Source: a virus. Taken from it: DNA of 64,000 nt. The notes below the pieces were generated by a model. That model made no database searches, was not told the origin of the DNA, and saw only the letters and a program-made list of their open reading frames with translations. Both the position numbers and the translations under genes were made by a program. Of the stretch, positions 1-64,000 are shown piece by piece. The stretch is from positions 36,570-100,569 of the IMG/VR virus record IMGVR_UViG_3300021378_000010. One strand, written 5' to 3'. The stretch's first letter is position 1, and every line of letters starts with the position of its first letter.

Positions 1-1717
1 CAAGCTGTGGTACAATTCTAGAATTATAACCGCCAGGGGCTGTATATGAAGCACGCTCCTGCGGTACTTCAAAATAATTTGTAAACCAATTTGCAGCTTC
101 AAGTGAAGAACTAAAACTCGTATTTTTAAATCTTGTGCCAGTGTTTTCTTGATTAAAAGTGTATTCAAGTTGACCATCAACATTTGTCTGCCAATTTGGC
201 ACAGCCTGAACAAATGGATCTAATCTTCCTGCACCTTTATTATATTGGAATAATCCAAAACTATCTCCGTTGTCACCAATAGCTCCAGGTCTGAATGAAG
301 ATTCTCTATTGATGTTAGCCATGGCACCTATGGCTTGCTCGTGAGTTAATCCTGCATCTCTAAGCTTATCGTAAACTTGCTGTCTAGATATTCTTGTTTG
401 ACCTAACGTAGTATCTAACTGATCTGGATTTTCGTCATTACTGTTGAGTTCATCATCTCTTGAAGTATATCCAGCACTACCTAACAATCTTGTGTTTCGA
501 TAACCAACAGTAGAAGTAGATTTTTCCGGTGGTTCTGGAAGATCCGTACCAGCAGCAGGAAGAGCACCTCCTGGTGCTCTGGAAAGTTGGTTGGCAAGAA
601 AAATGACATTGTCAATAGCAACAAGTGCTCCTCTGACGCTCGTCTGAAGACCACCGCCAAAACTTGCTTGAAAATTTGCTTTTAGATTTGCATTGAAAGA
701 TGCTTGCATGTTAACATTAAAGGCTTTGAGGTTAAAGTCTTCATCACAAGTAATGTACGTATTTCTAGCAGATTTTATGTTGACGTTTGAAGAATTGGCT
801 TCAATTCTAATTTGCGCGCCTCTTGCTTGAATTTCTTCACTTGCATTGAGATTTATTTGACCACCAACTGAAAGTAAATGATTGCCATGAACAATTTGAA
901 CTAGGTCACCTTTAATTTGTTCAATTTTATTGCCTTCAACGTAAACGTGAGAATCGCCCATAATTGTTACAGAGCTTCTTCCACCGATATAAACCATGTT
1001 GTTTTCATCATTCACTTCGTAGTGATCTGATTTTGATTTATCTACTCTCGTTCCATTCGAGTCTATTTGTATAAATGACCCACGATGCCAAGCCATAAAA
1101 CGTTCTGCGCCTTCTGTAGAATCTAATTCTACAACAGTTTTTCCGTCTGGTGATTCGTAAACAACATTATCTGGATATTTAGCAGCGTATGCAGTAGAAG
1201 GTTCTGACCAAGTCGTAAAATTGCTAGGAGAGCTTGGATTTTGCGCAACTTTTACATTTAAAGCACGATTGTTTTCTTGCTCAAGAGGGTAATTTTCTTC
1301 TATGTATTCACCTCTAGCAAGATCGTGGTTTTGCGGTTTTCCGAAGTCTTCTGGTAGTGAACCTTTTGATCTGGAATTAGCATTTTCTTCGGGAAAATTT
1401 CCCCAACCGCTTCTTTCAGGATCAAGTATTTCGCTCATGAAGGTTGGTATCGTTCCAAGTATAAGAGGCTGTTGCGCATCACGTCCGTCTAAAAATACTC
1501 CTAAAACCCAATGGTTTTGCTGTGGAAGTACGTTCATTTGATAATTGCCCGCCACGCAAATAGCCCAAGGAAGATCTTCTGTGGGTATCTGATCGATTGT
1601 GCCATGAACACCAAACGCCCTAACTCTTACTCGAGATTCGTGTCTTTTATCAACTCTTTCTTCTACAACGCCAATAAAGAAAAGAGGATTTCGTATTCCT
1701 ACTCCAGTTTCAAACAT
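1..1717 (-). CDS. gp5: gp5-like baseplate hub / tail lysozyme (3' end outside the window)
   Basis: The frame stays open from ATG 1717 to the left edge, so the C-terminus is missing. The N-terminus has the gp5 OB-fold signature (GVVEERVDKRHESRVRVRAF, then DLPWAICV and VLGVFLDG). The middle is a beta-helix-like stretch with short repeated NVNIKS/NLKANFQ units. Towards the end of the visible part is a Phage_lysozyme2-type domain (LTHEQAIGAMANINRESSF, then DSFGLFQYN). T4 gp5 instead carries its lysozyme between the OB fold and the helix, so this is a rearranged hub-spike. The start overlaps the gp27-like stop (TAATG). It forms the central spike that pierces the envelope and probably degrades peptidoglycan. 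The assignment is firm; the domain limits are approximate. Confidence 0.85.
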   Translation of the reverse strand, partial: MFETGVGIRNPLFFIGVVEERVDKRHESRVRVRAFGVHGTIDQIPTEDLPWAICVAGNYQMNVLPQQNHWVLGVFLDGRDAQQPLILGTIPTFMSEILDPERSGWGNFPEENANSRSKGSLPEDFGKPQNHDLARGEYIEENYPLEQENNRALNVKVAQNPSSPSNFTTWSEPSTAYAAKYPDNVVYESPDGKTVVELDSTEGAERFMAWHRGSFIQIDSNGTRVDKSKSDHYEVNDENNMVYIGGRSSVTIMGDSHVYVEGNKIEQIKGDLVQIVHGNHLLSVGGQINLNASEEIQARGAQIRIEANSSNVNIKSARNTYITCDEDFNLKAFNVNMQASFNANLKANFQASFGGGLQTSVRGALVAIDNVIFLANQLSRAPGGALPAAGTDLPEPPEKSTSTVGYRNTRLLGSAGYTSRDDELNSNDENPDQLDTTLGQTRISRQQVYDKLRDAGLTHEQAIGAMANINRESSFRPGAIGDNGDSFGLFQYNKGAGRLDPFVQAVPNWQTNVDGQLEYTFNQENTGTRFKNTSFSSSLEAANWFTNYFEVPQERASYTAPGGYNSRIVPQL

Positions 1718-3087
1718 TAAGTGCTCCAATCATATTTTATTAGTCTCAAATTAGTTTTGAGCTCTTCTAGTTGAATACTGTGATTCGCAGTATGTACCAA
1801 ATAATTACCAGAAAGCTGTCTATTTTTACTTCTATTACTCTTAGAATTGAGTTCTTGTATTTCGAGGTTTACAACGCTTCCTGGTTTGATATCTAAACGA
1901 CCTCTTAATGAAACATTTATTGCCGTGCTATTTATATGATGATTATAAGATGTTCTCTGCTGAATTATGTTTCGAATAAACTGATCTGAGTTTAGCGCGC
2001 TAGGAATAGATCCCGCGCTCGAATAATCCTTAAAGACAATATATCGTTTTGCATTTTCTCTAGTAAAAGTATCACGTGTAAATTTTTCGGTATGAATATA
2101 TGATTCTGGAGTATGAGGCGCACCATTCATATCTAAAAAGTTCGCGTTGTCAAGATAGCTAAAATGTTGCGAATCTAATGAATTCACAGTTCTTCGAGTG
2201 AGATCAATTTCAATCACTCTGTTCATATATCCTCCAGAATACATGTCATCCGCAGTATCAACTCTGTTTGGATAATGTATTTTTTCAACACTCAAAATTT
2301 GTTGAGCAATGTCTCTTGGATCTTTACTTATTTGCGGCGCGTATACCAGTTTTAGAATTTCATTTTGTCTATTTGCATAGCTGATAAGATATTCATCTGA
2401 AACAAAATAAAAGTCGTCGAGAGTTTCGAAAAATCTGAAAGAACAAGAAGTAAATCCTTGACCACTAACATAAGCACGTGTTGAAAGAAAATACATCGCT
2501 TCTGTTGGGCTGTAATTTGGAATAATTCCATTGAGCTGTCCTTCAGTAGGCTGAACTATAAAACTTCTTTCAGTATTACCGATACCATATCTTTGACCAG
2601 CAAAAGGAAGCGATATTGCGTTGTTATCAGAAATGGGACTGAAGTATTTTTTGAAAATCTTTTTGACCATTCCACTTGCAGACGGATAAAAAGTTCCGTC
2701 TCGAATTGGTTCTACTATACGCCTTTTACTAGCTTCGAATGATATTCTTGAAACGAAATGAAGATAATATCCCAATCCATCATTTGCATCGTTTATAGTA
2801 ATATTATCAGCTTTGTACACTTGCAAATCTAGGGTTTTCTTTGTATCAGTATCGTTTGAACTCAATACAATAGTGAGTCTTTCTTCTCCTCGAATTGGAA
2901 AATCTTCTAACATTCCTACATTATCTGTAATTTTTATAGAACCATTATATGCAGCTGCTTCAATAGACTGAGAAAAGTTTATCTCAGTTACTAAAAGATC
3001 TATACGCTCACTTACTCTACCATCGTAACTAGTAAGAGTAACCTCATCAATACGCATTTTAGAAGGTGATGGAAGAGAATTACTCAT
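1717..3087 (-). CDS. gp27: gp27-like baseplate hub protein
   Basis: This 456-residue protein lies directly upstream of gp5, as in T4-like genomes, and overlaps it by the TAATG stop/start. The N-terminal half (RIDLLVTEINFSQSIEAAAY, then YNGSIKITDNVGML) resembles hub proteins of marine T4-like phages. Near the C-terminus SLRGRLDIKPGSVVNLEI resembles the beta-barrel of gp27 and VgrG-type hubs. It should trimerise, join the tail tube to the gp5 spike and act in the baseplate centre. T4 gp27 has 391 residues. I rely on position and overall pattern, because gp27 sequences diverge strongly. Confidence 0.75.
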   Translation of the reverse strand: MSNSLPSPSKMRIDEVTLTSYDGRVSERIDLLVTEINFSQSIEAAAYNGSIKITDNVGMLEDFPIRGEERLTIVLSSNDTDTKKTLDLQVYKADNITINDANDGLGYYLHFVSRISFEASKRRIVEPIRDGTFYPSASGMVKKIFKKYFSPISDNNAISLPFAGQRYGIGNTERSFIVQPTEGQLNGIIPNYSPTEAMYFLSTRAYVSGQGFTSCSFRFFETLDDFYFVSDEYLISYANRQNEILKLVYAPQISKDPRDIAQQILSVEKIHYPNRVDTADDMYSGGYMNRVIEIDLTRRTVNSLDSQHFSYLDNANFLDMNGAPHTPESYIHTEKFTRDTFTRENAKRYIVFKDYSSAGSIPSALNSDQFIRNIIQQRTSYNHHINSTAINVSLRGRLDIKPGSVVNLEIQELNSKSNRSKNRQLSGNYLVHTANHSIQLEELKTNLRLIKYDWST

Positions 3088-3337
3088 TTCTAATTGATTC
3101 TATAAATTCTTTTTCAATTTGAGGAAGAAACGCGCGATCTACTAAGAAAATTTCGCGTTTATTATCATTAAGCGATTTTTCATAATCATACACCCTATAA
3201 GGCTTCCATTCTTCAGGAATAATTCGTTTAATTACTATTCTTCTGCCAGCTTCAGTTCTTAGAATTACACGATCTTCTTTACGAAGAAAAATTGTTCTAA
3301 AACTGTTAGGAGAAATTTTTACTATATCTACTGCCAT
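3080..3337 (-). CDS. Small conserved baseplate-region protein, unrecognised
   Basis: An 85-residue protein whose ATG immediately follows the gp53 stop and whose stop overlaps the gp27-like start, so it is translationally coupled inside the baseplate operon. It is rich in basic and aromatic residues (RIVIKRIIPEEWKPYRVYDY) and has no signal or membrane segment. A structural or assembly role is inferred from position only. Confidence 0.7.
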   Translation of the reverse strand: MAVDIVKISPNSFRTIFLRKEDRVILRTEAGRRIVIKRIIPEEWKPYRVYDYEKSLNDNKREIFLVDRAFLPQIEKEFIESIRNE

Positions 3338-3715
3338 TTATACCTCTTTGTAGTAATATACTATGTTGTTTTCAGTATTTTCATCTCGTGTCCAGTCTAC
3401 AACTTCGTATCCGGTTTTTAGAGATTCAGTCTCATATTTGTTTATGAGATACTTGTGAAAGTCTTCTTCAGATAAAGACCATTGATGATATGGATCTACG
3501 ATGTTATTTGAAAGATAAACCAACCAAGTGTAATCCGTAGATCCATAGTAATGATAAGCAATATCTTCCGCCCTTTCACCTTCTTTTACCGTGTATGGAA
3601 GAAAGAGTAATGGATTGGTAGTAGTGCTTTTCAGAAACTTATTTCTTCTCGTGATGTCTTTTACACTTCTACCCTGATAGTTTATAGTCGGAAAATTTTC
3701 AAAATATTTGGCCAT
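3338..3715 (-). CDS. gp53: Baseplate wedge protein gp53
   Basis: A 125-residue homologue of T4 gp53 (196 residues). It opens with MAKYFENFPTINYQGRSVKD and carries the family core YTVKEGERAEDIAYHYYG followed by WLVYLSNNIVDPY, a LysM-like module typical of short marine versions. gp53 clamps neighbouring wedges together during baseplate assembly. It sits in the order gp48, gp53, ORF, gp27, gp5. The visible motifs are strong. Confidence 0.9.
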   Translation of the reverse strand: MAKYFENFPTINYQGRSVKDITRRNKFLKSTTTNPLLFLPYTVKEGERAEDIAYHYYGSTDYTWLVYLSNNIVDPYHQWSLSEEDFHKYLINKYETESLKTGYEVVDWTRDENTENNIVYYYKEV

Positions 3716-3717
3716 TA

Positions 3718-4830
3718 TTATCCTCCTGCTGGTGGCAAGGTTGTAGTAGTTATTGAAGGCGGTATAAGATCACCGGGTTTAGCAATGTCATTAGTAAGAT
3801 CACCAACTGTTAGTGGCGCTACGCTGCTCGAGCCGCCATAATCTTCAGCCGTGTGAATATCAAGTTCAAGTAGTTCGATATTTAAAGATACATTACTCGG
3901 TTTACCACCTTTGAGAATAGAAACGATACCGCCAGAGCCGTATTCCACGTTTACCGATCGAATCATTGAAGACTTAAACTTCACGAAGTAATCTGGATTT
4001 ACGCCAAGTAGATAAATGTCGACTATCGAAGGATATTTGAGATAAGCTTTGAAGTTAAAATTATCGGTTCCTAAAGTTTGATATGTTGGCAGTGAATTTT
4101 GCTTAAGCTTGTAAATTAATGCTTTCAATTTTTCCGAATCGTTTGCATTTTTTGGTGCCAGAGTCCAATTAAAACTGTGCTGTTTTAGTTCTACACCTTC
4201 AAAAGCAAGTGATGCTTTGGGGTTTACCGTAGAACCAGCTGCGCGGTCTGTAACTTGAGATATTCCAGCCGGTATTACAGAACGAAGTAAGTACATGATA
4301 TCGCGGCTTGCGCTTCCTACAGACTGATCTAGTATGTCACCTACAGCAGTACCTAAAGCTCCCATACCAGATGAATATATGTTTCCCATATTAGCATTAG
4401 CTGCATCTCTTCCTAATCCTTGAATGGCTGAAGGCATGCCTCGAAGTGTTAAATCTGATGACGAAAGACCTGATGCAGCACCGGCAATTGCTCCACCGAT
4501 TGCAGACTCTAAAGCACTTTGAGTAATTCCTTCAACACGAAGAATATCGTTATCTCTTAGATTTGCCGGTATCGGAAGTTCAATACCACTATAATTTGAA
4601 AGAAACGCTCCACCTCTACTTGCTATTCTTTGACTTCTTATGGTAGAACCGGTGCCAAGAGAAAGTAATCCTTGTTCTCCAGCTCGAGCATATTGGTATT
4701 GATATTCCTTGAATACCATAAGCATCGTATGCGGTCCTAGATTAGAAGGAAAACTAATTAGCTGAGAAGAGTTTTGATTTTTTCTTCTTTCACTAGAAAG
4801 TACAACTCCTGGTTTAGATGTCATCGGCAT
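3718..4830 (-). CDS. gp48: gp48-like baseplate tail-tube cap
   Basis: 370 residues, close to T4 gp48 (364). The N-terminus (ISFPSNLGPHTMLMVFKEYQ) and the C-terminal VNVEYGSGGIVSILKGG plus SLNIELLELDIHTAEDY fit gp48/tube-cap proteins. A Gly/Ala-rich segment (SAIGGAIAGAASGLSS) lies near residues 130-150. It caps the baseplate and starts the tail tube. First gene of the leftward structural operon, 33 bases downstream of a minus-strand late promoter. Confidence 0.85.
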   Translation of the reverse strand: MPMTSKPGVVLSSERRKNQNSSQLISFPSNLGPHTMLMVFKEYQYQYARAGEQGLLSLGTGSTIRSQRIASRGGAFLSNYSGIELPIPANLRDNDILRVEGITQSALESAIGGAIAGAASGLSSSDLTLRGMPSAIQGLGRDAANANMGNIYSSGMGALGTAVGDILDQSVGSASRDIMYLLRSVIPAGISQVTDRAAGSTVNPKASLAFEGVELKQHSFNWTLAPKNANDSEKLKALIYKLKQNSLPTYQTLGTDNFNFKAYLKYPSIVDIYLLGVNPDYFVKFKSSMIRSVNVEYGSGGIVSILKGGKPSNVSLNIELLELDIHTAEDYGGSSSVAPLTVGDLTNDIAKPGDLIPPSITTTTLPPAGG

Positions 4831-4844
4831 TTTGTTTCTTTCTG

Positions 4845-4852
4845 TATAAATA
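4845..4852 (+). promoter_or_regulatory. T4-type late promoter TATAAATA for the rightward tail operon
   Basis: An exact match to the T4 late -10 word, read by the gp55 sigma factor with the gp45 clamp. It lies about 40 bases before gp4. It faces the minus-strand late box at 4863-4870, so the two transcripts overlap at their 5' ends. Confidence 0.75.
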
Positions 4853-4862
4853 GTCTCATATT

Positions 4863-4870
4863 TATTTATA
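4863..4870 (-). promoter_or_regulatory. T4-type late promoter TATAAATA for the leftward baseplate operon
   Basis: Exact TATAAATA on the minus strand, 33 bases upstream of the gp48 start. Together with 4845-4852 it forms a crossed late promoter pair in a 46-base intergenic gap. Confidence 0.75.
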
Positions 4871-4888
4871 TCATAAGTGAGAAGTTAC

Positions 4889-5353
4889 TTGGCTAAAACC
4901 TATAAAGGAAGATTCAGACCGAATAATCCTGAGAAATATAAGGGTGATCCTACAAAGATTATCTACCGAAGTTCGTGGGAATTCAAGTTTTTTCGTTATG
5001 TGGATCAACATCCAGATGTGATGTGGTGGGCATCTGAAGAATATGTAATTCCTTATATGTCTCCAATAGATGGAAAAATGCACCGTTACTTTCCTGATGT
5101 AGTGATGAGAAAGAAAACTCCTGAAGGAAAATACGAAACGATAATGATAGAAATTAAACCGAATAGTCAGACAAAACCGCCTGATATATCAAAGAAAAAC
5201 GCAACAAAGAGTGGCAGAGTGTCAAGAAAGTACATAAACGAAGTAAAGACATATGGTACAAATGAAGCAAAATGGAAAGCAGCTGAACGCTATTGCGCAG
5301 AACGTGGCTGGACGTTTATGATAATGACCGAACATCATTTAGGAATCAAATAA
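4889..5353 (+). CDS. gp4: Head completion nuclease gp4 (gp50/gp4 family)
   Basis: About 154 residues, matching T4 gp4 (150). The core YKGDPTKIIYRSSWEFKFFR, then VIPYMSPIDGKMHRYFPDVV and MIEIKPNSQ, is the family signature; the E...D...E-x-K spacing resembles a PD-(D/E)XK nuclease. It acts on filled heads before tail joining. No ATG is available. GTG 4877 extends the frame but has no ribosome site; TTG 4889 follows GTGAGAAG and gives an MAKTYKGRF start like its relatives, so I prefer it. First gene of the rightward operon. Confidence 0.85.
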   Translation: MAKTYKGRFRPNNPEKYKGDPTKIIYRSSWEFKFFRYVDQHPDVMWWASEEYVIPYMSPIDGKMHRYFPDVVMRKKTPEGKYETIMIEIKPNSQTKPPDISKKNATKSGRVSRKYINEVKTYGTNEAKWKAAERYCAERGWTFMIMTEHHLGIK

Positions 5354-5961
5354 TGGCTGCAAAGATATTTGATGACATTTTGCTAAAGGGTATCAGATCT
5401 GGCCAAGTGCCAGCTCGTACACAAGCTGCGCGCGATTGGTATCGCGATCAAGCAAAGCTAGTAAGAAAATCAGAAGTAAAAGAAACACAACTAATTAGAG
5501 AAATGGGAAGTGATCGTTACGAAACTAGATTTAGACTCGGCCATATGTACATGTTTGGATATGATCCAAAACACAAAAGCACGCTTCCTTATTACGATAG
5601 ATTTCCACTAATATTTCCTATCAATAAAGCAAAAGGCGGATTTCTTGGTCTTAACTTTCATTATCTGCCGTTACAACTTAGGGCAAAGTTATTAGATTCA
5701 CTTTATGATGTCACATCAAATGATAAGTATGATGAAAATACCAAGTTACGATTATCTTATAGTATTTTGAGTAGCACAACCAAGTATAAAGAGTTCAAGC
5801 CAACCATCAAACATTATCTTGCAAACCACGTCAGAACAAAACTCGTATATGTACATCCTACAGAGTGGGACGTTGCTATTTTTCTACCGACAGCTCAGTT
5901 CCAAGGTGCAAGTCAAGCAAAAGTTTGGGCAGACTCCAAAAAAATTATAAGAGGAAAATAA
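5353..5961 (+). CDS. Conserved T4-like structural-operon protein, unrecognised
   Basis: 202 residues from the ATG that overlaps the gp4 stop (TAATG); the longer frame starting at 5293 lies inside gp4 and is not used. It contains YETRFRLGHMYMFGYDPKHK and then DRFPLIFPINKAKGGFLGLN, a pattern I associate with unnamed virion-operon proteins of marine T4-like phages. No transmembrane segment or enzyme motif is visible. A virion or assembly role is inferred from its position between gp4 and gp54. Confidence 0.75.
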   Translation: MAAKIFDDILLKGIRSGQVPARTQAARDWYRDQAKLVRKSEVKETQLIREMGSDRYETRFRLGHMYMFGYDPKHKSTLPYYDRFPLIFPINKAKGGFLGLNFHYLPLQLRAKLLDSLYDVTSNDKYDENTKLRLSYSILSSTTKYKEFKPTIKHYLANHVRTKLVYVHPTEWDVAIFLPTAQFQGASQAKVWADSKKIIRGK

Positions 5962-6723
5962 ATGCCTTTCAGTATTAATGAGTTCAAATCTAGAATAGAT
6001 CGCTTTGGCGGTCCTGCCAGAACTTCCTTATTCACAGTCGAGCTTATAAGCAGAAAGGGAAATCCTTATGTAAGAGATGATGAAATTCTTTTCTTTTGCA
6101 AAAACGTAACACTTCCCGGAATTAATATTGAAACTTTTTCACACAAACAAAATACTATGGACATTCCGCACGCGATGCCAGTTTCGATAAACTCAGAACC
6201 TCTTACGTGTGTTTTTATGCTCGATTCAGAACACCGCGTACTTAGTTTCTTTCATAGTTGGATGCAAAAAATCGTAAACTATAGTACTCAAGGAGGACTA
6301 TTTGCGTCGATTGATGATCAGCTTCCGTATGAACTTGGATACAAGGACGAATACTCTTGTCGTATGGTAATCAAATATTACACAACTAGTTCAAGTGAAA
6401 ACTCAGTAAGATATTATGAAGTAGTACTTGACGGCGTATATCCTACAACCGTACAAAGCTTAGATCTTGGATGGGAAAACAATGATAGCGTTGCGATGCT
6501 GCCTGTCGCGTTTTCTTATGATCGCATTCAATACTCTTCTGAAATACGAGGCATACCTTCAGAAAGAAATACTCGTGGTAATGGTCTAATAAAACTTCTT
6601 GCGAGTATCGGAGAAGTAGGACAACTTATAAACCAACAGTTAGTACCACAAAATATACAAGATGCAGTGAACAAATATACTCGTGTAAAAAACACATTCA
6701 ATCAATTGAGAAACTTATTTTAA
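5962..6723 (+). CDS. gp54: gp54-like baseplate tail-tube initiator (gp19 fold)
   Basis: 253 residues with the gp19/gp54 tail-tube signature: FGGPARTSLFTVEL near residues 15-28, then FFCKNVTLPGINIET, and C-terminal SLDLGWENNDSVAMLPVAFS. gp54 starts tube polymerisation on the gp48 cap; T4 gp54 has 320 residues. It follows the previous gene without a gap. The family is clear; whether it is strictly gp54 or another tube-fold paralogue cannot be settled by eye. Confidence 0.75.
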   Translation: MPFSINEFKSRIDRFGGPARTSLFTVELISRKGNPYVRDDEILFFCKNVTLPGINIETFSHKQNTMDIPHAMPVSINSEPLTCVFMLDSEHRVLSFFHSWMQKIVNYSTQGGLFASIDDQLPYELGYKDEYSCRMVIKYYTTSSSENSVRYYEVVLDGVYPTTVQSLDLGWENNDSVAMLPVAFSYDRIQYSSEIRGIPSERNTRGNGLIKLLASIGEVGQLINQQLVPQNIQDAVNKYTRVKNTFNQLRNLF

Positions 6724-6738
6724 TGGAGAAATTATAAA

Positions 6739-7446
6739 ATGGCAAAGAAACTTCCAAAAATTGATTTACCACTTTTTGAACTAGTGCTTCCATCAACAGG
6801 AAAAAAAATCAAGTATCGCCCCTTTACAGTAAAGGAAGAAAAGATTCTTCTAGTAGCTCAGGAGTCAAATGAACCTGAACAAACCATACTTTCTATAAAG
6901 CAGGTAATTAACAACTGTCTTATCGATATTGACGTTGAAAAGCTTGCGATGTTTGACCTCGAGTATGTAATTCTAGTACTTCGTTCTAAGTCTGTTGATA
7001 ATAATATCAAGTTTGCTATTAAGGATCCAGATACGAATGAAAGTGTAGAACTTGAAATTGATCTCAATGATGTTAAAGTTACAAAGGATGAAGAGCACAG
7101 CAATAAAGTAAAAATCAATGAAGATTACACGCTGTTTCTACGTTATCCAACAATTCAAGAATTTATCAAAATTGCTGGCGCTGATCCTAAAGACTCACTT
7201 ACGAGTTACTTCATCATGATTTCTTGCCTTGACAAGATTGCTTCTGAAAGTGAAGTATATAAGTTTTCAGATTACACTGATGAAGAGATTGATGATTTTA
7301 TGGAAAACTTACAAGGTGATATAATTAAAAAGATCCAAAAGTTTTTTGAAACTATGCCAAAGCTTCGACACGAAATGAAATACAAAAATAGCGAAGGTAA
7401 GGAACAAACCTTTGTGATTGAGGGAATGCGCAGTTTTTTTATCTAG
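6739..7446 (+). CDS. gp26: gp26-like hub assembly protein / tail assembly chaperone (G-like frame)
   Basis: 235 residues of the T4 baseplate-protein family that includes gp26. It opens KIDLPLFELVLPSTGKKIKY and has acidic YKFSDYTDEEIDDFMENLQ near the end. Ribosome site GGAG lies upstream of ATG 6739. The gene stops five codons after a run of seven T (7434-7440) in the phase of a canonical -1 slippery heptamer, and the next gene is the tape measure, as in the G/GT arrangement of many tailed phages. The shorter product would be the G-like chaperone, the frameshifted one the GT-like form. Confidence 0.8.
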   Translation: MAKKLPKIDLPLFELVLPSTGKKIKYRPFTVKEEKILLVAQESNEPEQTILSIKQVINNCLIDIDVEKLAMFDLEYVILVLRSKSVDNNIKFAIKDPDTNESVELEIDLNDVKVTKDEEHSNKVKINEDYTLFLRYPTIQEFIKIAGADPKDSLTSYFIMISCLDKIASESEVYKFSDYTDEEIDDFMENLQGDIIKKIQKFFETMPKLRHEMKYKNSEGKEQTFVIEGMRSFFI

Positions 7447-7616
7447 CGCTGTGCCATATCAGCCTGGGTGAATATTATAGAATGATATTTGCTTTGGCGC
7501 AGCACCATAAATACTCTATATCAGATATTGAAAATTTGATACCATACGAGCGAGATCTTTACTTTAGCATGTTAATCGAATTTATCAAAGAGCAAAAAGA
7601 AAAGAACGGAAAGTAA
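7440..7616 (+). CDS. -1 frame extension of the tail chaperone (GT-like C-terminal part)
   Basis: After a -1 slip on T TTT TTT at 7434-7440, reading continues for 58 codons to TAA 7614-7616, giving a 292-residue fusion. The extension (LALCHISLGEYYRMIFALAQ, then SISDIENLIPYERDLYFSML) is a plausible folded helical domain and ends one base before the tape measure ATG. A stand-alone start at ATG 7482 (44 codons) is possible but has no good ribosome site. The frame is seen directly; frameshifting is inferred from the heptamer and gene order. Confidence 0.65.
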   Translation, partial: YLALCHISLGEYYRMIFALAQHHKYSISDIENLIPYERDLYFSMLIEFIKEQKEKNGK

Positions 7617-7617
7617 T

Positions 7618-9264
7618 ATGACTGAAGAAATTGTAGAACGACTCAAAACTGAAGGCCAATTAATACGAAACACTGGCACAAATTCAATAAGAGCTGTTCG
7701 TATTCAGATGGATCGTTTCGAATCAATTTTTGAAACAATTTCTGAACAGGTTACTATGCAAACGCGGTTACTTGCAACCATGGCTGAAACTTCGATGGAT
7801 AAGCTTAAAATTGATGAAGAAACTAGTGAACGTGAAAAAGCTCGGCAACAAAGAGAAGATCTTGCAGCAGATCAAGAAGAAAGTAAAAAAGAATCTACAA
7901 AAGAAGATTCAGAAAAATCAAAAAAAGAAGGACCTGGATTTTTTTCTATGCTTGGCGGTATGGGAATAAGTAATCTTCTTATTGGTGGTGCTTTACTCGG
8001 TGCAGGTATGTTTGCAGCATATAATTTTGCAAAGGGATTTATTGATGAAAAATATGATAATGCATGGTCAAACTTTGAACAAGGATTGGTCGATTTCATT
8101 AAGAGTATTGATCTTGAGGCCCTAAAAGATGCATTTAATAATATCATAGTTGGCCTAGTTGGATTAAGCACTGCGATTGGCGCGCTAAGATTAACTTTAC
8201 TTGGTTTACAAATCTCAAATATGCTAAAAGGAGGTCCTAGAGTGTCTCCAGGTAGTGGTGCTGGTTTTGGAACTTTTTTAAGAGGAGCTGGGAGAGTACT
8301 TAGAAAAGCAATTCCTGGCCTAGGATTTGTTATACCTACTGAAATGGGTGATAGTTCATTGACCGGTCCTGCACAAGAAAGATTAGCAGCTCAAGGGATA
8401 ACGCCTCCGGCAGAATCATTAAGAAATATTGCTCCAGATTTGTACGATCAAATGCATAGAAATTACCAAGAACAACTAGAAGCAGAAATGGCTAGGTTTA
8501 CAGAAGAAGCAAGTAAAATAGCTGCAGAAGAAATAGCTGCTGCAGACGCAGCTAGAACACCAGAAGAAGAAGCTAGACTTGAAGTTTTAAGAGAACAAAA
8601 TATTGAACAAGATAGAATTACTGCAGAAATAAGAAGAAACGCAGATTTATTAGAGTCAGCAAATGACAGTATAGAAAATTTAGGTTTTACTGTCGGCGGC
8701 ATACAATTTAGAGGAACTGACTTAAGCGATATGCGCGCGTCGTTAGGCGATGCTGTTGCTGATGCGTTTACAGAAACAATGAGTTATAAAGCAAATCCAT
8801 ACAATATAGAAACTGCTTTAGAAGTGCTTAGAAACAGAGTTTTAGGTGGAAATGAATTAACTCCAGAAGAAACGCGATTTATGGAAGCGTTAAGAGAAGC
8901 TACGGGTAATAGAGGGTATAGAAGAGGTACAAACGGTTTCCAAGACTTTGGTCCTGCATCATTTGCAATTCTTCATGGTAAAGAAGCAGTAGTACCAAAA
9001 GAAACTCCTGCTGGTCGGTTTCTTGAACAGTTTTTCAATGAAGATTGGAGTCCAAAAATGTCAGGAGCTTCAAGTGTATCAGAACAAGTTTCTACAGTTG
9101 CATCAGGTGGCGTCAATGTGATGACAGTAAATAGTAATCCAATATATGCACCAGTTGTCAATAATGTTCAGGGTGGTCCAAACGTAAATGCTCCTACCAT
9201 TATCGGTAGTGGTGGTGGCGATCGTTCGAGAGGTACATATGGTATATCAAACGCTGGAAACTAA
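7618..9264 (+). CDS. gp29: Tape measure / gp29-like baseplate hub protein
   Basis: 548 residues (T4 gp29 has 590). A charged coiled-coil-like region near residues 60-110 (DQEESKKESTKEDSEKSKK) is followed by a hydrophobic segment (ISNLLIGGALLGAGMFAAYN) near 119-140 and another near 177-200, as in tape measures that later insert in the membrane. The C-terminal part has the typical tape-measure motif FGPASFAILHGKEAVVPKET. It sits directly after the frameshifting chaperone. It sets tail length and is part of the hub. Confidence 0.8.
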   Translation: MTEEIVERLKTEGQLIRNTGTNSIRAVRIQMDRFESIFETISEQVTMQTRLLATMAETSMDKLKIDEETSEREKARQQREDLAADQEESKKESTKEDSEKSKKEGPGFFSMLGGMGISNLLIGGALLGAGMFAAYNFAKGFIDEKYDNAWSNFEQGLVDFIKSIDLEALKDAFNNIIVGLVGLSTAIGALRLTLLGLQISNMLKGGPRVSPGSGAGFGTFLRGAGRVLRKAIPGLGFVIPTEMGDSSLTGPAQERLAAQGITPPAESLRNIAPDLYDQMHRNYQEQLEAEMARFTEEASKIAAEEIAAADAARTPEEEARLEVLREQNIEQDRITAEIRRNADLLESANDSIENLGFTVGGIQFRGTDLSDMRASLGDAVADAFTETMSYKANPYNIETALEVLRNRVLGGNELTPEETRFMEALREATGNRGYRRGTNGFQDFGPASFAILHGKEAVVPKETPAGRFLEQFFNEDWSPKMSGASSVSEQVSTVASGGVNVMTVNSNPIYAPVVNNVQGGPNVNAPTIIGSGGGDRSRGTYGISNAGN

Positions 9265-9266
9265 AA

Positions 9267-9340
9267 GAGTCAACTAGTTGTCCACCAGTTGACTCCTATT
9301 ATTTAATAGGGTTACCTACCTCAAACGTGAGATGGTAACC
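9267..9340. terminator. Two tandem hairpins between converging operons
   Basis: GAGTCAACT (9267-9275) pairs with AGTTGACTC (9287-9295), 9 bp; GGTTACC (9310-9316) pairs with GGTAACC (9334-9340), 7 bp. No long T run follows either. They lie between the tape measure gene and the convergent hsp20 gene and could serve both strands. Confidence 0.6.
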
Positions 9341-9346
9341 TCTTGA

Positions 9347-9805
9347 TCAACTGGTTGACTCTACAAGAAACTCTGGATCTAACTGTCGACCAATCAAGAT
9401 TTTTTTAGGTTTTTTATCTTCTGGAATCAAGTTCTTCAAACGAACGTTGAGCATACCTTGGTGAAGAGAAACGCCTTCTACTTGTACGGTATCTGCGAGA
9501 GTAAATTTACGAACAAAATTTCTTGTTGCAATTCCTTTATAAAGATAATCCGCAGAGTCTTCATTTTTGACTTCAGCTTTGATTGTAAGTACTCCATCGT
9601 GCAATTCAATATCAAAATCTTCCTCATCAAAACCAGCAACTGCTAGTTCAATAAGATATGAGTCTTCACTCAATTTGATAAGATTGTATGGAGGGTAGCT
9701 TGGTACAGGCGCGGCGCCTTGATCGCGCAGTTTGTTGATCAAACTATCAAATCCGATAAAAAACGGATCATTGAGCAAATCTGCGTTATATCTACGAGTA
9801 TTCAT
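9347..9805 (-). CDS. hsp20: Small heat shock protein (Hsp20/alpha-crystallin)
   Basis: 152 residues from ATG 9805, which has a strong AAGGAGAAAG ribosome site; the longer frame lacks one. The alpha-crystallin core runs from YLIELAVAGFDEEDFDIELH to GMLNVRLKN, with the beta strands GVLTIKAEVK and RNFVRKFTLADTVQ. Small heat shock proteins of this kind are common in marine T4-like phages and hold misfolding proteins. Convergent with the tail operon. Confidence 0.92.
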   Translation of the reverse strand: MNTRRYNADLLNDPFFIGFDSLINKLRDQGAAPVPSYPPYNLIKLSEDSYLIELAVAGFDEEDFDIELHDGVLTIKAEVKNEDSADYLYKGIATRNFVRKFTLADTVQVEGVSLHQGMLNVRLKNLIPEDKKPKKILIGRQLDPEFLVESTS

Positions 9806-9860
9806 GTCTTTCTCCTTTATAAGCGAGTAAATGTTTGCCGTCTCTTGACCGGCTAGTAAA

Positions 9861-9887
9861 AAGTGGGACCCTTTCGGCATCCCACTT
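9861..9887 (-). terminator. Hairpin terminator of the upstream minus-strand genes
   Basis: AAGTGGGA pairs with TCCCACTT around a CCCTTTCGGCA loop; on the minus strand it is followed by TTTTT. It separates the dut/regA operon from hsp20. Confidence 0.7.
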
Positions 9888-9895
9888 TATTTATA
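9888..9895 (-). promoter_or_regulatory. Minus-strand late box TATAAATA upstream of hsp20
   Basis: Exact TATAAATA directly upstream of the hairpin at 9861-9887, so an mRNA started here would begin at or inside that hairpin. Possible late promoter of hsp20. Confidence 0.5.
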
Positions 9896-9915
9896 TAATA
9901 CTTTTTGAGTAAATG

Positions 9916-10167
9916 TCAACCGCCAATATAATTTTCTTTTGGTCTATACCAAGTTTTTTGGTCATGTAATCTAGAAAGCAAATCAGAAATTTCTTGCGAT
10001 TCAATATTTGCTAGTTTAGATTTTTCCAGTTCTTCTTTTGACTTGTTATCTATTTGAGCCAACTCTAGCCAATACGCACTGACTTTATGCTGTCGATCTC
10101 GTAAAGCATGTTCAATCATATCAATATCGAACACACTCAGTTCAAATTTTATATTCGGTTTGACCAC
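9916..10167 (-). CDS. Hypothetical 83-residue protein
   Basis: Not recognised. Predicted helical and charged (FDIDMIEHALRDRQHKV, then SKEELEKSKLANIESQEIS). It lies 3 bases after the next gene in a tight minus-strand run ending at the hairpin 9861-9887. Confidence 0.65.
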   Translation of the reverse strand: MVKPNIKFELSVFDIDMIEHALRDRQHKVSAYWLELAQIDNKSKEELEKSKLANIESQEISDLLSRLHDQKTWYRPKENYIGG

Positions 10168-10170
10168 AGA

Positions 10171-10392
10171 TCAATCCTTCTTGGAAACAAAGGAGTACAT
10201 TTCCTTTGCCTTTTCCATCAATTCGTCCATGGTGTACATTTTGTAAGCATCTTTGAGTTCATCAGCAGTCTTTTTACCTTCTTCAATCAGCTTTTCAGTG
10301 AATTGAATATTCATTTGGTACTGCTGGTCCATATAGTCTTTTGCGAGCTGCAGCATTTCTGCACGAATTTCAAACGGGTTCTTATTAGTCAT
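10171..10392 (-). CDS. Small conserved phage protein (NPFEIRAEMLQLAKDY type)
   Basis: 73 residues. The N-terminus TNKNPFEIRAEMLQLAKDYM resembles a small unnamed protein found beside replication genes in T4-like cyanophages. All helical, acidic middle. It overlaps the next gene by 4 bases. Function unknown. Confidence 0.75.
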   Translation of the reverse strand: MTNKNPFEIRAEMLQLAKDYMDQQYQMNIQFTEKLIEEGKKTADELKDAYKMYTMDELMEKAKEMYSFVSKKD

Positions 10393-10607
10393 TTACAGAC
10401 TCCTCTCATAACAGAAAATGAAGATTTCATCGTTTCGCCAAGGCTATCGACAGTTTCGTCACTTTTTTCAAGTTGCGCTTTGAAGAATCCTTGAGTATAT
10501 TCATTCATAGCTTTAGAATATGTTTTCCATCCAACGACTTTCAAGTCAATAAAAGAGTCGTAGAACTTAAGGTTGTGTTTGATGAGTTGATCGTAATTAT
10601 AGATCAT
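10389..10607 (-). CDS. Small helical protein, weakly phasin-like
   Basis: 72 residues, preceded by AGGAGAAACAAA. The sequence FYDSFIDLKVVGWKTYSKAM followed by AQLEKSDETVDSLGETMK is amphipathic helix throughout and only loosely recalls phasins. Function unknown; overlap with the downstream gene suggests co-translation. Confidence 0.65.
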   Translation of the reverse strand: MIYNYDQLIKHNLKFYDSFIDLKVVGWKTYSKAMNEYTQGFFKAQLEKSDETVDSLGETMKSSFSVMRGVCK

Positions 10608-10641
10608 TTTGTTTCTCCTGTGTGATGTGTAGTGAGTTTAG

Positions 10642-11157
10642 TTATGCACCTGTACTTCCGAGCCCTCCATCGCGCTCGGTTTTCTGAGCAGGCTTCTCAG
10701 AAATTTCTTCAATTTCGCTATATTCGTTTCTTTCGAGAACTGCTTGGGCAATACGATCGCCGTGAGTAATTGTAATGGGACCATCAGAAGTGTTGTAGAG
10801 TAGTACAAAAGACTCTTCTACGTAATCACTATCTACGACTCCAACACCGTTTACTACCATCAGCCCACTTTTGAGTGCCAATCCAGACCTCGAAAAGATT
10901 TTCAAAACGTGATCTGGATCGATATCAAAAATAAGTCCAGTAGGTACTGCAACTCTGTATCCTGGATGAACCTGAATTGTTGCAGTTCCATTGATTTTTT
11001 TAGCGGGTACGCCAACTTCTTTGTTCCACGGATTATAAGTTTTGACTTTTACGCCTTCTATAAGACATGCTTTTAGATCATAACCTGCAGAACCTCGTGT
11101 GGCCTTTTCTGGTAAATGAGCACTTTCATTACAACGATAAACTTTCAATGCGATCAT
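10642..11157 (-). CDS. dut: dUTP diphosphatase
   Basis: 171 residues from ATG 11157, which overlaps the regA stop (TAATG). All five trimeric dUTPase motifs are visible: RGSAGYDL, RSGLALKSGL, NGVGVVDSDY, GDRIAQAVL and the C-terminal ERDGGLGSTGA arm. It hydrolyses dUTP to dUMP, which limits uracil in DNA and supplies the deoxynucleotide pathway. The longer start 11199 lies inside regA and is not used. Very secure. Confidence 0.95.
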   Translation of the reverse strand: MIALKVYRCNESAHLPEKATRGSAGYDLKACLIEGVKVKTYNPWNKEVGVPAKKINGTATIQVHPGYRVAVPTGLIFDIDPDHVLKIFSRSGLALKSGLMVVNGVGVVDSDYVEESFVLLYNTSDGPITITHGDRIAQAVLERNEYSEIEEISEKPAQKTERDGGLGSTGA

Positions 11158-11561
11158 TATTTTTTCTTTCCTATTTGATATTTTGGTTCTAAAGACCATT
11201 CAGCTTTTTCTTTATGTGAAAGAACTTTAATCTGGTTCAATGCCGCTATTGGGTCTTGAGATTTTTCTGCATCGACAACTTCAAGTAAACCCCACTCTTC
11301 AAGTAAATTTACAATTGTATTTCTACGCGCTTTGTCTTCATCTGTAAATGTGTTTTCTTTACCATCCAGAATAAAAAGTTCTTTGAAATGCAAAATAGAA
11401 TATTTACCTTGCTTGTGTAAAATGTGACACGACTGATAAAGCTTCTTATCTTTTCGAGATGCAATACCGATGCGAGTAAGTGTTTCTTTGATCTTAAGGA
11501 AGTTATCTGGCTCTGGAAGTCGTATCTCAATTCCGACTCCTCTAAATAGATCTGTTTCCAT
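11157..11561 (-). CDS. regA: RegA translational repressor
   Basis: 134 residues. The match to T4 RegA is strong: DNFLKIKETLTRIGIASRKD, LYQSCHILHKQGKY, ILHFKELFILDG and a C-terminal PKYQIGKK. T4 RegA (122 residues) binds the start regions of early mRNAs. ATG 11561 follows AAAGGTGAAAAGG; the upstream in-frame ATG 11624 would add a poly-Asn leader encoded by AAT repeats and sits next to a late box, so I reject it. Located between gp62 and dut. Confidence 0.95.
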   Translation of the reverse strand: METDLFRGVGIEIRLPEPDNFLKIKETLTRIGIASRKDKKLYQSCHILHKQGKYSILHFKELFILDGKENTFTDEDKARRNTIVNLLEEWGLLEVVDAEKSQDPIAALNQIKVLSHKEKAEWSLEPKYQIGKKK

Positions 11562-11624
11562 AACCTTTTCACCTTTATTATTATTATTATTCACGGTGTT
11601 TTCTTCATTGAGACCACACATCAA

Positions 11625-11632
11625 TATTTATA
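11625..11632 (-). promoter_or_regulatory. Minus-strand late box TATAAATA upstream of regA
   Basis: Exact TATAAATA between gp62 and regA. A transcript from it would start near 11619 and use the 11561 ATG. Confidence 0.5.
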
Positions 11633-11635
11633 TTT

Positions 11636-12043
11636 TCAGTTCTTTTTGTCTCCACCCACATTGAGTTTTGAATGTACGGTTTTGATTTGTTCAGAAGATA
11701 ATGCCTTGAAATAAAGCTTTGCTACAGTGCGATTACAAGAATACACTTGTTGAATAGCGTCTAGATCTTTATCTTTTTCAGCTTTGTGCCATTTTGAAAA
11801 TCGTTTACGCGATCTAAGAACGCCTCTATAATAGTCAAACTGCGCTCGAGGAAATAAGTGAGCTCTTTGGTTCATTTCATTTGCATGTAAGATGGTGTCG
11901 TCGTAATAAGAAAAACCGCGATTGATAATATAAGCAACGTATTCCTTTTCAGTCATTAAAGGATGATCTGAATTGCCAATCAAATCTTCTTTACTGTGAG
12001 AAGCTGCGTTGATAAAGTCAAACGGTGAATGTTCTTTTGTCAA
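11636..12043 (-). CDS. gp62: Clamp loader small subunit gp62
   Basis: 135 residues from TTG 12043 (ribosome site GGAG 8 bases upstream); ATG 12067 is the alternative and would lie further inside the upstream gene. The block NQRAHLFPRAQFDYYRG, then RKRFSKWHKAEKDKDLDAI, matches the conserved core of gp62 (187 residues in T4). With gp44 it loads the gp45 clamp on primed DNA. Gene order gp45, gp44, ORF, gp62, regA parallels T4. Confidence 0.85.
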   Translation of the reverse strand: MTKEHSPFDFINAASHSKEDLIGNSDHPLMTEKEYVAYIINRGFSYYDDTILHANEMNQRAHLFPRAQFDYYRGVLRSRKRFSKWHKAEKDKDLDAIQQVYSCNRTVAKLYFKALSSEQIKTVHSKLNVGGDKKN

Positions 12044-12209
12044 TATTTTTCTCCGCAAATTGTGCAAGTTTATCGAACTCTAAAGCGCATGATGGGCACG
12101 CATGCGTTTTATGTGTGCCCTCAGCGGTGTTCATATTTATTGTATACGCAGTTTTCTTTTTTGTCAACTTTTCACAGAAGACACATTTCACTTTAGACTT
12201 GAATATCAT
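12018..12209 (-). CDS. Small zinc-ribbon protein
   Basis: 63 residues from ATG 12209, overlapping the gp44 stop (TAATG). Two CxxC knuckles, CVFC and CPSC, suggest one zinc site. It sits between gp44 and gp62 with overlaps on both sides. A consensus promoter (12139-12167) lies inside the gene. Function unknown. Confidence 0.75.
   Translation of the reverse strand: MIFKSKVKCVFCEKLTKKKTAYTINMNTAEGTHKTHACPSCALEFDKLAQFAEKNIDKRTFTV
12139..12167 (-). promoter_or_regulatory. Consensus promoter inside the zinc-ribbon gene
   Basis: Minus-strand TTGACA (12167-12162), 17-base spacer, TACAAT (12144-12139). Would drive gp62 and regA separately from gp45/gp44. Confidence 0.6.
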
Positions 12210-13162
12210 TATCGGTAGCTGCACTCGATCATAATTTCAGTAAGAAAAGCTACAAGATTGATTTCAGGATCTGCAACAAAGTTTGCCTTATACATGTAAT
12301 CAGCGAGAGTAACTACAAATCCTGGCATGCTTTTCATTTCAACGCGATCGATTGCTGCATCATAAATTGCACGAAACATTTCATTCGTGTCTTGATCGCT
12401 ATTTCCAGCAACCCATTTGCGCATTTCAGTAAAGTTTTTTGCCTTAAGCAATTCAAAAACGTGATCGATGCTTTCCTGTTTCAGATTTACGAAAATGCCT
12501 TCATCGATCTTACCAGAAGCAGCATAGGATTGAAGTTCTGTAAGCACACGCCGAAAGTCAGGAAAGTGTCGCTCAATTACCTTCGCAACAACCTTTTGAT
12601 CAAAGTCAACTTCTTCTTGCTTGAGAATAGCAACGATGCGCTTGAAGAATTGAGCTGCAAGTTTTGGCTTGTCATTATTCTCAATCGAAAAGTCAACCTC
12701 AGAAAGTCGAGAACGAAGCGGTTCAATCAGCCGGTTTTTGTAGTTGCACGTAAAAATAAAGCCACAGTTTTTAGAATATTCTTCGATAAAGTTACGAAGA
12801 GCTGGTTGAACATTTGCCGCATTCAAGTAATCTGCTTCATCAAAGATTACATATTTGCGGCCACCAGAAAACGAAACTGCAGAAGCAAAACTTGAGATTT
12901 CGTATCGAAGTGTATCGATGCCAACATTCAACGAACCGTTTTTGATAATATAATCGCAACCGAGTTCTTCAAGCATAGCTTTTGCAATAGTAGTTTTACC
13001 CACGCCAGGGCCGCCAGTAAGAAGCAAGTTTGGAACACTGCCGTCCGAAACGTATTTCTTAAAGGTATCTTTTGTACGCTGAGGAAGAATAGCGTCCTCG
13101 ATTACTCGAGGACGATACTTTTCTACCCACAATACTTCGTCATTTTTGCAGTCAATAGTCAT
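12209..13162 (-). CDS. gp44: Clamp loader large subunit gp44 (AAA+ ATPase)
   Basis: 317 residues (T4: 319). N-terminal LWVEKYRPRVIEDAILP, Walker A LLTGGPGVGKTTIAKAM, Walker B KYVIFDEADYLN, and the arginine-finger region IEPLRSRLSEVDFSI. Loads the gp45 clamp together with gp62 by ATP hydrolysis. It follows gp45 and a small ORF in the replication operon. Very secure. Confidence 0.97.
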   Translation of the reverse strand: MTIDCKNDEVLWVEKYRPRVIEDAILPQRTKDTFKKYVSDGSVPNLLLTGGPGVGKTTIAKAMLEELGCDYIIKNGSLNVGIDTLRYEISSFASAVSFSGGRKYVIFDEADYLNAANVQPALRNFIEEYSKNCGFIFTCNYKNRLIEPLRSRLSEVDFSIENNDKPKLAAQFFKRIVAILKQEEVDFDQKVVAKVIERHFPDFRRVLTELQSYAASGKIDEGIFVNLKQESIDHVFELLKAKNFTEMRKWVAGNSDQDTNEMFRAIYDAAIDRVEMKSMPGFVVTLADYMYKANFVADPEINLVAFLTEIMIECSYR

Positions 13163-13189
13163 TTAAGACTCCATAATATAATTTGAGAT

Positions 13190-13408
13190 TTACTCGGTAG
13201 GTGCTGGTTCGGTTACTTCTTCTTTTGGTGGAAGATTTGCTTTTACAAAGGTTTCAATTTTATTTCGCAGTTGGCCAATAGTAACCAATTCGTTACCTTC
13301 AAATGCACCGCGTTTAGTGCATGCATCAATAATTTGAACTACTAATGCAAGGTCAGAAAGATTGATATTACTTTGGTTTGCTGCGTCTTGATTGGTTTCT
13401 TCGGTCAT
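13190..13408 (-). CDS. Small conserved protein next to the sliding clamp
   Basis: 72 residues. The core LSDLALVVQIIDACTKRGAF resembles an unnamed protein seen between gp45 and gp44 in marine T4-like phages. The C-terminus is acidic and Pro-rich. It directly abuts the gp45 stop. I see no feature that would make it gp33. Function unknown. Confidence 0.8.
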   Translation of the reverse strand: MTEETNQDAANQSNINLSDLALVVQIIDACTKRGAFEGNELVTIGQLRNKIETFVKANLPPKEEVTEPAPTE

Positions 13409-14074
13409 TTATTCGCCTTTCTGATATGTGGATTTAGTATCGATGCCTACAAAGTAAGTGACGTCGTCGCTTTTAAACTCGGAAATACCTTTAGCACAGA
13501 GAGTCACGTGGTAGTCACCGGGAAGAAGTTTTAGATTATCTGTTTTGATAATGATGGTAAATTTGTCGTTCGTTTCACCAATCTCTACACCAAATGTATC
13601 AGCAGTTGGATTGGCGCTATCTACCGCACGAAGGAAGCACTTTCCATCTTCGCCAACGAAAGCAATTTCGCTAAACTGAAGAACACCAGCAGCCTTGAGA
13701 ACCGACTGCATGTCTTCCCAGGATACATCGATTTCAACGTCGTTTGAAGGGATTTTGATTTCTTTATTGGGCGGTGTATGAATCATAGATACATCTGCAA
13801 AAACATATTTGGTCTTACGGCGACCTTCAGAAATTGTAAAGAACTTATCATGAAATTCGACGTCAGGGTTTTGATAAAGACCTACGATCGAAAGGAAACG
13901 CGAAAGATCATAAATGCAAGCATCAGATGGAATTTCATCTGGAATATTAGCAATTGCAACAAGAGTCTTTTCAGGCGTAATTGTTTTGAGTACATTGCCT
14001 TCTGACATCAAAATAGATTTATTGATTGAAGAGAAGCTTTTGAGGATGGTAAGAGTACGATCAGAAAATTTCAT
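13409..14074 (-). CDS. gp45: Sliding clamp gp45
   Basis: 221 residues (T4: 228), starting MKFSDRTLTILKSFSSINKS. The blocks ACIYDLSRFLSIVGLYQNPD and LKLLPGDYHVTLCAKGISEF match gp45. It is the polymerase processivity ring and also activates late transcription. ATG 14074 has AAGGAG 11 bases upstream; the GTG at 14086 is rejected. A TTGACA-17-TAAAAT promoter lies upstream at 14108-14136. Confidence 0.95.
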   Translation of the reverse strand: MKFSDRTLTILKSFSSINKSILMSEGNVLKTITPEKTLVAIANIPDEIPSDACIYDLSRFLSIVGLYQNPDVEFHDKFFTISEGRRKTKYVFADVSMIHTPPNKEIKIPSNDVEIDVSWEDMQSVLKAAGVLQFSEIAFVGEDGKCFLRAVDSANPTADTFGVEIGETNDKFTIIIKTDNLKLLPGDYHVTLCAKGISEFKSDDVTYFVGIDTKSTYQKGE

Positions 14075-14097
14075 AGTGTATAACACTCCTTTTGTGG

Positions 14098-14997
14098 TTA
14101 TCGGTTTATTTTATTCCGCTTTCGCGATTTTGTCAACTGTTTTTTATCTCCATAACTGCTTTTGTTTGAAGATTTATCTGCCGTGGGTGTAACGCCAAGT
14201 GAAGCAATTGCTGCCATGTGACCCTTGAAAATATAAGAACCTACGTGTTGCAGTTCCATCCACGGGCACATCCAAACTTTCATTCCAGCTTTTCGAACAT
14301 TATAACAGAAGAAGTAATCTTCTGAAAGATAACGTCTGGAGTCTGGATCAATTTGGCAATCAAAGTATGCCATAATATCACGCGAACCATCGAAGTTTTG
14401 AGTTCTTACATGATCTGGTTTATACTTATATTCTGGATATGCTTGCTCATATTTTTTGAATGTTTCCCTTGGAATAAGCATGAAACCGGTACCAGCTTCT
14501 CCAACTTCAATTGGTTCATCGATACGGAAAGACTTTACGTTATGCACAGGATTGAAAACAAAATCTGCAGCATAATAATCAAGAAAGAATGGATTTTCGT
14601 CAGCCTTTCCGAGTTCTACTGCTTTCTTGATCTTTTCCCAAGCAATAGTTTTCTTTGGATATGGCGCAGTAACAACGTCAAATTTCTCTGGATCTGAAAT
14701 TTGAATTCCAATCAGGGAAAGTACATCTTTTGCACGAAAACCAATATCAGCATCAATGAATAACAAGTGAGTACATTCTGATCGCAAAAACTCATCTACT
14801 ACATAGTTACGAGCACGCTGAACAAGACTTTCATTGAATAGATAATAGAATTTTACTTCAATACCATATTTTGTGCATAGAATTGCCAGGTCTGTACAAG
14901 ATTTAGCATATAAGCCATGTGCGTTTCCACCATACATAGGCGTACCTACGAAAATAGAACATTTTCTTAGATCTTCGGTATTTACTTCAAGTTTCAT
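14098..14997 (-). CDS. Glycosyltransferase, GT-A fold
   Basis: 299 residues. The N-terminal Rossmann part (IFVGTPMYGGNAHGLYAKSC) leads to the metal-binding LLFIDADIGFRAKDV (DxD) near residue 96 and the acceptor-side GTGFMLIPRETF and SEDYFFCYNVRKAG. This is the phage glycosyltransferase type seen in marine T4-like genomes. The tail is basic (KKQLTKSRKRNKINR), which might aid nucleic acid binding. Being first in the DNA-modification block it may glycosylate hydroxymethylated DNA, but protein or envelope targets are possible. Confidence 0.8.
   Translation of the reverse strand: MKLEVNTEDLRKCSIFVGTPMYGGNAHGLYAKSCTDLAILCTKYGIEVKFYYLFNESLVQRARNYVVDEFLRSECTHLLFIDADIGFRAKDVLSLIGIQISDPEKFDVVTAPYPKKTIAWEKIKKAVELGKADENPFFLDYYAADFVFNPVHNVKSFRIDEPIEVGEAGTGFMLIPRETFKKYEQAYPEYKYKPDHVRTQNFDGSRDIMAYFDCQIDPDSRRYLSEDYFFCYNVRKAGMKVWMCPWMELQHVGSYIFKGHMAAIASLGVTPTADKSSNKSSYGDKKQLTKSRKRNKINR
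14108..14136 (-). promoter_or_regulatory. Promoter of the gp45 replication operon
   Basis: Minus-strand TTGACA (14136-14131), 17-base spacer, TAAAAT (14113-14108), inside the 3' end of the glycosyltransferase gene and just upstream of gp45. Confidence 0.65.
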
Positions 14998-15024
14998 AAT
15001 ATCTCCTATAAGTAATTATTTTTG

Positions 15025-15234
15025 TCACTGAATTTCTTGACTATTTTTAGTAATTACTTTTACTGTTTCAATGATAATTTCTTCTTGCGTTTCTTCAGCA
15101 TAACCGACTCTTTTGACATCTACTAAAAAGTAATTCGCATATTGTACTGGAGGGTTTATTGTAAGCTCTGGATTGCTATCCATTTCAGAAACAAATTTTT
15201 CAAATTCTTTCGAACCGGCTTTAAATTCTCTCAT
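15025..15234 (-). CDS. Hypothetical 69-residue protein
   Basis: Not recognised. Acidic, with alternating beta-like YANYFLVDVKRVGYAEETQE. It lies between dexA and the glycosyltransferase, on the same strand with short gaps; AGGAAATATT precedes the ATG. Confidence 0.65.
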   Translation of the reverse strand: MREFKAGSKEFEKFVSEMDSNPELTINPPVQYANYFLVDVKRVGYAEETQEEIIIETVKVITKNSQEIQ

Positions 15235-15242
15235 AATATTTC

Positions 15243-15860
15243 CTATAAGTCGTTTTCAATACGAACAATTTTTTGCATTCTCAAGACATCAGCTAAAACA
15301 TCCCAAGCGCTGTCGTGTTCAACAAATACCTTTGCCCAATGCGCTTCGTCATCTACTGGAATAAAGCCATTCTTTTTTGGAAAATCGAGTTTAGCATCGA
15401 TGTAAGTTCGAATGTCTCGCACTTTCCAATGAGGAAAATATTGCTTGAACATTTCATTTTTTCCTTCAGCAGCAAAAATACGGTCAAGGATTACTGGATC
15501 AAACGTATTTGATCGAGACCACCAGTAATCAATTTTTCCAAAATCGTTAAGATAAGAAACAAGTTGAGTGATGAATTCCTTTACTGTAAGATCGTCTTTT
15601 CTAGGAACAATATTTTTTCGTGCATCGCTTGGCAAAGACTGCCACCACTCTACAGTATCTTTATATACCACCCAGTCGTAATTGTCAACCTGATTTTTCA
15701 CTGAAAGCTTAAATTTTTTCACGAGTGATATATCTTCAGCCGAATAAGGTTTGTTTGAAACAAACTTTTCAGTATCTACTACGATAAATGAAAAGTCAAC
15801 TACTGCGCAATTTTGTGCAGGCTGTCCGAGAGTTTCGCAGTCAATAAAACAATGCTTCAT
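15243..15860 (-). CDS. dexA: DexA-like 3'-5' exonuclease
   Basis: 205 residues (T4 DexA: 227). DEDD-type exonuclease motifs: Exo I HCFIDCETLGQ, Exo II-region YWWSRSNTFDPVIL, and Exo III HDSAWDVLADVL. DexA-type enzymes degrade single strands. The start overlaps the stop of the methyltransferase-like gene. Confidence 0.88.
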   Translation of the reverse strand: MKHCFIDCETLGQPAQNCAVVDFSFIVVDTEKFVSNKPYSAEDISLVKKFKLSVKNQVDNYDWVVYKDTVEWWQSLPSDARKNIVPRKDDLTVKEFITQLVSYLNDFGKIDYWWSRSNTFDPVILDRIFAAEGKNEMFKQYFPHWKVRDIRTYIDAKLDFPKKNGFIPVDDEAHWAKVFVEHDSAWDVLADVLRMQKIVRIENDL

Positions 15861-17083
15861 GTCATAAAATCCGTCAAATCTGTGTTACTTTCTTTTTCTC
15901 TGATTGCACCATTGAGATTGCTTTGAATCATGTATGATGCACGTTCCATTGGTCGTTCTCCATTGATCGTAGCAAGTACTTCAGTCGCCATGTCTTTCGC
16001 AGTTTTGAATGGAACATTTTGACAAATATGGTTTATGTTCTTTCTTTCGTCAAGAAGTTCATAATCTTGAGGAAGACCCATAATCGTCATTGCTTCTCGA
16101 AAGTTGATATAGCGATCTTCGAGATGGTGTGTTACTACGAAAGGCATGTGTACTACAAACGCACCGATGTGATCTACTGGAATTAGCGTTCCGCGCATCA
16201 TTACACCTTTACCACTTGTCAACTTTGCATGTCGACGATCGCACCGATCTGCTTCTCTATCAAGACCTTGCGATCTCATCCACTTACCGACTTGATCATA
16301 ATTAATACCTTGTTCGAGCATCTCTCCTTCAACATTATATGAAGGTCTTGTATGATCTTTTACAGAAGCAGCAAAGTCAACGTGACTCATACCACCTTTA
16401 ATCTCAGTGAGATAAAAACGATAGTATGGATCGTCTTGAGAAGGAATTTTTTTATTGATTGGCTCGACTTGAAAGTTACTCTTTACGCTTTCAAGCAGTT
16501 CACGGATAGTTGGATACTGCGTATTAAACCTGCTAAAAACTGGAACAGAATTATCAAAAGCGTCTCTACGCCAGAAGAAGTAAAATGTTCTACGACGGAT
16601 CTGAGGAGAACCATGAAGAAGAGATTTAGTCACATAAATTGTCATATTGTATCCAGCTGCATCACTAATCTGACGCAACTTGTCTCGCATAAATTTACCG
16701 ACATTAGTAGCAAGTGCAGGTGCGTTTTCACCCCAAAGAACTTTTGGACGAACGTTTTCTAAAACGTGCCGTGTAGTCTTTTCCATCCATTGGTTATTTT
16801 GATTGTGTTCTCCATAACTTTTATGATAAGAACTAAGTCCTGCGCAAGGACATACTGAAGAAACTACGTCTACTGATTCTGTCGTAATTGGCGCATTCTC
16901 GCTATCAAGTACATGATAAGGAATGTCATAGCCGTCCTTTCTGTAATGGTTCAATAGATGCTGTTCGTTTGACGCGAATGCACCATAGCTCATAATATAT
17001 TCTGGCTTTACGCCATACGCTTCATCTGAAGCAAGTAGTTCACCGCCAATAAGCGGCACAATTCCTGCATGTTTTATTGTCAT
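15857..17083 (-). CDS. DNA cytosine-C5 methyltransferase-like protein, atypical
   Basis: 408 residues. C5-methyltransferase motifs are visible: IV SVCPCAGLSSYHKSYG with the catalytic Cys, VI VLWGENAPAL, VIII SPQIRRRTFYFFW, and IX/X NFREAMTIMGLPQDYEL. Motif I is degenerate: instead of FxGxGG there is HAGIVPLIGGELLASDEAYG. It sits among base-modification genes, and dCMP hydroxymethylase is encoded nearby, so the substrate may be 5-hydroxymethylcytosine rather than cytosine (inference). The C-terminus TDLTDFMT resembles the clamp-binding tails noted elsewhere. Confidence 0.8.
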   Translation of the reverse strand: MTIKHAGIVPLIGGELLASDEAYGVKPEYIMSYGAFASNEQHLLNHYRKDGYDIPYHVLDSENAPITTESVDVVSSVCPCAGLSSYHKSYGEHNQNNQWMEKTTRHVLENVRPKVLWGENAPALATNVGKFMRDKLRQISDAAGYNMTIYVTKSLLHGSPQIRRRTFYFFWRRDAFDNSVPVFSRFNTQYPTIRELLESVKSNFQVEPINKKIPSQDDPYYRFYLTEIKGGMSHVDFAASVKDHTRPSYNVEGEMLEQGINYDQVGKWMRSQGLDREADRCDRRHAKLTSGKGVMMRGTLIPVDHIGAFVVHMPFVVTHHLEDRYINFREAMTIMGLPQDYELLDERKNINHICQNVPFKTAKDMATEVLATINGERPMERASYMIQSNLNGAIREKESNTDLTDFMT

Positions 17084-17097
17084 TTTTCATCCTTTAA

Positions 17098-18123
17098 TCA
17101 AGCGAAGAAATTTTCGATGCTCATAATTTGTTTTTCAACACCCGTCCAATGCGGGTAATGTTCTCTTGAAAGGTGTATGGATCTTGGTTTTTCCATATAG
17201 GCAAAATCAAGTTCATCACGATCATTGAGTAGATAATCTGTCCATCGGATTATGCTATATTTATATTCGATGTAATCATTGAAATGATCGCGAACTTTTT
17301 TTCGCTCTGACCACGATCCCCAGAAAGGTTTTCCATCATAATAACCAGTTTTAGGAACTACACGGCTCTCGTTTTCAATTGGAAGCAGTTCATAAATCTT
17401 TGCTCCAAGTTCACGAGCTTGTTCAATATAACGATCTGCAAGAGCTTCGGCATTTTTGATCAAATCACCTTCAAGACGGCAGAGATGATGACGAACATCA
17501 ATATTGCCAAAATAAAACTCAAGTTCTTCAACAGCATCTATGTCAACAAAAGACTTAAGACCCTGGTTGAGTGCTCCATTCAAAGTCTTGAATACAGTAG
17601 AATTGAAAGACCAACCGGGTCTATACATACAGATCGCATGACTGTCACCAATCACAAGTTTTTTTGTAGGATTGACGTGATTTACTTTTACGGCTTCACG
17701 TTCCATCCTACCCCAGTTGTCAATGTCGAGCTCATGCCAAATAGGTTCAATGTAGATATTATTTTTCTTTGCGAGTTCAAATTTACGACGGAGTAGTCGT
17801 TCATACTCAGGAAAGTCGCAATTCAAACTATAAATTGGACCTTTATACTTTGATACCTTTACGACATTTTCTGAATATGGACAGTTTTGAAAGCCACCAA
17901 AAATATTCATTGCCGCTGGCTTTGTTCTAGAAGTTCCGTTATCTGCATGGTACATATAAACAGCATCGTACTCGTTGAGATCTTTGATTCTTCCTTCAAA
18001 ATCAACTTCAGCATCATGACCAAGTTCTTTCAGCTGATTGCAGTAAATAACTGCTGGTGATGTTCTGTGCGAGTATACTAAACTCGTGAGAGTATTAGTT
18101 GGTGAAACGACTGCAATTTTCAT
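17098..18123 (-). CDS. Two-domain protein with SGNH-hydrolase-like C-terminal half
   Basis: 341 residues. The N-terminal half begins KIAVVSPTNTLTSLVYSHRT and looks Rossmann-like (glycosyltransferase-type). The C-terminal half carries an SGNH pattern: KLVIGDSHAICMYRPGW (block I, Ser), FYFGNIDVRHHLCRL (block III, GxND-like) and a late SIHLSREHYPHW with a His. Such domains transfer or remove acyl groups. It abuts the DNA kinase candidate and the methyltransferase-like gene, so a role in base decoration is inferred. It ends in MSIENFFA, like the polymerase tail NTIEDFFA. Confidence 0.7.
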   Translation of the reverse strand: MKIAVVSPTNTLTSLVYSHRTSPAVIYCNQLKELGHDAEVDFEGRIKDLNEYDAVYMYHADNGTSRTKPAAMNIFGGFQNCPYSENVVKVSKYKGPIYSLNCDFPEYERLLRRKFELAKKNNIYIEPIWHELDIDNWGRMEREAVKVNHVNPTKKLVIGDSHAICMYRPGWSFNSTVFKTLNGALNQGLKSFVDIDAVEELEFYFGNIDVRHHLCRLEGDLIKNAEALADRYIEQARELGAKIYELLPIENESRVVPKTGYYDGKPFWGSWSERKKVRDHFNDYIEYKYSIIRWTDYLLNDRDELDFAYMEKPRSIHLSREHYPHWTGVEKQIMSIENFFA

Positions 18124-18135
18124 AATATAAATCTC

Positions 18136-19227
18136 CTAGCAAAAAAAGCTGTCAACCGTAGTGCAGCTGAGTCTTGACTCAAGGTCAAGAGCAATTTTAT
18201 CAAAAGCATCAAACGTAAGAGGCAAAATGCGTTTTTCTTGAAGCTTTGGTGTATCTTTGATACCAAGAAAACAGTTGAACTGGCAAAATGTAATTTCTGC
18301 GCCAAAGGTAGTCATATGGCCATTACGTTCAAGGTTTTCTGAGTAAAATTTTCTTGCAGTATCATCAGGAAACTCAAAAAAATCATATTGATGACTACGA
18401 ACTGACATTACGATCTTTTCCATAATATCATTTTTATTTAGCTTAACGTTTGGAAATACGAAAGCCATACCACGATGGGCGCCAGGACCGACCAGACAAT
18501 AGTCATCATCTTCATCAATATTTGGAAGATCTTCGCACCGAGAAAAGTTACAAGGTGGATGGTAAGAAAAATAAGGTCCAATACCGCGATGAGTTTTTAG
18601 CCATTCGCAGACATCGCCAAGAGAGTTTTTAGGATCTTGTACGACATCGCTCATTCCTAGCTTATCAAGTTGATCCATCCAACGAATCATATGCGATAGT
18701 TTGAATTGAACTGTAGGATCATCTTCTTCTTCACGAACAAAGTTTCGAGCCGCGGTCTGAAGCGAAGTCTGAAGCTGAGTAGCACCCCAAACCTTAAGCT
18801 TGCGAATATTATCGTCTAGGTTTCTGTTTACAGTTTGATAATAATCACCTTTGAGTCGATATTCATCGAAGTCAATAATCTTAGAATAATCTGCAGTATC
18901 TGAAGCTACAAGAGTAAGCGTAGGCATGCCAACAAATTTTACCGCCATTGCATTTAGAATTTTGTTACGCATTGAGGTATCTTGACCAAAGACATGATTC
19001 TCTAGCCAAAATACCTCAGCGTGTTTAGAACGGTTTGGATTCCAATACGAAACTTCTTGACGCATCGCAGATCCAAATTCAGGATCAATCTCATATTCTT
19101 CAATCCTGCCGGTTTCACGGAGAGTTTCACGCTTGAAGAAATCCAAGACCCATTTATTGAAATATTTGAATGCATCTGGATCAGCAATAGACTTGAGTTC
19201 GTCTACAGTAAAGATTTCTTTTTTCAT
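18136..19227 (-). CDS. Candidate 5-hydroxymethyl-base DNA kinase (aGPT-PPlase / HMUDK family)
   Basis: 363 residues, mostly helical. The late block LKTHRGIGPYFSYHPPCNF followed by DDYCLVGPGAHRGMAFVFPN resembles the conserved core of phage 5-hydroxymethyluracil DNA kinases (formerly called alpha-glutamyl/putrescinyl-thymine pyrophosphorylases), which phosphorylate the hydroxymethyl group in DNA so that it can be replaced. Since this phage encodes dCMP hydroxymethylase rather than a dUMP enzyme, the substrate may be hydroxymethylcytosine. I recognise the motif but cannot run a profile search, so the call is moderate. It ends in TTVDSFFC, a clamp-tail-like sequence. Confidence 0.55.
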   Translation of the reverse strand: MKKEIFTVDELKSIADPDAFKYFNKWVLDFFKRETLRETGRIEEYEIDPEFGSAMRQEVSYWNPNRSKHAEVFWLENHVFGQDTSMRNKILNAMAVKFVGMPTLTLVASDTADYSKIIDFDEYRLKGDYYQTVNRNLDDNIRKLKVWGATQLQTSLQTAARNFVREEEDDPTVQFKLSHMIRWMDQLDKLGMSDVVQDPKNSLGDVCEWLKTHRGIGPYFSYHPPCNFSRCEDLPNIDEDDDYCLVGPGAHRGMAFVFPNVKLNKNDIMEKIVMSVRSHQYDFFEFPDDTARKFYSENLERNGHMTTFGAEITFCQFNCFLGIKDTPKLQEKRILPLTFDAFDKIALDLESRLSCTTVDSFFC

Positions 19228-19230
19228 ATT

Positions 19231-19614
19231 TTATTTCTCCGTTAAGTCATGTTGTAGCATGACTATATTTATGCTAGGCATAATCTTCCGAATTTCTTCT
19301 GCTTGAATAGGATCATCTTCAAAGTGAATACCAAAACGATATCCCATTTCTTCAAGATAAAACAGTGTACGACCTTTATGCTGCCCAGATGATTTACGAG
19401 TTTTTTCGTCAAATTTCAGTGGGTTCATGTATACTGTATTATAGATTCCACGATTTGTCAACATATTTTTTGTAACTTCGCCTTCATCATCACGAGAACG
19501 TCCAGTAATGATTACGTCGTCGGGCCCGGGAAAGACGCCCGTAAAGGCGTCTCCCATGTAAATAACTCCATCAATATCAAAAGAATTGATAACTTTGTTA
19601 GGAATATCATTCAT
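19231..19614 (-). CDS. HAD-superfamily phosphatase
   Basis: 127 residues from ATG 19614, overlapping the inositol-phosphate synthase stop. Motif I NSFDIDGVIYMG (DxD), motif II VIITGRSRDD, motif IV IHFEDDPIQAEEI. The cap is minimal. Coupling to inositol-3-phosphate synthase suggests it may be the matching phosphatase that yields free inositol, but this is inference; polynucleotide or sugar phosphatase activity is equally possible. Confidence 0.75.
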   Translation of the reverse strand: MNDIPNKVINSFDIDGVIYMGDAFTGVFPGPDDVIITGRSRDDEGEVTKNMLTNRGIYNTVYMNPLKFDEKTRKSSGQHKGRTLFYLEEMGYRFGIHFEDDPIQAEEIRKIMPSINIVMLQHDLTEK

Positions 19615-20902
19615 AGTCTGTCTTCCCATCTTGGTATGTGTAAGGAAGATTTTTTGCAATTGGCTTTTCAGCAGCAAGCTGTGGTCGGGTCATTGAAGTA
19701 AGTTCACGGCGAGCAAGCGCATCGCATTCAAACTTTGCATCAGATGAAGAAAGTTGTACAGGCGGCGTCTTCTGCGTATACGCGCTAGGCCCACGAAGAA
19801 TTCCAACAATACCCATTTCAGAAGCTACTCGACAGAAGCGAACGGCAGAAATAACTACACCACTCGAGTTTGGCGAGTCCTGGCAAGAAAGTCGAGCTTG
19901 AAGTGTATAACGAGCACCACCAAAGCCAAACGCTACGATGTCAAGATCTGCAATTTTATTATCAGAACCAACATACGTTCCACCAGGCTTCTGAAGAACT
20001 GTCAACGAAGGACCTGCATAAAGTGTGTCACCAGCATAGCTTACACCACGAACGGTATTTTGACCCTTGAGAACGTTTTCCTTTGAAATATGTTTATTAT
20101 GAAGACGTTCTTTTTCAGCCATATTGATGAAGTCAGTATTTGAAGTAACACCAGAACGAATATGTTCTTTACCCTGAGTAGCACCACCGATGCGATTTGT
20201 TTGAGTATGATATGTTACATGCAGGCCGCCGTCAATCATCGCACCTTGTAGAACTTCAGACAAGCGGGATGCACCCCAAGCAGATCGCATATCAGAACCA
20301 ACAAAAGTAAGACCAGCATCGATAAAGCGCTGCTCAATTTTCTGAGTTTCTTTAGTATCAATAATTGTTGGAATACAGTTTACGAAGTGTACTCCAGCTT
20401 TCAAAGCAACATCGATATAGAAACGAGTTGCTTTTTCAGAACCAACAGGAAGATAATTGACAAGGACTTCAACTCCGGTCTTTTTTACCAATTCAACAAT
20501 ATCATCAAATGATTTTGCAGCTTCAGCACCAGTTCTGAACGAAACTTCTTCAGGATAGTATTCCATCCATTCTGCAACACCATCGAGTGTCGGGCTAGAG
20601 TAAACCATTGCGCCCTTCGTAACTGCGCCTGGAGAATTACCACCAGTTTCAAGAATCTCCGCAACGTGATCCATAGCACAGTTTGGTGAAGCACGAAGAG
20701 CTTCTACAAGAGGCTTGTTAACCTTACGGCGATCTACATCAAATCCAATGACGAACTCGACGTCACCCGAAACATATCCGCCAATTTCTGGATACATCAG
20801 GCCAACTTTATCATTCGGGTTTTCATTATAGTATTGCACACCCTCTACGATAGATTTAGCGCAGTTACCCACACCAATAATACCAATTTTGATCTTTTTC
20901 AT
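19607..20902 (-). CDS. ino1: myo-Inositol-3-phosphate synthase
   Basis: 431 residues. NAD-binding IKIGIIGVGNCAKSIVEGVQ at the N-terminus, then MYPEIGGYVSGDVEFVIGFD, the catalytic-domain NYLPVGSEKATRFY and SDMRSAWGASRLSEVL, and C-terminal VGILRGPSAYTQKTPPVQ. These match the prokaryotic (actinobacterial and archaeal type) enzyme, which isomerises glucose-6-phosphate to inositol-3-phosphate. Unusual for a phage. It is linked to a phosphatase, glycosyltransferases and a UDP-sugar dehydrogenase, so inositol may enter DNA decoration or an envelope glycan. Confidence 0.9.
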   Translation of the reverse strand: MKKIKIGIIGVGNCAKSIVEGVQYYNENPNDKVGLMYPEIGGYVSGDVEFVIGFDVDRRKVNKPLVEALRASPNCAMDHVAEILETGGNSPGAVTKGAMVYSSPTLDGVAEWMEYYPEEVSFRTGAEAAKSFDDIVELVKKTGVEVLVNYLPVGSEKATRFYIDVALKAGVHFVNCIPTIIDTKETQKIEQRFIDAGLTFVGSDMRSAWGASRLSEVLQGAMIDGGLHVTYHTQTNRIGGATQGKEHIRSGVTSNTDFINMAEKERLHNKHISKENVLKGQNTVRGVSYAGDTLYAGPSLTVLQKPGGTYVGSDNKIADLDIVAFGFGGARYTLQARLSCQDSPNSSGVVISAVRFCRVASEMGIVGILRGPSAYTQKTPPVQLSSSDAKFECDALARRELTSMTRPQLAAEKPIAKNLPYTYQDGKTDYE

Positions 20903-21020
20903 TTGATTTTCCTTTTCTGTTATATCAGTTTAACGACTATATTTGGCCGGAAGGTCCGGGGTAGGTCGAGTGCAATCCAGCACTAAGGTTACCATCAGTC
21001 TAGATGGTGTTGTATTTATA
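20903..21020 (-). promoter_or_regulatory. Late box plus structured 5' leader of the inositol-phosphate synthase gene
   Basis: TATAAATA on the minus strand at 21020-21013 is followed by three hairpins: ACCATC/GATGGT, GTGC/GCAC and CCGGA/TCCGG, before the AAAAGGAAAATC ribosome site. The 5' leader is about 100 bases, long for this genome, so a regulatory RNA is possible. Confidence 0.45.
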
Positions 21021-21027
21021 GCCGAAC

Positions 21028-22113
21028 TCAAGCAAACATATCAAAAATTGTAGTTTCTTTGGTATTTTTTTGTCTGTCAATTGTTTGCTCAAACATATTC
21101 TGCAAAGACTTAATCCAATTTTCTTTTGAGTGCTTTTGTTTTGTGAGTTCAGATATTGCTATACGTTCATTATAATCCAAAGCCAGTAATTTGTCAACAA
21201 CTTCTTTAAATGCAGCAGGACGAATATTTGAACGAACTTTTGCAAGATGTTCTGGTTTTGCTGGAATACATTCAGAAGCGTGAGTATCTTTCGTATCAGT
21301 TGCTAATACTACAGGAACGCCTCGTGCAAGTGCTTCCAAAGCGGTAATACCCCAAGTTTCTGCAGGACATGTCGAAAAATAAACACGAGAACGAGCAAGC
21401 TTTTCCATGACATCTTTATGAGGAAGATTTTCAATTGTGTCCTGTGGATGTTTCCAGTGTTGATTAATATTGTAGTAATGTTTATTGGTAGCATCAACAA
21501 GGTTACTTGTTGTAGTCAGAATCAAACTGTGATAGTTGTTTGAATGAGATAACTTGTGGTTCATATAAGGATTTTTGATTCTATTCATTCGTGCAATAGT
21601 CGTGATGTCATATTCCAGATCTTTGTATACTGGTTCATCACCATTACAAAACGCAGCGTTGATAAATCCGCCATTTAAATTAAGAGGGCATTCGTTGATA
21701 CGCTGCGAAAGCTTATCCATGCCTTGAAATTGCCATGGGCTTACCATTGCAAGAGTACCACCCGTATCAATAAATTCTTTCATTTTTTCAATATGAAGAA
21801 CTTTGCTAATTCCACCGGCAGCGGTATGACTAACCCATAAAATGGGAATGTTAAATACTTTTCGTATATTTCCAATTAGCGTATTACTATCGAAGTTTAC
21901 CATCAGTACATCAGGATCATGCTGAATGATAGCTTGAGAAAGTTTTGTAGTTGTTCTACGCTTTTTGCGATCTTCTTCATTATAATAAAATGGAATCACT
22001 TCGCCAGGAAAATTCTGATAGATCAGTTGAATAAAACGCTCAATGCCACCAGAAACGTGTGGACTGTCAAGATCATGCTCGTCAGTCATAAAAAATGGAA
22101 TTAGTACTTTCAT
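21028..22113 (-). CDS. Glycosyltransferase, GT-B fold
   Basis: 361 residues. N-terminal HVSGGIERFIQLIYQNFPGE is the acceptor-side glycine loop; the C-terminal donor site is ETWGITALEALARGVPVVLA with the E-x7-E pattern of GT4-like enzymes. First of the block after the adenine methyltransferase, overlapping it. It may add sugar to hydroxymethylcytosine in DNA, since the C-terminus ETTIFDMFA resembles the clamp-binding tail of DNA polymerase (inference). Confidence 0.8.
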   Translation of the reverse strand: MKVLIPFFMTDEHDLDSPHVSGGIERFIQLIYQNFPGEVIPFYYNEEDRKKRRTTTKLSQAIIQHDPDVLMVNFDSNTLIGNIRKVFNIPILWVSHTAAGGISKVLHIEKMKEFIDTGGTLAMVSPWQFQGMDKLSQRINECPLNLNGGFINAAFCNGDEPVYKDLEYDITTIARMNRIKNPYMNHKLSHSNNYHSLILTTTSNLVDATNKHYYNINQHWKHPQDTIENLPHKDVMEKLARSRVYFSTCPAETWGITALEALARGVPVVLATDTKDTHASECIPAKPEHLAKVRSNIRPAAFKEVVDKLLALDYNERIAISELTKQKHSKENWIKSLQNMFEQTIDRQKNTKETTIFDMFA

Positions 22114-22757
22114 ATTTTTACCTCATAATGTAACCGCCAATCTTCATATTCCTCGTCAAGAGTAACCCATTGGCATTTTGTATTTGTATGATTTGCTTCT
22201 TTGTTCCAAACTATCCAGCAATAAGCAATCATGCCACCAATTTGGTCATTCTTATTTATGGGTTCTATATGATCGGCACTAAATTTTACTCTGTCTGACA
22301 TGAATATTATATCACTTGGAGGGTTATTTGTAAACAATTTTTTTCTCTTTTTTCCTTCGAGAAAAGTAATACGAACAAACATTGCAACAAAATCATATTC
22401 ATTGACAGCTTTTTCTGCTATTTTTCGAGGAAGATCTTGATGATATGGCGGATTTGTTACCAGGCCTTTTGCGTCAGAAGGTTTCTGAAGACTCATAAAG
22501 TCTGTATCAACAGTTATTGCGCATAGGCTATTATCATACTCGTGAAGATCATAAGAACGAACATCATAACCGTGACGAAGCAGCTCAATAGATATGTTAC
22601 CACGTCCAGCACAAGGCTCAACGATAACATGAGGTAGATTGACATATTTTTGTAAAACATAAGTTGCGAGTGGTGGTGTTGGATAAAAATCATTTTTTCT
22701 GCGGTTTGTATCTGTTTTTTTTACACCAACGTAAATATCTTTGAGATTATTGGCCAT
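22110..22757 (-). CDS. DNA N6-adenine methyltransferase-like protein
   Basis: 215 residues from ATG 22757. Motif X-like NDFYPTPPLATYVLQKYVNL, motif I VIVEPCAGRGNIS, catalytic motif IV VTNPPYHQDL. The YPTP...NPPY arrangement is typical of phage Dam-like or orphan adenine methyltransferases. It overlaps the genes on both sides. Probably protects phage DNA; whether the target is an adenine or a ring amine of another base cannot be told from sequence. Confidence 0.8.
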   Translation of the reverse strand: MANNLKDIYVGVKKTDTNRRKNDFYPTPPLATYVLQKYVNLPHVIVEPCAGRGNISIELLRHGYDVRSYDLHEYDNSLCAITVDTDFMSLQKPSDAKGLVTNPPYHQDLPRKIAEKAVNEYDFVAMFVRITFLEGKKRKKLFTNNPPSDIIFMSDRVKFSADHIEPINKNDQIGGMIAYCWIVWNKEANHTNTKCQWVTLDEEYEDWRLHYEVKI

Positions 22758-23583
22758 ATCTAATATTTTGTTCCTTTTCACGATCGTCTAGTTTATACTC
22801 AGATCTATAACGAGAGTTAACGCTAATAACTTCTTCAAGTACAGAAAGATATACACCATTGAGTTTTGAAAAGGCAGAAATCGCGGCAGTATCCTTTGGA
22901 AAACAGCTTCCTCCAAAACCTCTTTTTCCGTCGGGTCCTGGAACCTTTGTGTGAGAATGTCCAATACGATCATCTTCTCCTATGGATCTAGAAACAACAT
23001 TATATCGAGCATCGAGTGATTCTGTAAGTTCTTTCCATTGATTAAACCAAACAACTTTCATTGCAAGAAATGAATTGATCCCATATTTTACAAGACTTGC
23101 CTCAACTGGTGTCATGTAATGAAATGGTGCAGGATTGCAGTTTGAATTATACGTGTAAAGATCTTTTACCTTTTCTATGCGATGGATGTCTCCGCCAAGT
23201 ACATGAAAATCTGGTTTCAAAAAATCTTCTAACGCGTTTCTTTCTGTGAGAAATTCTGGGTTGTATACAAAATGATTATTATAACAAATTTCTTCTATTA
23301 CGTCTGGTGTAATAGTCGACTTTACGATGATTGTTGCATCTATATCACTCAGTTGATCCACAACAGTAGTTATGATATTTTTGTTTATCGAACCATCGTC
23401 ATTCATCGGTGTTGGCACGCAAACAAATACAAACTCTGGATTAAAAGAAATCATTTCATCTATATCATGATGGCCCTTATAAGGATCTACAATCATAATG
23501 TCGTTGGTTTTGTTACGAAACCCAAATTCTACAGCGTTTCCAACAAAGCCATAGCCTATAATTGCTATTTTTGTTTTATTCAT
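22747..23583 (-). CDS. ugd: UDP-glucose/GDP-mannose 6-dehydrogenase family
   Basis: 278 residues, shorter than cellular enzymes (about 400). Rossmann IAIIGYGFVGNAVEFGFRNK, FVCVPTPMNDDGS, substrate loop YNPEFLTERNALEDF and the catalytic-Cys region GKRGFGGSCFPKDTAAI are all present; the C-terminal UDP-binding domain is lacking. Would make a UDP-uronic acid for a glycosyltransferase. Start chosen at ATG 23583, overlapping the dCMP deaminase stop. Confidence 0.85.
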   Translation of the reverse strand: MNKTKIAIIGYGFVGNAVEFGFRNKTNDIMIVDPYKGHHDIDEMISFNPEFVFVCVPTPMNDDGSINKNIITTVVDQLSDIDATIIVKSTITPDVIEEICYNNHFVYNPEFLTERNALEDFLKPDFHVLGGDIHRIEKVKDLYTYNSNCNPAPFHYMTPVEASLVKYGINSFLAMKVVWFNQWKELTESLDARYNVVSRSIGEDDRIGHSHTKVPGPDGKRGFGGSCFPKDTAAISAFSKLNGVYLSVLEEVISVNSRYRSEYKLDDREKEQNIRYGQ

Positions 23584-24052
23584 TTTCAAAGGCCCAGTGA
23601 CGTTCGTTCATGTAAGTAAGCAATACGCCAGTTTCCTGATACATCGGCTTTGAAAGGTCGTTCCACTGAGTCTGCCACTTCTCAGGAGCATGCTCAGGAT
23701 GCGTGATCACGACTCGTTTGATACCGGATTGGACAACATTCTTTGTACACTCAGCACAGACCGGTAGACCCCAAACATAAATCGTCGCATCCTTGACTGA
23801 TACACCACTGTAGAGCGCATTCATCAATGCGTTCATCTCACCATGAACGATCAATGGATATTTCTGTTCACGATCGTTAAGACGCTCATCTGTATCTTCA
23901 ATACCGCGAGGAAACCCGTTGTAGCCAGTCGCGAGGATGCGACGCTCATCATTTACAATCACTGCTCCGATGCGCGTGCTCGGATCCTTACTCCAGGTCG
24001 AGATCTCACGAGCAAGTTTCATAAAGCGGTTGTCCCACTTGGAGTTAATCAT
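23576..24052 (-). CDS. cd: dCMP deaminase
   Basis: 158 residues. Zinc motifs LIVHGEMNALMNAL (HxE) and GLPVCAECTKNVV (PxCxxC), with KDPSTRIGAVIV at the N-terminus. Converts dCMP to dUMP for thymidylate synthesis and also drains dCMP. It overlaps gp42 by a few bases. Confidence 0.93.
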   Translation of the reverse strand: MINSKWDNRFMKLAREISTWSKDPSTRIGAVIVNDERRILATGYNGFPRGIEDTDERLNDREQKYPLIVHGEMNALMNALYSGVSVKDATIYVWGLPVCAECTKNVVQSGIKRVVITHPEHAPEKWQTQWNDLSKPMYQETGVLLTYMNERHWAFENE

Positions 24053-24707
24053 TCATAAGCTCCTCAATGAACTTGAAGTGGCGCTCGTAGACGTGCAAGT
24101 TAGTCGCAGTCCAAATTAGATCACCAACCGCAACATTGAGATCTGCGGCAAGCATCTTTTGAACATGCATCGCCCAATGTACGTCGTTGTCATATCCAAA
24201 CACAGCATCGTTGGATCGCATTAGGTAGTGACTAATGAGCTTACCATCGCGTATCATAAAGGTGTTTGCGTATGTGCAGACGAAGTCAGACATACCATCT
24301 GCGCAGTAGTCGGTATGCATAGACGGGCGATTGTAGATCATAACGGCACGACGACTGTTCGGGTTCTTCTGCAGCTCAGTCTTTACGTTTTCGTACTGAC
24401 TGCCGTTTTCTTCTGACCAGATCAGATAGCCGTAGTTAGAATTGATCATGCCGTTAGAGTCAGATACTTGTTTCCAGATGGCAGGCGTATCACCAGGAAT
24501 GTCTTCAACGTAACGAGACTGCGACTCATACCACTGGAGTTCGCGTTCGATATATTCATAGTTTGGTTTGCGGATGATCCAATCCTCATCAGCAATAAAC
24601 GACTCACCGATAAGCTCGATGGTCTTAACTCCGGTCTTATCAGTCACGAAATCCTGTTCTTTGTATTTTTGAATGAGCTTAGCTCGAATATCACTTACTG
24701 TTTGCAT
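24045..24707 (-). CDS. gp42: dCMP hydroxymethylase gp42
   Basis: 220 residues, strongly like T4 gp42 (246): KTGVKTIELIGESFIADE, VEDIPGDTPAIWKQV, NSNYGYLIWSEEN, catalytic Cys in GMSDFVCTYANTF, and MRSNDAVFGYDNDVHWAM. The Asp in YDND aligns with Asp179 of T4 gp42, which distinguishes dCMP from dUMP use; thymidylate synthases have Asn there. The product 5-hydroxymethyl-dCMP implies hydroxymethylcytosine in the phage DNA. Key gene for reading the modification block. Confidence 0.92.
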   Translation of the reverse strand: MQTVSDIRAKLIQKYKEQDFVTDKTGVKTIELIGESFIADEDWIIRKPNYEYIERELQWYESQSRYVEDIPGDTPAIWKQVSDSNGMINSNYGYLIWSEENGSQYENVKTELQKNPNSRRAVMIYNRPSMHTDYCADGMSDFVCTYANTFMIRDGKLISHYLMRSNDAVFGYDNDVHWAMHVQKMLAADLNVAVGDLIWTATNLHVYERHFKFIEELMND

Positions 24708-24715
24708 AAATGCTC

Positions 24716-25231
24716 CTATGAATAATTTGATATATTAAGTGATTTGATCTTATTATATAACACGCGATCGTCAATGTCAACAAGAAGTTTGAAGTCTTTC
24801 ATGAGAAATCCAGCAATAATTCTGCCGTCATTAGAATTTCTAATGTTGGAAAACCTGCGCTTACCAAGTGGAGGAGCCTCCCACAACTTAATCGTGGTCT
24901 CGTTTTTCATATCAGACGGATTTTGTACAATAATCCATCGTTCGGCGTTTAGACACTTATCTAATTGGTTTTGCGCTACTCTACCATCTCGAGTTGTGAT
25001 AGGAACAGTGAATGCTGGTTCTACATTGCCCTTTGTAGCATGCGACTTAAAATAATGCCGAATAGTCATGAACTTGACTTCGGTGGTTTTACCATCCACG
25101 AGCATATCCATAGACGCATCAAATGGATCTGTAGCCATTTCTACCACAGACCCAGTTTTTTCAAAATAGTTTTTTACCACATCTTCAGCAAGGTTACCGA
25201 GTGATTGAATTTTTTCTTTAATGTCAAACAT
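24716..25231 (-). CDS. Possible PD-(D/E)XK-type nuclease
   Basis: 171 residues, not firmly recognised. FDASMDMLVDGKTTEVKFMT contains D...E-x-K after a helix, as in endonuclease-fold proteins; the remainder is mixed. It lies between gp42 and the Nmad1-like gene. The nuclease call is a motif-level guess. Confidence 0.45.
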   Translation of the reverse strand: MFDIKEKIQSLGNLAEDVVKNYFEKTGSVVEMATDPFDASMDMLVDGKTTEVKFMTIRHYFKSHATKGNVEPAFTVPITTRDGRVAQNQLDKCLNAERWIIVQNPSDMKNETTIKLWEAPPLGKRRFSNIRNSNDGRIIAGFLMKDFKLLVDIDDRVLYNKIKSLNISNYS

Positions 25232-25662
25232 CAGGCTTCATCCGGAAGATATGAATTCAAAGTGTAAACCGTAACAGTGTCTTGATCTGACACAATAATG
25301 TCATCATCATCTGCAACTGTTGGCCTCTGAATTTCTCGGTTAAAGATGTTATGATCGACTAACTGACCAGGAATTTCACCACGGCAGTATGCAACAAAGA
25401 AAGATGCATAGTTGATAAGATCTTTTGCACTATCTTCAAGACTTTCAAAGTTTGGATCGTATCCATCACTCTGCATAGCTTCCATGACAGATTTCATACG
25501 AAGCATTTTTGCATGCATGATGTCATGAATTGTGATCACACCATTAGGGTAATAGTCTGCTTGTTTGACAGTCGAGTTTGGATTTTGATAGTCACGGCTT
25601 TTTCGTAGTTGCAAGTCCATGCATTCTTGTAGGACTTTGGCTGATTCTGGTTGATTGGTCAT
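25231..25662 (-). CDS. DUF1599 / nucleotide-modification-associated domain 1 (Nmad1-like)
   Basis: 143 residues. Helical pattern RKSRDYQNPNSTVKQADYY, HDIMHAKMLRMKSVMEA, then SLEDSAKDLINYASFFVAYC with a conserved D-x-x-N-Y helix, resembling the family named for its co-occurrence with phage base-modification genes. May bind or hydrolyse modified nucleotides. Context fits: next to gp42. Start ATG 25662 has GAAGAGG upstream. Confidence 0.6.
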   Translation of the reverse strand: MTNQPESAKVLQECMDLQLRKSRDYQNPNSTVKQADYYPNGVITIHDIMHAKMLRMKSVMEAMQSDGYDPNFESLEDSAKDLINYASFFVAYCRGEIPGQLVDHNIFNREIQRPTVADDDDIIVSDQDTVTVYTLNSYLPDEA

Positions 25663-25663
25663 A

Positions 25664-26224
25664 TTATACCTCTTCAAGTTTTTCTAAAAATTCTCGTGCG
25701 TTTGTTTCGATAGCGTACTTCTTATACTCAGAAATTATATACAACAATTCTTCAGATGTCAACCTTTTTCCTTCATCAAGAAGAAGGTGAACTCTGCCAT
25801 TCGAGCCTGCAGAAGCCTCAAGCCATTCAAAAGTATATCCAAATCGTTCTTTAGACTCAGTGTGAATTTTTGTTTCAAGATTTGAAACATTTTCTTCTGC
25901 GCAATACGCGTATCGGATGTAAACTTGAGAACGATCAATACCGTTTTGTCGAATGTAACGACTTACGCCGTGCCCACCAGATGGAATGCGAATGGAATAA
26001 GTACGGTTCAAAATACTTTTTTCAGACTTTCCAGTATATCCAATTTTTTGATGAACTAAATTATCACCGATGTCTTCAATGTCGTCAGCAAAAGCAACTT
26101 GGTATATACCATGTAAGCCATATTGCTCATTCATTTCATCATACAAAGGGTTCTTCTCTGTTGGAATCTTCGAGACTTGAAACCAATCTGTTAGGTGAGT
26201 TACTTGTATTCCTTTGGTTTTCAT
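25664..26224 (-). CDS. GIY-YIG-like domain protein
   Basis: 186 residues. HGIYQVAFADDIEDI and then HQKIGYTGKSEKSILNRTY suggest the GIY...YIG (here IGYTG) core, with Arg in NRTYSIR and Glu in VSNLETKIH as further catalytic candidates. Such phage proteins may be homing-type or host-DNA-degrading nucleases. Moderate confidence. Confidence 0.55.
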   Translation of the reverse strand: MKTKGIQVTHLTDWFQVSKIPTEKNPLYDEMNEQYGLHGIYQVAFADDIEDIGDNLVHQKIGYTGKSEKSILNRTYSIRIPSGGHGVSRYIRQNGIDRSQVYIRYAYCAEENVSNLETKIHTESKERFGYTFEWLEASAGSNGRVHLLLDEGKRLTSEELLYIISEYKKYAIETNAREFLEKLEEV

Positions 26225-26233
26225 GAAATTTCC

Positions 26234-26518
26234 TTAACGATTGTAAACATAGACGTCAGCAGTAGTAGCATCAGCAAGGCGAATAGCTTGGTGATTATAG
26301 TAAGTACCTGTTCCACCATTTGCACGGCAACGATACTTTACAGCAGCAGGGTTGCCTTTACCAAGCCGGCCTTGCAGCTTTACATATTGAGTAGTGCTAA
26401 ATGCAGAGTTGCCGAGCTTGACGACAGTGCGAAGACCGTCAACGGAAGCTTGATCTTCGGGGTGAACTTTTCCGTCAATCATACGAATTGTAAAACGATA
26501 AGCAGAAGTGCGAGTCAT
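26234..26518 (-). CDS. Hypothetical 94-residue basic protein
   Basis: Not recognised. Starts at ATG 26518 (MTRTSAYRFTIRM) with AAGGAACTACATC upstream. Basic and beta-rich (YVKLQGRLGKGNPAAVKYRC). Own promoter at 26552-26578. Confidence 0.7.
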   Translation of the reverse strand: MTRTSAYRFTIRMIDGKVHPEDQASVDGLRTVVKLGNSAFSTTQYVKLQGRLGKGNPAAVKYRCRANGGTGTYYNHQAIRLADATTADVYVYNR

Positions 26519-26551
26519 GATGTAGTTCCTTTTCATTTCTTATAATAAGAT

Positions 26552-26578
26552 ATTATATTGATTCGGAACAAATGTCAA
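26552..26578 (-). promoter_or_regulatory. GAATCA-type promoter (minus strand)
   Basis: TTGACA, 15-base spacer ending CCGAATCAA, TATAAT. The only clear minus-strand copy of the promoter family that dominates 36-60 kb. Confidence 0.7.
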
Positions 26579-26820
26579 CAGCTATTTTTAGATTTGTTTA
26601 TGATACTAGCTTGTCTCGCAGCCCATGCAGCTTCGAAGCCAACTTCATGTACGATAGCTTCGTGGTTGCCCCAAATTCTTTTGAAGTAGCCTTCGTATGT
26701 CTTCATGACATCAGCTTCACTCCAGCTTTCAGGTATCAGTTGACCCTTTACTATCCAATAGTAACGGTTTGCTTCTTTACGTTGAAATCTTGTCATATAG
26801 TTCTCAGTTCTTTTTGCCAT
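26575..26820 (-). CDS. Hypothetical 81-residue protein
   Basis: Not recognised; Trp/Tyr-rich (YYWIVKGQLIPESWSEADVM). A minus-strand TATAAATA (26839-26832) is only 12 bases upstream of ATG 26820, so translation might instead start at the internal ATG near 26796. Its 3' end touches the promoter at 26552-26578. Confidence 0.6.
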   Translation of the reverse strand: MAKRTENYMTRFQRKEANRYYWIVKGQLIPESWSEADVMKTYEGYFKRIWGNHEAIVHEVGFEAAWAARQASIINKSKNSC

Positions 26821-26831
26821 TTTTATAATAG

Positions 26832-26839
26832 TATTTATA
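26832..26839 (-). promoter_or_regulatory. Minus-strand late box TATAAATA
   Basis: Exact match, directly downstream of the strong terminator 26854-26888 and upstream of the 81-residue ORF. Confidence 0.5.
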
Positions 26840-26853
26840 GACGAAAAGAAAAA

Positions 26854-26888
26854 ATGTTACCGCTAACTGGCAATGATAGCGGTAACAT
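26854..26888 (-). terminator. Strong hairpin terminator
   Basis: 12-bp perfect stem: ATGTTACCGCTA (26854-26865) with TAGCGGTAACAT (26877-26888), followed on the minus strand by TTTTTTC. Ends the polymerase-to-MazG transcript. Confidence 0.85.
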
Positions 26889-26899
26889 GAAATATTTTG

Positions 26900-27370
26900 T
26901 TACTTAAAAATTTCTGGAAGTGATCCATGATTGCCATCGTGGCTTGGAGCTTTCCAATCTTCTGGTTTGATTAGATCTGGTAGTCCAAATGGGTTGGGAC
27001 GGCCCGGTTTTACGCCAGGAGTTTTGATTGAGTTTGCTTTATAAACTTGATCCCAAGCTACTTTGGTATCTACGCCAAATACATCAAGAGTGCCAATAGC
27101 GAAAACACATAGATCAATAAGACCATCTACAACTTCTTCAGAATCAACTTTGTCTACGTCACCGATAAAAGCAAAATTTCCTTCATCATTAATTGCAAGT
27201 TCAAGGTCAGATGCTTGTGCAGTTTCGATCAATTCTTCTAAACACATATTCAAACGAAAAGTAAGATACTTTTTCATAAGATCCTTATCGTGTTTGTTTT
27301 TTTCAAACCAGTCGTGCACTCCAAACTTATTGTGCATCATATACATATCATTGATCATATCAGCTGACAT
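26900..27370 (-). CDS. MazG-like nucleotide pyrophosphohydrolase
   Basis: 156 residues from ATG 27370 (AAGGA upstream). Helical pattern RLNMCLEELIETAQA with the E-E-x-x-E metal motif, then EEVVDGLIDLCVFAIGTLDV with the E...D motif, and KANSIKTPGVKPGRPN. All-alpha NTP pyrophosphatase fold. In a hydroxymethylcytosine phage this could do the job of T4 gp56 (destroying dCTP), but substrate is unknown. Confidence 0.75.
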   Translation of the reverse strand: MSADMINDMYMMHNKFGVHDWFEKNKHDKDLMKKYLTFRLNMCLEELIETAQASDLELAINDEGNFAFIGDVDKVDSEEVVDGLIDLCVFAIGTLDVFGVDTKVAWDQVYKANSIKTPGVKPGRPNPFGLPDLIKPEDWKAPSHDGNHGSLPEIFK

Positions 27371-27551
27371 TTTGTAATCCTTCCATTTCGCTTTCAATAG
27401 CTATGATCTCATCCTTAATAGAAAGCTTTAGTCGTTTGTGATTTTTAACAATTTCTTCAGGCGCCTTTTCAGCTTCAAGTGCTTCAATGATGTCATGTTG
27501 CTTTTTATGCTGTGTTTTTAAGAATTTTAAACGGGTTTCTAGTTTTTTCAT
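27360..27551 (-). CDS. Small coiled-coil protein, DUF465 (YdcH)-like
   Basis: 63 residues from ATG 27551 with AAGGAGAAGCAA. Pattern LKFLKTQHKKQHDIIEALEA and KRLKLSIKDEIIAIESE fits short DUF465-type helical hairpins. Located just after DNA polymerase. Function unknown. Confidence 0.7.
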   Translation of the reverse strand: MKKLETRLKFLKTQHKKQHDIIEALEAEKAPEEIVKNHKRLKLSIKDEIIAIESEMEGLQNVS

Positions 27552-27561
27552 TTGCTTCTCC

Positions 27562-30099
27562 TTATGCAAAAAAGTCTTCAATGGTATTAACACGTTCTGC
27601 AGACCAACCAATAGCCTGAAGAATATTTTCGATAGGTGATAGGAACACCTTTTCAAACTGCTTATCGTAGTCTATATATTTCTCAAGAGCAAATTCTTTT
27701 GGTAATGCACCCGGAAATGAAATCATGTTTTCTCGAATTGGGTTTGGGCTTTTGAGATACACAAATTTTACTTTGTCTCCAGACTGAATTTGTTCATATT
27801 TTTTATCAAGTTTGTTAGCTTTCAAAAATTCATTATACAAAATGCAACCGCGTACGTGCATCGGGCAACCCTTTTTATATCCACCCTTAGGATCTTGATA
27901 CTTTTTGATATTGTCAGTACCAGATGTCTTTGCTATAGCTTCTACTGGAAGACTGCGAAACTCCGTACGAAACTTTTCAATAAACTCTTGCGTTTCAATT
28001 TCACCATTGTTCATAATGACTTCAAAGACTGCTTTGAGTTTGTTTCGGCATACTTCAGGCGTGGATGAGCGAACAGACTCGAGACCAGTAACAGAAATCT
28101 TTGGCTTTTCATAATGAACGCCTTCAGAATTTAGTGTGTTCATGATGTAACGCTTTTTCGCAATAAACACAGATTTATCTGTAATCTTTTCGCGTTTCAT
28201 CGACATTGCGTTACGATATGCGCCCATTTTACTCGCAAGTTCTTTGTAACCTTTTTCGATTACCTGTTCAATTTTAGTACCGCAAATCTTGTCGAGAAAC
28301 TCTTCACCGCTTTTACGATCGATATCAACAGTTCCAAAAACACTTTTAATCATGGGACCAAAGTCAACATAGATAGAGTCTGTATCAATGTAGATGATGT
28401 AATCAACATTTTCAGTTTTGAGCACTTTGTTAAGATATTCATTCACGGTCTTTTCAGCATATCGAATGGATAGTTGACCTGAAGTGGTAATAGCCTCAGC
28501 CATTTCTGCAATATAGTAAAGGAAGTAAATATTAGCAGTTGCACCATACAAACTGTTCATGGCAATCTTAATAGCCATCTGTGAGTTGTGAAGTTGGTTT
28601 GCTTCTTTTTTATGTTCTGCTTTCTTGACGCGGTCGGTTTCGTTCTCAAGAAGCTGTTCTACACGAAGCATCTCCTGTTTGATTTTTTTCCGGTTATTAT
28701 AGTACTCATCAATGATCTCAGGAATGATTCCAAGCTTTTCTTTTGTAAACTGCACACCATTTGCGCATACAGAAGACTCAGTAACTTCACTTTGAAACTC
28801 TCCATTCAAAACCATATCTTGAGTAACATAAACTCGTTCGTCTTTTTCGTAAGTTTCTGGTGACATATTATACTGAAGCATCAAGTGAGGATACAGCGAG
28901 TTCAAATCGAAGGATACTACCCAAGGATGCATTCCAACTTTTGGATCTTTTACATAACCACCAACTAGTTCATTGCCGCGTTCACCAGGACCTCTTTTAA
29001 GAAATGGTACGATCTTTTTATCCATCAGCTTGCGATAGATAGTAGATTCCCAAATAGCAACAGTACCAAACGCGTCATTTAAGTTTACACCACCGCCATA
29101 TGCAACAGTCATAACCAAAGCTAAAAGACCAGTTTCATTTTCCATACGTTCAACAAGACGAGTATCTTGCAAGTTGTAATCAAGATAGAGTTGCGGGTTC
29201 TTTTCGTAAAGTTCTGTCAGTCCTCCATACTCAGAATAGTCAAGTTTCTTTTCACCAAGGACTACGTGAGCAATATGATCGAGCTTATAAGATTCTTGCG
29301 GACCATATTTGTAACCAAACTTCTTGAACGCGTCCATGTAGTCAATAACTGATATACCAGAAATAGCATATGTCGATTGCGTCTTACCAAAAATTTCATT
29401 CGTGATTTTACGAATATTATTCCATGGAGAGAGTTTTTTGATATAAGCTTCGCCAAAAATATTTTGAATGCGTGTAATAACATATTGAATATCGAAGTAC
29501 TGAACGTTCCAACCAGTAACAATATCAGGAAAATCGTTAGTCCAGATTTGAACAAATCGCCGCAGAAGTTCAGCTTCAGTGTCAAACTTCATGAAAGTGA
29601 TATTTTCTGGATCAATACCAGTAACAGTTTTGTACTTATCATAATCTTTACGACCAAGAAGATGATACGTATCGGTTTTTGAAGACTTGTAAGATATGGA
29701 TGTAATTTCTTTATCAGCAAGTTCGATATTAGCGTAACCGTTGCTGATGTCAACCTCAATATCAAAAGATACGATATTGATGAGGCTCGGATCAAATTTA
29801 ATGTGGCCTGGATAATTTTCCTGGATATATTGAGTGACGTAGTTATTTGTACCGCATACGGCAAAGTTACCAACGTCTTTATACTGATCAACAAACTCTT
29901 TAGCTTCAGACATAGATCCAAAGTTGACTGGTGCTACCGGTTTTTCGTCGATCAGAGTTTTGTATTCTGTTTGCTCTCGAGTTGGCACGAAAAGTGTTGG
30001 AGCAAAATGTACGTTGTCAAAGAACTTTTTTCCATTGCGATAGCCGATACACAACAAACTGTTGCCTCGACGCTCGATAGACGTATAAAAGTCTTTCAT
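27562..30099 (-). CDS. gp43: DNA polymerase gp43 (family B)
   Basis: 845 residues (T4: 898). Exo I NIVSFDIEVDISNG, Exo II region VTGWNVQYFDIQYV, Exo III DYNLQDTRLVERM; Pol A VVSFDLNSLYPHLMLQYN, Pol B IAMNSLYGATAN, Pol C YIIYIDTDSIYVDFG, and KKRYIMNT. The C-terminus NTIEDFFA is a clamp-binding-type tail. Promoter TTGACA-17-TATAGT at 30128-30156 with a palindrome in its spacer. Confidence 0.98.
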   Translation of the reverse strand: MKDFYTSIERRGNSLLCIGYRNGKKFFDNVHFAPTLFVPTREQTEYKTLIDEKPVAPVNFGSMSEAKEFVDQYKDVGNFAVCGTNNYVTQYIQENYPGHIKFDPSLINIVSFDIEVDISNGYANIELADKEITSISYKSSKTDTYHLLGRKDYDKYKTVTGIDPENITFMKFDTEAELLRRFVQIWTNDFPDIVTGWNVQYFDIQYVITRIQNIFGEAYIKKLSPWNNIRKITNEIFGKTQSTYAISGISVIDYMDAFKKFGYKYGPQESYKLDHIAHVVLGEKKLDYSEYGGLTELYEKNPQLYLDYNLQDTRLVERMENETGLLALVMTVAYGGGVNLNDAFGTVAIWESTIYRKLMDKKIVPFLKRGPGERGNELVGGYVKDPKVGMHPWVVSFDLNSLYPHLMLQYNMSPETYEKDERVYVTQDMVLNGEFQSEVTESSVCANGVQFTKEKLGIIPEIIDEYYNNRKKIKQEMLRVEQLLENETDRVKKAEHKKEANQLHNSQMAIKIAMNSLYGATANIYFLYYIAEMAEAITTSGQLSIRYAEKTVNEYLNKVLKTENVDYIIYIDTDSIYVDFGPMIKSVFGTVDIDRKSGEEFLDKICGTKIEQVIEKGYKELASKMGAYRNAMSMKREKITDKSVFIAKKRYIMNTLNSEGVHYEKPKISVTGLESVRSSTPEVCRNKLKAVFEVIMNNGEIETQEFIEKFRTEFRSLPVEAIAKTSGTDNIKKYQDPKGGYKKGCPMHVRGCILYNEFLKANKLDKKYEQIQSGDKVKFVYLKSPNPIRENMISFPGALPKEFALEKYIDYDKQFEKVFLSPIENILQAIGWSAERVNTIEDFFA

Positions 30100-30127
30100 A
30101 GCAATCCTTTCATAATGTGATAATAGT

Positions 30128-30156
30128 ACTATATCCTACAAAGTAGGATTTGTCAA
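30128..30156 (-). promoter_or_regulatory. gp43 promoter with palindromic spacer
   Basis: Minus-strand TTGACA (30156-30151), 17-base spacer, TATAGT (30133-30128). The spacer is ATCCTA-n5-TAGGAT, a perfect 6-bp inverted repeat that could be an operator. Confidence 0.65.
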
Positions 30157-30158
30157 CA

Positions 30159-31871
30159 TCAAGATGCAATCTGGCTGAAGTTTTTAACTTTTTCAAATCG
30201 GACGTGCGAGTCGAACTTTTCACCAAATGTGTCACCTCGATGTGAGATGATGAAGATGTTGTCATTGTTGTTGAGGCTGTGCAGCGTTTCGATCAAATTT
30301 TCGATGCCGATACCGTCAAGAGCACCATCGAGTGTTTCATCAAGCAGAAGCAAGTTGGTCGAAACTGAATTGCGAAGTTTTGCAACCGCTCTCCATGAAA
30401 GCATGATCGAAAGCGTGATACGAAGTTTTTCACCTTCTGAGAATGAAGCATAAGAAAAACTGTCACGAAAACGAGACTTGATTACCTCATTGAAGCTTTC
30501 GTCAAGATGAAAGTCAACGAAAAGATCAAACGCAGAAAGGTACTTATTGATGAGTTTGTTCATGACTGGAATATACTGACGAATAATACGCGTTTTGATA
30601 CCGCCGTCTTTTAGCATGGTTGATACTACACTCATTATATCTCGAGCATCTAAAAGTTTTTTGTGTTCTGTTTGATGCTCTTTGAGATCTTCTTTAAACA
30701 TTTCCAGTTTACTCATATCTATTTCTTCGACTTCTTTTTCAGCAGCTGCCAATTCATTTTTGTGAGATATTAGTGAATTTTTTGATACTCGCATTGTTGC
30801 TCTGTAATCGCCAATCATCAAATTAGCACTCGCGATTTGATCTTCAATAGCAGAAATGGATTCAATACGATCGTTGTATTCTTTCATTTTCAAAGATAAT
30901 TCCGATAATCCATTTTCGAGTTCTAATACTTTTTCATCTTTTGAAGTAATAATAAGCGCTTTGAAGTCATGATCAATACCTTGTTTACAAGTAGGACAAT
31001 CGTCGTGGTCTTTGTAAAAGGTCAAGTCTTTTTTATGGTTCTTCAAAGCCGTCTCGAGGTCACGCTGCAAAGATTTAGCTTTTTCAATTTTAGCCTTGAC
31101 AGAATTCTTATCATCAATATCTGATAATAGTACTGCAATAATATCTTGTATCGTTTCAATTTTTGACTTGAGTTCTTCAATATTATTGATATGTTCATTC
31201 ATCTTTTCGCGTATTCTATTTACTTCTGTCTCACGAAGCTTTCTTATTGAATCGCTGTGTTCTTTCGCAGACTCAATTTTTGATTCTAGAATATCTATTT
31301 TATAACTGTTATCAGTGATACTTTCCTTGTTTCGAGAAATTCGATCTTTCAAAAGAATGTTCATAGTGCTGAACACTTGAATATCAAGAAGATCTTCAAT
31401 GATCTCTCTTCTTGCGCCAGCAGATAATTCCATAAACGGAACATACGTAGCACTACCAAGAACTACAATCTGATTGAATGATTTGTGGTTGATACCAAGT
31501 ATTTCTTGCTCAAGATACGATTGATAATCGCGTGTAGCAGAATCTTGATCTACAAGCGTATCATTTTTATAGACTTCAAATATTCCTGGACGAATACCTC
31601 TTCGCACAAGAAATTCATTTCCGCCAACACTAAACTCAATTTCTACCAATAAATCTTTCTGATTGATTGAGTTGAGTAGCTGTGGTTTATTGATTTTACG
31701 AAAAGGCTTACCATATAAGCCAAACACAATAGCATCAAGAAGTGTGGATTTACCACTACCGTTTGATCCGCTAATAAGTGTTGTTGTGTGTCTGTCGAGA
31801 TCTATCTCGGTGAAAACATTTCCCGAGGACAGTAAGTTCTTATAACGAACTCTTTTGAAATTTATTCTCAT
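30159..31871 (-). CDS. gp46: gp46 recombination nuclease subunit (Rad50/SbcC-like)
   Basis: 570 residues (T4: 560). Walker A LISGSNGSGKSTLLDAIVFG, a long coiled coil with the zinc-hook CPTCKQG near residue 296, signature SYASFSEGEKLRITLS and Walker B LLLLDETLDGALD. With gp47 it resects ends for recombination-dependent replication and degrades host DNA. Overlaps gp47. Confidence 0.96.
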   Translation of the reverse strand: MRINFKRVRYKNLLSSGNVFTEIDLDRHTTTLISGSNGSGKSTLLDAIVFGLYGKPFRKINKPQLLNSINQKDLLVEIEFSVGGNEFLVRRGIRPGIFEVYKNDTLVDQDSATRDYQSYLEQEILGINHKSFNQIVVLGSATYVPFMELSAGARREIIEDLLDIQVFSTMNILLKDRISRNKESITDNSYKIDILESKIESAKEHSDSIRKLRETEVNRIREKMNEHINNIEELKSKIETIQDIIAVLLSDIDDKNSVKAKIEKAKSLQRDLETALKNHKKDLTFYKDHDDCPTCKQGIDHDFKALIITSKDEKVLELENGLSELSLKMKEYNDRIESISAIEDQIASANLMIGDYRATMRVSKNSLISHKNELAAAEKEVEEIDMSKLEMFKEDLKEHQTEHKKLLDARDIMSVVSTMLKDGGIKTRIIRQYIPVMNKLINKYLSAFDLFVDFHLDESFNEVIKSRFRDSFSYASFSEGEKLRITLSIMLSWRAVAKLRNSVSTNLLLLDETLDGALDGIGIENLIETLHSLNNNDNIFIISHRGDTFGEKFDSHVRFEKVKNFSQIAS

Positions 31872-32932
31872 GCAACGCTCAATGCCTCTGTATAAAGCTC
31901 ATCAATTAATTTTTTGATTTGACTTTTTTCAATTTTGGTTTCAATTGTTTCAATATAATTGTGCAAAATATCTTTAGTATCTTGCGTTTCGTCAAGTATT
32001 TCTGCTACTCCAGATGCTTCAAGGTTGAGACTATCTTCAATAGATTTTACATCGGCAGCGCCAGCATCTGTCAGTTTATTCATGAATAAATCGTGAATAT
32101 AAGCATTTGTTCTATTTTTGATAATGAGCTTGATATAAGTATCCTTAAGCATAGAAGTATCAAGAGCTGCAATATCTTCGATTGTCATGTCTTCGTCATC
32201 GTATTCAATCTTGAGAAATACTCTATATGGGTTTTCAATCCATTCTATATTTCGGTTTTCAGTATCAAAAACGTGAAAGCCTCTTTTGCCATCGTAGTCA
32301 GACCAAGTCATTTCATATTGAGCACCGAGGTACTTGATATTTCCATATTCTGACGGGTGATGAAAATGGCCCGAATAAACCGCTTCAAAACCAGAAAAGA
32401 TGTTCTTATCAATACCGTGATCACATAGAGATCCACGAAGCATCTCAAAGCCTTTGATTTCAAAGTGACCCATCAAAATAGGTGCTTCAGTTTCAGATAT
32501 TGCTTTAAAACAAGTATCTGCGTTATCCTTAGTAATCCACGGTACAATCATAATACGAGTTGATCCAAATGTCAACTCTGCAGGCTCTTGTTCGTAAAAA
32601 TGAAAATTGCCGTACTCTTTCAAAAGTAACGACATAGAATTTACTTCATTGGTATTCGTATAATACACACTATGATTGCCAACTACAGCATGATATTCGA
32701 TATTTCGCTTTGCGAGCTGATCAAAGAAAAATTCTTTTGCTCTTTTGAGAGTTACGTAGTTGATATACTTTCTGCGATCAAATGTATCTCCAAGATCAAG
32801 TACGACTTTGATGCCGTGTTCGTCAAGGTATGGAAAGAAAATATTTTCAAAAAATCTTTGTTGGTGATCTAAAAAGACTCGAGAATCTCCACGAACGCCG
32901 AAATGAGTATCATTTACAATTGCTAACTTCAA
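31868..32932 (-). CDS. gp47: gp47 recombination nuclease subunit (Mre11/SbcD-like)
   Basis: 354 residues (T4: 339). Metallophosphoesterase motifs KLAIVNDTHFGVRGD, LDLGDTFDRRKY, HAVVGNHSVYY, ILMGHFEIKG and YSGHFHHPSEYG. Partner of gp46. Abuts gp55 upstream and overlaps gp46 downstream. Confidence 0.96.
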   Translation of the reverse strand: MKLAIVNDTHFGVRGDSRVFLDHQQRFFENIFFPYLDEHGIKVVLDLGDTFDRRKYINYVTLKRAKEFFFDQLAKRNIEYHAVVGNHSVYYTNTNEVNSMSLLLKEYGNFHFYEQEPAELTFGSTRIMIVPWITKDNADTCFKAISETEAPILMGHFEIKGFEMLRGSLCDHGIDKNIFSGFEAVYSGHFHHPSEYGNIKYLGAQYEMTWSDYDGKRGFHVFDTENRNIEWIENPYRVFLKIEYDDEDMTIEDIAALDTSMLKDTYIKLIIKNRTNAYIHDLFMNKLTDAGAADVKSIEDSLNLEASGVAEILDETQDTKDILHNYIETIETKIEKSQIKKLIDELYTEALSVA

Positions 32933-33448
32933 TTACTCGGTCTCCTTTTTTTCTTCTTTTTTACCACCGCTTAGTTTTTCTTCGTAGTCTTCGATAAATT
33001 TATTGATGTAGTCTGCGCCCGTGTTAAGATTGAGCTGAACATCGTTAGAATCATATGTTCCACCCATAGAAATCATACTTTGCGAAGACTTAAAACGAAT
33101 ATACATTTGCTTTTTTTCTTTTGCAATACGGCGAAGAAATGCGTACCAAATAATCTGAGTAAAATATGCAAACGGATTTTGAGACTTTTCTGGATTGAAG
33201 TTGTGCATATATTGCAAACAATTTTCAATACCGTCTGAGATCATGTCGTCCTTGTAGGTATATCCAGAAAAGTTTGGCTTTGTAGCTAGACGTGTTGCAA
33301 TCTGATATATGCATTTGCCTATATAGTCTGGTACTCTTGGTTTTTCATCACCAGAGTCTTCTGCTTCTGTACAGTCTTTTTGGTATTGAATCAAAGCTTC
33401 CAGAAGATCTGGGTTGTTGACGTAATTTCTTTTTGCTCTTCTTGCCAT
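32933..33448 (-). CDS. gp55: Late sigma factor gp55
   Basis: 171 residues (T4: 185). KRNYVNNPDLLEALIQYQKD at the start and FSGYTYKDDMISDGIENCLQ then NPFAYFTQIIWYAFLRRI (sigma region 2-like) match gp55. It directs RNA polymerase to TATAAATA promoters. The T4 gp55 clamp-binding C-terminus is not evident: this one ends in a charged KKEEKKETE. gp33 was not found in the window. Confidence 0.93.
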   Translation of the reverse strand: MARRAKRNYVNNPDLLEALIQYQKDCTEAEDSGDEKPRVPDYIGKCIYQIATRLATKPNFSGYTYKDDMISDGIENCLQYMHNFNPEKSQNPFAYFTQIIWYAFLRRIAKEKKQMYIRFKSSQSMISMGGTYDSNDVQLNLNTGADYINKFIEDYEEKLSGGKKEEKKETE

Positions 33449-33479
33449 ACAAATATCCTTTTTATTCTAATATAGATTT

Positions 33480-33508
33480 ATAGTATCATATACATCAGAA
33501 TTTGTCAA
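33480..33508 (-). promoter_or_regulatory. Promoter of the gp55-gp47-gp46 operon
   Basis: Minus-strand TTGACA (33508-33503), 17-base spacer, TACTAT (33485-33480). Divergent from the plus-strand promoter 33542-33569, with which it shares TTGACAAATTCTGA. Confidence 0.6.
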
Positions 33509-33541
33509 CAAACTTTTTTTCGTTCTGATCAAACTTTTTAG

Positions 33542-33569
33542 TTGACAAATTCTGAGGATGTGTTATAAT
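33542..33569 (+). promoter_or_regulatory. Consensus promoter facing the uvsW 3' end
   Basis: TTGACA (33542-33547), 16-base spacer, TATAAT (33564-33569): perfect hexamers. No ORF follows on this strand before uvsW, so it would make a short or antisense RNA. Confidence 0.65.
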
Positions 33570-33576
33570 AGATTTA

Positions 33577-33657
33577 TCTCAATCAAACTATAATAGTGTT
33601 TATAAACAGTTACTGATAAAAAGATATAATATGGCGTAGCCATATGAGCGTAGCTCA
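33577..33657 (+). ncRNA. Candidate small RNA
   Basis: Inferred transcript from the promoter at 33542-33569 to a pair of tandem hairpins with the same GTA loop, ATATGGC/GCCATAT and ATGAGC/GCTCAT (about 33631-33656). No coding frame of note. On the minus strand the same hairpins followed by CTTTTTATC look like the uvsW terminator. Confidence 0.4.
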
Positions 33658-35148
33658 TTATATATCTACCGTATAAATGCGGAATGAAAACTGCTCTGTA
33701 GAGTAAATCTCAATACGCTTACGAAAGTGATTTAAAGTATAGTTGTTGAACGTTCCTACACTCAGATCATCTGCAATATCATAAAGCGTAGCTGTATCAG
33801 AACCATTTCCTTTACGAAGTGATCGACCAATCGACTGAAGTACTTTGATTTCTGATTTTGAACCGGATGCAAAGATCACGTTATCAAGTCTTTTAAGGTT
33901 TACACCAGTAGAGAAAACACCATAAGATGCAAGAATGTCATGCTGCTTGAGAGGATCGTTTTCAATTAAGTGACGAATGCGTTCTCTTTCTTCACCACTC
34001 ACTCCACCATATATGAAATGAAGTTGACGATCATCGCGTCTCAGCATTGGTTCGAGTATCTTGCCGTGCTTTTCAACTAAGTCAAAAAGAACGAGATTAT
34101 TCTGACCTCGTAAAGACCAAAGGAGATTTCGAATAAAAAGATTGCGTTTTTCGTGGTTCACGAGATATTCGCGTTCAGCTGGGTAACGCTTTGCTTTGTT
34201 ACTCACATTTTTCATCGCGTCCTTGAATTTTTTACGAGATTCTACAGAGTGCGAAAGAACAATTGCTTTAATGTTGAAGTCTGCGACAGTACCTTGATCC
34301 ATGAGATCTTTAGTTGAAACGACTCTTTTGACTGATCCAAAACAGCCCTCGAGAACAAGATGATGTACCTTGCTTTCAGATGAAATTGTTCCAGTAAAGC
34401 CATGGCGATATTTACAATCAGTAAGCTTTTCCATAATTGTAGTAAGTGATTTCGCCTGAAAGAGATGCGCCTCATCTCCAAGAACTACTCCAAATTGATC
34501 AAACCATTCCTTTGGAAGTTTTGCAAGCGACTGCCATGTGCTGATTACGATTGGAGAAGAAGTTTTCTTATCAACACCACCTTGTATCTTATAAATCTGA
34601 GATGGATCACAACCGTAGTCTTCAAAGTCTCCAGACATCTGGTGCACAAGACTGATAGTTGGTACAATAATAAGAGTACGAAGACCAAGAGTTTCGAAGT
34701 AATGTTGCTGTATCAAATAAATGATAAGCGATTTACCAGAAGATGTAGGAGACAAAGATAATGACCGACGATGACGAAGCGCGTTTACGATGTACTCATT
34801 TTGATAGTCGCGCGGTTCAAATTTACAGCCAATATCTTTTGCAATTTCGTAACCGTAATCGTCATTAATATTTTCTGGTTGTCCAATTTCTGTTGGAACT
34901 ACAAGTTCATATTCTCTTTCATTGCAAAATTTTTGAAGATAAGGAAGCAGACCGACATACAAAAAGGGTCGCATAGGTTGATACAAACGAATATAACCAT
35001 CCCATACGCGAGCCTTGAACTTCGGTGAAAACTGATAACCGTCTGGTCGAAATGAAAAGTAATTCATGATTTCTTGGCGAGTGCCTGGATCAGCTGTTAC
35101 TTTCATATATACTTCGTTGTGGTGCTCAACTACTACTTGTTCAGTCAT
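33658..35148 (-). CDS. uvsW: UvsW-like RNA-DNA helicase
   Basis: 496 residues (T4: 502 including the C-terminal extension). N-terminal UvsW domain GYQFSPKFKARVWDGYIRLY, then RDYQNEYIVNALRHRRSLSL, Walker A SPTSSGKSLIIYLI, DEAH-type motif VVLGDEAHLFQAKS, motif III GFTGTISSESK and motif VI QSIGRSLRKGNGSDT. Unwinds R-loops and recombination intermediates. Confidence 0.95.
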   Translation of the reverse strand: MTEQVVVEHHNEVYMKVTADPGTRQEIMNYFSFRPDGYQFSPKFKARVWDGYIRLYQPMRPFLYVGLLPYLQKFCNEREYELVVPTEIGQPENINDDYGYEIAKDIGCKFEPRDYQNEYIVNALRHRRSLSLSPTSSGKSLIIYLIQQHYFETLGLRTLIIVPTISLVHQMSGDFEDYGCDPSQIYKIQGGVDKKTSSPIVISTWQSLAKLPKEWFDQFGVVLGDEAHLFQAKSLTTIMEKLTDCKYRHGFTGTISSESKVHHLVLEGCFGSVKRVVSTKDLMDQGTVADFNIKAIVLSHSVESRKKFKDAMKNVSNKAKRYPAEREYLVNHEKRNLFIRNLLWSLRGQNNLVLFDLVEKHGKILEPMLRRDDRQLHFIYGGVSGEERERIRHLIENDPLKQHDILASYGVFSTGVNLKRLDNVIFASGSKSEIKVLQSIGRSLRKGNGSDTATLYDIADDLSVGTFNNYTLNHFRKRIEIYSTEQFSFRIYTVDI

Positions 35149-35161
35149 AATAAAAATCTCA

Positions 35162-35596
35162 CTAAAATTCTCCTGCCTGGAATTTGATCATATCAATCAT
35201 CGATTTAATCACGAAGTTCCTATTATTTATTTGACGGATAATGTTTTCTAGATAGTTTGCTTTTTCCTCATGAAGAGCAATTTTGAGACTTAGTTGAATA
35301 ACGTCTTTGTCACTCTGCATGTAACGATCTATGTCATTACGCAGAATTTTAAGAGGATTTGGCTTCCATCCTCGCTCACGAAGATCTTCTTCACACATCG
35401 ATCCTGTATAATACTCGTGCTTTGCTTTTTCGAGTTCTTTCATGTCTGCCTTTAGCTTTCTGACACGAAGAGCTTCTTTGAAGAAAAGATTGTAGTATTT
35501 GCTGTGAAGTTCTGGAATTCGCTTTGCTTCACCTACGATGTTTGCTTCATCGATTTTGCAGTCCTTTGACCACATTTCATTAATATCGTCAGTCAT
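35162..35596 (-). CDS. uvsY: UvsY recombination mediator
   Basis: 144 residues (T4: 137). IPELHSKYYNLFFKEALRVR, YYTGSMCEEDLRERGWKPNP and LENIIRQINNRNFVIKSMID fit UvsY. Loads the UvsX recombinase on gp32-coated DNA; both partners lie outside the window. Own promoter TTGACA-17-TAAGAT at 35622-35650. Confidence 0.92.
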   Translation of the reverse strand: MTDDINEMWSKDCKIDEANIVGEAKRIPELHSKYYNLFFKEALRVRKLKADMKELEKAKHEYYTGSMCEEDLRERGWKPNPLKILRNDIDRYMQSDKDVIQLSLKIALHEEKANYLENIIRQINNRNFVIKSMIDMIKFQAGEF

Positions 35597-35621
35597 TGAT
35601 TACTCCGCATAAATAATATAA

Positions 35622-35650
35622 ATCTTATCACACGTATGCGATTTTGTCAA
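35622..35650 (-). promoter_or_regulatory. uvsY promoter
   Basis: Minus-strand TTGACA (35650-35645), 17-base spacer, TAAGAT (35627-35622). Confidence 0.6.
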
Positions 35651-36136
35651 CTACAATTTTGTGATTTCAAAGTAGTTGTATCTAAATGTAACAGTAGCTT
35701 CTGGATATGTTACATCAGTCTGCGTTGTGTCAAGTACAACGTCTGAAAGATCTGTTGGAAAGCAATCATAATAGTCTATTTGCACAGCAGGGTTTTTATG
35801 ACTGTTGAGGACCTTGATTGATATGTCTGTACGAAGACCATCAGCGCTATTCTCGAGATTTTTGTATTGGTCAAAATTTTCTGGAAACGAAAGCCCTTTG
35901 ATCCAGTTGAAGACCTCGATGTAATTAGACATGTTTTCGTCAATTATGAAATTGAAGCTCAGGTCTGAATAGTTAAGGCGATCTCCAGTTTCAAAAACGC
36001 GATTGAACGGCGTTGGATGCTCAACAGGAGTAGCAGAAATACTAGGTATAGTTGTTCTTTGTGTGAAAAACTGCACGTTTGGCAGACGCTTCACGACGAT
36101 AATAAACTCCAACGGAGAGAGGTAATTTGTAATCAT
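35651..36136 (-). CDS. Tail-tube-fold protein (gp19-like)
   Basis: 161 residues. SPLEFIIVVKRLPNVQFFTQ, then RLNYSDLSFNFIIDENMSNY and a C-terminal YPEATVTFRYNYFEI resemble the gp19 tail-tube family as found in short marine versions. An exact late box on the minus strand (36183-36176) is 40 bases upstream, supporting a virion role: tube or tail-completion protein. Confidence 0.7.
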   Translation of the reverse strand: MITNYLSPLEFIIVVKRLPNVQFFTQRTTIPSISATPVEHPTPFNRVFETGDRLNYSDLSFNFIIDENMSNYIEVFNWIKGLSFPENFDQYKNLENSADGLRTDISIKVLNSHKNPAVQIDYYDCFPTDLSDVVLDTTQTDVTYPEATVTFRYNYFEITKL

Positions 36137-36175
36137 AAGAACTTTCCAGTTGACATTAGCTCGTTTATGTATTAC

Positions 36176-36183
36176 TATTTATA
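36176..36183 (-). promoter_or_regulatory. Minus-strand late box TATAAATA
   Basis: Exact match upstream of the tail-tube-fold gene. Confidence 0.7.
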
Positions 36184-36198
36184 TAGAATGGAGAAACC

Positions 36199-36351
36199 AT
36201 GAACGAACTGATTCTTATAGTACTTGTTCTTGTAATGCTCAGAGGCTTGGTGTTAGTTTTATCAGAAAGCTTTTGTCTTGCAGTACTTATGATGTTCGTT
36301 CTCATGCCACTTTTTTTAGTTTGGATACTTTTTCGTGGTATAGTGGGTTGA
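36199..36351 (+). CDS. Small membrane protein, 50 residues
   Basis: ATG 36199 with GGAGAAACC upstream. Almost wholly hydrophobic (LILIVLVLVMLRGLVLVL, then two further hydrophobic stretches); probably two membrane spans. Its TGA stop is the TGA inside the TTGACA of the next promoter. Function unknown. Confidence 0.6.
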   Translation: MNELILIVLVLVMLRGLVLVLSESFCLAVLMMFVLMPLFLVWILFRGIVG

Positions 36352-36374
36352 CATTTGTTCCGAATCAGTATAGT
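36348..36374 (+). promoter_or_regulatory. GAATCAG-type promoter
   Basis: TTGACA (36348-36353), then GAATCAG directly before TATAGT (36369-36374). Drives the 96-residue ORF. Confidence 0.7.
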
Positions 36375-36405
36375 ATCATAATATCAAAAGGGAAAGGAAC
36401 CCAAG

Positions 36406-36696
36406 ATGAAGATCTCACACACTGACATCACACGCGTTTACTCTGGCCGTCCTGGCTGCATGTGCGGCTGCAACGGCAACTATCGCGAAAACGACAGTAG
36501 CAAAAAGAACATGCTGACTCGCATCCTCAAGGGTGACTACAGTGTAGATTTTTGGAAGCGTACTGACTCTCAGGGCGATGCTGGTTGCATCTATGTTGAT
36601 AGTACGACTCGCTCTCAAGTCGCATATTTCAAGCCGGGAACTGGCATCTTTGCAGATGACGTTGACCAGACTGTTCTCGATGCTGAGTTTGTATAA
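36406..36696 (+). CDS. Hypothetical 96-residue Cys-containing protein
   Basis: Not recognised. ATG 36406 after AAAGGAACCCAAG. GRPGCMCGCNGNYREND near the N-terminus could bind a metal. Own promoter immediately upstream. Confidence 0.75.
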   Translation: MKISHTDITRVYSGRPGCMCGCNGNYRENDSSKKNMLTRILKGDYSVDFWKRTDSQGDAGCIYVDSTTRSQVAYFKPGTGIFADDVDQTVLDAEFV

Positions 36697-36719
36697 ATAC
36701 TGAAAAAACAGAGGTAGTT

Positions 36720-37340
36720 ATGCTTTCTTTTTCTCAGTTCATCAACGAAAACTATAAAAACTTCATTGGCCCAAACTCTCGAGAAAAACGAGAAATGTGG
36801 ATAGATCAAGCTTGGGATATTCTTCAAAAATCTTATGCTCCTATTGGAGGCATCAAGGGTTCTGGTTTCAACTCAAAACAAGATATGATCAATAATATTC
36901 CGTTCTGGAAGATCTACACGAAGGATGATAAACTTATAGCTGCAGCTTTTTATAAAGATAAAGGCGGTCGTAAGTCTGTTGCTATTGCTACAGATGGTTC
37001 AAATCTTGGTAAAAAAATTGTTGGAGATATTTTCAAATCTTCTCTTGGCGTTTCATATGGTGAAAAATCTGGTCCTGCTCTTGGAACGATGATGAAAATT
37101 GTTCCGTGGGAAGAACTTCAGAAGTTTCTTTTTACGCCCAAGCAACTAGAAAAAATCTCAGGTAAAAAAGTAACACCTTTATCGAAGTCCAACATGAGTG
37201 ATCTCGATGAAAAAGATAAGATGACTTACAACAAATTTCCAGAACTTAAGCCATATTTTTATGTTCGAGAACTTGACGGAGAACTTCATTTGAAAGTTGC
37301 TATGGGAACTCCAAACTTGAATATTTTAGTTGACAAATGA
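36720..37340 (+). CDS. Conserved phage protein, possibly GNAT-like
   Basis: 206 residues, 23 bases after the previous gene. AWDILQKSYAPIGGIKGSGF and then KLIAAAFYKDKGGRKSVAIATDGS recall acyltransferase-like phage proteins, but no acetyl-CoA loop is certain. The last codons contain the TTGACA of the next promoter. Confidence 0.6.
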   Translation: MLSFSQFINENYKNFIGPNSREKREMWIDQAWDILQKSYAPIGGIKGSGFNSKQDMINNIPFWKIYTKDDKLIAAAFYKDKGGRKSVAIATDGSNLGKKIVGDIFKSSLGVSYGEKSGPALGTMMKIVPWEELQKFLFTPKQLEKISGKKVTPLSKSNMSDLDEKDKMTYNKFPELKPYFYVRELDGELHLKVAMGTPNLNILVDK

Positions 37341-37358
37341 GTTTGTTTGATATATACT
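37330..37358 (+). promoter_or_regulatory. Promoter of the esterase-HAD-cytidylyltransferase genes
   Basis: TTGACA (37330-37335), 17-base spacer, TATACT (37353-37358), followed by AAGGAG and ATG 37380. Confidence 0.65.
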
Positions 37359-37379
37359 GATTCTATAAGGAGAATCAAA

Positions 37380-37958
37380 ATGAATTATGTTTATTTGCAC
37401 GGTTTCAACTCGGCATACGATCCAAATTCTGGTAAAGTTCAAGCTCTTAGTTCGCTTGGCAATGTTCGTGGCGTAACATATAACTCATTTGGAACATACG
37501 AAGAAATCGTTGAAGAAATTTCTGCTCAAGTTGACCTTTCTGATGATTTAGTATTTGTTGGAACTTCACTCGGTGGCTTCTGGGCTGCAGAAATGGGTAG
37601 TTGTTTTGGTGTTCCTTCTGTGATCATCAATCCTTGTACTGATCCTGCTAATATGCTTCAAAAGTATGTTGGTCTGGCTTCGACAAATTATATCAATGGT
37701 GATGTAAATACACTTAATAGCAAAAGCGCCAATTCATATCCTAGTTCTGGAATTAGTCGGGCTGGTCATTACCTGCCACTTGTTTTACTGGATATGGGTG
37801 ACGAAGTAATTGATTCGTTTCAAACTCGTAAAGATCTTGAAGCATTTCCTATGGCTTGTTGGGAAGGCGGTAGCCACCGCTTCGAACACAATAATGAAGC
37901 TCTCGACAATATTCAAAATTATGTAAACCATTGTTCGTATGTAGACGTACTAGATTAG
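37380..37958 (+). CDS. Alpha/beta hydrolase, YqiA-like esterase
   Basis: 192 residues. YVYLHGFNSAYDPNSGKVQA (oxyanion side), nucleophile elbow LVFVGTSLGGFWAAEMG and a late His in CWEGGSHRFEHNN. Resembles YqiA/YcfP-type small esterases. First gene of a small metabolic cassette; substrate unknown. Confidence 0.8.
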   Translation: MNYVYLHGFNSAYDPNSGKVQALSSLGNVRGVTYNSFGTYEEIVEEISAQVDLSDDLVFVGTSLGGFWAAEMGSCFGVPSVIINPCTDPANMLQKYVGLASTNYINGDVNTLNSKSANSYPSSGISRAGHYLPLVLLDMGDEVIDSFQTRKDLEAFPMACWEGGSHRFEHNNEALDNIQNYVNHCSYVDVLD

Positions 37959-37967
37959 AGGTAAAAC

Positions 37968-38024
37968 TTGCCAAAAACTGATGACCCTTGCGATGATGTA
38001 ACTCACTGGATTGGACATTTGTGA
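37968..38024 (+). CDS. Possible 18-codon ORF
   Basis: TTG start after GAGGTAAAAC, encoding PKTDDPCDDVTHWIGHL, with its stop overlapping the GTG of the next gene. The ribosome site and coupling are suggestive but the ORF is very short. Confidence 0.25.
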   Translation: MPKTDDPCDDVTHWIGHL

Positions 38025-38719
38025 AAAAATTTATATTTGATGTTGATGGAACTATTACTCCAAGTAGAAAGCTGATAGATCCTGAATTTGAAAAGTATTT
38101 TATTGAGTTTGCATCAATAAACCAGGTTTTCCTTGTCACCGGAAGTGATAGAAAGAAAACACTTGAACAGATAGGACCGCATCTTTACAACTCGGTACAA
38201 AGAGTATATCAATGTTCTGGAAATGATGTTTGGAAACAAGAACAAAATATAAAAACTACAGACATTTATGTGCCATGTGAAATGTATGCAAAATTTACTG
38301 ACTTCCTTGCAGAAAGTAGTTTTCCTATAAGAACAAAAGATCATGTTGATACTCGCCCAGGTCTTGTAAATTTTTCTATTATCGGTAGAAATTGTACTTC
38401 AGAACAAAGAGCTGAGTATGTAGAATACGATAAAATTTTTGAGGAAAGAAACTGTATAGCCCAATCACTCAAAAATGATTTTCCAGATTATGACGTTCAG
38501 ATAGCAGGTGAAACTGGCATAGATATTACTATGAAAGGCAAAAACAAGTCTCAGATAATTCATGACTTTGACACTTCAGATGAGCTGTTTTTCTTTGGTG
38601 ATAGAATGGATACGAATGGAAACGATTATCCTTTAGCTGAAGCAATACGAAAAGTAAATGGAAAAAACTTTCATGTAGCTGATTGGAGAGAAACTTGGGA
38701 TCTTCTAAAACAATTGTAG
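38021..38719 (+). CDS. HAD-IIB phosphatase, phosphomannomutase-like
   Basis: 232 residues from GTG 38021. FIFDVDGTITPSRKLIDPEF, FLVTGSDRKKTLEQIGPHL, ITMKGKNKSQIIHDF and LFFFGDRMDTNGNDYPLAEA match the eukaryote-type phosphomannomutase layout (GNDY near the C-terminus). Probably acts on a sugar phosphate together with the following nucleotidyltransferase. Confidence 0.75.
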   Translation: MKKFIFDVDGTITPSRKLIDPEFEKYFIEFASINQVFLVTGSDRKKTLEQIGPHLYNSVQRVYQCSGNDVWKQEQNIKTTDIYVPCEMYAKFTDFLAESSFPIRTKDHVDTRPGLVNFSIIGRNCTSEQRAEYVEYDKIFEERNCIAQSLKNDFPDYDVQIAGETGIDITMKGKNKSQIIHDFDTSDELFFFGDRMDTNGNDYPLAEAIRKVNGKNFHVADWRETWDLLKQL

Positions 38720-39120
38720 GACTCACATGTTCGACGTTTGATTTGCTGCACTCTGGACATATAATGATGCTGCGTGAAGCAAAATCTCACTGTAACTATC
38801 TTATAGTAGGACTTCAGACTGATCCAAGCATTGATAGGCCCGAAAAAAACAGTCCTGTACAAACTATCGTAGAAAGATATGTTCAACTTGCAGCTATAAA
38901 ATATGTTGACGAAATAGTGGTATACCAGACAGAGCAAGATTTACAAGATATTCTTGAAATGTTTCCAATCAACATTCGTATTCTTGGTGAAGAATATCGT
39001 GATAAAGATTTCACCGGTCGAGAAATATGCAAGAAGCGAGGTATTCAACTGTACTTCAACAAAAGAGATCATAGATTTTCTAGTAGTGGTCTTCGCAAAC
39101 GTGTAAACGAAATAAAATAA
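38695..39120 (+). CDS. Cytidylyltransferase (TagD/glycerol-3-phosphate type)
   Basis: 141 residues from TTG 38695 (GGAGAG upstream); TTG 38683 is an alternative. LTCSTFDLLHSGHIMMLREA holds the HxGH motif and HRFSSSGLRKRV the distal phosphate-binding motif. Makes a CDP-activated alcohol or sugar. Overlaps the phosphomannomutase-like gene. Confidence 0.8.
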   Translation: MGSSKTIVGLTCSTFDLLHSGHIMMLREAKSHCNYLIVGLQTDPSIDRPEKNSPVQTIVERYVQLAAIKYVDEIVVYQTEQDLQDILEMFPINIRILGEEYRDKDFTGREICKKRGIQLYFNKRDHRFSSSGLRKRVNEIK

Positions 39121-39146
39121 ATAGCACTTTATAGAAAGGAATAAAC

Positions 39147-39581
39147 ATGGATAAAGAACAGCTTACATCGCAAATGAAGGTAATTTTGGCTACTAGCTTT
39201 TCATTATATCTCAAAGCTCATAACTATCATTGGAATGTTACAGGTCCTAATTTTGCTCAGTATCATGAGTTTTTTGGAGACATTTATACCGATGTTTGGG
39301 AATCGCTCGATACGACTGCAGAAGAGATTCGTAAACTTGGATCCTTTGCGCCAGGTTCTTTGGCGAGATATTTAGAAATCTCAAGAATTGAAGATGAAAT
39401 GAATATTCCTGAAGCTCCAGTTATGTTTCAAAGACTTGCAGCTGACAATGACAAACTTATTGGTCTTTTATATATGGCTCGCACTACAGCAGATGAAGTG
39501 AACGCAGCAGGAACACTTAACTATCTAGAAGGTCGTATTGACACACACGAAAAACATGGCTGGATGTTAAAAAGTTTCTAA
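39147..39581 (+). CDS. dps: Dps-like ferritin
   Basis: 144 residues. LKAHNYHWNVTGPNFAQYHE and FGDIYTDVWESLDTTAEEIR give the Dps ferroxidase-site pattern (H...H...D...E); the third helix RTTADEVNAAG and the rest are shorter than cellular Dps (about 160). May store iron or protect DNA from oxidative damage during infection. Ribosome site GAAAGGAATAAAC. Confidence 0.85.
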   Translation: MDKEQLTSQMKVILATSFSLYLKAHNYHWNVTGPNFAQYHEFFGDIYTDVWESLDTTAEEIRKLGSFAPGSLARYLEISRIEDEMNIPEAPVMFQRLAADNDKLIGLLYMARTTADEVNAAGTLNYLEGRIDTHEKHGWMLKSF

Positions 39582-39597
39582 AAATTGAATTTTTTTG

Positions 39598-39624
39598 TTG
39601 ACAAAGGCGCCGAATCAGTATAAA
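39598..39624 (+). promoter_or_regulatory. GAATCAG-type promoter
   Basis: TTGACA, GAATCAG and TATAAA with the family's 15-base spacing. Drives a 29-codon ORF. Confidence 0.7.
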
Positions 39625-39652
39625 TATAATCTATAGAATAAAGAGGAAACCT

Positions 39653-39742
39653 ATGAACCGCTCAATTATGAAAAACATTTATACCATGTATACATGCAAG
39701 CATGAACGCTTTTGCATGTCTGAGGGTTTTGGAAACGGTTAA
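39653..39742 (+). CDS. 29-residue peptide
   Basis: ATG 39653 after GAGGAAACC; encodes MNRSIMKNIYTMYTCKHERF and nine more residues. It sits alone between a promoter and a perfect terminator, so it is either a peptide gene or a leader. Confidence 0.4.
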   Translation: MNRSIMKNIYTMYTCKHERFCMSEGFGNG

Positions 39743-39767
39743 CGAGTATAGTAAGTTAATAAGTTTC

Positions 39768-39803
39768 AAACCCTCCAGGCGAAAGTCTCGGAGGGTTTTT
39801 TAT
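39768..39803 (+). terminator. Rho-independent terminator
   Basis: AAACCCTCC (39768-39776) pairs with GGAGGGTTT (39790-39798), followed by a T run. Confidence 0.85.
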
Positions 39804-39811
39804 TTTATGGG

Positions 39812-39838
39812 TTGACATTCGGTAAGAATCAGTATAGA
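39812..39838 (+). promoter_or_regulatory. GAATCAG-type promoter of tRNA array 1
   Basis: TTGACA, GAATCAG, TATAGA. Followed by the boxA-like leader at 39861. Confidence 0.7.
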
Positions 39839-39860
39839 TTAATAATATAAGGAATCAAGG

Positions 39861-40058
39861 TTCCTACGCTTTTTGAAAATTTAGAAGTGGCCTTAGGTTA
39901 GTCCGATGATAGGCTGGAAATAGAAATATTCTATTTTCACATGCACTATGTTACTGGTGGTACAACCTGTCCAGTAGTGATAGCGAGTTGACGAGGTTCG
40001 ATTCCTTGCTTGGATAAACGAAGGTTCGAATCCTTCCGTAGTGCAGTTGTAAATAGAA
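39861..40058 (+). ncRNA. tRNA-array leader L1 with rRNA-type boxA and a conserved helix
   Basis: ACGCTTTTTGAAAATTT (39867-39882) resembles the boxA antitermination signal of rRNA operons. A hairpin (GAAATAGA/TCTATTTT) competes with a longer helix in which 39929-39948 pairs with 40039-40058 around an internal loop. The same layout recurs at 54801-54959 with base changes that keep pairing. The enclosed part contains two T-arm-like hairpins (GAGG/CCTT near 39993 and GAAGG/CCTTC near 40020), remnants of tRNA. Confidence 0.6.
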
Positions 40059-40061
40059 TAT

Positions 40062-40146
40062 GGGAAGGTAAAGTCGGGGGTTCCGACACGCGGACTGTAA
40101 ATCCGTTCTTTAACCGGGAGAGGTTCGAGTCCTCACCTTCCCACCA
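40062..40146 (+). tRNA. tRNA-Tyr(GTA)
   Basis: Acceptor GGGAAGG/CCTTCCC, anticodon loop CTGTAAA, long variable arm, T-loop TTCGAGT, CCA encoded. Confidence 0.92.
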
Positions 40147-40151
40147 AACAC

Positions 40152-40227
40152 GGTGCTGTAGCTCAGTTGGTAGAGCAACGGACTCATATTCCGTGCGTCG
40201 TAGGTTCGATCCCTACTAGCACCACCA
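40152..40227 (+). tRNA. tRNA-Met or Ile2 (CAT)
   Basis: Acceptor GGTGCTG/TAGCACC, anticodon loop CTCATAT, T-loop TTCGATC, CCA encoded. Met versus lysidine-Ile cannot be decided by eye. Confidence 0.88.
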
Positions 40228-40228
40228 T

Positions 40229-40303
40229 GGCCCCATAGATTATGGGTTAGATCACTGCCCTTTCAAGGCGGAGAACTGGGTTCAAGTCCCAGTGGGGCTA
40301 CCA
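40229..40303 (+). tRNA. tRNA-Glu(TTC)
   Basis: Acceptor GGCCCCA/TGGGGCT, anticodon loop CTTTCAA, T-loop TTCAAGT, CCA encoded. Confidence 0.9.
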
Positions 40304-40313
40304 AAATAAAAGG

Positions 40314-40340
40314 TTGACATTCGTTCCGAATCAGTATAAA
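40314..40340 (+). promoter_or_regulatory. GAATCAG-type promoter
   Basis: TTGACA, GAATCAG, TATAAA; drives the three ORFs 40371-41327. Confidence 0.7.
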
Positions 40341-40370
40341 TTGATATTATAAACAAATGGAGAATACAAT

Positions 40371-40532
40371 ATGACACTTTCTTTTGATCCACTCGATACG
40401 TATGTAAAAATGGTAATGGAAGTTTCTGACGAAACTCTTGTTCGTTTCTTTGACTCCATGGGTATTGACATCAATCTTGATGTTGATGTTGAAGACGAAG
40501 ATGAAGGTATTCTATACGATTGTGAGGCATAA
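40371..40532 (+). CDS. Small acidic protein, 53 residues
   Basis: ATG 40371 after GGAGAATACAAT. Very acidic C-terminal half (NLDVDVEDEDEGILYD). Its stop overlaps the next ATG (TAATG). Unknown function; acidity would suit a DNA mimic or inhibitor, but nothing more supports that. Confidence 0.65.
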   Translation: MTLSFDPLDTYVKMVMEVSDETLVRFFDSMGIDINLDVDVEDEDEGILYDCEA

Positions 40533-40813
40533 TGGTTAAGGTTCTTATATACGGCTCAAAAGAGCTTTATGACGATTCGTCTTATGAAGGACGAGCCGAA
40601 GCTGATATTGTTCTTTATAGAGATAAAGATGATACTTATCACGCGAGAAAGAACCGTACCCGTCGCTATATTGGAAAATATTTATATGGTGGTATGCTTG
40701 AACACGTTCTTAACCGGATTGAAAATGATGAATGGGAAGCCGATATGAAATCATATAAGCTTCAGCAGAAATATAAAGACCATCATTTAATCGAATTGAG
40801 TAAAAATGGCTGA
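40532..40813 (+). CDS. Hypothetical 93-residue protein
   Basis: Not recognised. Charged, begins VKVLIYGSKELYDDSSYEGR. Coupled to its neighbours on both sides by overlaps. Confidence 0.7.
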   Translation: MVKVLIYGSKELYDDSSYEGRAEADIVLYRDKDDTYHARKNRTRRYIGKYLYGGMLEHVLNRIENDEWEADMKSYKLQQKYKDHHLIELSKNG

Positions 40814-41327
40814 TAGAAAATATCTCGTGTTTCTAGACATTGATGGCGTATTTACTTCGTCTCGTGTACATTATGCACACAACGCAGTTTATGAAATGTG
40901 GCACAGGTTTGACCCTGTTGCAGTTGACTTTATGAACAAAATCCATGATCGTTATCCAGTTCAATTTGTTTTGATCTCGACTTGGAAGAATTATCTTCGT
41001 AATGACGATAATCAAATCGAACATTGGATCCGTGCAGCATTTGCCAATTCTGGTTTTAGAGGTGATTTCCCGACAATGTGGAAAACCGATCCGGACAACC
41101 TTTGGGCTAACAAACCTTCGCCGTATGATCGTAGTCACGAGATCAAAGATTACCTCGAAGAGTACGCTTCTGACGTTCTTGATTATCTCATCTTTGATGA
41201 CAACGATTATGGATTTGAAAAAGTCTTAGGTAAGAAAAGACTTATCAGAACAGATCCTGAAAATGGATTACTCTATAAACACATGCAACGGGCCCAGAGC
41301 ATAATGGGTCAGTGGCACAAAAGATAA
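40806..41327 (+). CDS. HAD-like protein (HAD_SAK type)
   Basis: 173 residues. YLVFLDIDGVFTSSRVHYAH (motif I), QFVLISTWKNYL (motif II) and YLIFDDNDYGFEKVLGKKRL (motif IV). Resembles small HAD domains associated with RNA repair proteins. Possibly a polynucleotide 3' phosphatase, which would fit the RNA-rich surroundings, but this is inference. Confidence 0.7.
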   Translation: MADRKYLVFLDIDGVFTSSRVHYAHNAVYEMWHRFDPVAVDFMNKIHDRYPVQFVLISTWKNYLRNDDNQIEHWIRAAFANSGFRGDFPTMWKTDPDNLWANKPSPYDRSHEIKDYLEEYASDVLDYLIFDDNDYGFEKVLGKKRLIRTDPENGLLYKHMQRAQSIMGQWHKR

Positions 41328-41328
41328 T

Positions 41329-41404
41329 GCTTCCGTAGCTCAGTGGACAGAGCAACCGGCTACGAACCGGTAGGTCGAGGGTTCAAATCCTTCCGGGAGT
41401 ACCA
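41329..41404 (+). tRNA. tRNA-Arg(ACG)
   Basis: Acceptor GCTTCCG/CGGGAGT, anticodon loop CTACGAA, T-loop TTCAAAT, CCA encoded. Confidence 0.9.
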
Positions 41405-41406
41405 AT

Positions 41407-41482
41407 GCATCAGTAGCTCAGTTGGTAGAGCACATGGTTGAAGCCCATGGTGTCGGTGGTTCGATCCCTCCCTGATGCACCA
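41407..41482 (+). tRNA. tRNA-Phe(GAA)
   Basis: Acceptor GCATCAG/CTGATGC, anticodon loop TTGAAGC, T-loop TTCGATC; one T-T mismatch in the T stem. CCA encoded. Confidence 0.9.
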
Positions 41483-41508
41483 ATTTTTAGTGTGTATGAA
41501 TTTTTCTA

Positions 41509-41535
41509 TTGACATTCGTTTAGAATCAGTATATT
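41509..41535 (+). promoter_or_regulatory. GAATCAG-type promoter
   Basis: TTGACA, GAATCAG, TATATT. Confidence 0.7.
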
Positions 41536-41565
41536 CTAATAATGTAAGGAACGAAAGGAACTAAA

Positions 41566-41775
41566 ATGAAAACGATGTTTGGAACTACTCTTGTGCTTAC
41601 GGTCATTGCTTGGGTCTTTCTCTGGCCTCTCGTAGGGATCTGGGCTCTCAATACTCTGTTCGCTATGGGTATTGCTTATACATTCTGGAACTGGCTTGCT
41701 ATGATCGTTCTGACTGTATTCTTCGGTAGAGCTTCCCTCAAGGCAAACAAGGAAGTAAAGCTTCCCTCAAGGTAA
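41566..41775 (+). CDS. Small membrane protein, 69 residues
   Basis: ATG 41566 after GAAAGGAACTAAA. Two hydrophobic segments, TLVLTVIAWVFLWPLVGIWA and WNWLAMIVLTVFFG. Function unknown. Confidence 0.7.
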   Translation: MKTMFGTTLVLTVIAWVFLWPLVGIWALNTLFAMGIAYTFWNWLAMIVLTVFFGRASLKANKEVKLPSR

Positions 41776-41791
41776 ACAAGGACTAAAGAAA

Positions 41792-41956
41792 ATGAAACGA
41801 AAACCAAAGGTGCCTAAGGAACGAAACGAAGCTGTTTTTCAATTGGTTAAAAGAGCTGGTGCTGGTTCCGGTGTGCACGGTAAATCACAAAAAGCAGAAC
41901 GTAGGGCTGCTAAAGTTTCTCTACAACAAAAATGGACCCCTAGCTCAGTTGGTTAG
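41792..41956 (+). CDS. Small basic protein whose stop lies in tRNA-Lys
   Basis: 54 residues, MKRKPKVPKERNEAVFQLVK then GKSQKAERRAAKVS; strongly basic, maybe nucleic-acid binding. The frame reads into the tRNA-Lys gene and ends at the TAG of its D-loop. AAGGACTAAAGAAA precedes the ATG. Confidence 0.5.
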   Translation: MKRKPKVPKERNEAVFQLVKRAGAGSGVHGKSQKAERRAAKVSLQQKWTPSSVG

Positions 41957-42010
41957 AGCAGCCGACTTTTAATCGGCAGGTCCTGAGTTCGAATCTCAGG
42001 GGGTTCACCA
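41934..42010 (+). tRNA. tRNA-Lys(TTT)
   Basis: Acceptor GGACCCC/GGGGTTC, anticodon loop CTTTTAA, T-loop TTCGAAT, CCA encoded. Confidence 0.92.
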
Positions 42011-42020
42011 TTATTTTGAT

Positions 42021-42109
42021 GATACACTACGGGCCCCGCGGAAAAGAATGTTATCCAGTTCGTCTGGTTCATGTAAAACAACACTTACCGCAAACAATAG
42101 TAGTGTATC
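42021..42109 (+). ncRNA. Terminal-helix RNA with 10-bp stem
   Basis: GATACACTAC (42021-42030) pairs perfectly with GTAGTGTATC (42100-42109). The same pair of 11-base arms recurs at 58547 and 58609. A 42-codon frame (42019-42147) overlaps but has no ribosome site and ends in the next tRNA, so an RNA role is preferred. Confidence 0.45.
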
Positions 42110-42126
42110 TTCTAAGTAATGAATAT

Positions 42127-42201
42127 AGTGGTGTAGCTCAGTGGTAGAGCAAACCCCTGATAAGGGTTAGGTCGGTGGTTCGAATCCTTCAGGGAGTACC
42201 A
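42127..42201 (+). tRNA. tRNA-Ile(GAT), defective acceptor stem
   Basis: D, anticodon (CTGATAA) and T arms are present and CCA is encoded, but acceptor strands AGTGGTG and AGGGAGT do not pair. Probably a recombinant or decaying copy; an intact Ile(GAT) gene is at 42924. Confidence 0.6.
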
Positions 42202-42211
42202 AAATAAACAG

Positions 42212-42238
42212 TTGACATTACCTAAGAATCAGTATATA
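42212..42238 (+). promoter_or_regulatory. GAATCAG-type promoter
   Basis: TTGACA, GAATCAG, TATATA. Confidence 0.7.
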
Positions 42239-42278
42239 TTCATAATATAAGGTAAAACAAAACGCAACATGAGAACAC

Positions 42279-42446
42279 ATGATGAAAATCAAGACTAATC
42301 CTTTTATTGTTAGACATACTCAAAATACAGTTGAAGTTTGGCTAGGAGAACCCAATGAGCCAGAAAGCGAGTTTGTTCTTTGCTGTGATGCACAGCTGGT
42401 TCCTGCACTTATTGCAACACTAAAAAGCATCGGTTTTGCAAAATAA
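42279..42446 (+). CDS. Hypothetical 55-residue protein
   Basis: Starts at ATG 42279 or 42282. MKIKTNPFIVRHTQNTVEVW then LCCDAQLVPALIATLKSIGF. Not recognised; compact and codon-like, with its own promoter. The next 130 bases (to 42577) are GC-richer and unexplained. Confidence 0.55.
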   Translation: MMKIKTNPFIVRHTQNTVEVWLGEPNEPESEFVLCCDAQLVPALIATLKSIGFAK

Positions 42447-42577
42447 AACAGAAATGCTTTTAAGCGACAATATAGGCTGAGTTCAGTGTTTCTCGAGATA
42501 AACTGTTCCAGCACATCATCGCCCCGCCCTCCCACCGTGCGGCACCCGATGTAAAATATTGAGAATGAAGGAAGAAG

Positions 42578-42748
42578 ATGATGAAACAAGATCTGAAACT
42601 TATTCGTCAAAAGATTCGTATTGCTAATAAACTTCCTGAGTCTAACCCTGTTGAATATAATCTGAAACAGGATATACTTAGACACTGGGAGATGGAGCGA
42701 CACATTCTGAAACAAGCTATAGAGATGGATCAGTTTGAACCGCAATAG
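42578..42748 (+). CDS. Hypothetical 56-residue helical protein
   Basis: ATG 42578 after AAGGAAGAAG. Charged helices (KQDLKLIRQKIRIANKL, then EMERHILKQAIEMDQFEPQ). Not recognised. Confidence 0.6.
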   Translation: MMKQDLKLIRQKIRIANKLPESNPVEYNLKQDILRHWEMERHILKQAIEMDQFEPQ

Positions 42749-42753
42749 AATAT

Positions 42754-42829
42754 GCGCCGGTAGCTCAGTGGCCAGAGCAGGGGACTCTTAATCCCAAGGT
42801 CGTGGGTTCGACTCCCACTCGGCACACCA
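42754..42829 (+). tRNA. tRNA-Lys(CTT)
   Basis: Acceptor GCGCCGG/TCGGCAC with one C-A mismatch, anticodon loop CTCTTAA, T-loop TTCGACT, CCA encoded. Confidence 0.88.
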
Positions 42830-42833
42830 AGAC

Positions 42834-42917
42834 GGTAGACGGCCCGGACGGTAAGGGGCGGGATTGCAAATCCCAGGCAGCGAAAGCTATGCGGTTCGAC
42901 TCCGCAGTCTACCTCCA
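42834..42917 (+). tRNA. tRNA-Cys(GCA) with long variable arm
   Basis: Acceptor GGTAGAC/GTCTACC perfect, U73, anticodon loop TTGCAAA, T-loop TTCGACT, CCA encoded. Variable region is 14-15 nt with an AGC-GAAA-GCT hairpin, whereas tRNA-Cys is normally class I. Confidence 0.85.
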
Positions 42918-42923
42918 AATTTT

Positions 42924-42997
42924 TGTCTCATAGCTCAACGGTAGAGCAAACGGCTGATAACCGTTAGATGGGAGTTCGATTCTCCCTGAGACAACCA
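42924..42997 (+). tRNA. tRNA-Ile(GAT)
   Basis: Acceptor TGTCTCA/TGAGACA perfect, anticodon loop CTGATAA, T-loop TTCGATT, CCA encoded. Confidence 0.92.
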
Positions 42998-43004
42998 TAA
43001 ATAA

Positions 43005-43079
43005 GCTGACTTGGTGTTAATGGTAGCACGGCTGTGTGGTATACAGTAAGAAGAGGCTCAATCCCTCTAGTCAGCACCA
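43005..43079 (+). tRNA. tRNA, probably Thr(GGT)
   Basis: Acceptor GCTGACT/AGTCAGC, anticodon stem GCTGT/ACAGT with loop GTGGTAT (anticodon GGT, unusual G32), T-loop CTCAATC (C54). CCA encoded. Isotype moderate. Confidence 0.7.
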
Positions 43080-43080
43080 T

Positions 43081-43155
43081 CCTGACGTAGTGATAATGGT
43101 AGCACACTGAGCTGTGGACTCGGTAGAGTTGGTTCGAAACCAGCCGTCAGGACCA
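43081..43155 (+). tRNA. tRNA-His(GTG), A73, no encoded G-1
   Basis: Acceptor CCTGACG/CGTCAGG perfect, anticodon loop CTGTGGA, T-loop TTCGAAA. Discriminator A73 and T at -1 match the alphaproteobacterial tRNA-His type. CCA encoded. Confidence 0.88.
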
Positions 43156-43206
43156 ATAAATCACGATAAATAGTACTCAATGTATTATTCGTGAAAGGAA
43201 TAAAGA

Positions 43207-44070
43207 ATGAGCTGGTTTAAAAAGGCAACAAAAAGTGTTTCAAAAGCTGCAGATACTGTAACCAAAGAAACAACAAAAACTGTAAATGTTGTAGCGAATG
43301 AGACTACTAAGGTTACTAATACTGTGGTAAAAGAAACTATTAGCACTGCAAATGTAGTAGCAAAAGAAACTACAACGGTTGCTAAAACTGTAGCAAAAGA
43401 AACTACTAACGCTGCTAATGTAATCAAAAATACTACGATTGACGCAACGAGTGAAGTAAAGGTTGCTGCGACAAAGACTGCAATGGCTACTGCTAATGTT
43501 GCTAATGAAGCAATGGCTGACATCGAAGCTGGAGCAGTGTTAGCTGCAAAGGGTATGGAAGCTGGATTAGAAGCTGTAGAAGAAGCGGGTGAACTTATTG
43601 CTGAATGGGTAGAAGCAAACTACTGTCAGATCGGCGTAAGCGTTGCATTAGGTACAATCTTTGCAGCTCTATTGTATAGACCAGAACCTTCAAGCCAGGC
43701 TACTACAGTTGCTGCAACCGCTCCTCTTTCATCTACAGCGATACTTTATCTAGCTGCAAAAGAAACTGTTGGTGCAGTTGCTCTCGGTACCGCATGTGAT
43801 CTTACAGCACAAGCTTTCGTTGAACTTATCTGGATCTCTGGTGATATTCGTAAAGCAGTAGGTAACAAAAACAAAGAGCTTCTTACAGCTGCTATTGCAT
43901 TTACTTTATCAAAAAGTATTGACGCAGCCGCGGGTGCTATGGTAGTACCTCAAAGTTGTGCTGCTGTTGTAGCTGGAGTCGTTACTACTATCGTAGCTCA
44001 ACTTGCTTGTGAACAAACTCTGCCATCAGGTGCTAGAGAATGGGCAATGGCAGGGTCTAGTGGTCTATGA
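43207..44070 (+). CDS. LEA-like protein with 11-residue repeats and hydrophobic C-terminal half
   Basis: 287 residues. Residues about 17-82 form six consecutive 11-mers of the type TVTKETTKTVN, VVANETTKVTN, TVVKETISTAN, VVAKETTTVAK, TVAKETTNAAN and VIKNTTIDATS, the period of group 3 late-embryogenesis-abundant proteins. The rest has Ala-rich, membrane-like segments (GVSVALGTIFAALLY, then VVAGVVTTIVAQLAC). May protect membranes or proteins under stress. ATG 43207 after GAAAGGAATAAAGA. Confidence 0.65.
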   Translation: MSWFKKATKSVSKAADTVTKETTKTVNVVANETTKVTNTVVKETISTANVVAKETTTVAKTVAKETTNAANVIKNTTIDATSEVKVAATKTAMATANVANEAMADIEAGAVLAAKGMEAGLEAVEEAGELIAEWVEANYCQIGVSVALGTIFAALLYRPEPSSQATTVAATAPLSSTAILYLAAKETVGAVALGTACDLTAQAFVELIWISGDIRKAVGNKNKELLTAAIAFTLSKSIDAAAGAMVVPQSCAAVVAGVVTTIVAQLACEQTLPSGAREWAMAGSSGL

Positions 44071-44288
44071 CAACGCAGGACAAAATAGTACTCATTCTTT
44101 CTTTAGGACTGATTCTATTACTTGTTGGCATAGTTGGTTTTGACTTTACTATAGCAATTCAAGAAGGTCGACCACCAGATGATAGTGTTATTGAATTGTT
44201 ACAAATGTCTATTACTGGAATTGTTGGTATAGTAGCTGGTTACCTTGCAGGTAAAAATAATAATGACGATGATGAAAATAATTGTTGA
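44067..44288 (+). CDS. Small membrane protein, holin-like topology
   Basis: 73 residues, ATGA overlap with the LEA-like gene. Two membrane segments, KIVLILSLGLILLLVGIVGF and MSITGIVGIVAGYLAG, then an acidic tail. Coupled to the previous gene. Its TGA stop is inside the TTGACA of the next promoter. Holin function is only a topology-based guess. Confidence 0.65.
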   Translation: MTTQDKIVLILSLGLILLLVGIVGFDFTIAIQEGRPPDDSVIELLQMSITGIVGIVAGYLAGKNNNDDDENNC

Positions 44289-44313
44289 CATTTGTAAGGA
44301 ATTGGATTATATT
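44285..44313 (+). promoter_or_regulatory. Promoter of the Y-like RNA / Ro60-like operon
   Basis: TTGACA (44285-44290), 17-base spacer, TATATT (44308-44313). First downstream element is Y-like RNA E1. Confidence 0.65.
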
Positions 44314-44331
44314 AATTATATAAAGAAAATT

Positions 44332-44398
44332 GGATGATTACAGCAAAAACTCACGCTAAAAAACTTTTGATGTGTCTTAGCGGACAAACATCATCCAG
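44332..44398 (+). ncRNA. Y-RNA-like element E1
   Basis: Closing helix GGATGAT/ATCATCC (7 bp), then TACAGCAAAAAC, an inner hairpin CGCTAA/TTAGCG and GACAAAC before the closing strand; AG follows. Same skeleton as E7 at 55629. No tRNA part. Confidence 0.6.
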
Positions 44399-44410
44399 AT
44401 AAAGAAAATA

Positions 44411-44487
44411 GGATCGTTACAGCATTTCCTAGCTCAGGTAGAGCATTTGACTTGTAATCAAACGAAAAGCCGAAAGGCACGATCCTG
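44411..44487 (+). ncRNA. Y-RNA-like element E2 carrying tRNA D and anticodon arms
   Basis: Closing helix GGATCGT/ACGATCC, TACAGCA, then a D arm (GCTC-AGGTA-GAGC), an anticodon arm TTTGA-CTTGTAA-TCAAA (Thr TGT type) and a GCC-GAAA-GGC hairpin; no T arm and no acceptor. TG follows. Confidence 0.6.
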
Positions 44488-44505
44488 AATATACTATGAA
44501 ACATT

Positions 44506-44587
44506 GGTTTGTTTCAGCAAAAACTCGGATAAAAATCAAACTTCATAACTTTGATCGAATGGGTTCAAATCCCACCATACAAACCAG
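44506..44587 (+). ncRNA. Y-RNA-like element E3 carrying tRNA anticodon and T arms
   Basis: Closing helix GGTTTGT/ACAAACC, TTCAGCAAAAAC, then an anticodon-type arm (ATCAAA...TTTGAT, loop with TTCATAA) and a T arm TGGG-TTCAAAT-CCCA. Ends 13 bases before the Ro60-like ATG and overlaps its ribosome-site region. Confidence 0.6.
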
Positions 44588-44600
44588 AAAGGAATACACT

Positions 44601-46028
44601 ATGTCTTTTAAAAATGCAGCACTAAATATGAATAACGAAGCGGTAGCTCGTACTGAAAATGGTATGAGAGCTCGTAAGACTTCTGCCTCTGCAGTTCTTG
44701 ATTTTTTCGGTAAAGCTGGTTCCGCTCGTGGAACCGATATTACAAAAGATTTTATGTCTGCACTTGTAGACAACCAGGACCTCGCTGTTCGGGCTCTTCT
44801 TTGGACTCGTGACATTCGTGGTGGTGCTGGTGAACGTTCTCAGTTCCGTAATTTGCTTGCAAAGCTAGAGGCTTCCGACCCAACTCTAGCTGGTCGTTTG
44901 ATGGCACGAGTTCCTGAACTTGGCCGTTGGGATGATCTATTCGCTTACACTGATCCAATCAACCGTCGTAAGGCTTTTGAAATGATCCGTGAAGCACTGA
45001 CTATGAAGAATGGTCTATGCGCTAAGTGGATGCCTCGCAAAGGTTCTGTAGCTGTAGAACTTACTAAGTTTCTTAATCTGACTCCAAAGCAGTATCGTAA
45101 GTTGCTGGTTGGTCTAACTCAGGTTGTTGAAACTCAGATGTGTGCAAAGGAATGGGAAGCAATCAACTTCTCTCACGTTCCTTCTGTAGCATCTGCCCGC
45201 TACCAGAAAGCATTTGGTCGTAACGTTGGTGAAGCATATGGAGAATATCTTCGTGAACTCCAGAAGGCACCAGAGGATCGTAAAGATCCTAAAGTTAAGA
45301 TCAACGCAGCTGCAGTATATCCATACGATGTTGTGAAGTCTGTTACAAAGGGTAATGCGGCTGTTGCTAACGAACAGTGGAAGGCTCTGCCTAACTACGT
45401 TGGTGATGCTCGTATCATGCCGATGGTTGACGTATCTGGTTCTATGGGTAGACTTCGTTACAGTAGCGCTGGAACTGTTCAACCAATCGACGTAGCAATC
45501 TCTCTGGGTCTGTATCTGTCTGAAAAGAACACTTCTGATTTCAAGGACATGTTCCTGACTTTCAGTGGCAAGCCAAAGCTTGAAGTTCTCAAAGGCACTC
45601 TGTCTCAGCGTGTCGCACAGCTTGAGAAAGCACATTGGGACATGAACACTAACCTTCACGCAGCATTCGAAGAAATCCTTCGTGTTGCTAAGAAGGGTAA
45701 GGTTGCTCAAGCAGATATGCCTGAGATGCTGCTCATCCTCTCGGATATGCAGTTCGACAGCTGCACTCGCTTCGATGACTCTGCACAAGAGATGATCAAG
45801 CGTAAGTATGCTGAAGCAGGTTATGAAGTTCCTAAGATCGTATTCTGGAACCTTCGTGTATCAGGTACAGGTAACACTCCTGTTCGTTTCGATGATAAGG
45901 GTGTCTGCCACGTATCTGGTTTCAGCCCAGCAATCATGAAGGCAATTCTGTCTGTTGAAGAACTGGAAGACTTCACGCCGTTCAACGTGATGGTTAAGAC
46001 TCTTATGAGCGATCGTTACGATTACTAA
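44601..46028 (+). CDS. TROVE/vWA (DUF2828-like) RNA-binding protein, Ro60-like
   Basis: 475 residues from ATG 44601 (AGAAAGG upstream); the longer frame would start inside E3. The helical TROVE-type part has LAVRALLWTRDIRGGAGERS and ARVPELGRWDDLFAYTDP; the C-terminal vWA domain has the MIDAS MPMVDVSGSMGRL near residue 275 and LLILSDMQFD. Ro60 proteins form a ring that binds Y RNAs and misfolded RNAs. Y-like RNAs lie directly before (E1-E3) and after (E4-E6) the gene, as with bacterial rsr loci. Confidence 0.85.
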   Translation: MSFKNAALNMNNEAVARTENGMRARKTSASAVLDFFGKAGSARGTDITKDFMSALVDNQDLAVRALLWTRDIRGGAGERSQFRNLLAKLEASDPTLAGRLMARVPELGRWDDLFAYTDPINRRKAFEMIREALTMKNGLCAKWMPRKGSVAVELTKFLNLTPKQYRKLLVGLTQVVETQMCAKEWEAINFSHVPSVASARYQKAFGRNVGEAYGEYLRELQKAPEDRKDPKVKINAAAVYPYDVVKSVTKGNAAVANEQWKALPNYVGDARIMPMVDVSGSMGRLRYSSAGTVQPIDVAISLGLYLSEKNTSDFKDMFLTFSGKPKLEVLKGTLSQRVAQLEKAHWDMNTNLHAAFEEILRVAKKGKVAQADMPEMLLILSDMQFDSCTRFDDSAQEMIKRKYAEAGYEVPKIVFWNLRVSGTGNTPVRFDDKGVCHVSGFSPAIMKAILSVEELEDFTPFNVMVKTLMSDRYDY

Positions 46029-46033
46029 GAGTT

Positions 46034-46047
46034 AGGCCTTCGGGCCT
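46034..46047 (+). terminator. Hairpin after the Ro60-like gene
   Basis: AGGCC-TTCG-GGCCT tetraloop hairpin without a T run; may protect the mRNA 3' end or separate it from E4. Confidence 0.45.
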
Positions 46048-46062
46048 AGCCTCCAATCTTTG

Positions 46063-46196
46063 GATCATTTCAGCAACAAAACAGCTATGCATTGAAAGCA
46101 CGAGTTTGCAGGTTCGAGTCCTGCCTCCCCTACCATCTACAATTGAAGGGGAGTGGGCAAATGGTAAAGCCGCGTAAAAGCAAAAAGTTGATCCAG
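46063..46196 (+). ncRNA. Y-RNA-like element E4 with a circularly permuted tRNA-like module
   Basis: Closing helix GGATCA/TGATCC, TTTCAGCAACAAAA, then in order: a TGC-ATTGAAA-GCA hairpin, T arm GCAGG-TTCGAGT-CCTGC, acceptor 3' strand CTCCCCT (46125-46131), ACCA, 11-base loop, acceptor 5' strand AGGGGAG (46147-46153), and D arm GGC...GCC. The acceptor pairs perfectly but its 3' strand precedes its 5' strand. Confidence 0.65.
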
Positions 46197-46218
46197 TTAA
46201 ACATTCAGGAGTTATATC

Positions 46219-46650
46219 ATGTCAGAACTACGTATTGAATCTTTCAAAAATGAATTTGACCAAACGATTAATCCCGGTGACGAAGTAGTATATGTAGCTA
46301 CTGGTTATTCCCATCAGGTAAGCGTAAATCGCGGCCGCTATCAGGGCTTGTGGTATAGCATTGTAACACGTACTCGTGAAGTAAAAGATGCCGACGGTAA
46401 CGTTGTAATGGAAGAACGCCACGGCCGACAGTATCCTAAGCGAGAATATTACACTGAGATGGCTCCTACGGCAGTTCGTCTTGATAATGTTCCAAAGGGG
46501 CATAAATACGTAGAAGTTTGGAACAAAGAAAAGCAACGCAAAGTCTGGACTAAAACAGATGAAATGCGTTATGGTACTACCACTCTTCCACGTAAACGAG
46601 TTTATAAGATTGGTACCTCGATGTTAGATTTCGCAGGTAACACTCTTTAA
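46219..46650 (+). CDS. Hypothetical protein between Y-like RNAs
   Basis: 143 residues, ATG 46219 after CAGGAGTTATATC. Beta-rich and basic, with INPGDEVVYVATGYSHQVSV resembling the start of an SH3/KOW-type barrel. Not recognised. Its place between E4 and E5 makes an RNA-binding role worth testing. Confidence 0.65.
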   Translation: MSELRIESFKNEFDQTINPGDEVVYVATGYSHQVSVNRGRYQGLWYSIVTRTREVKDADGNVVMEERHGRQYPKREYYTEMAPTAVRLDNVPKGHKYVEVWNKEKQRKVWTKTDEMRYGTTTLPRKRVYKIGTSMLDFAGNTL

Positions 46651-46660
46651 TAAGAATTTA

Positions 46661-46757
46661 GGTTAGTTTCAGCAAACAAAAAATAGTTGGTTCGACTCCA
46701 ACACCACGCTCCATAATATCGCGTAGTGAGCCCATGGTGGGCAAACATGCTAACCTG
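46661..46757 (+). ncRNA. Y-RNA-like element E5 with a permuted tRNA-like module
   Basis: Closing helix GGTTAGT/GCTAACC, TTCAGCAAACAAAA, T arm GTTGG-TTCGACT-CCAAC, acceptor 3' strand ACCACGC, T, CCA (46711-46713), 7-base loop, acceptor 5' strand GCGTAGT (46721-46727, one A-C mismatch), D arm GCCC/GGGC. No anticodon arm: the closing helix takes its place. Confidence 0.65.
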
Positions 46758-46766
46758 TAAAAATTT

Positions 46767-46866
46767 GGATGGTTTCAGCCAAAAATTGTATAGCTCATCG
46801 GTAGAGCAATTGCCTTCCAAGCAATGGGTTGCGGGTTCGATCCCCGCTACAAAAAACACCATCCAG
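46767..46866 (+). ncRNA. Y-RNA-like element E6 enclosing a tRNA-Gly
   Basis: Closing helix GGATGGT/ACCATCC, TTCAGCCAAAAA, a complete tRNA core (46786-46852), AAAAAC, then the closing strand and AG. Confidence 0.65.
46786..46852 (+). tRNA. tRNA-Gly(TCC)-like core inside E6
   Basis: D arm, anticodon loop CTTCCAA and T arm GCGGG-TTCGATC-CCCGC are intact, but the acceptor is only 5 bp (TTGTA/TACAA) and there is no discriminator-CCA. Not expected to be charged unless rebuilt. Confidence 0.6.
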
Positions 46867-46888
46867 TTAACATAATAAGAGGAGTGAC

Positions 46889-47458
46889 ATGAAAGCCAAA
46901 CTAAAGTTCATATTTTCATCCATGAATAGTGGAAAGAGCTTGTCACTCCTCTCTAAAAACTTTATGTTGCGTGAAAAAGGATTTCATACCGTCCTGATGA
47001 AATCCGCTGTAGATAGCAGAAGCAACGATTCAATTACCACAAGACTTGGTATTAGTGATCCATGTATCGCTCTCGAATCAAAGGACATCCCCAGTAAAAT
47101 TATTCTAGAAAAATACAAAAGTAAATTGGACTACGTTTTAGTTGATGAGTCTCAGTTCTTGTCAAAAGAACAGGTTTGGGATCTTGCATACCTAGTTGAT
47201 GAAATGAACATTAATGTAAGATGCTACGGTTTAAAACTAGATTGGCAAGGAAATTTCTTTTCTGGTTCTGAAGAGCTCATGAAGATTGCAGATGAGCTTG
47301 AGCCTATCGAAAACTATTGTAAGCATAACAAAGGCGCAAAAGCGTTTTTTCATATCAAACTCGGCGGTTCTGATAAAAGCGTAGAAATTGGTGAAGAAGA
47401 CTTATACGAATCTGTATCACGTAAAAAATGGAAAGAATGGCATGAGCAAAATCAATGA
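46889..47458 (+). CDS. tk: Thymidine kinase
   Basis: 189 residues (T4 Tk: 193). P-loop KFIFSSMNSGKSLSLLSKNF, Walker B region YVLVDESQFLSKEQVW, and VRCYGLKLDWQGNFFSGSEE lid/active site. Phosphorylates thymidine. RNA element E6 lies 22 bases upstream; AGAGGAGTGAC is the ribosome site. Confidence 0.93.
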   Translation: MKAKLKFIFSSMNSGKSLSLLSKNFMLREKGFHTVLMKSAVDSRSNDSITTRLGISDPCIALESKDIPSKIILEKYKSKLDYVLVDESQFLSKEQVWDLAYLVDEMNINVRCYGLKLDWQGNFFSGSEELMKIADELEPIENYCKHNKGAKAFFHIKLGGSDKSVEIGEEDLYESVSRKKWKEWHEQNQ

Positions 47459-48074
47459 AGTCTATCGGCGGTTCAGTAAGATCTATCCGCCTTCGAGTCG
47501 TTTTGTTCCTGAGTCGAAGATTCATGCTGATCCGTTTTGTAGTTTAGTAGGAGTTGTTTTATCTGCTCAAACTAGAGACGAGATGACTGGTCGAGCGTGC
47601 AATAATCTTTTTGCAATTACTGATACTCCAGAAGGCATTCTCGAGTTAACAGATGAACGACTTGTAGAATGCATTCGTCCTGTTGGTATGTATAACAACA
47701 AAGCAAAAAATCTCAAAAAAATGTGTACCCAACTCATCGAAAGGCACGGCGGCCAAGTTCCTAAGACTCGTCCTGAGCTGATGGCTCTTGCTGGAGTAGG
47801 TAGAAAATCAACTGACATCATGATGCGCTTTGTATATCATGAAGGAGCAATCGCTGTTGATACACATGTTCATCGTTTATCAAACAGACTTGGTTTGGTG
47901 AACACGCCATCGGCAGACGTAACAGCGGATTTTCTTGCTGAGAATACTCCAGAACAATATAAAATGAGCGCGCATGAGTGGTTTATCAACTATGGCAAGT
48001 ATGTATGTAGAGCTAGGTCTCCAAAATGTGAAGAATGCGTCTTCACAGATATTTGCTCATACTACGATAAATAA
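47442..48074 (+). CDS. nth: Endonuclease III-like DNA glycosylase
   Basis: 210 residues from ATG 47442, overlapping tk. LVGVVLSAQTRDEM, the helix-hairpin-helix LMALAGVGRKSTDIMM with the catalytic Lys, VDTHVHRLSNRLG with the catalytic Asp, and the iron-sulfur Cys pattern C-x6-C-x2-C-x5-C (CRARSPKCEECVFTDIC). Excises oxidised pyrimidines; whether it recognises or tolerates hydroxymethylcytosine derivatives is open. Confidence 0.93.
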   Translation: MSKINEVYRRFSKIYPPSSRFVPESKIHADPFCSLVGVVLSAQTRDEMTGRACNNLFAITDTPEGILELTDERLVECIRPVGMYNNKAKNLKKMCTQLIERHGGQVPKTRPELMALAGVGRKSTDIMMRFVYHEGAIAVDTHVHRLSNRLGLVNTPSADVTADFLAENTPEQYKMSAHEWFINYGKYVCRARSPKCEECVFTDICSYYDK

Positions 48075-48078
48075 CCGG

Positions 48079-48107
48079 TTGACAAATCATCATACTTGAT
48101 ATAGTAT
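48079..48107 (+). promoter_or_regulatory. Promoter of the topoisomerase II genes
   Basis: TTGACA (48079-48084), 17-base spacer, TAGTAT (48102-48107). Confidence 0.55.
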
Positions 48108-48134
48108 GATACTATAATAACATGGAGAATCACT

Positions 48135-49961
48135 TTGTCTAAACAAGAAGACTTTCGTATTCTGACAGCACGTCAGCACGTACGTCAAAGAATTGGTATG
48201 TACATGGGCTCGAGTTCTCGCGAAGAGGTCGAGCGTTTTGTTCTCGGTGAATGGAAAAAAGCGACTTATGTTCCTGCGTTGTCAAAGATGATTGACGAGA
48301 TCCTTGACAACGCTATCGACGAAGCTATCCGTACAAATTTTGAATATGCTAACAAGGTCGACGTCTCGATCAATAATAATGAAGTCACTGTAGCCGATAA
48401 CGGCCGTGGTATTCCTCAAGATGAAATCTTTGATGAAGCTACCAATCAAAAGATAATTCGTCCTGTTGCTGCATGGACTAAGGTAAATGCCGGCACGAGT
48501 TTTGATGATGCACGAGTTACTATCGGCACAAACGGAGTAGGTTCCGCAGCAACTAACTTTCTGTCTGAAAGCTTTATTGGCCGCACATGGCAGAACGGAA
48601 AGCTCATCGAAGTAAAGTGTTCTGAAGGCGGTCTTCATGCGAATGTAAAAGAAAAAAACCAAGGCGGTAATGGTACAATCGTTACCTTTACTCCTGACTT
48701 CAGCCTCTTTGAGACTGACTCTCTTGACCAACTGGATACCATCTCACTTCTCGAGGATCGTCTCATCGGTCTTCAAATGGCGTTTCCTGAGATCAAGTTT
48801 TCGTTCAATAAAAAACGAATTCAGGTAAGTGACCTCAAGAAGTATGCTGCTATGTTCAGCGATACTTCTGTAATCGAACGTTCTGATGATCTTTCGTTTT
48901 TCTTTGCATCGTCCGAAGATGGCTTTCGTTCAAATAGTTTTGTCAACGGTGTGAATACTCGCCAGGGTGGCACGTATGTCGACCATATCGTAAACAACAT
49001 AGCAGATGAGCTTGCTGTTTTGATCAAAAAGAAACATAAGATCGAAGTGCCAAAAAGCACTGTCAAGAATGGTCTTACATTTGTAATGTTTGCTCGTAAC
49101 TTCATGAACCCCAAGTTTGATAGTCAGACTAAAGAACGTCTGACAAACGGTGTATCTGAAGTTCGTAACCACTTTGACCAAACCAAAGTAAAAGACTTCA
49201 GCTATTTCGCGCGCAAGCTTTTAAATACTCCTGAGATCATTGACCCTATTATTGAAGCTCAACTTGCGAAAAAACTTGCTGCTGATCGTCGTGCTGCTAC
49301 TCTGGCTCAGAAAAAGCTGAAAAAAGTTAAAGTTGCAAAGCATATTGCTGCAAACAGTGATGACGCACTTCTTGCGTTGGTCGAGGGTGACTCTGCTATG
49401 GGCTTCCTTCTCAAGGTTCGCGATTCTAGTAAACTTGGTGCTTATCCTCTTCGTGGTGTGATCATGAACACGTGGGATATGAAGCCTGCCGATGTGCTGA
49501 AAAATAAAGAACTTGGTGAACTTGTAGCAATTCTTGGTCTTGACATCAACAATCCAGACAGTGTAGACGACATGACTTATGCTGGTGTTGCTACACTGAC
49601 TGATGCTGACCATGATGGCGCAGGTCATATTACTCCTTTGATCATTGCATTCTTCTACAAGTTCTGGCCACGACTCTTGACTGAAAAGCGCATTCACATT
49701 ACTCGTTCTCCGATTATGATTTCGACCAATGGCAAGGATGTAAAGTGGTTCTTTACATACTCTGATGCAAATGAATTTAAGTCAAACTGCAAAGGCTATA
49801 ACCACCGCTATATCAAGGGTTTGGGATCGCTTACCGAAAATGAATATGACCGCGTGATCAACAATCCGATGCTTGATACAGTCACTGTCGACGATGCTTC
49901 CTATTTTCAAATCATGTTTGGAGGAAATGCTCAACTTCGTAAGGAACTGATGAATGAATGA
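48135..49961 (+). CDS. gp39: Topoisomerase II large subunit (gp39/gp60 fused)
   Basis: 608 residues from TTG 48135 with GGAG upstream. GHKL ATPase: IDEILDNAIDEAI, VADNGRGIPQDE, GTNGVGSAATNFLS; Toprim: LVEGDSAMGFLLKV and LTDADHDGAGHITPL. In T4 the protein is split into gp39 and gp60; here it is one frame. Acts with gp52. Confidence 0.95.
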   Translation: MSKQEDFRILTARQHVRQRIGMYMGSSSREEVERFVLGEWKKATYVPALSKMIDEILDNAIDEAIRTNFEYANKVDVSINNNEVTVADNGRGIPQDEIFDEATNQKIIRPVAAWTKVNAGTSFDDARVTIGTNGVGSAATNFLSESFIGRTWQNGKLIEVKCSEGGLHANVKEKNQGGNGTIVTFTPDFSLFETDSLDQLDTISLLEDRLIGLQMAFPEIKFSFNKKRIQVSDLKKYAAMFSDTSVIERSDDLSFFFASSEDGFRSNSFVNGVNTRQGGTYVDHIVNNIADELAVLIKKKHKIEVPKSTVKNGLTFVMFARNFMNPKFDSQTKERLTNGVSEVRNHFDQTKVKDFSYFARKLLNTPEIIDPIIEAQLAKKLAADRRAATLAQKKLKKVKVAKHIAANSDDALLALVEGDSAMGFLLKVRDSSKLGAYPLRGVIMNTWDMKPADVLKNKELGELVAILGLDINNPDSVDDMTYAGVATLTDADHDGAGHITPLIIAFFYKFWPRLLTEKRIHITRSPIMISTNGKDVKWFFTYSDANEFKSNCKGYNHRYIKGLGSLTENEYDRVINNPMLDTVTVDDASYFQIMFGGNAQLRKELMNE

Positions 49962-49965
49962 GTTG

Positions 49966-49994
49966 ACAAACTTCTTCGATGATGATAATATAGA
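49966..49994 (+). promoter_or_regulatory. Promoter overlapping the 3' end of gp39
   Basis: TTGACA, 17-base spacer, TAATAT in the 60 bases before gp52 ATG 50020; supports separate gp52 transcription. Confidence 0.6.
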
Positions 49995-50019
49995 ATCAAA
50001 TGAAAAGGAAACAACTTCT

Positions 50020-51345
50020 ATGATTCGGGAATATCCAATCTCAAATGTAGCTCGAAGCGAGTGGCTCGACTTTGCGATGTACACAGTCGAGTCTCGTGCC
50101 ATCCCAAATATGATTGACGGCATGAAACCTGTGCAGCGTTTCTACGTTTATTCGTCTATCAAAAACAGTAAGACCGACTTCAAAAAGGTCAGCGCGGTTT
50201 CTGGCGTAGTTTCAGACTATGGTTATAACCACGGTGAGGGTTCTGCTGCTGGTGCAGGCCAGCTTATGGCTGCTGAATGGTCAAACAATATCTGTCTCGT
50301 AGAAGGTCGAGGTTCTTTCGGTACTCGATTAGTTCAATCAGCTGCAGCTGCTCGTTACACTTACACTCGACTGCACAAAAACTTCAGCAAATACATCAAA
50401 GATATTGATCTTGCTCCTATTCACGAAGATCCTGAGCACGAACCTCCACGTTTTTATGTTCCAGTAATTCCTTTGGTTCTTACAAATGGAGTCAAGGGTA
50501 TTGCAACTGGTTTTGCAACTAATATTCTACCTCGCGATCCTGAAGATCTTGTGCGCGCTTGTGCTGAGTATATCAAAACTGGTAACATTGACAAGAAAGT
50601 TCGAGTAAAGTTTCCAGACTTCAACGGAACTGTAATATGCAATCCAGAAGAAGGACGATACTACTGCAACGGCATTTTTGAACGCAAAAGCAAAACTCAG
50701 CTCCTTATTACTGAAGTTCCTTATGGATATGACCGCGAAGGTTATGTAAAGGTTCTTGACAATCTTGAGGACGCTGGTCATATTGTCGGTTACGATGATC
50801 TATGCGACAAGTCTGGGTTTAAGTTCGAAATCAAACTGAAGCAAAACACTTCGGCAAATTGGGATAATCAAAAGATTATCTCCGCCTTTAAGCTTTCAAA
50901 GCCGTTCACTGAAAACTTGACGGTTATTGATTATCGTGGGAAGCTAAAAGAATACACGGATGAACGCGATCTTGTTCGTGACTTCTGCGACTATCGCAAT
51001 ACTATCTTGCAAAAACGCATTGATCTTCGTAAGTCTGAAGCTGAAGAACTTGGCCGCTGGTTGACGGTAAAAATGGAATTCATTCAAGCTGTTCTTGATG
51101 ATAAGATCAAATTCAAAAATCAGAAGAAAGCAGAAGTTGCAAAACAGATTTTTGCTAATACTCAAGCAACTTCAGATGATGATGCTGACCGCTTGCTTCG
51201 TATCAACATCATGAGTTTGACTGATGAAATGGTAAAGCAACTTGCCAAAGAAATTAAGGAAGCTCAAAAACAACTCGAGTACTGGATGAAAACAACCGCC
51301 AAAAAGCAGTTTCTCAATGACCTTGAAGAGTTGACCACTGGTTAA
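50020..51345 (+). CDS. gp52: Topoisomerase II medium subunit gp52
   Basis: 441 residues from ATG 50020 (MIREYPISNVARSEWLDFAM), which has AAAGGAAACAACTTCT upstream and aligns with the T4 gp52 start region before YTVESRAIPNMIDGMKPVQR. The active-site Tyr is in SAAAARYTYTRLH. An upstream in-frame ATG (49954) would add 22 residues that consist of a promoter and ribosome site rather than protein. Confidence 0.93.
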   Translation: MIREYPISNVARSEWLDFAMYTVESRAIPNMIDGMKPVQRFYVYSSIKNSKTDFKKVSAVSGVVSDYGYNHGEGSAAGAGQLMAAEWSNNICLVEGRGSFGTRLVQSAAAARYTYTRLHKNFSKYIKDIDLAPIHEDPEHEPPRFYVPVIPLVLTNGVKGIATGFATNILPRDPEDLVRACAEYIKTGNIDKKVRVKFPDFNGTVICNPEEGRYYCNGIFERKSKTQLLITEVPYGYDREGYVKVLDNLEDAGHIVGYDDLCDKSGFKFEIKLKQNTSANWDNQKIISAFKLSKPFTENLTVIDYRGKLKEYTDERDLVRDFCDYRNTILQKRIDLRKSEAEELGRWLTVKMEFIQAVLDDKIKFKNQKKAEVAKQIFANTQATSDDDADRLLRINIMSLTDEMVKQLAKEIKEAQKQLEYWMKTTAKKQFLNDLEELTTG

Positions 51346-51433
51346 CATTTAAAACTTTGCCTATGTTGACATAAACAGACTCAACACGGGCACTCTACGA
51401 TCAACTAGATCAGTCTAATTTGGAGTATAAGAC

Positions 51434-51754
51434 ATGACCAATAAAAATATGAGCGAAACTGCTATCAAGAATGCAAAAGCCGCATTTAAACGTGGAATTG
51501 ATGACGAAAATGACAACGCATTTTCAACAAGGCGCCTTCGAGTAGATGAAAAATATCGCCACTTTTATGATAAAGCTCGTGAACTTAGAGCAGAACAGTT
51601 AGCACCAGAGCGGGCAAAAAAATTACTCGAAGATGAGGCTAATGGTATTGTTCAAGAACCACGTACAAACATATTTGAAGTTAGAGAAAAGGCGCGAAAA
51701 CTTAATAATGCTTCAGCTGCTCGTCGTCGTAAAGCTGAAGCTGGTGAACTTTAA
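51434..51754 (+). CDS. Hypothetical 106-residue charged protein
   Basis: Not recognised. Helical, rich in Ala, Arg and Glu (RHFYDKARELRAEQLAPERA, then KARKLNNASAARRRKAEAGE). Follows gp52 by 88 bases that show no clear promoter. Confidence 0.7.
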   Translation: MTNKNMSETAIKNAKAAFKRGIDDENDNAFSTRRLRVDEKYRHFYDKARELRAEQLAPERAKKLLEDEANGIVQEPRTNIFEVREKARKLNNASAARRRKAEAGEL

Positions 51755-51775
51755 CTAATACAAAAACTTTTTTAG

Positions 51776-51802
51776 TTGACATTTGTTCCGAATCAGTATA
51801 GT
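51776..51802 (+). promoter_or_regulatory. GAATCAG-type promoter
   Basis: TTGACA, CCGAATCAG, TATAGT; near-identical to 36348. Confidence 0.7.
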
Positions 51803-51832
51803 ATCATAATAGGTTAACCAAAGGAGACCATT

Positions 51833-52126
51833 ATGGCCCACGCACCTTTCAATCAAACCACTGGTATCGGCGAACCTGTTATTGGTTGCTTTACTGAATC
51901 TGACCATGGTCATCGATTTGATTATGCCATGCATGATGATTTTGTACTTGCTCCGCCTGCACACGGCGGTAAAAACATGAGATTTCCTCACAAGGTATGG
52001 GTTGGTCCTCTTGGCGAATATCGCGCAGCAAACGTCATGAAAACCTGTGTACATATTATCACTGGCGAAACTGACTTTGGTTGGATCGTTGAAAAGTGGA
52101 ACATCAAAAATCATCAGAGGTACTAA
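51833..52126 (+). CDS. Hypothetical 97-residue protein
   Basis: Not recognised. His/Asp-rich start GCFTESDHGHRFDYAMHDDF could bind metal. ATG after AAAGGAGACCATT. Followed by a lipoprotein gene 2 bases later. Confidence 0.7.
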   Translation: MAHAPFNQTTGIGEPVIGCFTESDHGHRFDYAMHDDFVLAPPAHGGKNMRFPHKVWVGPLGEYRAANVMKTCVHIITGETDFGWIVEKWNIKNHQRY

Positions 52127-52128
52127 CA

Positions 52129-52326
52129 ATGAAATATTCTCTTCTTGCATCAGTTCTTTTGCTTGCAGCGTGTAGCTCGCAAGATCAACCGCTTCTTGAT
52201 CATCTTGAAGCAGAGCGCGACTTTCACGCGCATCAAGCATATCTTGAATGGCTCTATACGAAGTATGACGCAGAGTACATCGACGATTGTTTTTACTATG
52301 AAGACCTCGTTTGTGAGTTTGAGTAG
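52129..52326 (+). CDS. Small lipoprotein
   Basis: 65 residues from ATG 52129. Signal MKYSLLASVLLLAAC with lipobox LLAAC, mature part SSQDQPLLDHLEAERDFHAH and acidic tail. Inner- or outer-membrane anchored; might be a spanin part or superinfection-exclusion factor, without further evidence. Confidence 0.75.
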   Translation: MKYSLLASVLLLAACSSQDQPLLDHLEAERDFHAHQAYLEWLYTKYDAEYIDDCFYYEDLVCEFE

Positions 52327-52353
52327 TTGACATTTGCTCCGAATCAGTATAGA
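52327..52353 (+). promoter_or_regulatory. GAATCAG-type promoter
   Basis: TTGACA one base after the lipoprotein stop, CCGAATCAG, TATAGA. Confidence 0.7.
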
Positions 52354-52377
52354 TTTATAATATAAGGAGAAAAACAA

Positions 52378-52977
52378 ATGAAAAATATTGAAGATCAACA
52401 AGTATCGGTATTCGTAAACGACTATCATAAGTTCGTTCATATCGGTGTATACAACATGTATGATAAAGAAGGTCGACCGAACTACGGCGCTTCTCTTCAT
52501 TCGCAGTATCGTGAGTCTGTACGTGCACGGCGTCACGCAAATAAGCAAGATGCAAAAGGCACAGATCGTGCTTTTGGTAATTCTTTTCAAGTTCGTCTAA
52601 TGAATACGAGTATCGATCAGTGGGAAGTTGATTCAAACACTCAAAATCTAGAATTGAGTCAAGCTCAAGATCTTGCTCACGAACTTTCAGAGCTTTTTGC
52701 TTCAAAGGGTTATGGAATTACAGGTAGCCGCGGCTCAAAATCAATTCGTCATCTTGGCACTAATAAATATGCTACAAGTATCATAATCAAAAATGCTACT
52801 ATGAAGCGTATTCATCAAATCGTGGAAAAGCTGACAGAAGGCTATCACGATATTCTCAATGTTCGGCGTGTTCAGTCTGTAATCTATAGTAGATATATTG
52901 ATCCGAATGGTGACTTCGATACTCGTCGCAAGTTTTGGAACTTTATTGATGAAAATTTTGATCAATACGCTGCGTAA
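52378..52977 (+). CDS. Hypothetical 199-residue protein
   Basis: Not recognised. Mixed composition; a block ELFASKGYGITGSRGSKSIR and a C-terminal FDTRRKFWNFIDENFDQYAA. Its stop overlaps the start of the peptidase gene. Confidence 0.75.
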   Translation: MKNIEDQQVSVFVNDYHKFVHIGVYNMYDKEGRPNYGASLHSQYRESVRARRHANKQDAKGTDRAFGNSFQVRLMNTSIDQWEVDSNTQNLELSQAQDLAHELSELFASKGYGITGSRGSKSIRHLGTNKYATSIIIKNATMKRIHQIVEKLTEGYHDILNVRRVQSVIYSRYIDPNGDFDTRRKFWNFIDENFDQYAA

Positions 52978-53345
52978 TGCTTATAAAAGTACTGAAAACT
53001 CATAATCAAGAAGCTATTTCCGAATTAGTATCTCATGTGTGTCAGCTTCTTGACTTTCATCCGTCTAATATAGAGATTGATGATTTGTATGAAAAAGGTA
53101 TAAATGGTATGTGCATCGATTTATCTCAAGATGAGTTTTTGATACTTTTACGAGATCACGACAGAATGATGCATACGCTGGTCCACGAACTCGTACATGC
53201 AAAGCAGTACATGAAACAAAATCTTGGCAGTTATCTTGACGCTCAATCTATAAACTATGAAACGGCTTGGTGGGAAGTCGAAGCAAGAAAACTTACAAAA
53301 TATATTATGGAGAACTACGATGAACGTAATGGTACTGCAGAATAA
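52977..53345 (+). CDS. Putative zinc metallopeptidase
   Basis: 122 residues. HDRMMHTLVHELVHAKQYMK contains HExxH, and the third ligand could be Glu in ETAWWEVEARKLTKY. Resembles minimal SprT/ImmA-type gluzincins. No secretion signal, so a cytoplasmic target is likely. Confidence 0.65.
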   Translation: MLIKVLKTHNQEAISELVSHVCQLLDFHPSNIEIDDLYEKGINGMCIDLSQDEFLILLRDHDRMMHTLVHELVHAKQYMKQNLGSYLDAQSINYETAWWEVEARKLTKYIMENYDERNGTAE

Positions 53346-53508
53346 CGAAGCATTCAGTAAGTTGACTTCAGATGTGATAGCACGTCAACACTTTATCGCG
53401 TATGGTGATGGAGACGGATACTTTCGTATTGTAAAAGATAGATTTAGAAATAATTACGGTACAAGGATTTCAGAAAATGTTTTGCATTGGTATCTCGCGT
53501 ATAAATAA
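53320..53508 (+). CDS. Hypothetical 62-residue protein
   Basis: ATG 53320 with TATGGAGAACTACG, overlapping the peptidase end. Ends RISENVLHWYLAYK; the last codons contain a TATAAATA late box. Confidence 0.6.
   Translation: MNVMVLQNNEAFSKLTSDVIARQHFIAYGDGDGYFRIVKDRFRNNYGTRISENVLHWYLAYK
53500..53507 (+). promoter_or_regulatory. Late promoter TATAAATA
   Basis: Exact match 25 bases before the fibre-like gene. Confidence 0.75.
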
Positions 53509-53531
53509 TACAAAACAAGCGCGAGTATCAC

Positions 53532-54437
53532 ATGGCTATTACATCACTATCTAATCTGAGTATGAACACAATTGCCAACGAGTTTGGTGGATCTACTCCG
53601 CACTCAATTTTAGAATATTATGTGGATGGGGGTCTGATACCAACATTAAGACGAAACGTAGAGCGGATACCAGCAAATCTTGACAATATAATTTCGAATG
53701 TGCCCATAAGTTTAAGCAATTTTTCTGGTACTGCGAGAGAATACTTTTTTGAAGAATCTTATCGAGGCGGATCAGGCACTGTAACATTTAACGTACAAAC
53801 TGGATATTACAAAACTATTTTTGTATGTGGAGTTACAGACACACTTCCACTTAACACGACAGTAAATAATTTGCCATTGCCGACAATAACTTCTCCATTT
53901 TCAAGCAGCTTTCTTTCGTTGAGAACTGGACCAGAGCAACCATCTACAAATTTGGGTTCAGATGCTACAGTAAATGGTTATTCAGTTGTTACATACGATA
54001 CTACAGTTTCAAGTATTACCATATCGCTTCCAGCTGCGGTTTCTAATTATCTTATTATTACTGGATATAACACAGAACCAAATTACAGCGCTGATTTGCA
54101 ATATTTTACAACGCAGCAATATGTTGTAGCATTTGAATCTTCAAGTAGTTCAGATGCTATAATTTTAGGATCTGGTGGCGGTGTTGCGGAACTTCCGCTA
54201 AAAGGACCAAGAGTCAGATATGATTCTGGTATAGGTGATGCGCTTTCGATAAATGTTGTACTTATTTCAGCGATAGGAAATAACGTCAACAGCCCAATTG
54301 CTGGAACAAATTTCAATTACGGACCAACCAGCAGAATGATAGCAAGCTTTGACAGTACAAATACCGGTTCTGGAACCACAACGTATACAATACCAGGAAC
54401 GACGTTGCAAGCTGCAGCTATTATGTTTAGAGTGTAA
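53532..54437 (+). CDS. Probable tail fibre or virion surface protein
   Basis: 301 residues. N-terminal MNTIANEFGGSTPHSILEYY and NVPISLSNFSGTAREYFFEE follow the IAxEFGG...IsLSdFxG pattern common in marine phage tail and adhesin proteins; the rest is Ser/Thr/Gly-rich beta sequence. Preceded by a late promoter, which supports a structural role. Confidence 0.7.
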   Translation: MAITSLSNLSMNTIANEFGGSTPHSILEYYVDGGLIPTLRRNVERIPANLDNIISNVPISLSNFSGTAREYFFEESYRGGSGTVTFNVQTGYYKTIFVCGVTDTLPLNTTVNNLPLPTITSPFSSSFLSLRTGPEQPSTNLGSDATVNGYSVVTYDTTVSSITISLPAAVSNYLIITGYNTEPNYSADLQYFTTQQYVVAFESSSSSDAIILGSGGGVAELPLKGPRVRYDSGIGDALSINVVLISAIGNNVNSPIAGTNFNYGPTSRMIASFDSTNTGSGTTTYTIPGTTLQAAAIMFRV

Positions 54438-54466
54438 AAAAGTTTGTAGCACGCCGTCTTTCCGAT

Positions 54467-54474
54467 ATAAATAA
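54467..54474 (+). promoter_or_regulatory. Late promoter TATAAATA
   Basis: Exact match 26 bases before a 24-codon ORF. Confidence 0.6.
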
Positions 54475-54499
54475 ATGTATGATAATAAAGAAGAGAAAA

Positions 54500-54574
54500 A
54501 TGCTTTCGATACTCGCCCAGAATAGTGTAACAAATTGGTCCGATCTTCCGGGTGGAGGGTTCGAGTTGCTTTGA
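54500..54574 (+). CDS. 24-residue late peptide
   Basis: ATG after AAGAAGAGAAAA, encoding MLSILAQNSVTNWSDLPGGG and four more residues. Flanked by a late box and a strong terminator, so it is probably expressed late. Function unknown. Confidence 0.45.
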   Translation: MLSILAQNSVTNWSDLPGGGFELL

Positions 54575-54601
54575 CGTGGAATGTACATATCTACTTTAAG
54601 C

Positions 54602-54633
54602 AACTCGGGACATAAAAATCCCGAGTTTTTTAT
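54602..54633 (+). terminator. Rho-independent terminator
   Basis: AACTCGGGA (54602-54610) with TCCCGAGTT (54619-54627) and a T run. Confidence 0.9.
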
Positions 54634-54640
54634 TTTGTTG

Positions 54641-54667
54641 TTGACATTTCGTGAGAATCGGTATAGT
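54641..54667 (+). promoter_or_regulatory. GAATCAG-type promoter (GAATCGG variant)
   Basis: TTGACA, GAATCGG, TATAGT. No ORF follows before the next promoter at 54754; about 90 bases of unassigned RNA. Confidence 0.65.
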
Positions 54668-54753
54668 ATGATAATATAAGGAATCAAGGAATAAACCACG
54701 ACGAGCCAAGCTCAAGACGGTAAAACTTTTTTCCTTAAACTGAACTTTTTAGG

Positions 54754-54780
54754 TTGACAAATACACCGAATCAGTTTAAT
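54754..54780 (+). promoter_or_regulatory. GAATCAG-type promoter of tRNA array 2
   Basis: TTGACA, GAATCAG, TTTAAT; followed by the boxA leader. Confidence 0.65.
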
Positions 54781-54800
54781 ATGATAATATAAGGAATGAA

Positions 54801-54959
54801 AATTCCTACGCTCTTTGAAAATTTGCTCCTTTTATCTTCTAGGCACATGCCGATAATGAAGATGGAAACAGACTTGCTCTGTTTTCACATGCACTAAAGA
54901 AAGTGTCTGATTAAGCTCAGCGAAAGGACGTGAAGCGTATAGTGCAGCTGAAAACAGAG
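54801..54959 (+). ncRNA. tRNA-array leader L2 with boxA and a conserved helix
   Basis: CGCTCTTTGAAAATTT (54809-54824) is close to the rRNA boxA sequence. 54877-54896 (CTCTGTTTTCACATGCACTA) pairs with 54940-54959; the competing hairpin is GAAACAGA/TCTGTTTT. Same plan as L1 with covarying stems. The following stretch to 55080 shows no gene. Confidence 0.6.
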
Positions 54960-55086
54960 CTTCAAAGATAGAGTCGGTATCAATGGTGTTGAGATACTAA
55001 ATATGGCTACTATCTACCGTATGGACTTCTAATAAATTTGACATACGGTTACAACGAATTATTATTGCTGGTTCGTCAATTAACCA

Positions 55087-55113
55087 TTGACATTGTGATA
55101 GAATCAGTATATA
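55087..55113 (+). promoter_or_regulatory. GAATCAG-type promoter
   Basis: TTGACA, GAATCAG, TATATA; feeds a structured RNA and tRNA-Asn. Confidence 0.7.
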
Positions 55114-55125
55114 AATTAAGTATCG

Positions 55126-55196
55126 AGACGATGTTGAGTGGTTGTCGAACCCCTGGTTCTAAAGTTCCAAAAACGACATTAAGAGATACATCGTCT
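55126..55196 (+). ncRNA. Terminal-helix RNA, 9-bp stem
   Basis: AGACGATGT (55126-55134) with ACATCGTCT (55188-55196); inner TGTCG/CGACA and AACC/GGTT. Starts close to the predicted transcription start of promoter 55087. Confidence 0.45.
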
Positions 55197-55242
55197 GACG
55201 TAGCCTGCGCGTCGTTAGTAAACAAGTTCGGGCCAAGATTAT

Positions 55243-55317
55243 TCCTCAGTGGCCCTAAGGTAGGGCATCCGACTGTTAATCGGCGATTAGTTGGTTCGAT
55301 TCCAACCTGAGGAGCCA
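55243..55317 (+). tRNA. tRNA-Asn(GTT)
   Basis: Acceptor TCCTCAG/CTGAGGA perfect, G73, anticodon loop CTGTTAA, CCA encoded. Confidence 0.92.
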
Positions 55318-55322
55318 AATAG

Positions 55323-55371
55323 GTAAGGGATAACAACGGCAGTCTCATTGCGTAGCAACGGTTGCCCTTAC
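55323..55371 (+). ncRNA. Short stem-loop between tRNAs
   Basis: GTAAGGG/CCCTTAC 7-bp closing stem. Confidence 0.35.
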
Positions 55372-55381
55372 TAAAGAATAT

Positions 55382-55457
55382 TGCGGGGTAGAGAAGTAGC
55401 ATCTCGTCTGACTCATAATCAGAAGATCGCTGGTGCAAGTCCAGCCCACCGCAACCA
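55382..55457 (+). tRNA. tRNA-Met (CAT), unusual T-loop
   Basis: Acceptor TGCGGGG/CACCGCA with one G-A mismatch, anticodon loop CTCATAA, T stem GCTGG/CCAGC with loop TGCAAGT (G55). CCA encoded. Confidence 0.8.
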
Positions 55458-55462
55458 AATTT

Positions 55463-55537
55463 GCCCTTATAGCTCAGTTGGTAGAGCGCTGTACTTGTAA
55501 TGCAGATGTCCGGCGTTCGATTCGTCGTGAGGGCACC
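55463..55537 (+). tRNA. tRNA-Thr(TGT)
   Basis: Acceptor GCCCTTA/TGAGGGC, anticodon loop CTTGTAA, T-loop TTCGATT, CCA encoded. Confidence 0.92.
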
Positions 55538-55544
55538 AAAACAA

Positions 55545-55622
55545 TGCTCTTGTAGCTCAATTGGTCAGAGCAGAGCGCTCATAACGCTTTGGTTCGGGGT
55601 TCGAGTCCCTGCGGGAGCACCA
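55545..55622 (+). tRNA. tRNA-Met or Ile2 (CAT)
   Basis: Acceptor GCTCTTG/CGGGAGC, anticodon loop CTCATAA in stem GAGCG/CGCTT (Ile2-like look), CCA encoded. Confidence 0.88.
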
Positions 55623-55628
55623 AAAATA

Positions 55629-55689
55629 GGATCGGTTCAGCAAACAAAAACGCTAATTATTATAGTCTTAGCGGACAAAAACGATCCTG
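55629..55689 (+). ncRNA. Y-RNA-like element E7
   Basis: Closing helix GGATCG/CGATCC, GTTCAGCAAACAAAAA, inner hairpin CGCTAA/TTAGCG, GACAAAAA; TG follows. Same skeleton as E1, 11 kb away and inside the tRNA array. Confidence 0.6.
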
Positions 55690-55699
55690 ATAGAATAAT

Positions 55700-55782
55700 G
55701 CGGGTATGGTGTAATTGGTAGCCACGACAGACTTAGAATCTGTTGCTTCGGCGTGGGGGTTCGAGTCCCTCTACCCGCACCA
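55700..55782 (+). tRNA. tRNA-Leu(TAG)
   Basis: Acceptor GCGGGTA/TACCCGC, anticodon loop CTTAGAA, long variable arm, CCA encoded. Confidence 0.92.
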
Positions 55783-55788
55783 ATAAAT

Positions 55789-55866
55789 GGGCCTTGACTG
55801 TGTAAATGGCTAACAGGCGTTTGTAACTCAAGTGTGCCAGGAGTTCAACTCTCCTAAGGTCCACCA
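55789..55866 (+). tRNA. tRNA of uncertain identity (Val AAC or Thr TGT)
   Basis: Acceptor GGGCCTT/AAGGTCC, D stem CTGT/ACAG and T stem AGGAG/CTCCT are sound; the anticodon stem is irregular (CGTTT/AAGTG gives loop GTAACTC, anticodon AAC). CCA encoded. Confidence 0.6.
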
Positions 55867-55868
55867 AA

Positions 55869-55968
55869 ATAGACTGGATATAATCACCCCTTGTGAGGGT
55901 GACCCAAGGACTCAGTAACGAGATACAGCGAAGGGTTGTTGGTCAAGGTTGCAAACAACCCAGTCTAT
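55869..55968 (+). ncRNA. Terminal-helix RNA, 9-bp stem
   Basis: ATAGACTGG (55869-55877) with CCAGTCTAT (55960-55968); inner TCACCC/GGGTGA and GGGTTGTT/AACAACCC hairpins. Part of a 300-base stretch without protein genes. Confidence 0.45.
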
Positions 55969-56120
55969 ACTTATTCACTGTGTAAGAGGTCGACATCTTG
56001 CATAGAGAGAACACTGCATACCCCGTGGAACCTCGGGGTACCGACGATGACAGTTGTTGTGCAGGGGTAAAAGTCCCAACTGGGGGTTCTGGAAATTTTT
56101 ATAGGCGACGGCAATCGCCT
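55969..56120 (+). other. Structured spacer without recognised gene
   Basis: Hairpins ACCCCG/CGGGGT (near 56018-56037) and GGCGA/TCGCC (near 56104-56119). No ORF of note. Confidence 0.4.
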
Positions 56121-56253
56121 TGACTAAAGAACTACAGTAGCAGTCTTTGCCGAGAAAGCGAACTAGTAGACTGTATCGTCTAATGGATAGGACGCCCTGC
56201 TTTACAGTGGGGAGATATGGGTTCGATACCTGTTGCAGTTTTGTCTTTAGTCA
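56121..56253 (+). ncRNA. Terminal-helix RNA enclosing a tRNA-like domain
   Basis: TGACTAAAGA (56121-56130) pairs perfectly with TCTTTAGTCA (56244-56253). Inside, 56169-56241 folds as a tRNA: acceptor GACTGTA/TGCAGTT, D arm, T arm ATGGG-TTCGATA-CCTGT. The anticodon arm is irregular (CCCTG, loop CTTTACAG of 8, TGGGG) and no CCA is encoded. Confidence 0.5.
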
Positions 56254-56262
56254 GAAATTTAT

Positions 56263-56337
56263 AGGGGTGAAGGAAAATGGTAATCCACGGGCCTCCAAAA
56301 CCTTGAGAACGCGGTTCGATTCCGCGCACCCTTGCCA
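56263..56337 (+). tRNA. tRNA-Trp(CCA)
   Basis: Acceptor AGGGGTG/CACCCTT, G73, D stem GGA/TCC, anticodon loop CTCCAAA (stem partly mismatched), T-loop TTCGATT, CCA encoded. Confidence 0.82.
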
Positions 56338-56341
56338 ATAG

Positions 56342-56431
56342 CCAAGGTCCTAGACGTTGTGAAACTACAGGCTTTGTATGTAGTGAGAAAGCTAGGAGAC
56401 CTGCCAGTAGGGAGAAACTGGCACTTATTTT
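56342..56431 (+). other. Structured spacer
   Basis: AGGTCCTAG/CTAGGAGACCT, ACTACA/TGTAGT and TGCCAGT/ACTGGCA stems between tRNA-Trp and tRNA-Ser. Confidence 0.4.
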
Positions 56432-56524
56432 GGAGAGTGATCTACAGAGGTCTGTAGCCCGGTCTTGAAAACCGGTGGAGCGGCTAGTACCCGCTTGGGG
56501 ATCGTTACCACCCGCTCTCTGCCA
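56432..56524 (+). tRNA. tRNA-Ser(TGA) with A54/T58 T-loop
   Basis: Acceptor GGAGAGT/GCTCTCT, G73, anticodon loop CTTGAAA, variable arm GCGG/CCGC, T-loop ATCGTTA. The D arm is a tight CTACAG-AGGT-CTGTAG hairpin. CCA encoded. Confidence 0.82.
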
Positions 56525-56530
56525 ATATTG

Positions 56531-56600
56531 TAGAAGTTGCCCACTGATCATATGCTGAGAGTTTTCGACCTGACTCGTTGAAGCGATTATGCCACTTCTA
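56531..56600 (+). ncRNA. Terminal-helix RNA, 7-bp stem
   Basis: TAGAAGT (56531-56537) with ACTTCTA (56594-56600); tRNA-sized, with a GAGT/ACTC inner stem. Confidence 0.4.
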
Positions 56601-56635
56601 CCTACTAGAGGAATAGGTCCCTTCTAGATAGTTTC

Positions 56636-56710
56636 GGGCTGCGTCTATGGGGTAGCGGCTGATCCTTGCAAGATCGGCGTCACGGGGTTCGATTCCCCGG
56701 CGGTCCACCA
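56636..56710 (+). tRNA. tRNA-Ala(TGC)
   Basis: Acceptor GGGCTGC/GCGGTCC, anticodon loop CTTGCAA, T-loop TTCGATT, CCA encoded. Confidence 0.9.
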
Positions 56711-56716
56711 AAATTT

Positions 56717-56795
56717 ACTTGTCCAAGACCGCAAGGATTGGATCGCCTGAGCCGTAAGGTAATCCTTGGAACGATAACATGGCGTCCAAGCAAGT
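56717..56795 (+). ncRNA. Structured RNA between tRNA-Ala and tRNA-Gly
   Basis: Outer ACTTG/CAAGT and inner 8-bp CAAGGATT/AATCCTTG. Confidence 0.4.
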
Positions 56796-56806
56796 GATAT
56801 AGTATT

Positions 56807-56882
56807 GCGGATGTAGCTCAATCGGTAGAGCGTCTGCTTGCCAAGCAGAAGGTAGTGGGATCGTAACCCATCATCCGCTCCA
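56807..56882 (+). tRNA. tRNA-Gly(GCC) with A54/T58 T-loop
   Basis: Acceptor GCGGATG/CATCCGC perfect, U73, anticodon loop TTGCCAA, T stem GTGGG/CCCAT with loop ATCGTAA. CCA encoded. Confidence 0.9.
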
Positions 56883-56890
56883 AATTTTAT

Positions 56891-57022
56891 GACCGAAAGT
56901 CACTGTGCTGGTCTTGTCACCTTCATACACTTCGGTCTTCTAAACTGGTACCTATCGTTGTCAAATTATTAGGAAGGACATAGGGTGGATAGGTTAAAAG
57001 AATGCATGTTTGACTGCCAGTT
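56891..57022 (+). ncRNA. Two structured RNAs between tRNA-Gly and tRNA-Asp
   Basis: GACCGAA (56891-56897) with TTCGGTC (56931-56937); AACTGG (56943-56948) with CCAGTT (57017-57022) enclosing ACCTATC/GATAGGT. Confidence 0.4.
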
Positions 57023-57032
57023 AAATCAAAAT

Positions 57033-57106
57033 GGTCCATTGGTGTAATGGTAGCACGACAGTCTGTCTAACTGTTGGAAGGGGATCGTAACCCCTATGGA
57101 TCGCCA
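57033..57106 (+). tRNA. tRNA-Asp(GTC) with A54/T58 T-loop
   Basis: Acceptor GGTCCAT/ATGGATC, G73, anticodon loop CTGTCTA, T stem AGGGG/CCCCT with loop ATCGTAA. CCA encoded. Confidence 0.9.
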
Positions 57107-57111
57107 ATAAC

Positions 57112-57186
57112 GCGAGATTAGCTCAGCGGTAGAGCAGCTCTTTTACACGGAGAAGGTCAGAGGTTCAATCCCTCTATCTCGCACCA
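57112..57186 (+). tRNA. tRNA-Val(TAC)
   Basis: Acceptor GCGAGAT/ATCTCGC, anticodon loop TTTACAC, T-loop TTCAATC, CCA encoded. Confidence 0.9.
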
Positions 57187-57212
57187 ATAATCGAACAAGG
57201 GTTTGTAGTAGA

Positions 57213-57279
57213 GAGTGACAGACCAGAAACCCTGAGACAAAAAAGTCAATACCCATTAAGATCGTCTGTTAGGTCACTC
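57213..57279 (+). ncRNA. Terminal-helix RNA with alternative folds
   Basis: GAGTGAC (57213-57219) with GTCACTC (57273-57279), extended by ACAGAC/GTCTGT; competes with an upstream GGGTTT/AAACCC pairing. Confidence 0.4.
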
Positions 57280-57283
57280 ATTT

Positions 57284-57358
57284 TGGGAAGTAGTTCAGCG
57301 GCAGAGCGCCTGACTTTGAATCAGGATGTCGGAGGTTCGAATCCTCCCTTCCCAACCA
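57284..57358 (+). tRNA. tRNA-Gln(TTG)
   Basis: Acceptor TGGGAAG/CTTCCCA, anticodon loop CTTTGAA, T-loop TTCGAAT, CCA encoded. Confidence 0.92.
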
Positions 57359-57369
57359 AAAATTAAAAT

Positions 57370-57446
57370 GTCCTTGTGCTGCAATTGGTAGACAGGTTAC
57401 GTTGAGGGCGTAAATGTTGTGGGTTCGAGTCCCACCAAGGACACCA
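57370..57446 (+). tRNA. tRNA-Leu(GAG) with short variable loop
   Basis: Acceptor GTCCTTG/CAAGGAC, Leu-type D arm, anticodon TTACG-TTGAGGG-CGTAA, then only 5 variable bases (ATGTT) before the T arm. Leu is normally class II. CCA encoded. Confidence 0.85.
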
Positions 57447-57471
57447 AATTAGTATCTAAAGGTCCTATAAT

Positions 57472-57564
57472 GGAGAAGAGAGCTGTCAAGGTTGGCAGGT
57501 CTGCTTGGAAAGCAGATCGTGGTAGTAACCCTACCATGGGAATCGTGCTCCCCCTTCTCCGCCA
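57472..57564 (+). tRNA. tRNA-Ser(GGA) with A54/T58 T-loop
   Basis: Acceptor GGAGAAG/CTTCTCC, anticodon loop TTGGAAA, variable stem TGGTAG/CTACCA, T-loop ATCGTGC, CCA encoded. 3' half nearly identical to the next tRNA. Confidence 0.88.
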
Positions 57565-57568
57565 ATAT

Positions 57569-57661
57569 GGAGGTGAGAGCCAGTAAGGTTGCTGGGACTG
57601 CCTGCTAAGCAGATCGTGGTAGTAACCCTACCATGGGAATCGTGCTCCCCCACCTCCGCCA
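57569..57661 (+). tRNA. tRNA-Ser(GCT) with A54/T58 T-loop
   Basis: Acceptor GGAGGTG/CACCTCC, anticodon loop CTGCTAA, same variable and T arms as the Ser(GGA) gene, CCA encoded. The pair arose by duplication. Confidence 0.88.
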
Positions 57662-57672
57662 AAAAATACTTG

Positions 57673-57699
57673 TTGACATTTGTAAAGAATCAGTATAGT
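57673..57699 (+). promoter_or_regulatory. GAATCAG-type promoter
   Basis: TTGACA, GAATCAG, TATAGT. Confidence 0.7.
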
Positions 57700-57733
57700 A
57701 TGATAATATACCATCTGATAAAGGATACACACT

Positions 57734-57922
57734 ATGCTAACGACCAAACAAATTGCCCGTAAAGTTGCTCTGAAGATAGATTCTAATGCTGATCGTTACG
57801 ATCAAATCTGGGCAATCAAGCAAGAGTACATCAGTGCGGGTCAATCTTTACTAGCAACTGATCGCGAAACGATCGATAGAGTGCTTGAAATTCTTTATCA
57901 TGATTATGCATTTTGCGGTTGA
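57734..57922 (+). CDS. Hypothetical 62-residue protein
   Basis: ATG 57734 after AAAGGATACACACT. LTTKQIARKVALKIDSNADR then LLATDRETIDRVLEIL; helical. Not recognised. Its TGA stop is inside the next TTGACA. Confidence 0.65.
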   Translation: MLTTKQIARKVALKIDSNADRYDQIWAIKQEYISAGQSLLATDRETIDRVLEILYHDYAFCG

Positions 57923-57945
57923 CAAACCTTAAGAATCAGTATATT
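57919..57945 (+). promoter_or_regulatory. GAATCAG-type promoter
   Basis: TTGACA, GAATCAG, TATATT. Confidence 0.7.
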
Positions 57946-57977
57946 ATCTAATTATGATAAAGGAAAAGGAACCCATC

Positions 57978-58175
57978 ATGCAGATTAACGGTACCAAACT
58001 TGCAGAGATTGCCTACGGAATGTCCGAGATGGCACGCGGTCATAAGAATGACATGATTTCAAATAACCTTGCTCGTGTATCTGAAAAGGTAGCTGCACAT
58101 GGAGCAACTTGGGGTGGTTCACCTCTCGATAAAACTGATATGATGGTGGTTCAATACTACCTCGCAAACAAATAA
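57978..58175 (+). CDS. Hypothetical 65-residue protein
   Basis: ATG 57978 after AAAGGAAAAGGAACCC; the longer frame from 57954 would include the ribosome site. MQINGTKLAEIAYGMSEMAR. Not recognised. Confidence 0.65.
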   Translation: MQINGTKLAEIAYGMSEMARGHKNDMISNNLARVSEKVAAHGATWGGSPLDKTDMMVVQYYLANK

Positions 58176-58182
58176 GAACAAA

Positions 58183-58259
58183 CAGGGTATAGCTCAGTCT
58201 GGTAGAGTGCTTCACTTGGAATGAAGAAGTCGTAGGTTCGAGTCCTGCTACCCTGACCA
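58183..58259 (+). tRNA. tRNA-Pro(TGG)
   Basis: Acceptor CAGGGTA/TACCCTG, anticodon loop CTTGGAA, T-loop TTCGAGT, CCA encoded. Confidence 0.92.
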
Positions 58260-58899
58260 ATTCGCGTCCCCTATAAAATGGGGTCTAGATAGAAACGTTG
58301 CTAAGGTCTTTTAATAGGTTAGGATCGACGGCTCCTTCCGGTAAAGCGTTAAATCCGGACAATGTTTCTATCGCTTCCAGGTCCTTCGGGATTCTGTGCA
58401 GGCTCTCCACTTTGTGGATCCTGATTAAATCCTCTAAGTGTTGAGGTCACATAGGCAAATTTGACTATTTGGGGTCTGTGTGGTGTAAAATAGTCTAAGA
58501 CTACATTGGGTGTCGGTGTAGTACTAAAAATAAACGTCTAGACATGGATACACTACGATAACTCGTTATATCCACTCTAGGTACCAAGAGAACGCTAAAG
58601 GATTAACTTAGTGTATCTTTGTCTGGGCGTTAGGGCACCCCGTATTATAAATCTCGACAATGGTAACAAACAAGCCATTGCGTCTGGCAAACGAAACACC
58701 GCCTTTTGGATGGATACTGCAACCAAACAAGTAGGGTAACCTACGTATCAGAATGGTTTGGATAGTATCGTTGAGGTCCACAGACCATCCAGTCAATTAA
58801 ATTGTGGATAGTATGCGATATGAAGCCAACCCATCAAAATGTAAGATGAAGGCTAGTGAGGCTAGCGGAACATGACAGGCCGGAGAGACGGCCACCTAT
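58260..58899 (+). ncRNA. Large structured non-coding region
   Basis: 640 bases without a credible ORF. Helices: GATAGAAACGTTG (58288-58300) with 58360-58372 (13 bp); ACTACA/TGTAGT; a rod of AACGTCTAGACA (58533-58544) with 58620-58631 plus GATACACTA (58547-58555) with TAGTGTATC (58609-58617); CAATGG/CCATTG; and a Y-like closing helix GGATGG/CCATCC (58708-58713 with 58785-58790). One or several RNAs; size and tRNA context recall large phage RNAs such as GOLLD, but I cannot match a consensus. Confidence 0.5.
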
Positions 58900-58974
58900 G
58901 CGGGTGTAGCTCAGTGGTAGAGCTCCTGCCTTCCAAGCAGATTGTCGTCGGTTCGATCCCGATCACCCGCTCCA
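58900..58974 (+). tRNA. tRNA-Gly(TCC)
   Basis: Acceptor GCGGGTG/CACCCGC perfect, U73, anticodon loop CTTCCAA, T-loop TTCGATC, CCA encoded. Confidence 0.92.
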
Positions 58975-58977
58975 GAT

Positions 58978-59325
58978 TTAATATCCTTTGTCTTCATCAT
59001 TTTTATTACTGTGTTTGCTCATATAAGCTTCCTTGCCATAAAATGCAGCAAGTATACCAGCAACAGAAATGAAGTATATATCGGCCATAGAAGCAAGAAT
59101 AGAAGCATCTAATCCGATCGCGGCCATAAACATAGTCAAAATTGGATAGAATATCATACCGATCAATGCTACCCAAGCCATTCTTCGTTGTGCATCTTGT
59201 TTTTTGTCTTCATTTTCAATTTGTATCATTTTTTCAGATTTAGACATTTCAGCATCACTCACTATACCATCTTTATTGAGATCGTACTCTTCGTACTTTG
59301 ATCCAGTTTCTAATTTTTTTGACAT
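58978..59325 (-). CDS. Membrane protein with an EF-hand-like loop
   Basis: 115 residues from ATG 59325 (GGGGAATAAC upstream). YDLNKDGIVSDAEMSKSEKM is an EF-hand calcium loop; two membrane segments follow (MAWVALIGMIFYPILTMFMA and YFISVAGILAAFYG). The only minus-strand gene of the region. Holin or calcium-sensing role is speculative. Confidence 0.7.
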   Translation of the reverse strand: MSKKLETGSKYEEYDLNKDGIVSDAEMSKSEKMIQIENEDKKQDAQRRMAWVALIGMIFYPILTMFMAAIGLDASILASMADIYFISVAGILAAFYGKEAYMSKHSNKNDEDKGY

Positions 59326-59380
59326 GTTATTCCCCGTGGATTTACTCATATCAAAAAGCTCAACTATTACTATTTATTAG

Positions 59381-59407
59381 TTGACAAATATCAAGAATCA
59401 GTATAAG
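59381..59407 (+). promoter_or_regulatory. GAATCAG-type promoter
   Basis: TTGACA, GAATCAG, TATAAG; upstream of tRNA-Arg and two ORFs. Confidence 0.7.
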
Positions 59408-59428
59408 ATTATAAATATAAGGAATAAT

Positions 59429-59505
59429 GGTTCCGTAGCTCAGCTGGATAGAGCAAGTGACTTCTAATCACTAGGTCGAGGGTTCGAATCCTTCCGGGAC
59501 CGCCA
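59429..59505 (+). tRNA. tRNA-Arg(TCT)
   Basis: Acceptor GGTTCCG/CGGGACC, G73, anticodon loop CTTCTAA, T-loop TTCGAAT, CCA encoded. Confidence 0.92.
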
Positions 59506-59530
59506 ATAAACATAACGTAAAGGAAACTGA

Positions 59531-59746
59531 ATGACTTCTGACGCTTATGTACTAAAACGCAAGAACGGTAGCTTAGTAGAACATATTGTTCTCACAAGAC
59601 AATCAAATGGTTTATATTCAGATGAGTCAGTAGAAGTTTTATCTTTTACGACTGAACGTAAAGCACTTGAAGTAGCAAAAGTTATTGATGACGGCAACTG
59701 CGAAGTTATCTTATACGCTAATTACGATATGAAGTTAGCGGCATAA
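59531..59746 (+). CDS. Hypothetical 71-residue protein
   Basis: ATG 59531 after AAAGGAAACTGA. Beta-rich then helical (VLSFTTERKALEVAKVIDDG). Not recognised. Confidence 0.65.
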   Translation: MTSDAYVLKRKNGSLVEHIVLTRQSNGLYSDESVEVLSFTTERKALEVAKVIDDGNCEVILYANYDMKLAA

Positions 59747-59792
59747 TACTACAGGAGAAGTATCTTCTGATATAATAAAATGGAGAGTGATT

Positions 59793-60005
59793 ATGGAACT
59801 TTTATTTACAATATTTTTATGGGCTGCTTTTGTATACGGTATCTACAAATGGGCAGAATCTAAAGGGCGCGAGCCTTGGCTTTGGGCAATTGCCGCAGCG
59901 CTAGTGTCTCCCTTGATTGTTGGTATTATTTTACTATTCGTACCCAAAACAATTGAAAAGCAAGCTGAAGAAGCTAAGCGTATGAAAGAATTGATGAAAG
60001 ATTAA
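59793..60005 (+). CDS. Small membrane protein, 70 residues
   Basis: ATG 59793 with GGAGAGTGATT. Two hydrophobic segments LLFTIFLWAAFVYGIYKWA and WAIAAALVSPLIVGIILLFV, then a charged helix. Similar small proteins occur in bacteria; function unknown. Confidence 0.7.
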   Translation: MELLFTIFLWAAFVYGIYKWAESKGREPWLWAIAAALVSPLIVGIILLFVPKTIEKQAEEAKRMKELMKD

Positions 60006-60011
60006 TCTATA

Positions 60012-60094
60012 GCCCCCTTGGTGAAATAGGTAACCACAGCAGACTTAAAATTTGCCGCTTCGGCTTCCCGGTTCGAGTCCGGGAGGGGGCACCA
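60012..60094 (+). tRNA. tRNA-Leu(TAA)
   Basis: Acceptor GCCCCCT/AGGGGGC, anticodon loop CTTAAAA, long variable arm, CCA encoded. Confidence 0.92.
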
Positions 60095-60101
60095 AAATAA
60101 T

Positions 60102-60193
60102 GGAAGTGGGTGTCGGTACACAGGGAGGTCTTATAAACCTTTCAGCGCCAGATTAGCGTTCTCGACCAGGTTCAACTCCTGGCACTTCTACCA
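60102..60193 (+). tRNA. Class II tRNA with TAT anticodon (Ile?)
   Basis: Acceptor GGAAGTG/CACTTCT, anticodon GAGGT-CTTATAA-ACCTT, T stem CCAGG/CCTGG with loop TTCAACT, CCA encoded. The D arm is a tight GTGT-CGGT-ACAC hairpin and the variable region exceeds 20 bases, unlike any normal tRNA-Ile. Confidence 0.7.
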
Positions 60194-60211
60194 AAATTCG
60201 AGGAAAATACA

Positions 60212-60403
60212 ATGAACGAAGATAATTGGAGCATAAATTTTGATTGGAATCAAAAGTGGAAAGACTTTAATTCTATGCAGTTATTTTTAGTAACAGATGA
60301 AAATGTTCTTATTGATAATATTGAAAACCGTATGGAAAAGTCGAACTTCAATGTTGACTTAGCAACTGAAATGCTTAACCAAATTGGAATAAAGCAAAAC
60401 TAA
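60212..60403 (+). CDS. Hypothetical 63-residue acidic protein
   Basis: ATG after GAGGAAAATACA. MNEDNWSINFDWNQKWKDFN; not recognised. Confidence 0.65.
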   Translation: MNEDNWSINFDWNQKWKDFNSMQLFLVTDENVLIDNIENRMEKSNFNVDLATEMLNQIGIKQN

Positions 60404-60422
60404 TAATGTGAAAGGAAGTGTC

Positions 60423-60902
60423 GTGTTTACGCAAAAACAAGTAGAAGATATTATCGACCTTCTACTAAATCTTGATAGTAGTACAAAAATTTATATCGGT
60501 ACCGACTCTGTTCGCTTTCGTAAAGACGATCGTTGGTATGCAAAGTATGCAACAGTTTGTGTCGTTCATAAAAATGGTAAGAATGGATGCCAAGTGTTTC
60601 GTCACAAAACGATTGAACCAGACTACGATGTAAAAAAGAATCGTCCTTCTATGCGTCTAATGAACGAAGTAATCAAGTCGTGTGAACTCTATACTCAAAT
60701 TGCTCCATTTGTTGATGAATTTGATATTGAAATTCACATTGATGTAAATACAGATCCAAAATACGGTTCAAACTGCGTTGCAAGTCAAGCTGCTGGTTAT
60801 GTACTTGGCGTAACAGGTTTGAATGAAGACCGCGTAAAATTAAAGCCTGATGCATTTGCTGCAAGTTTTGGTGCGGATCATTTTGCTAATAATAACAGTT
60901 GA
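60423..60902 (+). CDS. RNase H-like DUF458 protein (YkuK family)
   Basis: 159 residues from GTG 60423 (GAAAGGAAGTG upstream). KIYIGTDSVRFRKDDRWYAK, then IEIHIDVNTDPKYGSN and KLKPDAFAASFGADHFANN match the family. RNase H fold with Asp residues at the expected sites; the substrate is unknown. Its TGA stop is inside the next TTGACA. Confidence 0.8.
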   Translation: MFTQKQVEDIIDLLLNLDSSTKIYIGTDSVRFRKDDRWYAKYATVCVVHKNGKNGCQVFRHKTIEPDYDVKKNRPSMRLMNEVIKSCELYTQIAPFVDEFDIEIHIDVNTDPKYGSNCVASQAAGYVLGVTGLNEDRVKLKPDAFAASFGADHFANNNS

Positions 60903-60927
60903 CATTTGTAATTCTTTGATATAATAT
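60899..60927 (+). promoter_or_regulatory. Promoter, 17-base spacer type
   Basis: TTGACA (60899-60904), 17 bases, TAATAT (60922-60927). Confidence 0.65.
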
Positions 60928-60947
60928 ACTAATATAAGGAGAATCAC

Positions 60948-61451
60948 ATGAAAAATACTGTAGCTGCAATCGTTCTTATGGTTATGCCTTCATTTGTATT
61001 TGCTGACGGCATAACCCCAAACAACTATGCTGTTATAACATCAGTGCATCCGATCTATCAAGATCAATATGCTGTTCAGTATCAAACTCAATGTCATGAT
61101 GTTCAAGTTCCAATTTATGGCCGAGAACATTCTGGATCAAGTGGCGATGTTCTTGCTGGTGCTATTATCGGCGGTGCAATCGGTAACCAGTTCGGAAGTG
61201 GCGATGGTAAAGATGCTATGACTGTATTGGGTATTATTATTGGTGCAAATCAAGGATCACGTTCTACACGAGAAGTGGTAACTGGATATCGTTTAGAACA
61301 GCGTTGTGAACAAGTTTCATATCAGACCATTAAACCAGTACTTTCTTACTATAAAATTCGTTATGAATATAACGGCGTAGAGTATTATGAAGAAACTACA
61401 CAGCAATACACACTCGGTCAAAAAGTGCAAATTTCTACAAGTCTACGATAG
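60948..61451 (+). CDS. Secreted glycine-zipper protein (17-kDa antigen-like)
   Basis: 167 residues. Signal peptide MKNTVAAIVLMVMPSFVFAD; glycine-zipper hairpin DVLAGAIIGGAIGNQFGSGD then TVLGIIIGANQGS as in Rick_17kDa_Anti-type outer membrane proteins, which are common in alphaproteobacteria. Probably acquired from the host and placed in the envelope; may change the cell surface during infection. Confidence 0.8.
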   Translation: MKNTVAAIVLMVMPSFVFADGITPNNYAVITSVHPIYQDQYAVQYQTQCHDVQVPIYGREHSGSSGDVLAGAIIGGAIGNQFGSGDGKDAMTVLGIIIGANQGSRSTREVVTGYRLEQRCEQVSYQTIKPVLSYYKIRYEYNGVEYYEETTQQYTLGQKVQISTSLR

Positions 61452-61512
61452 GGTAGTTACTCAATAAACTCACGGTGGCCAATGGTTAGCCACTAACTTA
61501 TAGGAGGTCAAT

Positions 61513-61626
61513 ATGCAAAAACTTATCTTTGAAAGAGTACTTATCTTTGAAAGAGTTGATAATATAATTTATGCTAGATACTTTATGCAAGATCCAAGAG
61601 AACGTTGGATTTATAAGGTATTGTAA
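61513..61626 (+). CDS. 37-residue protein with a tandem duplication
   Basis: ATG 61513 after TAGGAGGTCAAT, a very strong ribosome site. The DNA repeats a 17-base unit (LIFERV twice). A GTGGC/GCCAC hairpin precedes it. Its stop overlaps the next ATG. Confidence 0.55.
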   Translation: MQKLIFERVLIFERVDNIIYARYFMQDPRERWIYKVL

Positions 61627-61820
61627 TGATAACTCCATGTGTTGCAATATGTTCTTTAGATCCCGTCAATGGAATATGTAACGGCTGTGGCCGAACATAT
61701 GAAGAAATTCAAGACTGGGATGGATTTACAAATGAACAGCGTATGGAAATTATGAAAAGACTAGGTTACGGAAAACGTATGAGCAGACAAGAATGTTTGC
61801 GTAGATATGACAAAGGTTGA
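61626..61820 (+). CDS. DUF1289 protein
   Basis: 64 residues. PCVAICSLDPVNGICNGCGR then YEEIQDWDGFTNEQRMEIMK matches DUF1289, a small Cys-rich family frequent in alphaproteobacteria and probably metal-binding. Its TGA stop is inside a TTGACA. Confidence 0.85.
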   Translation: MITPCVAICSLDPVNGICNGCGRTYEEIQDWDGFTNEQRMEIMKRLGYGKRMSRQECLRRYDKG

Positions 61821-61858
61821 CATTTTTGTCACATATTTACTAAATAGTAATTTAGCAG

Positions 61859-61887
61859 TTGACATTTACTATAAAATGTATTATATA
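61859..61887 (+). promoter_or_regulatory. tmRNA promoter
   Basis: TTGACA (61859-61864), 17 bases, TATATA (61882-61887). A second TTGACA lies at 61817-61822. Confidence 0.6.
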
Positions 61888-61889
61888 TA

Positions 61890-62215
61890 ACTTGTAGGCG
61901 TTGAAGCAACGTGGACACATTCTGGACTCGGGGGCGGTACCCGACGACTCCACCATAAACAGTCGCGATCTTCTGATCCTTAAAGTGATGATGAGTCTGA
62001 CCACAGAGCCAAGGCAGTGATAAGCTAGTCATGGGTGACTGTTTTTGCTGGGGTCGAAATAGGATCGACAGGTGTGAAGATGAAGTGGAGTTTACCGGAT
62101 GACTGCGTTATTGGTCAATTAAACTAAATGCAAATGAAAATTTCGCACCTAAGGCTTTTGCTCTAGCAGCATAAGTACTGTGGGTTGGCAACTTACCTAG
62201 AAACAGAAAAGTTGC
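61890..62215 (+). ncRNA. ssrA: Circularly permuted two-piece tmRNA
   Basis: The acceptor piece comes first and ends CGACTCC-A-CCA (61945-61955). The intervening segment (61956-62049) is bounded by AAACAGTC/GACTGTTT. The coding piece starts GGGGTCG (62050-62056), which pairs with CGACTCC over 7 bp including the G3-U70 wobble read by alanyl-tRNA synthetase, followed by AAATAGGATCGACAGG. The tag frame 62130-62174 reads ANENFAPKAFALAA and stop. This order is the alphaproteobacterial type. The outer ends are approximate. Confidence 0.88.
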
Positions 62216-62248
62216 ACTTTTCATGAAAACAAAACAAGGAATACAAAT

Positions 62249-62578
62249 ATGACAAATACTATGATGGCGGCCGTTGCTGCACTTACTTTTTCTACTGCAG
62301 CTGCAAACGCTGGTGATCTTGCTTATCTTGGTGGTGTAGAATACGCTGTAGAAGCAGAAGTTTTTGAAATGACTGCAGGTGTAGAATACAATGCCGGTGG
62401 CTTTACTCTAACACCCGCACTTACACTTAATGACGCAACTGGCGATTTTGAATTCGCAACAGCTGAACTTACAGTTGGTTACGCAGTTACGACCGCCATG
62501 GACGTATACGCAACTATTGATACTGATGACAGTTTTAATCGTACTGAAACCACACTTGGTGTTGCTTTTCGCTTCTAA
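62249..62578 (+). CDS. Small outer-membrane beta-barrel-like protein
   Basis: 109 residues. Signal peptide (ALTFSTAAANAGDLAY, cleavage near ANA), then alternating beta strands YAVEAEVFEMTAGVEY, FTLTPALTLNDATGDFEFAT and a terminal TTLGVAFRF ending in Phe, the outer membrane insertion signature. About six strands, so short for a full barrel. Follows the tmRNA. Confidence 0.7.
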   Translation: MTNTMMAAVAALTFSTAAANAGDLAYLGGVEYAVEAEVFEMTAGVEYNAGGFTLTPALTLNDATGDFEFATAELTVGYAVTTAMDVYATIDTDDSFNRTETTLGVAFRF

Positions 62579-62593
62579 TGATTAGAAGTACTT

Positions 62594-62601
62594 TATAAAT
62601 A
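62594..62601 (+). promoter_or_regulatory. Late box TATAAATA
   Basis: Exact match upstream of the hairpin 62604-62628 and of the heme oxygenase gene. Confidence 0.55.
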
Positions 62602-62603
62602 GA

Positions 62604-62631
62604 GGAGGCAGTACTAAGTACCGCCTCCTTT
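62604..62631 (+). terminator. Hairpin terminator
   Basis: GGAGGC-GTAC / GTAC-GCCTCC stem with one mismatch, followed by TTTT; ends the upstream transcript. Confidence 0.75.
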
Positions 62632-62650
62632 TCTTATTACGGAATAGCAA

Positions 62651-63223
62651 ATGTCGACATTGAAAGAACTCACCTGGGAAAACCATAAAAAAGCCGAGCG
62701 AACAAAGTTTATGCAAAGGCTTATTAAACGCAATATTACTCCACAGCAATATTATGTTTATCTTAAAAACCAAGCTGAAGCATATCGTACTCTTGAATAT
62801 TATGCTTCTTTACAAAACATGTTTGACTTCGAAAATGAAGAATTATATCCTATACTTCGAACTGCGAGCATGTTGCAAGATATTAATGAAATGGAAGATG
62901 CACATGAGTTTAAAGATGCACCAATATTTGGATCTATTCAATTATATCAAGAGTACATCAGTAAGATTAAAAATGACAAAAATAAGCTGCTTGCTCATAT
63001 CTATGTAAGACACATGGGTGATCTATCGGGTGGGCAAATTATTAAGAAGCTCGTTCCTGGTCCTACGCAAACTTACGAGTTTGGTAGTAATCCTGAAGAT
63101 CTTAAAACGGCCATAAGAAAAAGACTGCACGACGGTCTAGTAGATGAAGCAAACGCGTGCTTTATTATGGTTCAAAAATTCTTAGAAGAATTGGAACAAT
63201 ATTTTGACGACAACATGGGATAA
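62651..63223 (+). CDS. ho1: Heme oxygenase
   Basis: 190 residues. Proximal His in LKELTWENHKKAERTKFMQR, distal helix AHIYVRHMGDLSGGQIIKKL, and the C-terminal VDEANACFIMVQKFLEELEQ fit HO1-type enzymes of marine phages (about 230 residues in cyanobacteria). Opens heme to biliverdin, CO and iron with ferredoxin as electron donor. Overlaps the bilin reductase gene by 20 bases, so biliverdin is passed on. Confidence 0.93.
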   Translation: MSTLKELTWENHKKAERTKFMQRLIKRNITPQQYYVYLKNQAEAYRTLEYYASLQNMFDFENEELYPILRTASMLQDINEMEDAHEFKDAPIFGSIQLYQEYISKIKNDKNKLLAHIYVRHMGDLSGGQIIKKLVPGPTQTYEFGSNPEDLKTAIRKRLHDGLVDEANACFIMVQKFLEELEQYFDDNMG

Positions 63224-63863
63224 AGTAGTACCTCTATCTGAAAAGATCATGTCGCTTTTTGATCAAAACTTTACTAAAGAAAAAACTACAACCGAATTTG
63301 ACGGATGGGAAGATCATTTTTGGTCTTCTGATTCTATCAGAAAGTGCCATCTTAAAACCATTGACCATCGTGAGTCTAGAAAAATGTGGCTCATGCACAT
63401 CAATATCTTTCCTCGAGCACAATACAATCTTCCAATACTTGGTTTTGACATAGTCGCAGGCCCACGAAAAATTACGGGCGCATTCTTCGATTACTCCAAT
63501 TGTACGTACCATCCGTATGGTGACTATTTAGAAGTGTCAACTAAGAATTTAAATTGGAATAAGCCACGAGAATTACCAGAATGGGCACGAGAAATATTCA
63601 CACCAGATATGATTGCCGCTGGAAATATTCAAGGTGAAGAAGTAGACCAATTATGTGAAGTAACATACGATCTTATAAGACATTATATTGAAAACTTAAA
63701 AGACAATGCGGTTGCAAGTTCTCGCAACTTTTCAGATTGGCATAATTTGTATTGCAAAAATCAAAAAAAGAACCCGCATTTACACAGATCAATACTACAA
63801 ATGGATATATCTGAAGAAGACAAAAATCGTTACGTAAATGAAATTCTTTTTGAAGAAATTTGA
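63204..63863 (+). CDS. pcyX: Ferredoxin-dependent bilin reductase (PcyX-like)
   Basis: 219 residues from TTG 63204; no ATG is available near the start. KMWLMHINIFPRAQYNLPIL then GFDIVAGPRKITGAFFDYS is the bilin reductase core with the Asp used for proton transfer; further downstream ASSRNFSDWHNLY. Phage relatives PebS and PcyX reduce biliverdin to phycoerythrobilin. Linked to ho1 as in uncultured marine phages thought to infect alphaproteobacteria. Which end product is formed cannot be read from sequence. Confidence 0.88.
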   Translation: MTTTWDKVVPLSEKIMSLFDQNFTKEKTTTEFDGWEDHFWSSDSIRKCHLKTIDHRESRKMWLMHINIFPRAQYNLPILGFDIVAGPRKITGAFFDYSNCTYHPYGDYLEVSTKNLNWNKPRELPEWAREIFTPDMIAAGNIQGEEVDQLCEVTYDLIRHYIENLKDNAVASSRNFSDWHNLYCKNQKKNPHLHRSILQMDISEEDKNRYVNEILFEEI

Positions 63864-64000
63864 TGCACGATTATAATGAATTCATACCAATATGGGAAAA
63901 TGAGCAATATTTAGTTGACAAATACGAAGTTATGGGATATAGTTATATTAAGAACTATGATAGCGCAGACGGCTTTCTCAAAACACCAAGACTTGGTTTT
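63863..64000 (+). CDS. Unknown protein, cut by the window edge
   Basis: 46 codons from ATG 63863, overlapping the bilin reductase stop (TGATG). Begins MHDYNEFIPIWENEQYLVDK. Not recognised; coupling suggests it belongs to the bilin cassette. Confidence 0.6.
   Translation, partial: MHDYNEFIPIWENEQYLVDKYEVMGYSYIKNYDSADGFLKTPRLGF

What the first reader, a model, noticed from the sequence alone, without database searches (positions are those of the whole stretch)
44332..46866. Phage Ro60-type RNP locus: a TROVE/vWA protein flanked by six Y-RNA-like RNAs
Six elements (E1-E3 before, E4-E6 after the TROVE gene) share a layout: a 6-7 bp closing helix starting GGAT or GGTT, then T(T/A)CAGC(A/C) and an A-rich strand, a variable insert, an A-rich strand, the closing strand and AG or TG. 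A seventh copy (E7) lies at 55629. The closing helices differ in sequence but keep pairing (GGATGAT/ATCATCC, GGATCGT/ACGATCC, GGTTTGT/ACAAACC, GGATGGT/ACCATCC), so they covary. Bacterial Ro60 orthologues bind Y RNAs encoded next to them, and the YrlA class contains a tRNA mimic. Here the inserts are tRNA pieces of different kinds. I know of no description of such a multi-RNA phage set.
Basis: partly seen in the sequence, partly recalled or inferred. Interest (0 to 1): 0.93.

Follow-up and report, generated by a model that had tools for sequence, protein, structure and literature searches.

The report
Phage Ro60-like protein with tRNA-mimic RNAs
This phage carries a ring-type RNA-binding protein related to human Ro60, plus seven small RNAs that share one docking handle but hold up different pieces of a transfer RNA; the partnership is of a known kind, but the size, variety and spread of the RNA set across phages look new.

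Summary
Seven elements (E1-E7) share a handle: a 7-8 bp helix, 3 nt, CAGCA, an insert, an A-rich strand, the closing strand and G. With both halves chosen by sequence alone, the variable helix bases pair in 99 of 117 related elements (shuffled mean 11.6). A motif-first scan of viral contigs finds the Ro-like gene beside 10 of 25 stem-forming sites and 0 of 97 others.

The protein is Pfam DUF2828/DUF7788, not Pfam TROVE, but its predicted fold's best solved matches are TROVE and Ro60 proteins. 66 of 73 relatives have an element within 1 kb upstream; Felix O1, Listeria, Enterococcus, Staphylococcus, Campylobacter, Bacillus and Mycobacterium phages have them too.

E4 and E5 are circularly permuted tRNA bodies, the known YrlA design. 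E6 is a tRNA body in normal order, E2 and E3 are partial tRNAs, and E1/E7 hold a covarying pseudoknot.

New here: the pan-phage handle, sets of up to ten RNAs, and modules showing the anticodon arm rather than the acceptor end. Best mechanism: Ro-bound adaptor RNAs presenting tRNA surfaces, perhaps against host tRNA-cleaving defences (purpose unproven).

The parts
44285..44313 (+). Promoter-like site TTGACA-17-TATATT, 18 nt before E1
   Evidence: 11 of 12 consensus matches, best site in the region, though the total number of sites is not above shuffles
44331..44397 (+). E1: handle + H-type pseudoknot module (CGCTAA/TTAGCG with TGTC/GACA)
   Evidence: (z -3.3)
44410..44486 (+). E2: handle + D arm and anticodon arm (loop CTTGTAA), then a GCC/GGC hairpin in place of the T arm
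44505..44586 (+). E3: handle + anticodon arm (CAT) and T arm, no D arm
44601..46028 (+). Ro60-like ring/vWA protein, 475 aa; MIDAS DVSGSM at 277-282 invariant or nearly so in 40 relatives
   Evidence: Pfam DUF7788 2.7e-49, DUF2828 2.3e-17; phrog_850 'RNA-binding protein' 9.7e-143; alignment; best PDB folds TROVE 9kop, Rsr 2nvo, Ro60 9nfa
46061..46195 (+). E4: handle + circularly permuted tRNA (T arm, acceptor 3' strand with ACCA, loop, acceptor 5' strand, D arm), YrlA-like order
46660..46756 (+). E5: handle + permuted tRNA (T arm, acceptor with TCCA, loop, acceptor, D-like arm)
46766..46865 (+). E6: handle + tRNA-Gly(UCC)-like body in normal order, tethered by its shortened acceptor stem, no CCA end
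   Evidence: Rfam tRNA 57 bits, ARAGORN, fold, 77% identical to the phage's tRNA-Gly(TCC) over 57 nt
55628..55688 (+). E7: handle + the same pseudoknot module as E1, lying between tRNA-Met and tRNA-Leu genes

Best explanation
The locus encodes a phage Ro ribonucleoprotein. SHOWN by sequence: a Ro60-like ring/vWA protein, and a family of small RNAs with one covarying handle and interchangeable inserts, encoded beside it in most relatives. INFERRED: the handle (7-bp helix, 3-nt bulge, CAGCA / A-rich strand) is the binding site on the protein's ring, so the RNAs act as adaptors. INFERRED: the insert is a presented surface. Permuted modules (E4, E5) are tethered where the anticodon stem would be and show the acceptor/T/D side; normal-order modules (E6, E3, E2) are tethered at the acceptor end and show the anticodon arm; E1/E7 show a pseudoknot. 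Together the set would let one protein capture several classes of tRNA-binding enzymes. Most likely purpose (about 35% on its own): protecting translation in the infected cell, by occupying or recruiting host tRNA-cleaving or tRNA-handling enzymes.
For: Fold match to TROVE/Rsr/Ro60; handle covariation; 66/73 loci with an element within 1 kb upstream of the gene; motif-first scan: 10/25 stem-forming sites near the gene, all on the same strand, 0/97 without stem; elements in Felix O1, Listeria LP-048, Enterococcus Bill, Staphylococcus 6ec, Mycobacterium Silverleaf, Bacillus PJN02, Campylobacter F361 phages and, away from the gene, in nt-1 and GAP32; Rfam YrlA covers permuted phage elements end to end (E 1.7e-8); module census; pseudoknot 13 versus 3.3 expected. 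YrlA was proposed as a competitive inhibitor of an anticodon nuclease (PMC7790460), and phage tRNAs resist such nucleases (PMC11455837).
Against: No transcript, binding or phenotype data for this phage. No RtcB or Pfam PF09414 RNA ligase in the 100.6-kb record, which may be incomplete. In Salmonella YrlA was not cut by the DNA-damage-induced tRNA nuclease. The Rfam YrlA consensus has AUGC, not CAGC, after its handle helix, so the two handles are not the same sequence. Window E4 and E5 did not reach YrlA at E<1. Sub-threshold YrlA hits also occur in control genomes.
Confidence: 0.62

Rival explanations
1. Phage RYPER: the RNAs tether the Ro-like ring to host PNPase (or another nuclease) so that structured host RNA, such as rRNA and tRNA, is degraded and recycled. 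Insert variety only tunes the fit.
For: Known mechanism of Deinococcus Rsr/Y RNA/PNPase (PMC8394870; proposed for phage CKA15 in PMC12282133).
Against: Does not explain why one phage keeps normal-order tRNA bodies, anticodon arms, permuted bodies and pseudoknots together.
Confidence: 0.3
2. Quality control of the phage's own tRNAs: the ring captures misfolded or cut tRNAs, and the Y-like RNAs act as gates or maturation standards carrying the modification-enzyme sites.
For: Elements lie inside tRNA islands (E7; GAP32); the window has 27 ARAGORN tRNA calls, one of them E6 itself; YrlA is a DusA/TruB substrate.
Against: The 6ec stretch has one annotated tRNA yet three elements, so a large tRNA set is not required.
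Confidence: 0.25
3. tRNA debris: decaying or rearranged tRNA genes in a tRNA-rich phage, with chance inverted repeats.
For: Inserts resemble tRNA parts; many tRNAs nearby.
Against: One covarying handle with all kinds of insert, about half of them without any tRNA feature.
Confidence: 0.02
4. Cis-acting leader structures that regulate the Ro-like gene rather than free RNAs.
For: Most elements lie within 500 nt upstream of the gene (119 upstream within 500 nt, 29 downstream within 500 nt).
Against: E4-E7 lie downstream; GAP32's ten lie about 200 kb away in a tRNA island; several copies per phage.
Confidence: 0.05

Closest known systems
YrlA bacterial Y RNA (Rfam RF02553; Salmonella YrlA)
   Same: Order of modules in E4/E5: handle, T arm, capped acceptor, D arm. 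Enterococcus and Mycobacterium phage elements match the model end to end.
   Different: Handle sequence differs (CAGCA versus AUGC); all phage hits score below the gathering threshold; E1, E2, E3, E6, E7 do not have this order.
Ro60 / Rsr (TROVE) proteins
   Same: Overall fold with helical-repeat part and C-terminal vWA with MIDAS; best solved matches 9kop, 2nvo, 9nfa; RNAs encoded beside the gene.
   Different: No Pfam TROVE match in the record; 13-15% identity; belongs to DUF2828/DUF7788, phrog_850.
Listeria phage CKA15 Rsr-like CKA15_055 and its putative Y RNAs (PMC12282133)
   Same: Homologous gene with three handle elements directly upstream; authors suggest Y RNAs.
   Different: The one highly transcribed region for which I found coordinates there (26,236-26,727) is a ROOL RNA by Rfam (E 2.5e-18), not a Y RNA; module diversity not described.
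Phage tRNAs that resist anticodon nucleases (T5 tRNA-Lys versus PARIS, PMC11455837)
   Same: tRNA-derived phage RNAs acting against tRNA-cleaving defence: possible shared purpose.
   Different: Those are working tRNAs; these lack a free CCA end and are locked in a handle.

Membership tests
Ro60/TROVE protein | Ro60-like fold: helical repeats plus vWA domain | tested here: met
   AF2 model pLDDT 77; top PDB matches 9kop, 2nvo, 9nfa, E 3e-10 to 1e-7, TM about 0.5
Ro60/TROVE protein | Match to Pfam TROVE PF05731 | tested here: not met
   No match in the record; DUF2828/DUF7788 instead
Ro60/TROVE protein | Binds Y RNA | not testable with these tools
   Needs pull-down or CLIP
Bacterial Y RNA (general) | 5' and 3' ends pair in a conserved Ro-binding stem | tested here: met
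   that the stem binds the protein is inferred
Bacterial Y RNA (general) | Encoded near the Ro gene | tested here: met
   66/73 loci, motif-first test
YrlA (RF02553) | Permuted tRNA domain: T arm, capped acceptor, D arm | tested here: met
   For E4 and E5 by fold; for relatives by Rfam
YrlA (RF02553) | Score above the Rfam gathering threshold of 69 bits | tested here: not met
   Best 46 bits among the phages searched; E4/E5 no hit at E<1. Not filed as YrlA members
tRNA gene (E6) | Full 7-bp acceptor and free CCA end | tested here: not met
   Sequence: about 5-bp acceptor, then straight into the handle

The most novel reading that the evidence does not exclude
Large phages carry an expandable kit of Ro-bound adaptor RNAs in which every face of tRNA (acceptor/T/D side, anticodon arm, parts) is displayed on one handle, used as counter-defence against host enzymes that cut or modify tRNA; some permuted modules that keep CCA might be opened by RNase P into charged, Ro-tethered tRNA-like ends.
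Probability: 0.25. Interest if true: 0.88.

Novelty: new variant of a known kind. Interest (0 to 1): 0.66.

Why it matters
It gives a simple signature (7-bp helix + 3 nt + CAGCA, partner strand + G) that finds Ro-associated RNAs in phages of many hosts, including laboratory phages, where the neighbouring gene is annotated only as hypothetical or RNA-binding. It links the uncharacterised DUF2828/DUF7788 family to Ro60. It also makes a long-open question, what bacterial-type Ro60 and its tRNA-mimicking RNAs are for, testable in fast phage genetics, with modules that can be removed one by one.

Tried and rejected
Rfam on the window at gathering and lax thresholds found only tRNA/tmRNA, no Y RNA family. 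Sequence and profile search of the PDB missed the Ro60 link, a 32-residue TROVE match at E 1.7 aside; only the fold comparison showed it. NCBIfam: none. Sub-threshold YrlA hits alone were not trusted, because control genomes ring too. I first took the highly expressed CKA15 region 26,236-26,727 as Y RNA support; Rfam shows it is ROOL, so expression of the CKA15 elements is not established here. First readings of nt-1, Aeh1 and GAP32 as lacking elements were wrong for nt-1 and GAP32 (found in trans); Aeh1 was only partly searched and remains without. The tRNA-like inserts are not recent copies of the phage's own tRNAs (best full body 77%). The tRNA-debris explanation was rejected. RtcB and RNA_ligase (PF09414) not found in the record. 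The key paper (Chen 2014) and the 2018 review could not be read.

Full report
OBSERVATION. With the outer pair added they are E1 44331-44397, E2 44410-44486, E3 44505-44586, E4 46061-46195, E5 46660-46756, E6 46766-46865 and E7 55628-55688. The gene is 44601-46028 (475 aa). A TTGACA-17-TATATT site ends 18 nt before E1.

CHANCE. In 80 related viral loci fetched by the protein, CAGC sites preceded at 3 nt by a 7-bp helix with a perfect partner are 204/2523 on the sense strand, 55/3114 antisense, and about 1-2% for other tetramers. When the 5' half (GG[AT]T..T[AT]CAGCA) and the 3' half (A[AT]CCNG) are each chosen by sequence alone, the two free helix positions are complementary in 99 of 117 cases (shuffled mean 11.6, maximum 24 of 2000) and all seven pairs form in 96 (shuffled 4.5), with 14 different dinucleotides. 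On a 47-row alignment drawn from that set, 92.4% of cells pair versus 69.7% shuffled, and 26-46% when slid.

CO-OCCURRENCE. 66 of 73 loci with at least 1 kb of upstream DNA have an element within 1 kb upstream of the gene. A scan of viral contigs for the RNA motif alone gave 122 sites. Of the 25 with a helix partner, 10 have the Ro-like gene in the stretch held, all on the same strand; of the 97 without, none (Fisher about 2e-8, my arithmetic). The homologous gene is in 682 named phage records. Elements flank it in Felix O1, Listeria LP-048, Staphylococcus 6ec, Mycobacterium Silverleaf (annotated 'Ro-like RNA binding protein'), Bacillus PJN02, Enterococcus Bill, Campylobacter F361, Synechococcus BUCT-ZZ01 and Cronobacter S13 phages. 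In Vibrio phage nt-1 three elements lie 7-10 kb upstream of the gene, and in GAP32 about ten lie roughly 200 kb away within a tRNA island, so the RNAs need not be in cis.

PROTEIN. Pfam DUF7788 and DUF2828, phrog_850 'RNA-binding protein', no Pfam TROVE. The vWA metal site DVSGSM is invariant or nearly so in 40 relatives. The AlphaFold2 model (mean pLDDT 77) has as its only PDB matches below E 0.001 the TROVE protein 9kop, Deinococcus Rsr 2nvo and the Ro60 of 9nfa. So it works like Ro60 by fold; formal Pfam membership is not met. T4-type DNA polymerase and baseplate genes indicate a T4-like myovirus (inference from family names).

MODULES. Folding gives E4 a T arm, a 7-bp acceptor and a capped loop, and E6 a normal-order cloverleaf joined to the handle through its acceptor end. 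Of 292 unique elements, 30 are clearly permuted and 16 more permuted-like; 12 have D arm, anticodon arm and T arm in normal order; 11 have anticodon plus T arm; 32 have an anticodon-arm-like hairpin only (loops CTTGTAA and CTTTTAA most often); the rest are short or long non-tRNA inserts. These are regex counts and approximate, and a few chance elements are included. The two tRNA orders point in opposite directions: permuted bodies hang from the anticodon stem and show the acceptor/T/D side; normal-order bodies hang from the acceptor and show the anticodon. E1/E7 belong to a pseudoknot class (CGCTAA/TTAGCG inside TGTC/GACA) whose stems covary: GACTA/TAGTC, GAACA/TGTTC, ACCAA/TTGGT; GTC/GAC to GAC/GTC, GCC/GGC or TCC/GGA (hand-aligned). 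13 of 137 short elements fit versus 3.3 expected, maximum 8.

KNOWN. Rfam YrlA matches permuted elements of Enterococcus phage Bill end to end (E 1.7e-8 and 6e-6) and Mycobacterium phage Silverleaf (E 2.8e-5), below the gathering score. YrlA has D, T and acceptor arms, is a DusA/TruB substrate, and is described as tethering Rsr to PNPase (PMC8394870). Chen et al. 2014 reported such RNAs in bacteria and phages; this rests on my memory and on PMC12282133, which cites mycobacteriophages. PMC12282133 also found the Rsr-like protein in purified CKA15 particles (20 peptides; authors caution that not all such proteins need be genuine particle parts) and suggested Y RNAs for highly transcribed regions. 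The one region for which I found coordinates is a ROOL RNA; three handle elements lie just upstream of the gene.

MECHANISM. Shown: covarying handle, interchangeable modules, genetic linkage to a Ro60-like protein. Inferred: handle binds ring; module binds client. Purpose is open between counter-defence or tRNA protection, RYPER-type decay, and tRNA quality control.

VERDICT. Real, and largely as read. New variant of a known kind: a multi-module, pan-phage Ro RNP. To my knowledge, normal-order tRNA bodies, bare anticodon arms and pseudoknots on one Ro handle are undescribed, but I could not read the main prior paper.

Noticed in passing
L218:2374-2925 (Listeria phage cka15 OR088597): The region reported without identity as a top-transcribed non-coding region of CKA15 (PMC12282133) matches Rfam ROOL RNA, E 2.5e-18.
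   Followed up: partly
window 44331-44397 and 55628-55688: E1 and E7 share a covarying H-type pseudoknot module found in several other phages; client unknown.
   Followed up: partly
window 46061-46195, 46660-46756; L209, L076, L081: 11 of 46 permuted modules keep discriminator+CCA inside the capping loop, hinting at origin from tRNA genes or RNase P opening.
   Followed up: partly
L232 (Cronobacter phage GAP32, about 306-312 kb): About ten handle elements interleaved with tRNA genes, roughly 200 kb from the Ro-like gene.
   Followed up: partly
window 55870-56160 and 56340-57030: Structured-looking non-coding stretches between tRNAs (for example TAGACTGG...CCAGTCTA), without Rfam match apart from a borderline tRNA-Sec hit at 56431-56521 (47.1 bits, threshold 47).
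   Followed up: no
window 61855-62265: Alphaproteobacteria-type (permuted two-piece) tmRNA in the phage, tag ANENFAPKAFALAA.
   Followed up: no
Pfam DUF2828/DUF7788: Papers and the Aeh1 annotation place relatives of this family in plants; the Ro60-like fold here suggests those may be Ro60-like too.
   Followed up: no
L042:2777-2936, L052:7365-7518, L054:7537-7718 and similar: A class of long (150-180 nt) inserts on the same handle, downstream of the gene, with no tRNA or Rfam identity assigned here.
   Followed up: no
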